Below are positions 1 through 33,345 of a DNA stretch of 33,345 nt, piece by piece. The stretch lies in assembly GCF_016653355.1 (NCBI RefSeq), contig NZ_NHSK01000100.1, positions 1 through 33,345 on the forward strand, in the 5' to 3' direction. Every line of letters begins with the position of its first letter. The stretch's first letter is position 1. A program made the position numbers and the translations under genes. The stretch is from Rhodoplanes elegans. GTDB lineage: Bacteria; Pseudomonadota; Alphaproteobacteria; Rhizobiales; Xanthobacteraceae. The notes under the pieces were generated by a model. It was not told the DNA's origin. It worked only from the letters and a program-made list of their open reading frames with translations, and did no database searches.

Positions 1-232
1 CGCGGAAACCATCTTGGCCAGCGGCCGCGAGTGGCCGCACCGACAGGCCGAACATATGGACGCAAGCGATCCGATCCGTTCTGAAAATCTCTTGCTGCAC
101 GGGGGCCGTCCACATATGGGTCCCGGGTTCGGCGCTCGCGCGCCGCCCCGGGACGACGACCGCTGCGGAACCGAGGCCGCGCGGCTCGTCGCCTCCGGCG
201 TCGATGTTCGTTCTGAGAAGGATCTCTTCACC
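1..232. other. Window start, no supported gene
   Basis: No convincing gene is seen before the RidA start. An open frame runs through from position 14, but its first 73 codons have no family character and RidA proteins do not carry such an extension. Positions 109-160 hold a GC-rich palindromic piece that resembles, in inverted orientation, the left half of the repeat at 22470-22585; both contain a CCCGGGACCCATAT-like stretch. This is probably a remnant repeat. Confidence 0.5.
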
Positions 233-712
233 ATGTCGATCGAATCCCGCCTGCAGGAGCTCGGGCTCGTGCTGCCGCCGCCGCCGGCGCTGCCGCCCGG
301 CACCGTGCTGCCCTTCGCCCCGGTGCGCGTCGTCGGCCGCCGGGCCGTGATCTCGGGCCATGGCCCGGTGCTGCCGGACGGCCGCCTGTGGGCGCAGCCC
401 GGACGGGTCGGCGACGGCGTGTCGCTGGACGACGCCCGCGAGGCGGCGCGCCTCACCGGCCTGTCGATCCTCACGAGCCTTCGGCGCGAGCTGGGCAGCC
501 TCGACCGCGTGACCGCCTGGGTGCGGGCGTTCGGCATGGTGACGAGCGCGCCGGGCTTCCAGGCGATGCCGGCCGTGATCAACGGCTTCTCGGACCTGAT
601 CCTCGCCGTCTACGGGCCGGAGCGCGGCCAGCACGCCCGCTCGGCGATCGGGGTGGCGGAGCTGCCGTTCGGCATCGCGGTCGAGATCGAGGCGGAGGTG
701 GAGATCGATTGA
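233..712 (+). CDS. RidA family protein (YjgF/UK114 type)
   Basis: 159 aa. The RidA/YjgF family includes enamine and imine deaminases that remove reactive intermediates made by PLP enzymes; this member looks like the longer alphaproteobacterial type (YjgF-like endoribonuclease-type Pfam group). The whole chain fits the single family fold. The segment HARSAIGVAELPF near residues 137-149 carries the arginine expected at the active-site cleft. I chose ATG 233 because a purine-rich GAGAAGGA lies about 10 bases upstream and because homologues begin near MSIESRLQELG. A longer in-frame start at 14 is not supported. The gene converges on ccoS, with a palindromic repeat between them. The exact substrate cannot be told from sequence. 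Confidence 0.85.
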   Translation: MSIESRLQELGLVLPPPPALPPGTVLPFAPVRVVGRRAVISGHGPVLPDGRLWAQPGRVGDGVSLDDAREAARLTGLSILTSLRRELGSLDRVTAWVRAFGMVTSAPGFQAMPAVINGFSDLILAVYGPERGQHARSAIGVAELPFGIAVEIEAEVEID

Positions 713-721
713 TTCGATGCT

Positions 722-824
722 GTCATTCCGGGGCGGTGCAAAGCGCCGAACCCGGAATCCAGCCAACGATTCGGAGCTTGCCGCTGGATTCCGGGTTCGC
801 GGCTTCGCCGCGCCCCGGAATGAC
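722..824. repeat. Palindromic intergenic repeat (GTCATTCCGGGG type)
   Basis: The 13-base ends GTCATTCCGGGGC (722-734) and GCCCCGGAATGAC (812-824) are perfect inverted copies. Inside them a second inverted pair, around CGAACCCGGAATCCA, flanks a short loop. It lies between two convergent genes (RidA and ccoS), so its RNA hairpin could end or stabilise transcripts from both sides. The style matches abundant intergenic elements known in rhizobial-type genomes. Confidence 0.85.
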
Positions 825-857
825 GGCGTGGGACCGGACTTGGCGTGACCAGCCGCC

Positions 858-1046
858 TCACCGCGACGGCGGCGCCTTTGCGTCGCGCCGCGGCGGCGGC
901 GGCAGCGTGTCGTCGTCCTGGATGGCCCGCCAGGCGGCGCCGTCGAGGTCGTCGTACTGGCCGGACTTCAGCGACCACAGGAAGGCGGCGAGCCCGCTCA
1001 GCCCGAGCAGCAGCGCGAGCGGCACCAGATAGACCAGGACTTCCAT
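858..1046 (-). CDS. ccoS: cbb3 oxidase maturation protein CcoS (FixS)
   Basis: 62 aa. CcoS is a small membrane protein needed to put redox cofactors into the cbb3 oxidase, acting with the copper ATPase CcoI. One transmembrane segment covers about residues 3-25. It is followed by the family hallmark LWSLKSGQYDDLDGAAWRAI and a short acidic then basic tail. ATG 1046 gives the usual length; the longer open frame up to 1346 is only read-through inside ccoI. It is the last gene of ccoGHIS, 20 bases after the ccoI stop, and is probably cotranscribed with ccoI. Confidence 0.92.
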   Translation of the reverse strand: MEVLVYLVPLALLLGLSGLAAFLWSLKSGQYDDLDGAAWRAIQDDDTLPPPPRRDAKAPPSR

Positions 1047-1066
1047 GCCGCCTCTCCGTGGCCTGC

Positions 1067-3412
1067 CTAGAGCGTCGGCTGGTGCGCTTGCGCGATGGTC
1101 CGCGCCGACGCACCGCCATTCGTCCCGACAACGTCCGCCGGCGCCTTCGGGTCCGCGCCGGCGCCGGGTCGCGACGCCTCGGCGCGGTCGCTCACCACCG
1201 CCTCGCCGGCGTCCCCCTTGGCGCGCAGCGCGTTGAGGATCACCAGCACCGAGGACCCCGACATCGCGAGCGCCGCGATCAGCGGGGTCGCGTAGCCCAT
1301 GATCGCCACCGGCACCGCGATGGCATTGTAGACCACGGCGAGCCACAGGTTCTCGTGCATGATTCTTCGCGCCCGGCGCGTCACGGCCAATGCGGTCGCG
1401 ACGGGGGCGAGGCGATCGCCCAGGAACACGGCATCGGCCGCCGCCTGGGTGAGATGGGCGGCCGTGACGGGCGACAGCGACACGTCGGCAGCGGCGAGCG
1501 CCGGAGCGTCGTTGATGCCATCGCCGACCATCAGGACCTTGCGGCCGCTAGCGCGCAGCGCCTCGACATGGGCGATCTTGTCGGCCGGGGTCGCGCCGGC
1601 CCGCACGGTCGTCACGCCGAGCTGGCGCGCCACATGGGCGACGGCCGCCTCGCGGTCGCCGGAGAGGATTTCGATCGCGTAGCCTTTCATCCGAAGCGCC
1701 GCCAACACCGCGGTCGCGTCCTCGCGAAGCCGCTGGCGCACGGCGAAGACGGCGGTGCGCGTCCCGTGTCGGAAGGCGATCACCGAGGCTTCCGGGTCGG
1801 CGGCGGCGATCCGGGCCGCCTCCGCCTCGACGCCGCACCAGGACGGGCGGCCGAGGCGCAGTTCGTCGCCGTCGAGGACGGCGCTCACCCCCTGCCCCGG
1901 CTCCTCGTGCGCGCCGTCGAGCGGCACCGTGGCGCCGGCAGCCTTGGCGATCGCCGCGGCGAGCGGATGCCGGCTGGTCAGCGCGAGCCGGCCGGCGAGC
2001 GCCAGCGTCTCCGGCGGAACCCGGCCCGCGTCGGCGAGCTCCGGCTCGGGCAGCGTCAGCGTGCCGGTCTTGTCGAGCACGATGGTGTCGACCGCGGCCA
2101 GCCGCTCGATGGCGTCGCCGGACGACAGGAGCACGCCGCTGCGGAACAGCGCGCCCGAGGCCACCACCTGGACGGCGGGAATCGCGAGGCCGAGCGCGCA
2201 CGGGCAGGTGATGATCAGCACCGCCACGGCCGTGACGATGGCGAAGTGCCAGCTCGCGCCGAGCAGCACCCAGCCGATCACGGTGAGGAGCGCCGTGAGA
2301 TGGACGACCGGAGCGTAGAGCCGGGCCGCCCGCTCGGCCAGCCGGACGTAGTGCGAGCGCGCCTCGACGGCGCGGTCGAGGAGCCGCGTCACCTCGTCGA
2401 GCAGGGTGCCGCGGTCGGCGGCGCCGACCCGCACCCGCAGCGTGCCGTTGACGTTGAGGGTGCCGGCATAGACCAGGGTGCCGCGCTCGGCCGTCACATG
2501 GGCGGTCTCGCCGGTGACCAGGCTCTGGTCGATCTCGGAGCGGCCGTCCTCGACCTCGCCGTCGACCGCGATGCGCTCGCCCGGCCGCACCAGCACGAGG
2601 TCGCCGGGCCTTATCGCCGCCACCGGCACCTCGCTGATCTCGCCATCGCCGACGAACTTGGTCGCCGTCTCGGCCTTGAGGGCGGCGAGGTTGGCGGCGA
2701 CCGCGCGGGTGCGGCGGCGCATGTTCTGGTCGAGCCAGCGGCCGGCCAGCAGGAAGGTGAGCAGCATCACGGCCGAATCGAAATAGGCGTGCTCGGCATG
2801 GTGCAGGGTCTCGAACACCGACAGGCCGAGCGCGAGCAGCACGCCGAGCGTGATCGGCACGTCCATGTTGAGCCGGCCGGCCATCAGGGCGCGGGTCGCC
2901 GAGCGGAAGAACGGCTGGCCCGCATAGGCGACCGCCGGCAGCGCGATCAGGGCCGAGAGCCAGTGGAAGAAGTCGCGCTGCTCGGGCGTGATGTCGGTGA
3001 CGTTGCCGGACCACACCGAGACCGACAGCAGCATCACGTTCATGGCCGCGAAGGCGGCGACGCCGAGACAGCGCAGCAGGAAGCGCGCCTCCTGATGCTC
3101 CTCCGATTCCATCCGGTGGCGGTCGAACGGATAGGCCTTGTAGCCGAGCTCGGCGAGACGGCCGACGATCGCCGCCGGCGCCAGCGTTTCGGACCCTTCG
3201 GTCTCCTGCCACTCGACCGCGACGCGGCCGCTGGTCAGGTTGGCGCGCGCCTGGGTGACGCCCGGCAGCACCCCGAGCCCGCCCTCGATCTCGAACATGC
3301 AGGCCGCACAGGTCATGCCGTCGACGGCGAGATCGAGCCGCGCGCGCCCGTCGTCGAGCGTCTCGACGAAATGGGTGAAGTCGGGCCGGGTGAGATCGGG
3401 GGTGTCGGTCAT
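1067..3412 (-). CDS. ccoI: Copper-exporting P1B ATPase for cbb3 assembly (CcoI/FixI)
   Basis: 781 aa. It moves copper across the inner membrane for the haem-copper centre of the cbb3 oxidase. Visible parts are an N-terminal HMA metal-binding domain with GMTCAAC (residues 32-38), the actuator motif TGET (300-303), the membrane metal-site motif CPC (403-405), the phosphorylation site DKTGT (447-451), the HP motif (482-483) and the hinge GDGIND (630-635). Eight membrane helices are expected for this class. The ATG at 3412 starts the natural N-terminus MTDTPDLTRP; the extension up to 3592 reads through a repeat and is not coding. It lies between ccoH, 238 bases upstream across a palindromic repeat, and ccoS. 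The repeat may weaken coupling with ccoG-ccoH, or ccoI may have its own promoter; none is obvious. Confidence 0.95.
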   Translation of the reverse strand: MTDTPDLTRPDFTHFVETLDDGRARLDLAVDGMTCAACMFEIEGGLGVLPGVTQARANLTSGRVAVEWQETEGSETLAPAAIVGRLAELGYKAYPFDRHRMESEEHQEARFLLRCLGVAAFAAMNVMLLSVSVWSGNVTDITPEQRDFFHWLSALIALPAVAYAGQPFFRSATRALMAGRLNMDVPITLGVLLALGLSVFETLHHAEHAYFDSAVMLLTFLLAGRWLDQNMRRRTRAVAANLAALKAETATKFVGDGEISEVPVAAIRPGDLVLVRPGERIAVDGEVEDGRSEIDQSLVTGETAHVTAERGTLVYAGTLNVNGTLRVRVGAADRGTLLDEVTRLLDRAVEARSHYVRLAERAARLYAPVVHLTALLTVIGWVLLGASWHFAIVTAVAVLIITCPCALGLAIPAVQVVASGALFRSGVLLSSGDAIERLAAVDTIVLDKTGTLTLPEPELADAGRVPPETLALAGRLALTSRHPLAAAIAKAAGATVPLDGAHEEPGQGVSAVLDGDELRLGRPSWCGVEAEAARIAAADPEASVIAFRHGTRTAVFAVRQRLREDATAVLAALRMKGYAIEILSGDREAAVAHVARQLGVTTVRAGATPADKIAHVEALRASGRKVLMVGDGINDAPALAAADVSLSPVTAAHLTQAAADAVFLGDRLAPVATALAVTRRARRIMHENLWLAVVYNAIAVPVAIMGYATPLIAALAMSGSSVLVILNALRAKGDAGEAVVSDRAEASRPGAGADPKAPADVVGTNGGASARTIAQAHQPTL

Positions 3413-3461
3413 GTCGTCATGTCTCTGATGCGATGACGGCTGCACGATGACGGCAGTTTCA

Positions 3462-3617
3462 CCTCTCCCCGCGCGCGGGGAGAGGTCGGGGTTCGCGCCG
3501 AAGGCGCGAAGTCCGGGTGAGGGGGCGTCTCCGCGAGTCTCGAGCGGGACGAGACGCCCCCTCATCCGGCACGCCGCTTCGCGGCGCGCCACCTTCTCCC
3601 CGCGCGCGGGGAGAAGG
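3462..3617. repeat. Palindromic intergenic element, copy 1 (CCTCTCCCC type)
   Basis: A 156-bp string of nested hairpins. It opens with CCTCTCCCC/GGGGAGAGG (3462-3485), then has TTCGCGCC-GAA-GGCGCGAA and a long outer pair GAGGGGGCGTCT/AGACGCCCCCTC. It then has a CGCCGC-TTC-GCGGCG hairpin and closes with a CCTTCTCCCC/GGGGAGAAGG hairpin (3592-3617). A second copy in the same orientation is at 16954-17110. It sits inside the ccoGHIS cluster, between ccoH and ccoI, where it might modulate read-through. Confidence 0.9.
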
Positions 3618-3650
3618 GCAAGCGCGCGTGTCCCGAGCCACCGAACAGAA

Positions 3651-4181
3651 TCAGGGCAGCACGACGCGGTTCTTCGAGAGATAGACGCGGTCGCCGCCGC
3701 GGGCCGCCTCGATGACGAGGTCCCACTGGCCGGCGGCGACGTCCTCGGCCTCGCCGCGATAGATGCCGATGCCGCGCTCGGCGATCTCGAGGGTGCGGTC
3801 GTCGCGACGGTCGGTCGGCCGGGCGAGGCGCGCCGTGACGACGAGCCCGCTCACCGGCTTGTCGGTGGCGTCGCGCGCCTCGATGCGCACGCTCGCCTTG
3901 TGGCCGCCGTCGCGCTCGGCGACGCGCTCGACATGGGCGGCGACCTGCCAGCCGCGCGACACCTGCTCGTGCGCGGCGGCGATCTCCTTGTTGTAGGCGA
4001 GGCTCGCCCGATAGGCGCTGTCGACCACGGTGCCGGGCAGCGTGTCGACGGCGAGCTTCATCATCACGCCGTTGACGCCGATCACCACGCCGAAGAAGGC
4101 GAGGATGTAGATCGCCACCCGCCGGCCGGTCAGCGGCCGGCCCCCGCTCGCGGTCTCGGTCTCCGCGGTCTCGGTCTCCAT
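3651..4181 (-). CDS. ccoH: cbb3 oxidase assembly protein CcoH (FixH)
   Basis: 176 aa. CcoH is a bitopic membrane protein that associates with and stabilises the cbb3 oxidase during assembly. A transmembrane helix at about residues 21-43 (RRVAIYILAFFGVVIGVNG) is followed by a periplasmic FixH domain ending in AGQWDLVIEAARGGDRVYLSKNRVVLP. I chose ATG 4181, which has AGGGAG about 8 bases upstream and gives the usual short cytoplasmic leader, here oddly acidic (METETAETET). An in-frame ATG at 4241 would add 20 residues and sit 24 bases from the ccoG stop; it cannot be excluded. It lies 84 bases after ccoG in the same operon. Confidence 0.9.
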   Translation of the reverse strand: METETAETETASGGRPLTGRRVAIYILAFFGVVIGVNGVMMKLAVDTLPGTVVDSAYRASLAYNKEIAAAHEQVSRGWQVAAHVERVAERDGGHKASVRIEARDATDKPVSGLVVTARLARPTDRRDDRTLEIAERGIGIYRGEAEDVAAGQWDLVIEAARGGDRVYLSKNRVVLP

Positions 4182-4265
4182 GCGCGACGCTCCCTGTCCT
4201 GTCACGTTCGCCCTGTCACGGCTCGTTCCGGCACGGTCCATCCTGGACCCTGCGCGCGCTCGACG

Positions 4266-5714
4266 TCACGGCCCGAAGAAGTGATCGGTCGCGGTCGCGG
4301 TGTCGCCCGAGTCGACGTCGCGCGCCGTGAAGGTGATCGGGTTCGACGCGCCGATGCGAGCGCCCGGCGGCACCGTGACGAGCACGCGCACCTCGCGGGT
4401 CTGGTCGGGGCCGACCGCCACGATGGTGCGGCTCGCCGGCTCCTCGCCGATGACGTGCACGACCGGGATCGGCACGCCGGAGGCGGAGAGCTCGATGGTG
4501 CGCAGATCGGACCGCTTGTTGAGGAAGCGGATCGTGTAGGCGTTGCGCACCGAGCCGTCGGACAGGTTGACGAACAGGGGATTGCGGTCGTGCAGCACGT
4601 TGATGTCGATCAGCGTGCGGGTGGAGAGCGTGTAGAGCATCACGGCGCCGACCAGCGCGATGATGCCGGTGTAGATGATGGTGCGGGCGCGCACGAAGCG
4701 ATAGACCGGCGCCTCGCCGGCCAGACGCCGGCCGATGTTGATGTCGTTGTCGTAGGCGATCAGGCCGGTCGGCCGGCCGATCTTCGACATGACGTTGTCG
4801 CAGGCGTCGATGCACAGGCCGCACTGGATGCAGCCGAGCTGCGACCCGTGGCGGATGTCGACGCCGGTCGGGCAGACCGCGACGCACTGCAGGCAGTCGA
4901 CGCAGTCGCCGGCCTTCTCGCCGATCGCCCGCAGCTCCACCGCCTTCTTGATCGAGGTGCGGGGCTCGCCGCGGTCGTAGCGATAGGTGACGTTGAGGGC
5001 CCACTCGTCGGTCAGCGCCGCCTGGATGCGCGGCCACGGGCACATGTAGATGCAGACCTGCTCGCGCATGTGGCCGGCGAGCGTGTAGGTCGTGAAGGTG
5101 AGCGTGGCGATCGCCGCATAGGCGATCATCGGGGCCTGGAAGGTGGCGAGCTCCTTCACCAGCGTCGGCGCGTCGGCGAAGTAGAGCACCCAGGCGCCGC
5201 CCGTCCACCAGGCGATCAGCAGCCAGATCGAATGCTTGAGGGTGAGCTCGCCGACGCGGCGCGCCGTGAGGCCCTCCTTGTCCTTCTTCATGCGCTCGCG
5301 GCGGTCGCCCTCGATCCACCGCTCGACCGCGTAGAACAGGTCGGTCCACACCGTCTGCGGGCAGGCGTAGCCGCACCAGACCCGGCCGGCGACGGCGTTC
5401 AGGAGGAACAGCACCATCGCGGCGATCACCAGGAGGCCGGTGAAGTAGTAGACCTCCTGGGGCCACAGCTCGATGAAGAAGAAGTAGAAGCGCCGGTTCG
5501 GCAGATCGACCAGCACGGCCTGGCTCGGCGAGTTCGGGCCGCGATCCCAGCGCACGAAGGGCAGCAGGTAGTAGATGCCGAGGAACACCGCCATCAGCAC
5601 CCATTTGACGGTGCGGAAGCGGCCGTGGACGCTCTGCGGAAAGTTCTTCTTCGCCGCGACGTAGAGCGGGGCGTCGGCGAGAGCGGCGACGGGCGGCTTG
5701 ACGGGCATGTTCAT
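4266..5714 (-). CDS. ccoG: cbb3 assembly iron-sulfur protein CcoG (FixG/RdxA)
   Basis: 482 aa. CcoG is a membrane ferredoxin-like protein thought to reduce copper for cbb3 assembly. It has several transmembrane helices (about residues 38-53, 88-108, 163-180 and 193-212). Conserved CGYACPQTVW (114-123) and CIYMCPWPR (221-229) segments are present. Two 4Fe-4S binding sets have complete cysteines: C271, C274, C277, C281 and C295, C298, C301, C305. An immunoglobulin-like periplasmic domain fills the C-terminus. ATG 5714 gives MNMPVKPP; ATG 5708, two codons in, is the alternative. It is the first gene of ccoGHIS and has its own upstream anaerobox at 5836-5849, with a strong inverted repeat in the leader. 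Confidence 0.95.
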   Translation of the reverse strand: MNMPVKPPVAALADAPLYVAAKKNFPQSVHGRFRTVKWVLMAVFLGIYYLLPFVRWDRGPNSPSQAVLVDLPNRRFYFFFIELWPQEVYYFTGLLVIAAMVLFLLNAVAGRVWCGYACPQTVWTDLFYAVERWIEGDRRERMKKDKEGLTARRVGELTLKHSIWLLIAWWTGGAWVLYFADAPTLVKELATFQAPMIAYAAIATLTFTTYTLAGHMREQVCIYMCPWPRIQAALTDEWALNVTYRYDRGEPRTSIKKAVELRAIGEKAGDCVDCLQCVAVCPTGVDIRHGSQLGCIQCGLCIDACDNVMSKIGRPTGLIAYDNDINIGRRLAGEAPVYRFVRARTIIYTGIIALVGAVMLYTLSTRTLIDINVLHDRNPLFVNLSDGSVRNAYTIRFLNKRSDLRTIELSASGVPIPVVHVIGEEPASRTIVAVGPDQTREVRVLVTVPPGARIGASNPITFTARDVDSGDTATATDHFFGP

Positions 5715-5775
5715 GGGCGGGGGACCCTGTGCTCCGGTGGCGCACCCTGCGCACGTGGAGGATGCTCCGAGAAAT

Positions 5776-5806
5776 GGACCGCCCCGGCCCCGGGCCGGGA
5801 CGGTCC
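5776..5806 (-). promoter_or_regulatory. Near-perfect inverted repeat in the ccoG leader
   Basis: Two 15-base arms (5776-5790 and 5792-5806) match at 14 of 15 positions and are separated by one base. The repeat lies between the ccoG anaerobox and the ccoG start codon, 62 bases upstream of the ATG. In RNA it would form a very GC-rich stem. No T-run follows on the minus strand, so it is not a typical intrinsic terminator. A role as a 5' leader stabiliser, an attenuator, or an end for ccoP transcripts is inference. Confidence 0.5.
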
Positions 5807-5835
5807 TGTCTTACGCCGCGGACGTGAACGCGGGG

Positions 5836-5849
5836 TTGATCATTCTCAA
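5836..5849. promoter_or_regulatory. Anaerobox (FixK/FNR site) upstream of ccoG
   Basis: TTGATCATTCTCAA fits the TTGA-N6-TCAA consensus exactly and matches 9 of 10 fixed bases of TTGAT-N4-ATCAA. It is centred about 128 bases before the ccoG start on the minus strand, in the 161-base gap after ccoP. The same type of site precedes ccoN, and a FixK gene lies in the window. Together these suggest microaerobic activation of ccoGHIS independent of the ccoN promoter. Confidence 0.75.
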
Positions 5850-5875
5850 TCTTGAATACGTTTACCGTCGCCCGG

Positions 5876-6745
5876 TCAACGTCCGCCGCCGAGCGTGTGA
5901 ACGTAGACGGCGAGCGCCTTGATGGTCACCGGATCGAGGCGGTCGACCCAGGCCGGCATCACGCCGGCGCGGGCATTGGTGATCGTCTCGATCAGGCTCG
6001 CCTCGTCGCCGCCGTAGAGCCAGATGCGGTCGGTGAGGTTGGGCGCCCCGAGCTCGGTGTTGCCCTTGCCGTCGTCGCCGTGGCAGACCGCGCAGTTGTC
6101 GGCGAACAGCTGCTTGCCGGCGGCGAGGTCGACGCCGGCCCGGGTCGGCTGGCCCGACAGCGAGCGGACGTAGTTCGCCACCTGGACGATCTCGTCCTTC
6201 TTCAGGGTGCCGTCCTTGCCGAAGGCCGGCATCTGGTTCTCGCGCGCCTGGGCGTGGCCGGAGCGGATGCCGTACTGGAGCGTCTGGTGGAGAGCGTCGA
6301 GCGTGCCGCCCCAGATCCAGTCGTCGTCGTTGAGGTTCGGGTAACCCTTCGAGCCGGTGGCGCCGGTGCCGTGGCAGGGCGCGCAGTTGTCACCGAACGC
6401 GGCCCGCCCCTGCGCCCGCGCGAAGGCGAGCAGGTTCGGATCCTTCTCGATGTCGGCGAGGTCGGCCTTGGCGAGCGCCGCCGCCTTCTCGCCGCGGAGC
6501 TGCTGGAGCGCCACCATGTCGGCCCGGACATTGGCGCGCGACGAGTAGCCGATCACGCCCGCCGTGTAGGACGACACCAGCGGCCACGCCGGATAGACGA
6601 TCCAGTAGCCGAACGCCCAGATGCAGCAGGCATAGAACGTCCACAGCCACCAGCGCGGCAGCGGGTTGTTCAGCTCCTTGATGCCGTCCCACTCGTGACC
6701 CGTGGTCGCGATGCCGGTGACGGCGTCGATGTCTTGCTTCGCCAT
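5876..6745 (-). CDS. ccoP: cbb3 oxidase dihaem c-type cytochrome subunit III (CcoP/FixP)
   Basis: 289 aa. CcoP passes electrons from the bc1 complex through cytochrome c to CcoO and the catalytic subunit. An N-terminal membrane helix (about residues 33-52) anchors the protein. Two periplasmic cytochrome c domains follow, with haem-binding CAPCH (121-125) and CAVCH (218-222). Probable axial methionines are M172 (QMPAF) and M263 (VMPAW). The ATG at 6745 starts MAKQDIDAVTG, 6 bases after the ccoQ stop, which suggests translational coupling. The length is normal for the family. Confidence 0.96.
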   Translation of the reverse strand: MAKQDIDAVTGIATTGHEWDGIKELNNPLPRWWLWTFYACCIWAFGYWIVYPAWPLVSSYTAGVIGYSSRANVRADMVALQQLRGEKAAALAKADLADIEKDPNLLAFARAQGRAAFGDNCAPCHGTGATGSKGYPNLNDDDWIWGGTLDALHQTLQYGIRSGHAQARENQMPAFGKDGTLKKDEIVQVANYVRSLSGQPTRAGVDLAAGKQLFADNCAVCHGDDGKGNTELGAPNLTDRIWLYGGDEASLIETITNARAGVMPAWVDRLDPVTIKALAVYVHTLGGGR

Positions 6746-6751
6746 GGTCTC

Positions 6752-6913
6752 TCAGTCCTCCCGCAGAGGCATCTTGGCCGCGTGGTCGAAGGCCGCGCGA
6801 TTGTGCGGCCACAGCGCGTAGGCGAGCACCGCCACGAACAGGAGGACGAAGAACGGCGTCCACCAGTTGGCGACGAGGTGGCCGATCAGGGACAGTCCGA
6901 ATTCCGGTTTCAT
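6752..6913 (-). CDS. ccoQ: cbb3 oxidase small subunit IV (CcoQ/FixQ)
   Basis: 53 aa. The frame starts MKPEFGLSLIGHLVANWW and ends AAKMPLRED. A single transmembrane helix covers about residues 17-36 (WWTPFFVLLFVAVLAYALWP). The WPHNRAAFDHAAKMPL segment right after the helix is typical of CcoQ. CcoQ stabilises the binding of CcoP to the CcoNO core. It sits exactly where expected, 10 bases after ccoO and 6 bases before ccoP. A GAGGGGATCC stretch just before ATG 6913 can serve as ribosome binding site. Confidence 0.93.
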   Translation of the reverse strand: MKPEFGLSLIGHLVANWWTPFFVLLFVAVLAYALWPHNRAAFDHAAKMPLRED

Positions 6914-6923
6914 GGATCCCCTC

Positions 6924-7658
6924 TCAGCGCAGGTTGGCTTTGTCGTCGTAGAGCTTGAGATCGACCAGCGTGCCCAGCATCTGCAGATAGGCGACGAGGG
7001 CGTCCATCTCGGTGACGCGCGACGGGTTGCCGTCGTAGTCGCGCGCCGTGCTCTTCGGGTAGCGGCCCTGGAGGTCGGCGACGGCCGGATCGTCGAGCGT
7101 CGCCTGGATCTTGAGGTCCTTGGCGGCGTTCTTGATCTGATCGTCCGTGTAGGGCACGCCGACGATCCGCAGCGTCTCCATCTGGGCGGCGACCGCCTTG
7201 GGATCGAGCTCGGTCTTCGCCAGGAACGGATAGCCCGGCATGACCGACTGCGGCACCACGGCGCGCGGGTTCTTCAGATGGGCGACGTGCCACTCGTCCG
7301 AGTACTTGCCGCCCACCCGCGACAGGTCCGGCCCGGTGCGCTTCGAGCCCCACTGGAACGGATGGTCGTACATCGACTCGGCGGCGAGCGAGTAGTGCCC
7401 GTAGCGCTCCACCTCGTCGCGCAGCGGACGGATCTGCTGCGAGTGGCAGGTGTAGCAGCCCTCGCGGACGTAGATGTCACGTCCGGCGAGCTCGAGCGGG
7501 GTGTAGGGCCGCATGCCCTCCACCTTCTCGATGGTGCTCTTCAGGTAGAAGAGCGGGGCGATCTCGACGAGACCGCCGATCGAGATCACCAGCAGGATGC
7601 CGATGAGGAGGAGAATCGAGTTCTTCTCGAGGATCTCGTGCTTGGCCATGAGCGACAT
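6924..7658 (-). CDS. ccoO: cbb3 oxidase monohaem cytochrome c subunit II (CcoO/FixO)
   Basis: 244 aa. CcoO carries one haem c and relays electrons from CcoP to the binuclear centre in CcoN. An N-terminal anchor helix covers about residues 14-36. The haem motif CYTCH (68-72) sits in the family signature [15 protein letters not shown] later VMPGYPFL segment supplies the axial methionine. A strong GGAGGA precedes ATG 7658, which also lies 13 bases from the ccoN stop. An ATG three codons further in (MAKHEIL) is the alternative start. Confidence 0.96.
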
Positions 7659-7671
7659 GGTCGTTCCTCCT

Positions 7672-9324
7672 TCACTCGGCCGGCTGCAGGGCGGGCCGCG
7701 CGACGGGGGCCGGTTCGCCCGACCGCACCGTCATCCACACGTTCCACGCCATGATCAGCGAGCCGAGGACGAACAGGGCGCCGCCCAGCGCACGCGTCGC
7801 GTAGAACGGATGCATCGCCTCGACCGTCTCGATGAACGAGTATTCGAGGAAGCCGAGCGACGTGTAGGCGCGCCACATGAGGCCCTGCAGGATGCCGGAC
7901 ACCCACATGGCCGAGACGTAGAGCACGATGCCGATGGTGGCGAGCCAGAAGTGCCAGTTCACGGCCTTGAGGCTGTAAAGCTGCTTCTTGTGCCACAGCC
8001 ACGGCACCATGCAGTAGATGGCGCCGAACGAGACGAAGCCGACCCAGCCGAGCGCGCCCGAATGGACGTGGCCGACGGTCCAGTCGGTGTAGTGGCTGAG
8101 CGAGTTCACGGCCTTGATGGACATCATCGGCCCTTCGAAGGTCGACATGCCGTAGAAGGCGACCGAGACGACCATCATGCGCAGAACCGGATCGGTGCGC
8201 AGCTTGTCCCACGCCCCGGACAGCGTCATCAGGCCGTTGATCATGCCGCCCCAGGACGGCATCCACAGCATGATCGAGAAGGTCATGCCGAGCGTCTGCG
8301 CCCAATCGGGCAGCGACGTGTAGTGGAGATGATGCGGGCCGGCCCAGATGTAGAGGAAGATCAGGGCCCAGAAGTGCACGATCGACAGCCGGTAGGAGTA
8401 GACCGGCCGCTCGGCCTGCTTCGGCACGTAGTAGTACATGATGCCGAGGAAGCCGGCGGTGAGGAAGAAGCCCACCGCGTTGTGGCCGTACCACCACTGG
8501 AACATCGCGTCCTGCACGCCGGACCAGACGATGTAGGACTTCGAGCCGAACACCGAGACGGGCAGCGTCGCGTTGTTGCCGAGATGCAGCACCGCGATGG
8601 TGACGATGAAGGCGAGATAGAACCAGTTGGCGACGTAGATGTGCGGCTCTTTGCGCTTGATGATCGTCGCCAGGTAGACGAGCAGATAGACCACCCAGAC
8701 GATCGTCAGCCACAGGTCCGCGTACCACTCGGGCTCGGCGTATTCCTTGCCCTGGGTGACGCCGAGCAGATAGCCCGTGCCGGCGATGACGATGAAGAAG
8801 TTGTAGCCGAGAATCACGAACCACGGCGCCATGTGGCCGGCGAGCCGCGTGCGGCAGGTCCGCTGCACCACGTAGAAGGAGCTCGCAAGCAGCACGTTGC
8901 CGCCGAAGGCGAAGATCACGGCCGAGGTGTGCAGCGGCCGCAGGCGCCCGAAGTTCAGGAACGCGAGGTCGAAGTTCAGCCACGGATAGGCGAGCTCGAG
9001 CGCCACGTAGAGGCCGACCGTGAAGCCGGCGACGCCCCAGAACACCGCCGCCGCCGTGGCGAACTTGATCGGGCCGTCGTTGTAGTTGATGCGGCCGTCG
9101 TCGGTCGCCTCGCCGGGCAGCACGGACGGACGGTTGAAATAGCCCCGGAAGATCAGGAACACGGCCGCGACGCTCGCGGCCGCCGACAGATAGGCATGAA
9201 ACGCGAACGGCGCGTCCTGCGCCTTGGCTGCTCCGATCAGACAGAGCAGTGTCGTCACGGCGAAGACGAACGCGAGTCCGCCTTCCCCGAATGTCATGGT
9301 CTTGCGAACCGTCGATTGAGCCAT
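7672..9324 (-). CDS. ccoN: cbb3 oxidase catalytic subunit I (CcoN/FixN)
   Basis: 550 aa. CcoN is the proton-pumping haem-copper subunit that reduces oxygen at high affinity. It has about 12-14 membrane helices. Metal-ligand histidines are visible in [12 protein letters not shown] (low-spin haem), [11 protein letters not shown] and WAGPHHLHY (CuB side) and [10 protein letters not shown] (haem ligands). The start at 9324 gives [16 protein letters not shown], as in homologues. The open frame continues to 9423, but that part runs through the anaerobox and is not coding. It is the first gene of ccoNOQP. The expected product is a complete terminal oxidase for microaerobic growth. Confidence 0.96.
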
Positions 9325-9409
9325 GGATGGGGCCTTGGGTTGCGGCGTTACAAGATCGGGCTGAATTGAAGAGCGTCCAGGACTAGTCAGGATGCTCGCG
9401 CTGCACGCA

Positions 9410-9423
9410 TTGATGAAAGTCAA
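9410..9423. promoter_or_regulatory. Anaerobox (FixK/FNR site) upstream of ccoN
   Basis: TTGATGAAAGTCAA fits TTGA-N6-TCAA exactly and matches 9 of 10 fixed bases of the FNR consensus. Its centre is about 93 bases before the ccoN start codon, a usual place for a class II site with a short leader. It is the most likely FixK target driving ccoNOQP. Confidence 0.82.
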
Positions 9424-9458
9424 TCGGACCGAGTGTCAGAGCGACTTGATTGTCCAGT

Positions 9459-10577
9459 TTACTTGACAATGCTGTCGTCTCCGCCGTCCTTCCGCAGTCT
9501 TCGGACGTATCGGATCACCACCGGCAGCGTCACCGACACGGCGAAGAAGCGCGCGATGTGGTGCGCGCCGACGAAGACCGGGTCGATGTGCAAGGCGAGC
9601 GACAGCACCATCATGGCGTCGATGGCGCCGGGCGAGAACGCGACCGTGAGGTCGCCGAGCGGCAGGTGCAGGACCGGCACGAGGGCCAGCACGAACGCCG
9701 CCGTGACCGCGACCGCCACGGCGAAGGCGCCGAGCCCGGCGCCCAGATAGGTCAGCAGCAGACCCGTCGACGTGTTGGTGAAGCGCGATCCGGAGATCGC
9801 GCCGAGCCCGATCATGCCGCCGATCGTCGCCCAGGCCGGCAGCGTCACGGTGATCAGCTCGGTGCCGTGCAGCACGGCCGAGACCGTCATCGGGCCGATC
9901 AGCAGGCCGCCCGGAAATCCGGTGCGCATCAGGAGGAGCCCGACCCCGAGCGCCGTCGCGACCAGCACGGCGAGCTCGCCGGGAGCGGCGAACAGGCTCG
10001 ACGGCGGCGCCGCGAGCCTCGTCGGTCCGCCGTGGCCGAGCGCGGCGAGCGCCACCGGCACGCCGACCGTCAGAATCACCACCCGCAGCGACTGCACCAC
10101 GGCGATGCCGCGGACGTCGCACTTCTCCTCGACCGCGTGCGCGAGCACCTGGGAGAGCGCCCCGGGCACGGCCGCGAACATCGCGGTCATCGTCTCCCAG
10201 CCGTGGACCTTGCGCAGATAATACGTGGTCGCGACCGTGACGCAGGCCGACGCCGCGACGACGGCCGCGATGCTGATCGGCCAGGCCGCGATGCCACGCA
10301 GAGAGGCCGGGTTGACGACGCTGCCGAGCGACAGGCCGACGATCACGAAGCAGGCGCGCGCGAGCGGGCGCGGCACGCCGCACGGGCGGCCGGCGATCGC
10401 GGCGGCCGCGACCGCCACCATGGCGCCGGCCAGGAAGGCGGCCGGGATGTTGGCGAGATAGAACAGACCCGCACCGGCGGACGCGATCGCGAATGTCTCG
10501 GCGAGATTACGACAATCGCGGAGCGAGAACTTCGAGCCCGAGGGTGGGCGCACGGGATCAGGCGAACGCGTCTGCAT
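9459..10577 (-). CDS. AbrB-family membrane transporter
   Basis: 372 aa. It belongs to the membrane AbrB family (Pfam AbrB, often listed as 'ammonia monooxygenase-like' or AbrB duplication protein), unrelated to the Bacillus DNA-binding AbrB. The family has a duplicated half with five or so helices each. Repeated glycine-rich segments such as VPGALSQVLAHA (first half) and FSPGAIDAMMVLSLAL (second half) show this duplication. The sequence has around 10 hydrophobic segments. The substrate is not known with certainty for most members. ATG 10577 gives MQTRSPDP. The gene lies downstream of fixK's terminator and is not obviously part of the oxygen-response set, though it sits between fixK and ccoN. 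Confidence 0.82.
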   Translation of the reverse strand: MQTRSPDPVRPPSGSKFSLRDCRNLAETFAIASAGAGLFYLANIPAAFLAGAMVAVAAAAIAGRPCGVPRPLARACFVIVGLSLGSVVNPASLRGIAAWPISIAAVVAASACVTVATTYYLRKVHGWETMTAMFAAVPGALSQVLAHAVEEKCDVRGIAVVQSLRVVILTVGVPVALAALGHGGPTRLAAPPSSLFAAPGELAVLVATALGVGLLLMRTGFPGGLLIGPMTVSAVLHGTELITVTLPAWATIGGMIGLGAISGSRFTNTSTGLLLTYLGAGLGAFAVAVAVTAAFVLALVPVLHLPLGDLTVAFSPGAIDAMMVLSLALHIDPVFVGAHHIARFFAVSVTLPVVIRYVRRLRKDGGDDSIVK

Positions 10578-10706
10578 GGGGGTCCTGCGTCTCGCCGCTC
10601 TCTTAGAGCATTTCAGACGGAGTGCGAACTGTTCTTATGAGAATGTCGCAAGGTCGGCGCGGCGCGACGCCACGTTGTGGAGATCTCGATCGCCACGACG
10701 CGCAGG

Positions 10707-10761
10707 GCGCGAACACGCAGCCGCGCGAACACGAGACAGCGCGAACACGAGACGGCGCGAA
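10707..10761. repeat. 16-bp tandem repeat, three and a half copies
   Basis: Copies start at 10707, 10723 and 10739 (for example GCGCGAACACGAGACA), with a partial GCGCGAA at 10755. Copies 2 and 3 differ in one base; copy 1 differs in a few. The array ends at the A-run of the fixK terminator. It is too short and has no spacers, so it is not a CRISPR array. Confidence 0.8.
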
Positions 10762-10792
10762 AAAAAAGCGCCGTACGAATCGTACGGCGCTT
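10760..10792 (-). terminator. Intrinsic terminator of fixK
   Basis: Read on the minus strand, a perfect stem with 9 GC-rich pairs (GCGCCGTAC/GTACGGCGC around a 5-base loop), extendable by A-T pairs, is followed by eight T residues. It lies about 140 bases after the fixK stop and is correctly oriented to end fixK transcription before the AbrB-family gene. Confidence 0.88.
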
Positions 10793-10932
10793 CGAGTTGA
10801 AGAGGACCATCCGGGGAGGAGATGGACGGTCGCTCCGAAAGCTTGGCGGATCGGCGCGCGATGGCCGGCGCCGGCCTGGCTGCGCGCCGGCGCGGTCACG
10901 CCGGTCGCGGCACCCGCGTCAGTGCGCCTTGT

Positions 10933-11661
10933 TCAGTGCGCTCCGGTGAGCTGACAGATGCGGCAGACGTCGTGGACCCGCACCTCTTCCTGCTTGTCGA
11001 TCGCGATGATGCCGCGACGACGCAGCTCCGAGAAGGCGCGCGAGACGGTTTCCAGCGTGAGGCCGAGATAGTCGGCGATCTCCTGGCGGGTCATGCCGAG
11101 GCGAACGACGGCCGAGTCGCCGCCGCAGCGCGGACCCGAGCAGTTGAAGCCGCCGCGGCCCGGCACGCAATGCATGACGAAGGTGGCAACCCGCTCCAGC
11201 GCCGACTTGCGGCCGAGCAGCACGGCATGCTCGTGCAGGGCGCAGAGCTGGGCGTGGACGTGGCCGCTGAGCCGACGCAGCAGCTCGGGCGAGTGCTCGA
11301 CCGCGGCGCGCTCCCACGCGATGATGTTGCAGGTGACCAGCGTCTCGGCCGAGCAGTCGTACACGGGCAGCGCGGACAGGCCGAACACGTCGCCGGCGGA
11401 GAGCAGCTCGACCACCTGACGGCGACCGTCGGGCAGGAGCTTGTAGAGCATCACGGCGCCGTCGACGAGCTGATACATCCGGTCGGCGCGGTCGCCCTCG
11501 CGGAAGATGTGGGCGTGCTGACCGACGCGCTGGCGCTGTCCGTGGGGTTCCTCGTCGCGGCGGCTGGCGGCCGGAGCGGGCGCGGCGCGGTGGGACGTCG
11601 GGAGCCGACAGGGCGACTCGACCGCAACGGAAATGGATCGCTGTGCGATGGCTGGCTTCAT
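10933..11661 (-). CDS. fixK: Crp/Fnr-family regulator, FixK type
   Basis: 242 aa. It has a cyclic-nucleotide-type sensor fold (IFREGDRADRMYQLVDGAVML onward), a dimer helix, and a C-terminal winged helix with TRQEIADYLGLTLETVSRAF. The E-x-x-S-R pattern in ETVSR is the FNR/FixK type expected to read TTGA half-sites, matching the two anaeroboxes upstream of ccoN and ccoG. The four-cysteine N-terminal cluster of FNR is absent, which fits FixK rather than an oxygen-sensing FNR. Cysteines elsewhere are frequent, including FNCSGPRCGG and a C-terminal VCRIC. I chose ATG 11661 for its GAGGA about 7 bases upstream; ATG 11751 would add 30 residues. The gene order fixL-fixJ-regulator-fixK matches Bradyrhizobium fixK2, so this is probably its counterpart. 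Confidence 0.87.
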   Translation of the reverse strand: MKPAIAQRSISVAVESPCRLPTSHRAAPAPAASRRDEEPHGQRQRVGQHAHIFREGDRADRMYQLVDGAVMLYKLLPDGRRQVVELLSAGDVFGLSALPVYDCSAETLVTCNIIAWERAAVEHSPELLRRLSGHVHAQLCALHEHAVLLGRKSALERVATFVMHCVPGRGGFNCSGPRCGGDSAVVRLGMTRQEIADYLGLTLETVSRAFSELRRRGIIAIDKQEEVRVHDVCRICQLTGAH

Positions 11662-11757
11662 GGGGGTCCTCGCCGGACGAGCCGGGGGTTGAAACGCTCG
11701 GCAGCGCAATGGGACATTACCGGAGCTGATCGCCGAGGCGTAATCTGGCATGAATGC

Positions 11758-11780
11758 TTACGGAGAAACCCTTATCGTAA
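11758..11780. promoter_or_regulatory. Candidate operator upstream of fixK
   Basis: TTACG (11758-11762) and CGTAA (11776-11780) form an inverted pair around 13 bases, about 97-120 bases upstream of the fixK start. Known FixJ sites contain TTACG/CGTA-like halves, so a FixJ site is possible. This rests on five-base arms only. Confidence 0.3.
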
Positions 11781-11821
11781 AAAGCCCTTATGTTTCAGTA
11801 TGTTGCACGGCACGATGAAGG

Positions 11822-11843
11822 GCCCGAAACGGGCGTTTCGGGC
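11822..11843. other. Hairpin between response regulator and fixK
   Basis: GCCCGAAACG and CGTTTCGGGC are perfect 10-base inverted arms separated by GG. No T-run follows on either strand. It could end or stabilise the message of the upstream response regulator gene; no stronger claim is possible. Confidence 0.4.
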
Positions 11844-12090
11844 GCCTTCGAGACGATCTGGAAGACGTGGATTTCAACCGTGCGATTGAGATTGCACCGC
11901 ACCCAACGACTGTCAAGCGCGCCTTACGTTCGGTCGCCGCCCCGACGTCTCGAACTTTCGCCGTACGCACTTGTGCGGAGGGGCTTTCCGAGGGCGTCTC
12001 GATCGGCCGTTGCGGCGCTGGATTAGTCCCGAGGTCGGGGCCGAAGCTCCAATCCATCATACTGCGAAACGGCGGGAGCTTTGCAGAAAT

Positions 12091-12190
12091 CGTCATTCCG
12101 AGCGCGTCGAAGGCGTCGAAGGCGCGAATCCGGACTTCGGCGACGAACTCGTCCTTCCGGGATGGAGCCCGGGTTCGGTGCGAAGCCTGT
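12091..12190. repeat. Degenerate palindromic repeat (CGTCATTCCGAGC type)
   Basis: It begins with CGTCATTCCGAGCG and continues with GAAGGCGCGAATCCGGA, as intergenic repeats of this group do. The right half (CCTTCCGGGATGGAGCCCGGGTTCG) only partly pairs with it. It looks like a decayed or rearranged member of the family seen intact at 722-824. Confidence 0.5.
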
Positions 12191-12327
12191 GCCCGAACGG
12201 CTCAAGGTGCCGATCCGGATGCGCCGCCGCGGGACGAGCGAGTGTTGCAGAACCTCGCCTGCGCGGCCGCGGCCGACGATCTCGCCGCACGCGCCGCGCG
12301 GGAGCGCCGGTCAGGAGGAGCGCAGGG

Positions 12328-12690
12328 TCAGGAGCGCAGGGTGGCGAGCTGCTGGGTGATGGCGCCGTGCGACAGCGGCTTGCGGATGATGCTCATCTCG
12401 CCGACGCCTTCGAGGCCGCGGAGCTGCAGGTCGATCGTGTTCTGCGACTGGCCCGACATCGCGACGATTCGGGGCGGGTCCTTCAGGCCGTTCAGCCAGC
12501 GAATCAACTCGGCGCCGCTGATGCCCGGGAGAATGAGATCGACGAAGACGATGTCCTTGGCGGCCGGCGGGCCGGCGCGGAAGAAGTCCTCCGCGTCGGC
12601 GTGGCACACGACTTCGAACCCCAAATGCTCCAGAAGGATGGCGAGCGAGTCGCTCACCCCCGGATCATCTTCGACGACATGCACGGCCAT
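12328..12690 (-). CDS. Single-domain response regulator next to fixJ
   Basis: 120 aa, a CheY-like receiver and nothing else. Acidic residues in VVEDDPG (residues 7-8), phospho-acceptor D51 in VFVDLILPG, the switch serine in AMSGQS and lysine in IRKPL are all present, so it should be phosphorylatable. I chose ATG 12690 (MAVHVVEDD); the frame's extension to 12789 crosses a palindrome and is not receiver sequence. In Bradyrhizobium a single-domain receiver gene also lies between fixLJ and fixK2, and the same order is seen here. It may compete with FixJ for phosphate or pass a signal to another kinase; this is inference. Confidence 0.88.
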   Translation of the reverse strand: MAVHVVEDDPGVSDSLAILLEHLGFEVVCHADAEDFFRAGPPAAKDIVFVDLILPGISGAELIRWLNGLKDPPRIVAMSGQSQNTIDLQLRGLEGVGEMSIIRKPLSHGAITQQLATLRS

Positions 12691-12779
12691 GACAGAACCC
12701 AACAGCTCGCAGCCAGCCCACGAGCTGCCTTGCCTCTCAACATCGGAGCACCTCGCCAAGGGCTCAATTCGTAGTACAA

Positions 12780-12801
12780 CGCTAAGCAATATTACTTAGC
12801 G
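12780..12801. promoter_or_regulatory. Palindrome upstream of the single-domain regulator
   Basis: CGCTAAG (12780-12786) and CTTAGCG (12795-12801) are perfect inverted arms around an AT-rich 8-base centre, in otherwise GC-rich DNA. It lies about 90-110 bases before the regulator's start and 50 bases after the fixJ stop. No T-run follows on the minus strand, so an operator is likelier than a terminator. FixJ is the obvious candidate binder given the gene order, but that is inference. Confidence 0.45.
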
Positions 12802-12850
12802 CTCCGAGAGGAGGTCTGCGAGCCTGGGACAGAGCGACGAGGCGGGACGC

Positions 12851-13486
12851 TCAGGCGTTGCGGGGGGACTCCGACAGGACGATGCGGACGAGGTCGGCGG
12901 CGTTCTTGGCGCCGAGCTTCTCCATGATGCGGGCGCGGTGGACCTCGATGGTGCGCGGGCTGATGCCGAGCTGGCGCCCGGCCTCCTTGTTGGAGGCGCC
13001 CGCCGCGATGAGGTTGAGCACCTCGCGTTCGCGCGCGGTGAGGAGGTCGCTGCCGGGGAACTGGGTCAGCGTCTCGCCGAGGCCGGCACGCGCCTGCCGC
13101 CGGCTCGCCGCCTCGATGGCGTCGCGCACCCGGTTGACCACCGTCTCGGCGTCGAACGGCTTCTCGATGAAGTCGAAGGCGCCGTTCTTGATCGCCTCCA
13201 CCGCCATCGGGATGTCGCCCTGGCCGGAGATGATGAACACCGGCGCTGGGTAGTTCTTGGCGTTGAGCTCCTTGAGGATGTCGAGCCCGGACCGCCCCGG
13301 CATGTGGACGTCGAGGATGATGCAGGCCGGCGCCCGCGAGCGCACCGCCGCCAGGAAGGAGTGCCCGTCCGCGAACGTGGTGACGTGATAGCCTTCCAGG
13401 GTCAGCACGACCGAAAGCGCGTCGCGGACCGCGGGATCGTCGTCGATGATGTGGATCTCACCAGCCGCGGTGGCGTTCTGACCCAT
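12851..13486 (-). CDS. fixJ: Two-component response regulator FixJ
   Basis: 211 aa. It has an N-terminal receiver with the acidic triad IIDDDPAV (residues 13-20), phospho-acceptor D59 in IILDVHMPG, the switch serine in IISGQGD and lysine in IEKPF. A LuxR-type helix-turn-helix covers about residues 145-190 (LTAREREVLNLIAAGASNKEAG, then SPRTIEVHRARIMEKL). The AIKNGAFDFIEKPFD stretch is typical of FixJ. ATG 13486 has AAGGACGG about 6 bases upstream, and the gene overlaps the fixL end by 29 bases. Phosphorylated FixJ activates fixK in relatives. Its sensor gene here is damaged, so its control may be altered. Confidence 0.92.
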   Translation of the reverse strand: MGQNATAAGEIHIIDDDPAVRDALSVVLTLEGYHVTTFADGHSFLAAVRSRAPACIILDVHMPGRSGLDILKELNAKNYPAPVFIISGQGDIPMAVEAIKNGAFDFIEKPFDAETVVNRVRDAIEAASRRQARAGLGETLTQFPGSDLLTAREREVLNLIAAGASNKEAGRQLGISPRTIEVHRARIMEKLGAKNAADLVRIVLSESPRNA

Positions 13487-14555
13487 TGTGTCCGTCCTTG
13501 GTTGCTGTCGTCGCGCCCGAGCTCGCCTCGTCCGGCAGCGGCAGCGGCAGGAGCAAGGTGAAGCAGGCCCCCCGCCCCCGACCTCCCGGATCGACGATGA
13601 GATCGCCGCCGTGGGTCTGAGCGATAGATTTCGAAATGGCAAGGCCGAGTCCGAGCCCTTGGCTCTTGGAGGACGAAAAAGCCTTGAACAATTCGGAAAT
13701 GCCGTCCGGAGGGATGCCGGGACCGCTGTCGAGCACGCTCAGCCCGACGCCGTCGGGCCGCAGCCGGGTCGACACCCGCACCACCTGGACGTCGCAACCC
13801 TTGATCGCCTCGATCGCGTTGCGCACCAGATTGACGACGACCTGCTGGATCTGGACCGGGTCGACCATCACGTTCGGCAGGCCGGACGCGAGGTCGCGGA
13901 CGATGCGGGTGCCGGGCGCGCTGCCCAGCACGGTGAGCTCCAGGGCGTCCTCGATCAGCGGGTTGAGCTCGACGCTCTTGCGCACCGGATCGCGCTTCTC
14001 GATGAACTGGCGCATCCGCTGGATGATGCTGCCGGCCCGCTCGGCCTCGCGCACCGCCTTCTCGAGAATCGCCATGACGCTGGTCGGGATGGCGCCGGCG
14101 GCGCCCTGCTTGGCGCAGGAGCGCTCCACCGCCTGGAGATAGAGCATCACGGCGGTCAGCGGCTGGTTGAGCTCGTGGGCGAGCGCCGCCCCCATCTCGT
14201 CGACCGCCGAGACGCGCGCCATGCGCACCAGATTGGCCTGCAGCTGCGCGAGCCGCTGCTCGCTCTCGTTGCGGGCCCGCAGGTCGCGCATGATGCCGAT
14301 GAACTGGCGTCCGGCCGACGTCACCGCCTCGCCGACCGACAGGTGGATCGGGATGACGGTGCCGTCGCGATGCTGCGCCGGAACCTCGCGGCCGATGCCG
14401 ATGATCTTGCGGTGACCGCTCGCGATGTAGTTGCCGATGTAGCCGTCGTGCGCCCGCGAGTGATCGTTCGGCATGATGGTCGAGACGTTGCGGCCGAGCA
14501 TCTCGACCGCCGTGTAGCCGAACAGGCGCTCGCACGCCTTGTTGTAGGTGAGCAC
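13458..14555 (-). CDS. fixL: Oxygen-sensing histidine kinase FixL, 5'-truncated
   Basis: 365 residues from a GTG at 14555, but the homologous frame continues back to about 14579 (IGVDERGIVLTY) and then stops matching; there is no ribosome site. It keeps most of the haem PAS domain. H36 in HSRAHDGYI corresponds to the proximal haem histidine, and R56 in KIIGIGREV to the oxygen-contacting arginine. The kinase core is complete: phospho-acceptor H127 in LAHELNQP, the N box VVNLVRNAIEAI, DSGPGIP and GLGLGLAISKSI. Lost are the first strand of the haem PAS and everything before it, around 140 residues compared with the 505-residue Bradyrhizobium FixL. The 3' end overlaps fixJ by 29 bases. It is either a real pseudogene or cut by an assembly join. 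Confidence 0.85.
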   Translation of the reverse strand: MLTYNKACERLFGYTAVEMLGRNVSTIMPNDHSRAHDGYIGNYIASGHRKIIGIGREVPAQHRDGTVIPIHLSVGEAVTSAGRQFIGIMRDLRARNESEQRLAQLQANLVRMARVSAVDEMGAALAHELNQPLTAVMLYLQAVERSCAKQGAAGAIPTSVMAILEKAVREAERAGSIIQRMRQFIEKRDPVRKSVELNPLIEDALELTVLGSAPGTRIVRDLASGLPNVMVDPVQIQQVVVNLVRNAIEAIKGCDVQVVRVSTRLRPDGVGLSVLDSGPGIPPDGISELFKAFSSSKSQGLGLGLAISKSIAQTHGGDLIVDPGGRGRGACFTLLLPLPLPDEASSGATTATKDGHNGSERHRGW

Positions 14556-14572
14556 GATGCCGCGCTCGTCGA

Positions 14573-14584
14573 CGCCGATTCGCG
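14573..14584. other. Head-to-head junction of two 5'-truncated genes
   Basis: On the minus strand FixL-like sequence runs up to about 14579. On the plus strand symporter-kinase sequence (RRFAILAIMLLAYLY) begins at about 14573. The two overlap by only a few bases. Neither side has a start codon with a ribosome site or room for a promoter. This is the pattern left by one deletion between two divergent genes, or by a false assembly join. Confidence 0.75.
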
Positions 14585-14596
14585 ATCCTGGCGATC

Positions 14597-16924
14597 ATGC
14601 TGCTCGCCTATCTGTACCACCGCTCGGCCGGGCTGGCGCAGCTCGCCTCGATCGGCCTCCTGTCCTTCGCGGCGATCAGCCAGCTCGCGCCGGCCTTCTT
14701 CGGCGGCCTGTTCTGGCGGCGGGCGACGGCGCGCGGCGCGGTCGCCGGCATGCTGGTGGGCTTCGCGGCGTGGACCTGGACGCTGCTGCTGCCGAGCTTC
14801 GTCGCCGCCGGCATGATCGACCGCGACATCCTGGTCCACGGGCCGTTCGGCATCGCGCTGCTGCGCCCGGAGGCGCTGCTCGGTCTCGACCTGCCGCCGC
14901 TCGTCCACGGCGTCGTCGTCAGCCTCGTCCTCAACGTGCTCACCTACGTGGCGGTGTCGCTGCGCCAGGCGCCTTCGGCGATCGAGCGGCTGCAGGCCGA
15001 CATCTTCGTCCCCTCGCGGCTCACCCCGACGACGCCGAGCTTCCGGCTGTGGCGCTCGGCCGTGACGGTCGGCGAGCTGACCACCACGGTCGCGCGCTAC
15101 ATCGGCGAGGAGCGCACCCGCACGGCCTTCGAGACCTTCGCGGCGTCGCGCCGGATGCCGCTCGATCCCAAGCAGGAGGCGGACTTCCAGCTCCTCCAGC
15201 ACGCCGAGTTCCTGCTCGCCTCGGCGATCGGCGCCGCCTCGTCGCGGCTCGTGCTGTCGCTCCTCCTGCGCAAGCGGCTGATGTCGACCAAGGCGGCGCT
15301 CAAGCTGCTCGACGACGCCAACGCGGCGATCCACTACAACCGCGAGATCCTGCAGACCGCGCTCGATCACGTCCGCCAGGGCATCGCGGTGTTCTCCAAG
15401 GAGATGGCGCTGGTCTGCTGGAACCGGCAGTTCGGCGAGATCCTCGACCTGCCGCCGGCGCTGGTGCGGGTCGGCACCACGCTCGACGACGTCCTGCGCT
15501 TCAACGCCGCCAAGGGCGCGTTCGGGCCGGGCGAGGTCGACACGCTGGTGCGCGAGCGGGTCGGCCGCTACGCCACATTGGCCGAGCCGTTCCTGGAGCG
15601 CTTCCCGGCCCGCAGCCTGATCATCGAGGTGCGGGTCGCGCAGATGCCGGGCGGCGGCGTCGTGGTGACGCTGACCGACATCACCCCGAGCGTCGAGGCG
15701 GCCGAGGCGCTGGCGCGGGCCAACGACGAGCTCGAGCACCGGGTGCGCGAGCGCACCGCCGAGCTCGAGCGGCTCAATGCCGAGCTCGCCGACGCCAAGG
15801 CGGCGGCCGAGAACGCCAACCTCTCGAAGACCCGCTTCCTCGCCGCGGCGAGCCACGACATCCTGCAGCCGCTCAACGCGGCGCGCCTCTACGTGACCAG
15901 CCTGGTCGAGCGCCAGCCGACCGGCGAGGAGGCGCGGCTCGCCGGCCATGTCGACGCCTCGCTCGAGGCCGTCGAGGAGATTCTCGGCGCGCTCCTCGAC
16001 ATCTCGCGCCTCGACACCGGCGTGCTGAAGACCGAGATCACGACCTTCGCGGTCGACGACCTGTTCCGCCAGCTCGAGGTGGAGTTCGCCCCGCTCGCCC
16101 GCGAGAAGGCGCTGTCGCTGCGCTTCGTGCACAGCCGCCTGGTGGTGCGCTCCGATCGCCGGCTGCTGCGCCGGCTGGTGCGCAACCTCGTCTCCAACGC
16201 GATCAAGTACACCGAGCACGGCCGCGTGCTGGTCGGCTGCCGGCGCCAGGGCGCCGCCGTGCGCATCGACGTCTACGACACCGGCATCGGCATCGCGAGC
16301 GCCAGCCAGCGCGCCATCTTCGAGGAGTTCCACCGGCTGGAGCGCGGCGCCATGGTGGCGCGCGGCCTCGGGCTCGGCCTGTCGATCGTCGAGCGCATCG
16401 CCCGCGTGCTCGACCACGAGATCGCGCTGCGCTCGGAGGTCGGCCGCGGCTCGCATTTCTCGGTGACGCTGCCGCGCGCCGCCGTGGCGATGCCGGAGCC
16501 GGCCGAGACTCAGGCCGTGCGGGCGCAGGGCCACCTCGCCGGGTCGATCGCGCTGTGCATCGACAACGAGCCGGCGATCCTCGACGGCATGGAGACGCTG
16601 CTGTCGGGCTGGGGCTGCGAGGTGCTGAAGGCGCCCGATCTCGACCGCGCCATCGCGGCGGTGGAGCGCAGCGGCCGGCGACCGACCGTGCTGCTGGTCG
16701 ACTATCACCTCGACATCGGCAACGGCATCGACACCATCGTGGCGCTGCGCCGGCGCTACGGGGAGTCGCTGCCGGCCATGCTGCTCACCGCCGACCGCAC
16801 CCGCGAGGTGCGCGACACCGCCCGGATGCTCGACATCCGCATCCTCAACAAGCCGGTCCGCCCCGCCCCCCTGCGCGCCCAGCTCGCGCAGTGGCAGGCG
16901 CTCCGGGTCGCGGCGGCGGAGTGA
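14597..16924 (+). CDS. Symporter-type hybrid histidine kinase, 5'-truncated
   Basis: 775 residues from ATG 14597; the same frame shows family sequence from about 14573. Intact relatives (sodium:solute symporter domain, PAS, kinase, receiver; the NahK-like group) are about 1,100-1,200 aa, so roughly 380 N-terminal residues, most of the transporter domain, are missing. What remains is the last symporter helices (residues 1-125, with GLFWRRATARGAVAGMLVGF), a PAS domain (about 250-365) and a coiled coil (365-410). The kinase follows with H420 in AAASHDILQPL, N534, DTGIGI (561-566) and GLGLGL (590-595), then a C-terminal receiver with D702 in LVDYHLD and K752. ATG 14597 has no ribosome site. The convergent LuxR regulator at 17125-17805 is a plausible partner. 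Confidence 0.85.
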   Translation: MLLAYLYHRSAGLAQLASIGLLSFAAISQLAPAFFGGLFWRRATARGAVAGMLVGFAAWTWTLLLPSFVAAGMIDRDILVHGPFGIALLRPEALLGLDLPPLVHGVVVSLVLNVLTYVAVSLRQAPSAIERLQADIFVPSRLTPTTPSFRLWRSAVTVGELTTTVARYIGEERTRTAFETFAASRRMPLDPKQEADFQLLQHAEFLLASAIGAASSRLVLSLLLRKRLMSTKAALKLLDDANAAIHYNREILQTALDHVRQGIAVFSKEMALVCWNRQFGEILDLPPALVRVGTTLDDVLRFNAAKGAFGPGEVDTLVRERVGRYATLAEPFLERFPARSLIIEVRVAQMPGGGVVVTLTDITPSVEAAEALARANDELEHRVRERTAELERLNAELADAKAAAENANLSKTRFLAAASHDILQPLNAARLYVTSLVERQPTGEEARLAGHVDASLEAVEEILGALLDISRLDTGVLKTEITTFAVDDLFRQLEVEFAPLAREKALSLRFVHSRLVVRSDRRLLRRLVRNLVSNAIKYTEHGRVLVGCRRQGAAVRIDVYDTGIGIASASQRAIFEEFHRLERGAMVARGLGLGLSIVERIARVLDHEIALRSEVGRGSHFSVTLPRAAVAMPEPAETQAVRAQGHLAGSIALCIDNEPAILDGMETLLSGWGCEVLKAPDLDRAIAAVERSGRRPTVLLVDYHLDIGNGIDTIVALRRRYGESLPAMLLTADRTREVRDTARMLDIRILNKPVRPAPLRAQLAQWQALRVAAAE

Positions 16925-16953
16925 TCAGGCGGGTTATGGAGGCGTTCCTTGCA

Positions 16954-17110
16954 CCTCTCCCCGCTGCGCGGGGAGAGGTCGACATTCGCGCGTCCAGCGC
17001 GGATGTCGGGTGAGGGGGCGTCGCCGCGGGTTTGAGCTTTACGGAGGCGCCCCCTCACCCGACTCGCCGCTGCGCGGCGAGCCACCCTCTCCCCGCCAGC
17101 GGGGAGAGGG
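16954..17110. repeat. Palindromic intergenic element, copy 2 (CCTCTCCCC type)
   Basis: 157 bp, the same hairpin order and orientation as 3462-3617. It has CCTCTCCCC/GGGGAGAGG (16954-16978), an outer GTGAGGGGGCG/CGCCCCCTCAC pair, a CGCCGC/GCGGCG hairpin and a closing CCCTCTCCCC/GGGGAGAGGG hairpin (17085-17110). It fills the gap between two convergent genes and may act as a two-way transcript end. Confidence 0.9.
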
Positions 17111-17124
17111 AAGCCGCCCGACCC

Positions 17125-17805
17125 TCAATGCGGGGCGGCTGCCGTGGCCGGGGGCCACTGGCCAATCTCGATCTTGGAGGCGGCGATGACGGCCTGGGTG
17201 CGGCTCTCGACCCCGAGCTTCTGCAGGATCGCCGAGACATGCGCCTTCACGGTCGCCTCCGACACCGACAGCTCGTAGGCGATCTGCTTGTTGAGCAGCC
17301 CCTCCGACAGCATCATCAGGACGCGCACCTGCTGCGGCGTCAGCGTCGCGAAGCGGGCGAGCGCCGCCGAGGCCTCCGGGTCGGCGCTGGCGTCGAGGTC
17401 GATGTCGGGCGGCGTCCACAGGCCGCCCTGCAGCACCGCCGTGATGCCCTGGCGCATGACGTCGACGCCGAGCGTCTTGGGAATGTAGCCGGCGGCGCCG
17501 AAATCCATGCAGCGGCGGATCACGCTCGGGTCGTCGGTCGCCGAAACGACCACGACCGGCACGCTCGGATACTGGGCGCGCAGATAGAGCAGGCCGGAGA
17601 AGCCGCGCACCCCGGGCATCGCGAGATCGAGCAGGATCAGGTCGACGTCACCGCCGCGATCGAGGATCTCGGAGATCTGATCGAACGATCCGGCCTCGGC
17701 GATCTCGACCTTCTCGAACAGCCCCGCGACCGCCTCCCGCATGGCGCCCCGGAAGAGCGGATGGTCGTCGGCGATCACCAGCCGGTAGAACGTGATGTCA
17801 CTCAA
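17125..17805 (-). CDS. LuxR-family two-component response regulator
   Basis: 226 aa. The N-terminal receiver shows IADDHPLFRG (residues 11-20), phospho-acceptor D60 in LILLDLAMPG, the switch serine in VVSATDD and lysine in YIPKTL. The C-terminal helix-turn-helix has LTPQQVRVLMMLSEGLLNKQIAYEL then SVSEATVKAHVSAILQKLGV. The start appears to be TTG at 17805 (TTG-AGT-GAC-ATC), with GCAGGA about 7 bases upstream; no in-frame ATG fits the receiver's start. It converges on the hybrid symporter kinase, and regulators of this kind are often beside NahK-like kinases, so it is probably the partner. The target genes are unknown. Confidence 0.9.
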   Translation of the reverse strand: MSDITFYRLVIADDHPLFRGAMREAVAGLFEKVEIAEAGSFDQISEILDRGGDVDLILLDLAMPGVRGFSGLLYLRAQYPSVPVVVVSATDDPSVIRRCMDFGAAGYIPKTLGVDVMRQGITAVLQGGLWTPPDIDLDASADPEASAALARFATLTPQQVRVLMMLSEGLLNKQIAYELSVSEATVKAHVSAILQKLGVESRTQAVIAASKIEIGQWPPATAAAPH

Positions 17806-17933
17806 GTCGAATCCTGCCCCTTGATCCGGGCGTGTCGTGCGCGGCGCGACCGGTGCGTCCGGCCCGCGGCCTCCGCCCGCTTACGCCATCATAGGACAAA
17901 TGCACGCACCACCCAATCGGGGCTTGTGCCGAT

Positions 17934-17951
17934 CGTCAAGCCAAATTGACG
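17934..17951. promoter_or_regulatory. Candidate operator upstream of LuxR regulator
   Basis: CGTCAA (17934-17939) and TTGACG (17946-17951) are perfect inverted arms with a 6-base spacer, about 130-145 bases before the regulator's start. The half-sites face the opposite way to a FixK box, so this is not an anaerobox. Binding by any protein is unproven. Confidence 0.3.
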
Positions 17952-18007
17952 CCTCGGGCTACCACCGTGGCCGCGGTCTCGCGCCGTGCGCCGCCAGCCG
18001 CGACGGC

Positions 18008-18469
18008 TCAGGACGTCTCGCCCAGAAATTGCAGCACGACCTCGCGTCGATGCGGCCGCGCCCGGTGCTCGGCGACGTAGATCCCCTGCCAGGTGCCGAG
18101 CGCGAGCCGGCCGCCGACCACCGGGACGGCGAGCGACACGCCGGTCAGCAGCGTCTTCACATGCGCCGGCATGTCGTCCGGCCCCTCGGCTTCGTGCACC
18201 CAGCCGGCATCGCGCGGAGCGAGCCGGTCGAGCGCCGTGACGAGGTCGGTGCGGACGTCCGGATCGGCGTTCTCCTGGATGGTCAGCGACGCCGAGGTGT
18301 GGCGCATGAACAGGAGGAGCGTGCCGTGGCGGCCGCCGACGCCTTCGACGAAGCGCCGCGCCTCGTCGGTGATGTCGACGAAGCCCTCGCCCTTGGTCGC
18401 GACCGTCAGGGTCGCGGTGGCGACCGTCGCCACCGCGGCAGTCCGAACCGGGCTCAGCGTTCCGGGCAT
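18008..18469 (-). CDS. YjbQ/UPF0047 family protein
   Basis: 153 aa. The family signature is clear: FMRHTSASLTIQENADPDVRTDL in the middle and the closing TGVSLAVPVVGGRLALGTWQGIYVAEHR block. Members are compact trimer-forming proteins; some show a weak thiamine-phosphate synthase activity, and the true role is not settled. AAGGAG lies 6 bases before ATG 18469, which fixes the start. It stands alone on the minus strand with a repeat upstream. Confidence 0.9.
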   Translation of the reverse strand: MPGTLSPVRTAAVATVATATLTVATKGEGFVDITDEARRFVEGVGGRHGTLLLFMRHTSASLTIQENADPDVRTDLVTALDRLAPRDAGWVHEAEGPDDMPAHVKTLLTGVSLAVPVVGGRLALGTWQGIYVAEHRARPHRREVVLQFLGETS

Positions 18470-18515
18470 TTTTTCTCCTTCGTCATTCTCATCGTCGCCG
18501 GCCCGAAACTCCGCT

Positions 18516-18537
18516 CGTGCCCGCGCAGGCGGGCACG
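18516..18537. repeat. Short palindrome CGTGCCCGCGCAGGCGGGCACG
   Basis: A perfect hairpin with GCCCGC/GCGGGC core and CGT/ACG ends lies just upstream of the larger inverted repeat at 18556-18680. It resembles the tip of that repeat type and may be a remnant half. Confidence 0.6.
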
Positions 18538-18555
18538 GGTCGAATTCGGGTCCGA

Positions 18556-18680
18556 AGCCTCTCCGCCGTCGTGCTCCGCGAAGGCGGAGCACCCAGTACG
18601 CCGCAGCGATTCGACTGAAACAACCGAGGCCAGTGGATACTGGGTCGTCCGCCTGCGCGGACGACGACCACCGAGAGGCT
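18556..18680. repeat. Palindromic intergenic repeat (CCCAGTA type)
   Basis: The left arm starts AGCCTCTCCG and runs to CACCCAGTA at about 18598. The right arm, from about TACTGGGT (18638) to GAGAGGCT (18680), is its imperfect inverse. Each arm contains its own hairpin: GTGCTCCGC/GCGGAGCAC at 18570-18591 and GTCGTCCGC/GCGGACGAC at 18644-18665. It sits between the YjbQ gene and the next gene upstream on the same strand. Confidence 0.8.
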
Positions 18681-18715
18681 GTGCTTTCACTCCTCTCGGC
18701 TCGCGCCTACACCCC

Positions 18716-19192
18716 TCACGTCTTGCCGAGGTCGCGCTGCAGGCTGGTCATCATCTCGATCAGCCGCCGCCAGGCGCGCTCGACGAAGTTGAGCGCCCGG
18801 TCGAGCTCGGCGTCGGCGCTGCCGCGCCCGGGATCGGCCGGCGCCGCCGCCTCCGGCTTCACCCCGGAGGGCAGCGGCACGCCGCGGTCGAGCAGCGCCT
18901 TCTTGAGCGCGACGTTCTCGGACTGCAGCCGGCTGATCTCGCTCTCGAAGGCGGTGCGGTCGTCGGGCACCGCCTGGCAGGCCCAGCCGGACGACTTGAG
19001 GCTGCACAGCGACACCTGGCCGGTGCGCAGGTCGAGCCGGGCGAAGCCCTCCTCGGTGCGGTGATAGCTGAAGCGGGCGGCGTCGCCGTCGGCGCTCGGC
19101 GGGGCCGGCGGACTCTGGGCCGGGGCGGTCGTCCCGGCGACGACCGTCACGGACGCGGCCAGCACGGCCGCCGCCAGGGGATGTCGAATCAT
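18716..19192 (-). CDS. Secreted conserved hypothetical protein
   Basis: 158 aa. A signal peptide covers about residues 1-25, with likely cleavage after APA. The conserved core FSYHRTEEGFARLDLRTG and then QVSLCSLKSSGWACQAVPDDR (two cysteines) recurs in Hyphomicrobiales proteins of unknown function. It is followed by a short coiled-coil stretch (ESEISRLQSENVALKKALL) and an alpha-helical C-terminus. ATG 19192 has GAGGACCCCCG just before it. No function can be assigned; a periplasmic location is likely. Confidence 0.78.
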   Translation of the reverse strand: MIRHPLAAAVLAASVTVVAGTTAPAQSPPAPPSADGDAARFSYHRTEEGFARLDLRTGQVSLCSLKSSGWACQAVPDDRTAFESEISRLQSENVALKKALLDRGVPLPSGVKPEAAAPADPGRGSADAELDRALNFVERAWRRLIEMMTSLQRDLGKT

Positions 19193-19395
19193 CGGGGGTC
19201 CTCTCGGGTCCAGGGCGTACGGCGGCCGGGGCCGCCGCCGGCCGCCCGTGCGGTCGCTCCCAGCTTAACGCCGATTGCGGCAAATCGGCACCCGCGGCAG
19301 CGCCCGCGCTCAGGCCCCGGTCGGCGCCGGATTCCCCGCAGGAGACAAGGGGGTTAGCGGCTTCGCTGCGGCGCCCACAACGAGCCGTGGAATTC

Positions 19396-19424
19396 TTGAC
19401 TCGCCGAAACGCGGTCAGTATGGT
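19396..19424 (+). promoter_or_regulatory. Likely sigma-70 promoter of the atp F0 operon
   Basis: TTGACT (19396-19401), a 17-base spacer, then TATGGT (19419-19424), about 62 bases upstream of the atpI start. The -35 box matches at 5 of 6 positions and the -10 at 4 of 6. It is the best promoter match seen in the 293-base gap before atpI. Confidence 0.6.
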
Positions 19425-19485
19425 CCGCGCGGCTTTGGCGGGGGGTGGACGTCCGACCGGACGTCGTTGCGCGGGAGGCGAGATC

Positions 19486-19854
19486 ATGGCCCCGAACGCG
19501 CACGACAAGGACGACCGCCCGGCCGAGGAAGCCGATCTTTCCGCGAGGCTCCAGCGTCTCGGCGAACAGCTCGACCGGCAACGGACGAGTTCCCCGTCGG
19601 GTGATGCGTCGGCACCGCGATCGAGCACGCGCTACGCGGGGTTCGCCCGCGGCTTTCGCCTCTCTTCCGAGCTGGTGGCGGGTGTGCTGGTCGGGGCCGT
19701 GATCGGCTGGTCGCTCGACCATTGGCTCGGGATCGCGCCGTGGGGAATGATCGTGTTTCTTCTGGTCGGCTTCGCGGCCGGCGTGGTCAACGTGATGCGC
19801 GCCGCCGGCGTGGTGCCGGAACAGAGTACGGAACGACGCGACGGCCGTCCGTGA
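19486..19854 (+). CDS. atpI: F0F1 ATP synthase assembly/accessory protein AtpI
   Basis: 122 aa. AtpI helps assemble the c-ring and is not part of the final enzyme. A charged N-terminal half is followed by two helices (about residues 61-83 and 86-108) with RLSSELVAGVLVGAVIGWSLD and a glycine-rich pair, typical of the alphaproteobacterial form. GGGAGGCGAG precedes ATG 19486; the open frame upstream from 19387 overlaps the promoter. It is the first gene of atpI-B-E-F'-F, 87 bases before atpB. Confidence 0.88.
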   Translation: MAPNAHDKDDRPAEEADLSARLQRLGEQLDRQRTSSPSGDASAPRSSTRYAGFARGFRLSSELVAGVLVGAVIGWSLDHWLGIAPWGMIVFLLVGFAAGVVNVMRAAGVVPEQSTERRDGRP

Positions 19855-19941
19855 CGCCATCCGGCGACGCCTGGGCCGGCGACATGCAGGCCGGAGACGC
19901 TCCGGTGGGGCGGGCAACAGTGGAAGGGGACCCGAGAGGTC

Positions 19942-20694
19942 ATGGCTGATCCGATTCATCAGTTCGAGATCGTCAACATCGCTCCCCTCGTGAAGCTCGG
20001 TGCGACCGAGATTCAGCTCACCAACTCGGCCGTGTTCATGATGGCCTCGGTCGCCGTCACGGCCTTCCTGATGGTCGGCACCACGGCGGGCCGCCAGCTC
20101 GTGCCGGGCCGGCTGCAGTCGATGGCCGAGGTGACCTACGAGTTCGTCGCCGACATGATCAGGTCGACGGCCGGCGAGGAAGGCATGCGCTTCTTCCCGC
20201 TGGTGTTCTCGCTGTTCACCTTCATCCTGTTCGCCAACATCATCGGCATCATCCCGTACACCTTCACGGTGACGAGCCACATCGTCGTCACGGCGACGCT
20301 GGCGCTCCTCGTCTTCTTCACCGTCATCGGCTACGGCCTCTATGCGCACGGGCTCAAGTTCTTCAGCCTGTTCGTGCCGCACGGCATTCCGGGCTACATC
20401 CTGCCCTTCGTGGTGCTGATCGAGATCGTGTCGTTCCTGTCGCGGCCCATCTCCCACAGCGTGCGTCTGTTCGCCAACATGCTGGCCGGCCACATCACGC
20501 TGAAGGTGTTCGCCGGCTTCGTCGCCGGGCTCGGCGGCGCGCTCGGCGCGATCGGCTGGATCGGCGGCATCCTGCCGCTCACCATGGTGACCGCGCTGAC
20601 CGCGCTCGAGCTCCTGGTCGCGTTCCTGCAGGCCTACGTGTTCACGCTTCTCACCTGCATCTACCTAAGCGACGCCCTTCATCCGGGCCACTGA
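19942..20694 (+). CDS. atpB: F0F1 ATP synthase subunit a
   Basis: 250 aa. Subunit a forms the proton half-channels beside the c-ring in the inner membrane. Five or six membrane helices are visible. The essential arginine is R175 in [17 protein letters not shown], and the [13 protein letters not shown]-like segment ([17 protein letters not shown], about 98-113) is typical. GAGAGG lies 5 bases before ATG 19942. Length and start [12 protein letters not shown] match alphaproteobacterial homologues. Confidence 0.96.
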
Positions 20695-20760
20695 CCGACT
20701 TCACGACCCACGACCACGACCCAACGATCCTCAGTCCAGCACGAAAAAAGGAGCTTCCAC

Positions 20761-20988
20761 ATGGATCCGATCGCCGCGAAGTACATCGGCGCCGGCATCG
20801 CCTGCATCGGCATGGGTGGCGCCGCGCTCGGCGTCGGCCAGATCTTCGGCAGCTATCTCTCCGCCGCGCTGCGCAATCCGTCCGCCGCCCAGGGCCAGTT
20901 CGGCAACCTGATCTTCGGCTTCGCCATCACGGAAGCGCTCGGCATCTTCTCGCTGCTGATCGCGCTCCTGCTGCTGTTCGCCGTCTGA
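20761..20988 (+). CDS. atpE: F0F1 ATP synthase subunit c
   Basis: 75 aa. This is the proteolipid of the rotor ring: two helices joined by the polar loop R38-N39-P40, with the proton-binding carboxylate E58 in [10 protein letters not shown]. The glycine-rich first helix ([18 protein letters not shown]) fits a tight ring. AAGGAG precedes ATG 20761. A 179-base gap follows before atpF'. Confidence 0.97.
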
Positions 20989-21167
20989 TCGACGGCCGGC
21001 CGTGGCTCGCGGACGCCCGGCGTCCGCGCGACACGCTGTTTCGCGACCTCGCGTCGCGACCTCTCGCGCGGCGTGATCGTTCCTCGCGCGAGTGATCTTT
21101 TCACGCGACGCGCCGACGTTCCGGTTCCGACAGTTCCGACTCCGACAGTTCCGACAAGGAGGGGCCG
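20989..21167 (+). other. Long atpE-atpF' spacer
   Basis: This 179-base spacer is longer than the others in the operon. It is rich in CGCG runs, with short inverted repeats such as GGACGCC/GGCGTCC near 21012-21028. It ends in the tandem duplication at 21126-21155 directly before the atpF' ribosome site. No gene is seen. A role in setting the higher output of subunit c than of b and b' is possible by analogy with other atp operons, but is inference. Confidence 0.5.
21126..21155 (+). repeat. Perfect 15-bp tandem duplication before atpF'
   Basis: TCCGACAGTTCCGAC occurs twice with no gap (21126-21140 and 21141-21155), ending just before the AAGGAGGGG ribosome site of atpF'. Each copy also has an internal TTCCGAC repeat. 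Confidence 0.85.
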
Positions 21168-21713
21168 ATGGCCCAGCCCACCCACGCGACGACGGAACAC
21201 GCCCCGGCCTCCGGGCACGGCGGCGGCTTTCCGCCGTTCAAGGCGGAGACCTACGCGTCCCAGCTGTTCTGGCTCGCGCTCTGCTTCGTCGTGCTCTACG
21301 CGATGGTGGCCAAGGTGGCGCTGCCCCGGATGGCCGGCATCCTGACCGACCGGCGCGCCCGCATCGACGGCGACCTCTCCCAGGCGGTCCGCCTGAAGGG
21401 CGACGCCGACAAGGCGGTGGCGGCCTACGAGAAGGCGCTCGCCGACGCCCGCAACAACGCCCATGCGATCGCCACCGAGACGCGCGAGCGGCTCGCCCGC
21501 GAGTCGGAGGCGCACCGCAAGGCGGTCGAGGCCGAGCTCGCCGACAAGCTCGCCGCCGCCGAGACGTCGATCGCCGCCGCCAAGGGCCAGGCGATGACCA
21601 ACGTGCGCGGCATCGCGGTCGACGCCGCCCATGCGATCGTGACCCAGCTGATCGGCAAGGAGCCGAGCGCCGACGCGACCGCCGCCGCGGTCGATCGCGC
21701 GCTCGCGCGCTGA
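21168..21713 (+). CDS. atpF': F0F1 ATP synthase subunit b' (AtpF')
   Basis: 181 aa. One of the two different b-type stalk subunits found in alphaproteobacteria and phototrophs. A histidine/glycine-rich N-terminus is followed by a membrane helix at about residues 33-53 (LFWLALCFVVLYAMVAKVALP) and a long alanine- and charge-rich coiled coil that joins F0 to F1. AAGGAGGGG lies 5 bases before ATG 21168. It is followed 11 bases later by atpF. Confidence 0.93.
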   Translation: MAQPTHATTEHAPASGHGGGFPPFKAETYASQLFWLALCFVVLYAMVAKVALPRMAGILTDRRARIDGDLSQAVRLKGDADKAVAAYEKALADARNNAHAIATETRERLARESEAHRKAVEAELADKLAAAETSIAAAKGQAMTNVRGIAVDAAHAIVTQLIGKEPSADATAAAVDRALAR

Positions 21714-21724
21714 GGACCACCGCG

Positions 21725-22210
21725 ATGATCTACGAAGCCGAATTCTGGGTGGCCGTCGCCTTCGTGCTGCTCGTCCTCGCGCTGATCAAGCTCGGGGCCC
21801 ACAAGACCGTCACGGGCGCGCTCGACGATCGCGGCCGCCGCGTCCAGGCCGAGCTCGACGAGGCGCGCAAGCTGCGCTCCGAGGCCGAGGCGCTGCTCGC
21901 CGAGTATCAGCGCCGCCGCCAGGAGGCCGAGCGCGAGGCCGCCGAGATCGTCGCCAACGCCAAGGCCGAGGGCGAGCGCCTGCAGGCCGAGGGCAAGGCG
22001 AAGGTCGAGGAGTTCGTGACCCGCCGCACCAAGATGGCGGAGACCAAGATCGCCCAGGCCGAGGCCCAGGCGATCGCCGAGGTGAAGAGCGCCGCCGCCG
22101 ACGCCGCGGTCACGGCCGCCGAGGCGCTGCTGACCGACACGGTCAAGGGCAAGCTCGCCGCCCAGCTCGTCAGCGACGGCATCAAGGGCCTGGCCGCAAA
22201 GCTGAACTGA
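21725..22210 (+). CDS. atpF: F0F1 ATP synthase subunit b
   Basis: 161 aa. The second stalk subunit has an N-terminal membrane helix (about residues 6-24, AEFWVAVAFVLLVLALIKL) and a long coiled coil (KLRSEAEALLAEYQRRRQEAER onward). The start MIYEAEFWVAVAFV is that of alphaproteobacterial AtpF. The open frame runs upstream to 21092 but overlaps atpF', so ATG 21725 is the start, with GAGGACC upstream. It is the last gene of the operon, with a strong terminator 30 bases on. F1 genes must be elsewhere, as is usual in this class. Confidence 0.93.
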   Translation: MIYEAEFWVAVAFVLLVLALIKLGAHKTVTGALDDRGRRVQAELDEARKLRSEAEALLAEYQRRRQEAEREAAEIVANAKAEGERLQAEGKAKVEEFVTRRTKMAETKIAQAEAQAIAEVKSAAADAAVTAAEALLTDTVKGKLAAQLVSDGIKGLAAKLN

Positions 22211-22239
22211 GCCGACGGCGCGCCGGCCGATCCAATACG

Positions 22240-22269
22240 AAAACGCCCGCGGGATCCGCGGGCGTTTTT
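22240..22269 (+). terminator. Intrinsic terminator of the atp F0 operon
   Basis: ACGCCCGCGG and CCGCGGGCGT (22243-22252 and 22256-22265) are perfect 10-base arms around GAT, extended by A-T pairs and followed by TTTTTGTTTT on the plus strand. It ends transcription 30-60 bases after atpF. Confidence 0.93.
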
Positions 22270-22275
22270 GTTTTC

Positions 22276-22429
22276 ATACCAAGGGCCTCCGGCACTGACT
22301 TTCACCGTCACCCTGAGGTGGCTGCGCGAAGCGCAGCCCTCGAAGGGCGACGGCCGGGGCCGCATCCTTCGAGGCCCGGCTGCGCCGGGCACCTCAGGAT
22401 GACGGGGCAGGGCTCAGGGCCGTTGGTAT
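22276..22429. repeat. Palindromic intergenic repeat (ataccaa / CCTGAGGTG type)
   Basis: The outer ends ATACCAAGGGCC (22276) and GGGCCGTTGGTAT (to 22429) are imperfect inverses. Inside, CGTCACCCTGAGGTG (22306-22320) pairs with CACCTCAGGATGACG (22390-22404) at 14 of 15 positions, and further GC-rich hairpins lie within. It is the first of three such elements in a row after the atp terminator. Confidence 0.85.
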
Positions 22430-22469
22430 CAGGCCCTACGACGCACGGGCGGAGTCGACCAAAGCAGAC

Positions 22470-22585
22470 CCGTCGTCCCGGGGCGCCGCGCCCGGGACCC
22501 ATATCCCCTGTCTGTCGTGAGCCACCGGCACCGGGGGTATGGATCCCGGGCTCGTGAGCCTTCGGCTCACGCCCCGGGATGACGG
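22470..22585. repeat. Palindromic intergenic repeat (CGTCGTCCCGGGG type)
   Basis: CCGTCGTCCCGGGGC (22470-22484) and GCCCCGGGATGACGG (22571-22585) pair at 14 of 15 positions; a CCGGCACCGGGGGTAT-type inner part follows. A half-copy lies at 109-160. Confidence 0.85.
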
Positions 22586-22618
22586 TGCATATCGGCGCGC
22601 GATTCGACCAACTCTCTC

Positions 22619-22727
22619 CTCATGGTGAGGAGCGATGCGAAGCATCGCGTCTCGAACCATGCGGCCACCCTTCGTCGGGGCCGCATGGTTCGTGACGCGC
22701 GACTGCGTCGCGCTCCTCACCATGAGG
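22619..22727. repeat. Palindromic intergenic repeat (CCTCATGGTGAGGAG type)
   Basis: CCTCATGGTGAGGAGCG (22619-22635) and CGCTCCTCACCATGAGG (22711-22727) are perfect 17-base inverses. An inner pair CGAACCATGCGGCC/GGCCGCATGGTTCG is also perfect. It lies beyond the 3' end of the lipoprotein gene on the minus strand. Confidence 0.9.
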
Positions 22728-22774
22728 GGCGCGTCAGTGGTCGGTCGAGCGGCGATGAACGAGAGCGCCCGCCC

Positions 22775-23527
22775 CTACCCCCGCGGCTTGCGGGCGGGCT
22801 TGCGCTCGCTCGGCAGGCCCTGCGGGTCGAAGCCGACATAGATGACGTACTTGTCGAGGTCGGCCTGGGACGGCACCGGGACGGCGAGATCCTCGGAGAC
22901 GTGCGTGAACGGCACGTTGGGCTGACCGGGCGGCAGGGTCACGGGCAGGATGTAGAGCTTCGACCAGATCGTCTTCGGCTCGATCCCCTCGCGCACCAGC
23001 GCGTAGCGCAGCGGGACCTGGGTCTCGCCCGGCGCGCCGGCCGGACCGAGGATCAGCCGCCCCTGCACGCCGATCTTGATCGACAGCGTGCCGGCATTGA
23101 CGGCGCACTGGCGCGCCGTGCGGCCGAAGCTCGCCTGGTAGCGCAGGCCGAGCGCCTGGTCGGAGCCGGGCGCGTTCATCTGCAGGGTCGAGGCGCCCTG
23201 CCGGATATCGACGGAAGGGCAGTCCACCTCGAGGGCCGACAAGGTCGAGGCGCCGCCCGTCTGGCCGGCCTCGGCGGTCCCGCCGGCCGCCGCCTTGGCC
23301 TCCGAGCCCGCGCCGAACAGGTTGCGGAAGCGGTCGGCGAAGCCGGGCGAGCCGGACTTCTCGCTCGGCGTCGGCTGGCCGCTGAAGAACTCGTCGGTCG
23401 ACGAGCAGGCTCCGACCGTCGCCGCGAGCAGCAGCGCGGCCGTCAGGCCCGCTGCCCGGCCCGCGGCCCGGCGCGCCGCGACACGCGACCGAATCACGCC
23501 TGCCGTTCCGATCCCTCGCTCAGCCAT
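22775..23527 (-). CDS. Putative lipoprotein, conserved hypothetical
   Basis: 250 aa. A basic N-terminus and hydrophobic stretch (about residues 22-40) end in lipobox VGAC with C41 as probable lipid anchor. A linker rich in Ala, Gly and Ser follows. A C-terminal domain with VDCPSVDIRQGASTLQM, YQASFGRTARQC and KIGVQGRLILGPAG is of a type conserved in alphaproteobacteria without a known function. ATG 23527 (MAERGIGTAG) is chosen; the extension to 23581 adds uncharacteristic residues. A role at the cell envelope is likely but unproven. Confidence 0.72.
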   Translation of the reverse strand: MAERGIGTAGVIRSRVAARRAAGRAAGLTAALLLAATVGACSSTDEFFSGQPTPSEKSGSPGFADRFRNLFGAGSEAKAAAGGTAEAGQTGGASTLSALEVDCPSVDIRQGASTLQMNAPGSDQALGLRYQASFGRTARQCAVNAGTLSIKIGVQGRLILGPAGAPGETQVPLRYALVREGIEPKTIWSKLYILPVTLPPGQPNVPFTHVSEDLAVPVPSQADLDKYVIYVGFDPQGLPSERKPARKPRG

Positions 23528-23636
23528 GATGTCCCCGTACGCTCGTTCCTGCGCCTCGCCCCGCGCCCTTGTCGGTCCCAACCGTGGCGGCCCCGTGGCG
23601 CCGCCCGTCCGGGACGGGCGCGCCGGTCCGCCATGC

Positions 23637-24224
23637 TCACCCCGGCGGGTCGTCCTTCAGGCGGGCGTAGAGCAGGTGGTCCTGCCACAATCCGTTGATG
23701 CAGAGATATTGCCGCGCGTAGCCCTCGCGCACGAAGCCGCACGATTCGAGGAGCCGCATCGACGGCGCGTTGGTCGGGATGCAGGCCGCCTCGAGCCGGT
23801 GCAGCCGCAGCGCCGAGAAGGCATAGGGGGCGAGCGCCCGCACCGCCTCGGTCATGAAACCGCGCCGGGCATAGGGCTCGCCCATCCAGTAGCCGATGCT
23901 GCCCGCCTGGGCGACGCCGCGCCGGACATTGGCGAGGGTGAGCCCGCCGACCAGCGCCCGGTCGGCGCTGCGGAAGATGAAGTAGGCGTAGGCCTGGTCG
24001 GTCCGCTGATCCTCGGCGTAGCGCTTCAGCCGGCGGCGGAAGGCGCCGCGGGTGAGGTCGTCCATCGGCCAGGTCGGCTCCCACGGCGTCAGGAAGCCGC
24101 GGCTGCGCTCGCGCAACGCCGCCCATTCCTCGAAATCGGACATCTGGGGCGGCCGCAGCATCACCCCCTTGCCCTCGATCGCGCCCGCCGGCTCGGCGAG
24201 ACTGACGGTGCGGAAGAACGCCAT
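23637..24224 (-). CDS. GNAT-family N-acetyltransferase (RimJ-like)
   Basis: 195 aa. The acetyl-CoA-dependent GNAT fold is visible: KGVMLRPPQMSDFEEW start strand, VGGLTLANVRRG, GSIGYWMGEPYARRGFMTEAV (acetyl-CoA loop ARRGF) and LEAACIPTNAPSMRLLESCGFVREG end. The subfamily resembles ribosomal-protein acetyltransferases such as RimJ, but its real substrate cannot be read. I chose ATG 24224 (MAFFRTVSLAEPAG), as homologues usually begin here. A GTG at 24284 would overlap the M16 protease stop (GTGA) and is a real alternative that would imply coupled translation. Confidence 0.85.
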   Translation of the reverse strand: MAFFRTVSLAEPAGAIEGKGVMLRPPQMSDFEEWAALRERSRGFLTPWEPTWPMDDLTRGAFRRRLKRYAEDQRTDQAYAYFIFRSADRALVGGLTLANVRRGVAQAGSIGYWMGEPYARRGFMTEAVRALAPYAFSALRLHRLEAACIPTNAPSMRLLESCGFVREGYARQYLCINGLWQDHLLYARLKDDPPG

Positions 24225-24280
24225 GGTCCGGGTCGCAATGTCCGGCCGGAGACGGGGGGACCGGCGGAGCGCCGGCGCCG

Positions 24281-25549
24281 TCACGCGGCCTTCGAGGGGA
24301 GACTTTCGGCGATCGCAGCGGCCGATTCAAGCCCGCCGGGGCCGAGCGCGGCGACGGCGGGGCGCGAGCGGGCGAGCAGCGCGCGGCCGGCGGCGCGCGC
24401 GCTGTCCACCGTGACGGCGTCGACCCGCGCGACGATCTCCTCCACGGTCATCACCCGGTCGTGGATGATCATCTGGCGGGCGAGCTGCTCGGCGCGGGCG
24501 CCGGAGCTCTCCAGCGCCATCAGAAGGCCGGACTTCATCTGCGCCTTGGCGCGGGCGACCTCGGCCTCGGTGAGCCCGTAGGCGGCCGCCTCCATCTCGG
24601 CGACGACGACCCGCATCAGCTCCTTGGCGTCCGAGGCATCCGTTCCGGCGTACAGCCCGAACAGGCCCGTGTCGGCATAGGGCGAGTGGAAGCAGTAGAT
24701 CGAGTAGCACAGGCCGCGGGTCTCGCGGACCTCCTGGAACAGCCGCGACGACATCCCGCCGCCGAGCACGTTGGTGAACACCTGCAGGCTGTAGAGGGTG
24801 GGGTCGCGCTGCGGCACGCCTTCCAGCGCCAGCGCCAGATGCGCCTGCTCGAGGTCGCGCGCCTCGACATGCACGCCGCCGTGGAAGCGGGCCGGCTCGG
24901 GCCGCCCCGGCGACGGGCCGGCGAAGCCGCCGAACAGCCGCTCGACCTTGTCGAGGACCACCTGATGGTTCACGGCGCCGGCCGCCGCCACCACGGTGCC
25001 GGGGCCGCGATAGTTGCGGCCGAGATAGTCGCGCAGCATGGCGGCGTCGATCGCCCGCACCGTGTCCGGCGTGCCGAGAATCGAGCGCCCGACCGGCTGG
25101 CCCGCATAGGCGGTCGCCTGCAGATAGTCGAACACCAGGTCGTCCGGCGTGTCCTCGAGGGCGCCGATCTCCTGGATGATGACGTTCTTCTCGCGGACGA
25201 TCTCGTGCTCGTCGAAGCGCGGATTGGAGAGGATGTCGGCCAGCACCTCGAGGGCGAGCGGCACGTCGTCGCGCAGCATGCGGGCATAGTAGGCCGTCAC
25301 CTCGACGCCGGTCGCGGCGTTGAGGTCGCCGCCGACCGCCTCGATCTCCTCGGCGATCTGGCGGGCCGTGCGGGTCGCCGTGCCCTTGAACGCCATGTGC
25401 TCGAGGAAATGCGAGATGCCGTGCTCGTCCGACCGCTCGTGGCGGCTGCCGCAGTTGACCCAGACGCCGAGGGACGCGGTCTCGAGATGCGGCATGTCGT
25501 CGGTGACGACGATCAGGCCGGACGGAAGACGCGACACCTCGACGGTCAT
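24281..25549 (-). CDS. M16 family zinc metallopeptidase (processing-peptidase type)
   Basis: 422 aa. The inverted zinc motif HFLEH (H47, E50, H51) in HGISHFLEHMAFKGT and the downstream zinc glutamate in VREKNVIIQEIGALED are present, so it should be an active protease of the mitochondrial-processing-peptidase/YmxG type. Later GGGMSSRLFQEVRETRGLCYS is the usual glycine-rich substrate-binding region. ATG 25549 overlaps the thrC stop by four bases (ATGA), which supports coupled translation. The thrC-M16-GNAT order is common in alphaproteobacteria. Its natural substrate is not known. Confidence 0.92.
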   Translation of the reverse strand: MTVEVSRLPSGLIVVTDDMPHLETASLGVWVNCGSRHERSDEHGISHFLEHMAFKGTATRTARQIAEEIEAVGGDLNAATGVEVTAYYARMLRDDVPLALEVLADILSNPRFDEHEIVREKNVIIQEIGALEDTPDDLVFDYLQATAYAGQPVGRSILGTPDTVRAIDAAMLRDYLGRNYRGPGTVVAAAGAVNHQVVLDKVERLFGGFAGPSPGRPEPARFHGGVHVEARDLEQAHLALALEGVPQRDPTLYSLQVFTNVLGGGMSSRLFQEVRETRGLCYSIYCFHSPYADTGLFGLYAGTDASDAKELMRVVVAEMEAAAYGLTEAEVARAKAQMKSGLLMALESSGARAEQLARQMIIHDRVMTVEEIVARVDAVTVDSARAAGRALLARSRPAVAALGPGGLESAAAIAESLPSKAA

Positions 25550-26967
25550 GCGGCTGCTCCTGCGTCCGCGCTCGCCGCGCGGCTGTGACTGAGAATGTGG
25601 CGGGCGACGGCGGCCTGGTCGGCCGGCAGAACGGTCGAATGCTCGCGCCGGCCGGACAGATCGGCGAGCCAGTCCGGCAGCCCCGGGCGGATGCCGCAGG
25701 CGGCCTCGACGGCGTCCGGGAACTTGGCCGGATGCGCCGTGGAGAGCACGACCATCGGCACCGACGGGTCGCGCGGCTCCTTCTCGGCGACCGCCATCGC
25801 GACCGCGGTGTGCGGATCGAGCAGATAGCCGGCCTCGCGCCGCACTGTGCGGATGGTCGCGGCGACCTCCTCCTCGGCGGCGCGGTCGGCCGCGAACAGG
25901 GTCCGCATGGCGCCGAGCGAGCGGGCCGGGATCGAGAAGCTGTGGCTCTTCGTCAGCGAGCCCATCGCGGTGCGGACCGCGCGGGCGTCGCGCTCGCAGG
26001 CCTCGAACAACAGGCGCTCGAAGTTCGACGACACCTGGATGTCCATCGAGGGCGAGGTGGTCGCCACCACGTCGCGCACCTGATAGGTGCCGGTGGCGAG
26101 CGTGCGCGCGAGAATGTCGTTGACGTTGGTCGCGACCAGCAGCTTGTCGACCGGCAGGCCCATGCGGGCCGCCACATAGCCCGAGAACACGTCGCCGAAA
26201 TTGCCGGTCGGCACCGTGAACGCGACTTTTCGATGCGGCGCGCCGAGCGCCGCGGCGGCGGCGAAATAATAGACGACCTGCGCGACGAGGCGGGCGAAGT
26301 TGATCGAGTTGACGCCCGAGAGCCGCACCCGGTCGCGGAACGGGTGATCGTTGAACAGGCCCTTCACGATCGCCTGGCAGTCGTCGAACGTGCCCTCGAT
26401 GGCGAGCGCGTGGACGTTGTCGGCGCCGGCCGTGGTCATCATCCGGCGCTGCACGTCGGAGATGCGCCCCTGCGGATAGAGCACGAAGAGGTCCGCCTGG
26501 GCCGAGCCGCGGAACGCCTCGACGGCGGCGCCGCCGGTGTCGCCGGAGGTGGCGACCACGATGGTCGAGCGCTCGCCGCGCGCCGCCAGCGCATGGTCCA
26601 TCAGGCGCGACAGCACCTGCATGGCCAGATCCTTGAAGGCCAGCGTCGGCCCGTGGAAGAGCTCCAGCACGAAGGTCGCCGGCGCCACCTGCACGAGCGG
26701 CACCACGGCCGGATGGCGGAAGCCGGCATAGGCCTCGCGCGCCATGCGGGAGAGGTCGGTCGCCGTCAGCGTGTCGCCGACGAAGGGCGCCACCACCTCG
26801 GTGAACACCTCCGCATAGGGGCGACCGGCGAAGCCGGCGATGGTCGCGGTGTCGAGCCCGGGCCACGTCTCGGGGACGTAGAGGCCGCCGTCGCGGGCGA
26901 GGCCGGCGAGGGTGACGTCCATGAAGCCGAGCGGCGGCGCCTCGCCGCGGGTGGAGATGTACTGCAC
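25546..26967 (-). CDS. thrC: Threonine synthase
   Basis: 473 aa. It converts O-phosphohomoserine to threonine with pyridoxal phosphate. The cofactor lysine is K112 in GPTLAFKDLAMQ. ATSGDTGGAAVEAFRG (phosphate binding) and VPTGNFGDVFSGYVA are the expected family blocks. The start appears to be GTG at 26967 (GTG-CAG-TAC-ATC, MQYISTRGEAPPLGF) with GAGGAC just upstream. The first gene of a minus-strand group thrC-M16-GNAT. Confidence 0.96.
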   Translation of the reverse strand: MQYISTRGEAPPLGFMDVTLAGLARDGGLYVPETWPGLDTATIAGFAGRPYAEVFTEVVAPFVGDTLTATDLSRMAREAYAGFRHPAVVPLVQVAPATFVLELFHGPTLAFKDLAMQVLSRLMDHALAARGERSTIVVATSGDTGGAAVEAFRGSAQADLFVLYPQGRISDVQRRMMTTAGADNVHALAIEGTFDDCQAIVKGLFNDHPFRDRVRLSGVNSINFARLVAQVVYYFAAAAALGAPHRKVAFTVPTGNFGDVFSGYVAARMGLPVDKLLVATNVNDILARTLATGTYQVRDVVATTSPSMDIQVSSNFERLLFEACERDARAVRTAMGSLTKSHSFSIPARSLGAMRTLFAADRAAEEEVAATIRTVRREAGYLLDPHTAVAMAVAEKEPRDPSVPMVVLSTAHPAKFPDAVEAACGIRPGLPDWLADLSGRREHSTVLPADQAAVARHILSHSRAASADAGAAA

Positions 26968-27195
26968 GTGTCCTCACTGCCTGAGGGGGCCGCGCGCGAC
27001 GGCGCGCCGAAATCCCCCGCCGGGGCCGGCGACGGGCCGGCCGGTCATGACCAAATCTCTGGAAAGCCTACCGTTCCGGGACTGGTGCCGACCCTTCGGC
27101 CGGCGACCCGGCACACTAGTCGGAACCGCGGGGGCGCACAAGAAAGGCAATCGCTCCCCCGCATTCCTGCGGACGAATCCGGTTAAGCTCCGGCT

Positions 27196-30100
27196 ATGCC
27201 CGCGTCACCGATACCGCCCATGCCCCGCGTCTACACGATCCCGGCCGCCGTGCCGTTCCTGCCCACGCTGGCGGCCGCCCTCCTGGAGGGGCGGCTGGTG
27301 CCCGGCTTCTCGGCCGCCGCCGACCCGCTGGCGCTCGCCGGCGTGACGCTCTACCTGCCCACCCGCCGGGCCTGCCGGACCGCCCGGGACATCTTTTTCG
27401 AGGCGGTCGGGCGCGACGGCGCCGTGCTGCCCCGCATCGTCGCGCTGGGCGACATCGACGAGGACGAGCTGGCGTTTTCGGCCGCCTCCGGCCTCGGGCC
27501 GGGCGGTGACGGCGGCGGCGCGGGCGCCCTGCCCGAGGCCCTCGACCTGCCCCCCGCGCTGCCCGGCCTGTCGCGCCGGCTGCTGCTCGCCCGCCTGGTG
27601 CTCGCCTGGGCCAAGACCCTGCGCCGGAAGACCGCCGAGCAGGCGCCCGTCGTGGTCGACACCCCGGCGGCGGCCCTCGCCATGGCCGACCAGCTCGCCC
27701 GGCTGATCGACGACATGACCACCCGGGGCGTCCCATGGACGGCCCTCGACACGCTCGTCCCGGAGGAGCACGACCGCTACTGGGGCCTGACGCTCGACTT
27801 CCTGCGCGTCGCCCGCGAGGCGTGGCCGGCGCTGCTGGCCGAACGCCAGACGATCGAGCCGGCCGCCCGCCGCGACCTGCTGATCGCCGCCGAGGCCGCC
27901 CGCATCGCGGCGCGGGCCGAGGGACCGGTGATCGTCGCCGGCTCGACCGGCTCGATGCCGGCGACGGCCCGCTTCATCGCCACCGTCGCGCGGCTGCCGC
28001 ACGGCGCCGTGGTGCTGCCCGGCCTCGACACCGCCCTCGACGACGCCTCCTGGGCCGCGATCGACGGCGTGGCGGATGGGTCCGGGCTCGCCCCGGGCCG
28101 CTCCGGCCTTGGGCCGGAGCCGGAGTGCGGCCACCCGCAATTCGCCCTGCATGGCCTGCTGGCCGGCATGGGGCTGACGCGGGCCGACGTGGTGCCGCTC
28201 GGCGCCCCGCCCCGGCACGATCGCGCGGTCCTGCTCTCCGAGGCGCTGCGGCCGGCCCCGACCACCCATCTCTGGCAGCAACGCCTCGCCGCCGCCGACT
28301 TCACCGGCGCAGTGCGCGACGGCCTGCCGGGCCTCGCCGTGATCGAAGCCGCCAATGCCGAGGAGGAGGCGCTCGCGATCGCCGTGGTGCTGCGCGAGGC
28401 GCTGGAAGAGCCCGGCCGAACCGCGGCGCTCGCGACCCCGGACCGGGCGTTGGCCCGCCGCGTCGCCACCGCGCTCGGCCGCTGGGGCGTGACCGTGTCG
28501 GACACCGGCGGCCAGCCGCTCGCCGACGCCCCGGCCGGCGTGTTCGCCCGCCTCGCCGCCGAGGCGGCGCTGGGCGAGGTCGCGCCGGTGCCGCTGCTGG
28601 CGCTCCTCAAGCACCCGCTCGCCCGGCTCGGATTCGACGCCGCTGAGCATGCACGCGCCGTCGCGGCGCTGGAGCGGGCCGTGCTGCGCGGGCCGCGGCC
28701 ACGCCCCGGCACGGCCGGCCTCGCCCACGCGCTGGAAACCGTCGCGACCGAGGTGGCGAAGCTGCAGGCCGGCCAGGCGTCCGCCCTCCACCCGGCCGAT
28801 CCGCGGGCGCGGCTGCGGGCGCACGAGCTGGAAGCCGCGGCCGCGCTGGTCGCTCGTCTGACGGCGGCGGTGGCGCCGCTGGAAAAGCTCGACCACCGAA
28901 AGCCGCAGGGGCTGGCGGCGCTCGCCGCGGCGCATCGCAAGGTCGTCGAGGCGCTGTCCGACGACGGCGCCGACGGGATCGTCGCCTTCGCCGGGCCCGA
29001 CGGCGGCGCCCTCCTCGACACCTTCGAGTCGCTCGTCGACGAGGCGGCGGCCGAGACGTTTCTGGTCGCGACCGAGGACTATGCCGAGCTGTTCCGCACC
29101 GCCGTCGCCGACCGCGTGGTGCGGCCGCCGCCGGTCGCGGGCGCTCGCCTGCACATTCTCGGCCTCCTCGAAGCGCGCCTCGTGACGGTCGACCGCTTCG
29201 TGCTGGGCGGTCTCGCCGAGGGCGTGTGGCCGCCGGCCGCGGCGAGCGACCCGTGGCTCAGCCGCGGCATGCGCCACGCGCTCGGCCTCGACCTGCCGGA
29301 GCGCCGCATCGGCCTCTCGGCGCACGACTTCGCCCAGCTCGCCGGCTCCGCCCCCGAGGTGGTGATGACGCGGCCCGGCAAGATCGGCGGTGCCCCGGTC
29401 GCGGCCTCGCGTTTTCTGCAACGGCTCGCCGCGGTGGCCGGTCCGGCGTGGAAAGATGTCGTCAGACGGGGTGAGGCGTATCTGGATTTCGCGCGAAAAC
29501 TGGATCGGCCGGCCGGGCCGCCGAAGCGCGTCGCCCGGCCGGAGCCGAAGCCGCCGCGCGACGTGCGCCCCGTGTCGCTGTCGGTCACCGAGATCGAGCA
29601 CTGGCTGCGCGATCCCTACACGATCTATGCGAAACACATTCTGAAGCTGGCGCCGCTCGATCCGGTCGATCTGCCGCCCGGCGCCAAGGACCGCGGCATC
29701 GCCATCCACGCCGCCATCGGCACGTTCTGCGAGCGTTACGCCACCGCGTTGCCCGACGACCCGCTCGAAGCACTCCTCGATATCGGCCGACAGGAATTCG
29801 AAAAACTCGACGACACGCCGGAGGCGCGGGCCTTCTGGTGGCCGCGCTTCACCGAGATCGCCCGCTGGTTCGTGCGGTTCGAGCGCGAGCGCCGCGCCGA
29901 CGGCACGGTCGTGACGGCCGAGATCAAGGGCGCGCTCGACATCCCGCTCGGCGAGGGCCGCGCCTTCCGACTGCGCGCCCGCGCCGATCGCATCGAGCGC
30001 CATCCAGATGGTTCCTTCGCCATCCTCGACTTCAAGACCGGCGCGCCGCCCTCGTCCAAGCAGGTGCGGCTCGGCCTCTCGCCGCAGCTCACCCTGGAAG

Positions 30101-30408
30101 GCGCGATCCTGCGTGGCGGCGGCTTCGACGGGCTGCCGCCCGGCGCCGGGCTCGCCGAGATCGCCTATGTGCGCCTCACCGGCGGCGACCCGGCCGGCGA
30201 ATGCTGCCCGGTCGATCTCGAGACGCAGTCGGCGGACGCCGCCGCCGAGGCGGCGCTCGGCAAGCTGATCGGCCTCGTGAAGAAGTTCGACGACCCCGAG
30301 ACGCCTTACCGCTCGCTGGTGCTCTCGATGTGGAAGAGCCGCTACGGCACCTACGACGACCTCGCCCGCGTGAAGGAGTGGTCGACCGGAGAGGGGGGCG
30401 GGGAGTGA
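27196..30408 (+). CDS. addB: Double-strand break repair protein AddB
   Basis: 1070 aa. AddB is the second subunit of the AddAB helicase-nuclease, which processes DNA ends for RecA. It has an inactive UvrD-like body and a C-terminal RecB-type nuclease beginning near residue 793 (LSVTEIEHWLRDPYTIYAKHIL), with the catalytic DFKTG at about 944-948 and QLTLEGAIL after it. The start at 27196 gives MPASPIPPMPRVYTIP; ATG 27220 (MPRVYTIP) is closer to homologues and equally possible. Around residues 293-312 an unusual glycine/proline-rich stretch is encoded by a perfect hairpin (28100-28120), which looks like an in-frame insertion. addA follows after a HicB-like gene. Confidence 0.93.
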   Translation: MPASPIPPMPRVYTIPAAVPFLPTLAAALLEGRLVPGFSAAADPLALAGVTLYLPTRRACRTARDIFFEAVGRDGAVLPRIVALGDIDEDELAFSAASGLGPGGDGGGAGALPEALDLPPALPGLSRRLLLARLVLAWAKTLRRKTAEQAPVVVDTPAAALAMADQLARLIDDMTTRGVPWTALDTLVPEEHDRYWGLTLDFLRVAREAWPALLAERQTIEPAARRDLLIAAEAARIAARAEGPVIVAGSTGSMPATARFIATVARLPHGAVVLPGLDTALDDASWAAIDGVADGSGLAPGRSGLGPEPECGHPQFALHGLLAGMGLTRADVVPLGAPPRHDRAVLLSEALRPAPTTHLWQQRLAAADFTGAVRDGLPGLAVIEAANAEEEALAIAVVLREALEEPGRTAALATPDRALARRVATALGRWGVTVSDTGGQPLADAPAGVFARLAAEAALGEVAPVPLLALLKHPLARLGFDAAEHARAVAALERAVLRGPRPRPGTAGLAHALETVATEVAKLQAGQASALHPADPRARLRAHELEAAAALVARLTAAVAPLEKLDHRKPQGLAALAAAHRKVVEALSDDGADGIVAFAGPDGGALLDTFESLVDEAAAETFLVATEDYAELFRTAVADRVVRPPPVAGARLHILGLLEARLVTVDRFVLGGLAEGVWPPAAASDPWLSRGMRHALGLDLPERRIGLSAHDFAQLAGSAPEVVMTRPGKIGGAPVAASRFLQRLAAVAGPAWKDVVRRGEAYLDFARKLDRPAGPPKRVARPEPKPPRDVRPVSLSVTEIEHWLRDPYTIYAKHILKLAPLDPVDLPPGAKDRGIAIHAAIGTFCERYATALPDDPLEALLDIGRQEFEKLDDTPEARAFWWPRFTEIARWFVRFERERRADGTVVTAEIKGALDIPLGEGRAFRLRARADRIERHPDGSFAILDFKTGAPPSSKQVRLGLSPQLTLEGAILRGGGFDGLPPGAGLAEIAYVRLTGGDPAGECCPVDLETQSADAAAEAALGKLIGLVKKFDDPETPYRSLVLSMWKSRYGTYDDLARVKEWSTGEGGGE
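28100..28120. repeat. Hairpin within addB (possible in-frame repeat insertion)
   Basis: GCTCCGGCC and GGCCGGAGC are perfect 9-base arms around TTG. With flanking GGGCTCGCCCCGGG-like palindromic sequence (about 28080-28130) it resembles the GC-rich intergenic repeats of this genome, but here lies in-frame in addB, at codons for SGLAPGRSGLGPEPE. Confidence 0.6.
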
Positions 30409-30432
30409 CTAAGGATCAAGGAGAAGCCGTGA

Positions 30433-30627
30433 ATGCGCTACGCGGTCGTGATCGAGAAGGTGAACGAGACCTATTCGGCTTACGTCCCGGACCTGCCGGG
30501 CTGCATCGCGACCGGAGAGACGGTGGCGGAGGTCGAGACGAACATCCGAGACGCCATCCGATTCCACATCGAAGGCCTCGAAGAGGACGGGCTGCCAGTT
30601 CCGCAGCCCAAGAGCGTGGCCGAATAG
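30433..30627 (+). CDS. HicB-like protein (orphan)
   Basis: 64 aa. The chain MRYAVVIEKVNETYSAYVPD and then LPGCIATGETVAEVETNIRDAI is the partial RNase H-like fold of HicB antitoxins and related type II proteins. Its length is that of the HicB core only, without a C-terminal DNA-binding domain. AAGGAG lies about 9 bases before ATG 30433. It sits between addB (24 bases upstream) and addA. No HicA toxin frame is seen on either side. It may be an orphan antitoxin or a phage-defence or regulatory remnant; function is unknown. Confidence 0.83.
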   Translation: MRYAVVIEKVNETYSAYVPDLPGCIATGETVAEVETNIRDAIRFHIEGLEEDGLPVPQPKSVAE

Positions 30628-30673
30628 GTGGAGGCGTGAGGACGACCTTCGCTCCAGCCGACCCACAGTCTTG

Positions 30674-30761
30674 GTCATGGCCGGGCTTGTCCCGGCCATC
30701 CACGGTCTTGCTTTTGCGCGACTCGCAAGGCGTGGATGGCCGCGACGAGCGCGGCCATGAC
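30674..30761. repeat. Palindromic intergenic repeat (GTCATGGCC type)
   Basis: GTCATGGCC (30674-30682) and GGCCATGAC (30753-30761) are perfect inverses. The inner GGCCATCCACG and CGTGGATGGCC also pair, and GGCCGGGCTTGTCCCGGCC-like hairpins lie in the left arm. It fills most of the 211-base gap between the HicB-like gene and addA. Confidence 0.85.
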
Positions 30762-30838
30762 GAGCCGAAACGCACGAAGGATCCGAGAGGCCAAAGCGAT
30801 ATCCGGCTCCTCTCTGGAATCCAAAAACAGGTCCACGC

Positions 30839-33345
30839 ATGAGCCGCCCGAAAACAATTCCGGTCGATGTCACGACCGTGCAGGCCGAGGCGGCGGATCC
30901 GGACGCCTCGGTGTTCGTGTCGGCCAATGCCGGCTCGGGCAAGACTCACGTGCTGGCGCAGCGGGTGATCCGATTGCTGCTCGCCGGCGTCGATCCGGCG
31001 AAGATTCTCTGCATCACCTTCACCAAGGCGGCGGCCGCCAACATGGCGGACCGCGTCTTTGGGCAACTCGCCGGTTGGATCTCGCTCGATGATCCGGCCC
31101 TCGATGCGAAGCTGAAAGGCCTCGGCGTCAAGTCCATCACGTCCCGCGATCGCGAGCAGGCGCGAAAACTGTTCGCGGCGGCGCTCGACACGCCGGGCGG
31201 CCTGAAGGTGGAGACCATCCACGCCTTCTGCACGCGGCTCCTGCAGCGCTTCCCGTTCGAGGCCGGCGTGCCGGCGCATTTCTCCGTGCTGGACGACCGC
31301 GCCACCGACGAGCTTCTCGACCGCTCCACCATGGCGGTGCTGCTCGACGCGACCGCCGCGCCGAACTCGCCGCCCGGCCGCGCGCTGACCTCCGCGCTCG
31401 CCGCCGCGGCCGACCAGACGCTGCGTGATCTCGTCCGCGAGGCGGTGTTCCGCCGTCACGCGCTGACCGCCTGGATCGACGCGCATGGCGGCCTGCAGGG
31501 CGCCTTGGAGAACCTCGCCACATCGCTCGGCGTCACGAGCGACGACACGGTCGAGGCGATCGACAAGGCGATCGTCGACGGGCCGATCCTGCCCGCATCC
31601 GAATGGGCCTCTGTCGCCGCCGTCTGCAAGGCCGGCACGGCGAACGACCAGAAGCAGTGTGCCCGCTTCACCGCCGCCGCGGCGGCGCGCGGGACGGAGC
31701 AGATCGAGGCCTATCTGGACGTCTTTCTCACCGGCAAGCGCGAGCGGCGCAAATCGCTCGTCACCTCTGGCATCGCCAAGAAGCATCCGGCGCTGGCCGA
31801 ACGGCTCATCGATGAACAGGAGCGCGTCGTCGCGCTGGTGGCGCGGCGCGATGCGGTCGGGGCGCGCGACCGCACCGCCGCGCTGGTGACGCTCGCGGCC
31901 GCCGTGATCGCCCGCTACGTCGCCGAGAAGAACCGCCGCGGCTTCCTCGACTACGACGACCTGATCGACCGCACCCTCGCGCTGCTGCAGCAGACCGCGC
32001 CCGGCTGGGTGCATTACAAGCTCGACCGCGCCATCGATCACGTGCTGATCGACGAGGCGCAGGACACGAGCCCGAAGCAGTGGGAGATCATCCGCCTGCT
32101 GGTCGCCGAGTTCACGGCCGGCGCCGGCGCGAGGCCGTTCCGCCGCACCGTCTTCGCGGTCGGCGACGAGAAGCAGTCGATCTTCTCGTTCCAGGGCGCC
32201 GTGCCGAAAGAGTTCGCCCGCATGCGGCGACACTTCGAGACCGCCCACAAGGCGGCGGGCCTGACCTTCCACCGGCGCGACTTCAAGGTGTCGTTCCGCT
32301 CCGGCGCCAATATCCTCGGCGCCGTCGATGCGGTGTTCGCGGCGCCCGAGATGTTCGCCAGCATCACGTCCGACGCCGACGGGATTCCGCCGCACATCGC
32401 GCTGCCCGATGCGGCGCCCGGCATCGTCGAGGTGTGGCCGCTGACCCCGCCCGATCCGCGCGACGAGATGGAGGGCTGGGCGGCGCCGTTCGACGAGACG
32501 ATCGAGACCAGCCCGCAAGTGAAGCTCGCGCGACAGATCGCGCAGACGATCCGGGATCTGATCGAGCGTGGCGCGCCCGCCGGCCACGAGAACCGGCCGC
32601 TGCGGGCCGGCGACGTGCTCGTGCTGGTGCGCCAGCGCGGGGCCATGTTCGAGGCGATCATCCGGGCGCTCGGCGAGGCGCGCGTGCCGGTCGCCGGCGC
32701 CGACCGGCTGACGCTGACCGAGCATGTCGCCGTCGTCGACCTGATGGCGCTCGCCGACGCGATCCTGCTGCCGGCCGACGATCTGGCGCTCGCGATCGCT
32801 CTGAAGAGCCCGCTGTTCGGGCTCGACGAGGAGATGCTGTTCCGCCTCGCCCACGGCCGCCGCGGCACGCTGCACGCGGCGCTCGTCGCCGCGGCCGGCG
32901 ACGATCCCGCCTTCGCAAACGCCGCGGCACGCTTCGAACGCTGCGCCGAGGCGGCGCGGCGGTGCGGGCCGTTCGACTTCTTCGCCCGCCTGCTCGGCCC
33001 GGAGAGCGGCCGCAAGAAAATCCTCGCGCGGCTCGGGCACGAGGCGAACGATGCGCTCGACGAGTTCCTGGCGCTCGCCCTCGACTACGAGCGGCGCGAG
33101 ACGCCGTCGCTGCAGGGCTTCGTCGCCTGGCTGCGCGCCGCCGAGAGCGAGATCAAGCGCGACATGGAGATCCGCCGCGACGAGGTGCGGGTGATGACCG
33201 TGCACGGCGCCAAGGGCCTCGAAGCGCCGCTGGTGTTCCTCGCCGACACGACGCAGCCGCCCTCCGGCCCGCGGCCGCCGCGGCTTCTCGTGCTGCCGAC
33301 CGAGGGGCTCGCCCCCGGCGCCCCGGGGGCGCCGGTGTGGGCCGG
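30839..33345 (+). CDS. addA: Double-strand break repair helicase AddA, 3' end outside window
   Basis: 835 codons visible, open at the window end. AddA is the UvrD-type helicase and nuclease subunit partnered with AddB. Walker A is ANAGSGKTHV (residues 30-38, GSGKT 32-36). The Q-like start is in the first 30 residues, and motif Ib-like ITFTKAAAANMADRV follows. Walker B is VLIDEAQDTSPKQW (about 402-415), then VGDEKQSIFSFQGA, and VRVMTVHGAKGLEAPLVFL (helicase motif V) near the end. The nuclease domain would lie beyond the window. ATG 30839 gives MSRPKTIPVDVTT with a weak CAGG ribosome site. It is separated from addB by the HicB-like gene and a repeat; in relatives the two genes usually adjoin. 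Confidence 0.95.
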   Translation, partial: MSRPKTIPVDVTTVQAEAADPDASVFVSANAGSGKTHVLAQRVIRLLLAGVDPAKILCITFTKAAAANMADRVFGQLAGWISLDDPALDAKLKGLGVKSITSRDREQARKLFAAALDTPGGLKVETIHAFCTRLLQRFPFEAGVPAHFSVLDDRATDELLDRSTMAVLLDATAAPNSPPGRALTSALAAAADQTLRDLVREAVFRRHALTAWIDAHGGLQGALENLATSLGVTSDDTVEAIDKAIVDGPILPASEWASVAAVCKAGTANDQKQCARFTAAAAARGTEQIEAYLDVFLTGKRERRKSLVTSGIAKKHPALAERLIDEQERVVALVARRDAVGARDRTAALVTLAAAVIARYVAEKNRRGFLDYDDLIDRTLALLQQTAPGWVHYKLDRAIDHVLIDEAQDTSPKQWEIIRLLVAEFTAGAGARPFRRTVFAVGDEKQSIFSFQGAVPKEFARMRRHFETAHKAAGLTFHRRDFKVSFRSGANILGAVDAVFAAPEMFASITSDADGIPPHIALPDAAPGIVEVWPLTPPDPRDEMEGWAAPFDETIETSPQVKLARQIAQTIRDLIERGAPAGHENRPLRAGDVLVLVRQRGAMFEAIIRALGEARVPVAGADRLTLTEHVAVVDLMALADAILLPADDLALAIALKSPLFGLDEEMLFRLAHGRRGTLHAALVAAAGDDPAFANAAARFERCAEAARRCGPFDFFARLLGPESGRKKILARLGHEANDALDEFLALALDYERRETPSLQGFVAWLRAAESEIKRDMEIRRDEVRVMTVHGAKGLEAPLVFLADTTQPPSGPRPPRLLVLPTEGLAPGAPGAPVWA

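Follow-up and report, generated by a model that had tools for sequence, protein, structure and literature searches.

An apparent 1.5-kb deletion truncating a divergent pair of FixL-type and CrbS-like kinase genes in a draft genome of Rhodoplanes elegans

Introduction

The oxygen sensor FixLJ of R. palustris acts via FixK on the cbb3 oxidase genes, and deletion of fixLJ lowers the expression of fixK and fixNOQP, according to PMC13327599. For S. fredii, PMC9100948 describes a crbS/crbR layout with a convergent LuxR-type regulator, and crbS/crbR mutants that do not grow on acetate. The pyruvate sensor RpuS has the CrbS family layout too.

The window analyzed here (33,345 nucleotides, positions 1–33345) is the entire contig C100 of a draft assembly of Rhodoplanes elegans (G000; 6.54 Mb, 320 contigs, 99.67% complete, 2.36% contamination). 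It holds relatives of both systems side by side. In line with action through FixK, as in the R. palustris system outlined in PMC13327599, FixK boxes stand ahead of the cco-type genes here; the difference is that G000 has two FixLJ–FixK sets, the one in the window broken and the one on contig C168 intact. Similarity to the CrbS/CrbR (MxtR/ErdR) acetate system lies in the symporter-type membrane part, PAS, HisKA, HATPase and REC domains of the kinase of a congener (G001), and the LuxR-type regulator is convergent beside the kinase in this locus too, as in the S. fredii arrangement outlined in PMC9100948. The window kinase differs in lacking its first 386 codons, and the regulator scores under the ErdR cut-off. 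A literature search on the Rhodoplanes genome and fixL found no matching paper.

Results

Five genomes placed in the same genus, G001–G005, were used for comparison, with L049 (G001:C3:140000-159500) as the main reference locus; in G005, a genome of 58% completeness, the kinase copy is cut off by the contig end. Window 12328–14572 aligns by blastn to L049 7666–9889 with 89.0% identity, and window 14573–16924 to L049 11391–13742 with 90.6% identity. Between the adjacent bases 14572 and 14573, 1501 bp of L049 have no counterpart, and this is the only deletion-type gap above 300 bp in contig C100 relative to G001. Both breakpoints are found 1.50–1.59 kb apart in all five congeners searched, with the gene order intact (1501 bp in G001, 1500 in G004, 1543 in G003, 1587 in G002, 1519 in G005). 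Of the missing 1501 bp of G001, about 207 bp are intergenic; the remainder encodes FixL residues 1–46 and kinase residues 1–386. The first-pass annotation, made from the window sequence, had seen two head-to-head remnants without their 5′ ends and had supposed that considerably more than 1 kb was deleted between two divergent genes; the alignments bear out both points. Chance resemblance is rejected, given that both arms align to the congener over more than 2.2 kb at 89–91%. A chromosomal rearrangement is likewise rejected, the remainder of the contig (C100 232–33345) being collinear with G001:C3 135992–169378 by DNA alignment. The features are collected in Table 1.

Table 1. Features at the junction, in its surroundings and in the second FixLJ–FixK set
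Feature	Contig	Position	Strand	Remarks
Perfect FixK-type box	C100	5836..5849	+	Upstream of ccoG-like gene; present in G001 too
Perfect FixK-type box, TTGA-N6-TCAA	C100	9410..9423	+	Upstream of ccoN-like gene; present in G001 too
FixK-like Crp/Fnr regulator	C100	10933..11751	-	Frame intact
Single-receiver-domain protein	C100	12328..12789	-	Between fixK and fixJ; frame intact
FixJ-like response regulator	C100	12851..13486	-	Downstream of FixL remnant; intact frame; 99.5% identity to G001
FixL-type soluble PAS histidine kinase remnant	C100	13458..14570	-	5′ end (46 codons) lost; most of PAS, HisKA, HATPase kept
Deletion junction	C100	14572..14573	.	blastn against 5 congeners; 1501 bp of G001 absent in window
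CrbS-like symporter-PAS-HisKA-HATPase-REC hybrid kinase remnant	C100	14573..16924	+	First 386 codons lost
CrbR/ErdR-like LuxR-type response regulator	C100	17125..17805	-	Convergent to kinase remnant; frame intact; Response_reg and GerE
FixK	C168	15731-16693	-	Intact
FixL	C168	16566-18131	+	Intact, 521 aa
FixJ	C168	18121-18780	+	Intact

Past the breakpoint, the congeners continue with T on the FixL strand and with C on the kinase strand, and the preceding bases differ (a versus g, c or t). Therefore, no base of microhomology is visible at the join, although 1–2 bases are still possible, as the comparison uses the bases of congeners and not those lost by the species itself. No direct repeat pairs the two breakpoints among the 20 direct-repeat families listed of 32, and a deletion via direct repeats is rejected. 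The window contains no N. The FixL sequence had been traced at first pass to about 14579 and the kinase sequence to a start at about 14573; the kinase start holds, but the FixL end does not. In the stretch read as IGVDERG, kinase DNA accounts for the first two residues (I and G) and for one base of the V codon, and where the window has these kinase-derived letters the FixL strand of all five congeners continues TGATGATGAT. The apparent overlap of FixL and kinase at 14573–14579 is thus due to a chance resemblance to FixL of the antisense reading of the first kinase codons.

The FixL-type gene has lost 46 of the 414 codons of its L049 counterpart (45 whole and one split). The remnant resembles rhizobial FixL (NF041777) in having a haem-PAS followed by HisKA and HATPase, and differs in starting after the first PAS strand, in line with the early remark that the first part of the haem PAS is lacking. 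It aligns over 101 residues to haem-PAS structures of FixL (e.g. 1dp6, 1xj2; E 3e-23). The His column and the H-D-[SG]-Y-I stretch, which we take to be the site of the haem-ligating His, are retained, pointing to a haem-PAS in sequence terms. A FixJ-like regulator gene, a mark of fixL loci, stands directly downstream. The NCBIfam FixL score is 299.4 for the remnant and 320.6 for the intact 414-aa counterpart in G001, both under the cut-off of 850. Since the intact G001 protein scores so low, the window gene, even in its full-length form, represents a divergent paralogue of the FixL type.

The symporter-kinase gene lacks 386 of the 1169 codons in L049, close to the 380 residues estimated beforehand, and begins inside the membrane domain. 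PAS, HisKA, HATPase and REC each score above the cut-off in both the remnant and the G001 kinase, the domain set looked for in a CrbS, and the NahK/ErcS family domain scores 436.6 (cut-off 400). The SLC5-type symporter domain region is lost in the window. In the intact G001 kinase, residues 10–462 align to a solved "histidine kinase" chain (10ed_A, E 1.9e-60). Pfam SSF has no match in the G001 kinase or in L067 and is above cut-off in the homologue L087 (26.1 vs 22.8). The adjacent regulator is of the LuxR type looked for beside a CrbS; with the ErdR-specific model it scores 245.7, below the cut-off of 390. A protein search with the N-terminal 386 residues gives no match in G000 and one each in G001, G002 and G003, which served as the positive control (G004 and G005 were left out). 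The symporter kinase thus appears, from these sequence searches, to be the sole kinase of its type in G000.

The FixL frame has an in-frame stop at 14597–14595. The first canonical start codons are GTG 14555 in the FixL frame and ATG 14597 in the kinase frame. By eye, no Shine-Dalgarno sequence is seen before either, in agreement with the first-pass annotation, which had found no start codon with a ribosome site. A scan of 14300–14900 found no sigma-70-like promoter, a result of little weight for an alphaproteobacterium rich in G+C.

The reading frames of fixJ, fixK and the cco genes are open in the window, as had been stated before; the cco names come from translations by eye, without database search. 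The promoter region of the window fixJ was probably lost in the deletion, and the gene, lying downstream of it, is perhaps untranscribed. The single-receiver gene between fixK and fixJ is kept in congeners and evolves faster than fixJ. Among the compared genes the fixK-like gene is the most lopsided: of its amino-acid changes (219 sites), 7 fall on the window branch and 0 on the G001 branch.

A complete fixK-fixL-fixJ set, followed by a single-receiver gene, is present on contig C168 (L168) at 15728–19462. The NCBIfam scores of its proteins exceed those of the window proteins: 550.9 vs 299.4 bits for FixL (cut-off 850, both below), 309.1 vs 212.7 for FixJ (cut-off 255, passed by C168 and not by the window) and 231.9 vs 124.9 for FixK (cut-off 300). 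On these scores, including that of the intact G001 counterpart of the window FixL, the window set is the more divergent of the two and the C168 set is nearer canonical. The C168 FixL has counterparts in all four congeners searched (85% identity in G001, 81% in G004, 78% in G003, 73% in G002). To speak of a broken oxygen sensor in this cell was therefore too strong, as FixL, FixJ and FixK on C168 are intact and closer to the models.

Both remnants are free of frameshifts. Omega against G001 is 0.180 for the FixL remnant and 0.247 for the kinase remnant, and ranges from 0.007 (fixJ) to 0.212 (ccoG-like) in the neighbours. Amino-acid changes on the window and G001 branches number 12:5 for FixL (318 sites), 18:10 for the kinase (665) and 11:5 for the ccoN-like gene (508). 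With uninterrupted frames, low omega and branch ratios like those of the ccoN-like gene, the remnants show no sign of decay. Old decaying pseudogenes are rejected, as the remnants evolve like their neighbours, and these substitution patterns suggest a recent date for the event, provided it is real.

A second locus continuing the two fragments, which would have spoken for an artefact, was sought by DNA and by protein search. Neither search found it in G000 (in the DNA search, among the 40 of 779 candidates that were scored). The smallest contig seen in G000 is 4636 bp (4.6 kb), and the deposit may therefore lack short contigs. In 60 stretches of the assembly inspected, the only gap is a run of 100 N. 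It is contained in contig C74 (L170–L180, 218 kb), which, like C76 (L181–L184, 199 kb), matches G001 only in short, weak stretches in the 20-kb pieces searched; for both, contamination, strain-specific DNA and an accessory replicon are conceivable origins. Conversely, the G001 piece L161, one of three tested, has almost no counterpart in G000.

Deletion-type gaps were surveyed with 64 pieces of G000 (1,214,013 bases) against the complete G001:C3 plus the first 400,000 of the 616,660 bases of G001:C1. HSPs below 400 bp or 80% identity, overlapping HSPs and pieces with fewer than 1500 aligned bases were dropped, retaining 11 of the 64 pieces and 126,219 aligned bases of the 6.5 Mb genome. Nine unequal-gap rows resulted, of which six, including 14572|14573, were examined; two in C213 and one in C113 were left out. 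ORFs with third-position G+C below 0.78 were dropped and genes were assigned by eye. Over these 126 kb, 14572|14573 is the one large gap in six that cuts two conserved genes. The other five remove whole ORFs or shorten frames overlapping a retained ORF, bar one case at C200, where a weak partial match (48 residues, 60%, E 9e-9) was taken for an over-long start. At C200 (L193) 3806–3810, G000 lacks an 889-bp G001 segment with an ORF of up to 278 codons; the trmB-like and rimP-like genes on either side are intact.

Discussion

The segment is missing at an exact position, it is present in the congeners, and the remnants are undecayed. A deletion truncating two neighboring genes is a commonplace kind of genome event, and this sequence is probably explained by one recent loss of about 1.5 kb in the lineage that was sequenced, its ends joined without homology. 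One deletion would have removed the 5′ end of the FixL-type gene together with the first third of the divergent CrbS-like gene and the DNA between them that carried both promoters, and the ends would have been joined by illegitimate end joining. Both kinases would then be null, judging from the lack of a promoter, of a start with ribosome site and of complete sensor parts: the FixL remnant lacks the first PAS strand, and most of the membrane domain is gone from the symporter kinase. The fixJ of the window would probably be starved of transcription, and oxygen control of the cco genes would probably be kept by the FixLJ–FixK of C168.

An assembly join would mean that the genome carries the 1.5 kb intact and that chimeric reads, or scaffolding and gap closing, produced a seamless false junction. 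This is unlikely but deserves weight in a fragmented draft of 320 contigs with none below 4.6 kb seen, where a separately assembled piece of 1.5 kb would fall below the smallest contig; both genes are, moreover, kept in five of five congeners and the remnants are undecayed. Yet a join without overlap is hard to produce by k-mer overlap in an assembler, and a real deletion is favored over an overlap artefact because the junction shows no microhomology relative to the congeners and no Ns. The flanks also stand in the right order and orientation at the exact orthologous position, and a cut through two conserved genes occurs at only one of the six large gaps examined against G001. In a mixed sample, from culture heterogeneity or a metagenome, the deletion would be real in part of the cells and the assembler would have kept the shorter allele. 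The undecayed remnants would suit such a very young allele, and the contamination estimate of 2.36% would suit a mixed sample; however, no second allele was found in the assembly, though contigs too short for deposit could carry one, and we consider a mixture very unlikely. That the truncation is adaptive, freeing kinase parts from their sensor domains to give one or two constitutively active kinases, is hardly credible: both catalytic regions are uninterrupted and constrained like the neighbors, but promoters and starts are gone and a simple scan found no replacement promoter.

Should the deletion be real, the window fixJ may be starved of transcription, and oxygen control of the cco genes may persist via the C168 FixLJ–FixK, because FixK is intact and a second FixLJ set is present. 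The loss of the CrbS-like kinase may outweigh that of the window FixL; impaired growth on acetate is expected if the symporter kinase functions as a CrbS. A further reading is that a natural lineage lost its only CrbS-type kinase along with a FixL-type sensor in one step and lives on the second FixLJ–FixK without an acetate sensor, so that the divergent fixL-crbS pair, though conserved across the genus, would be dispensable, and the remnants possibly still signal without sensors; we regard this as quite unlikely.

If the junction is an assembly join, it is a caution against inferring lost sensors from this draft. If the deletion is real, nature has supplied a double mutant in this strain, which would reveal whether the second FixLJ alone runs the cbb3 genes, and whether a purple non-sulphur bacterium needs the CrbS-like kinase for acetate.
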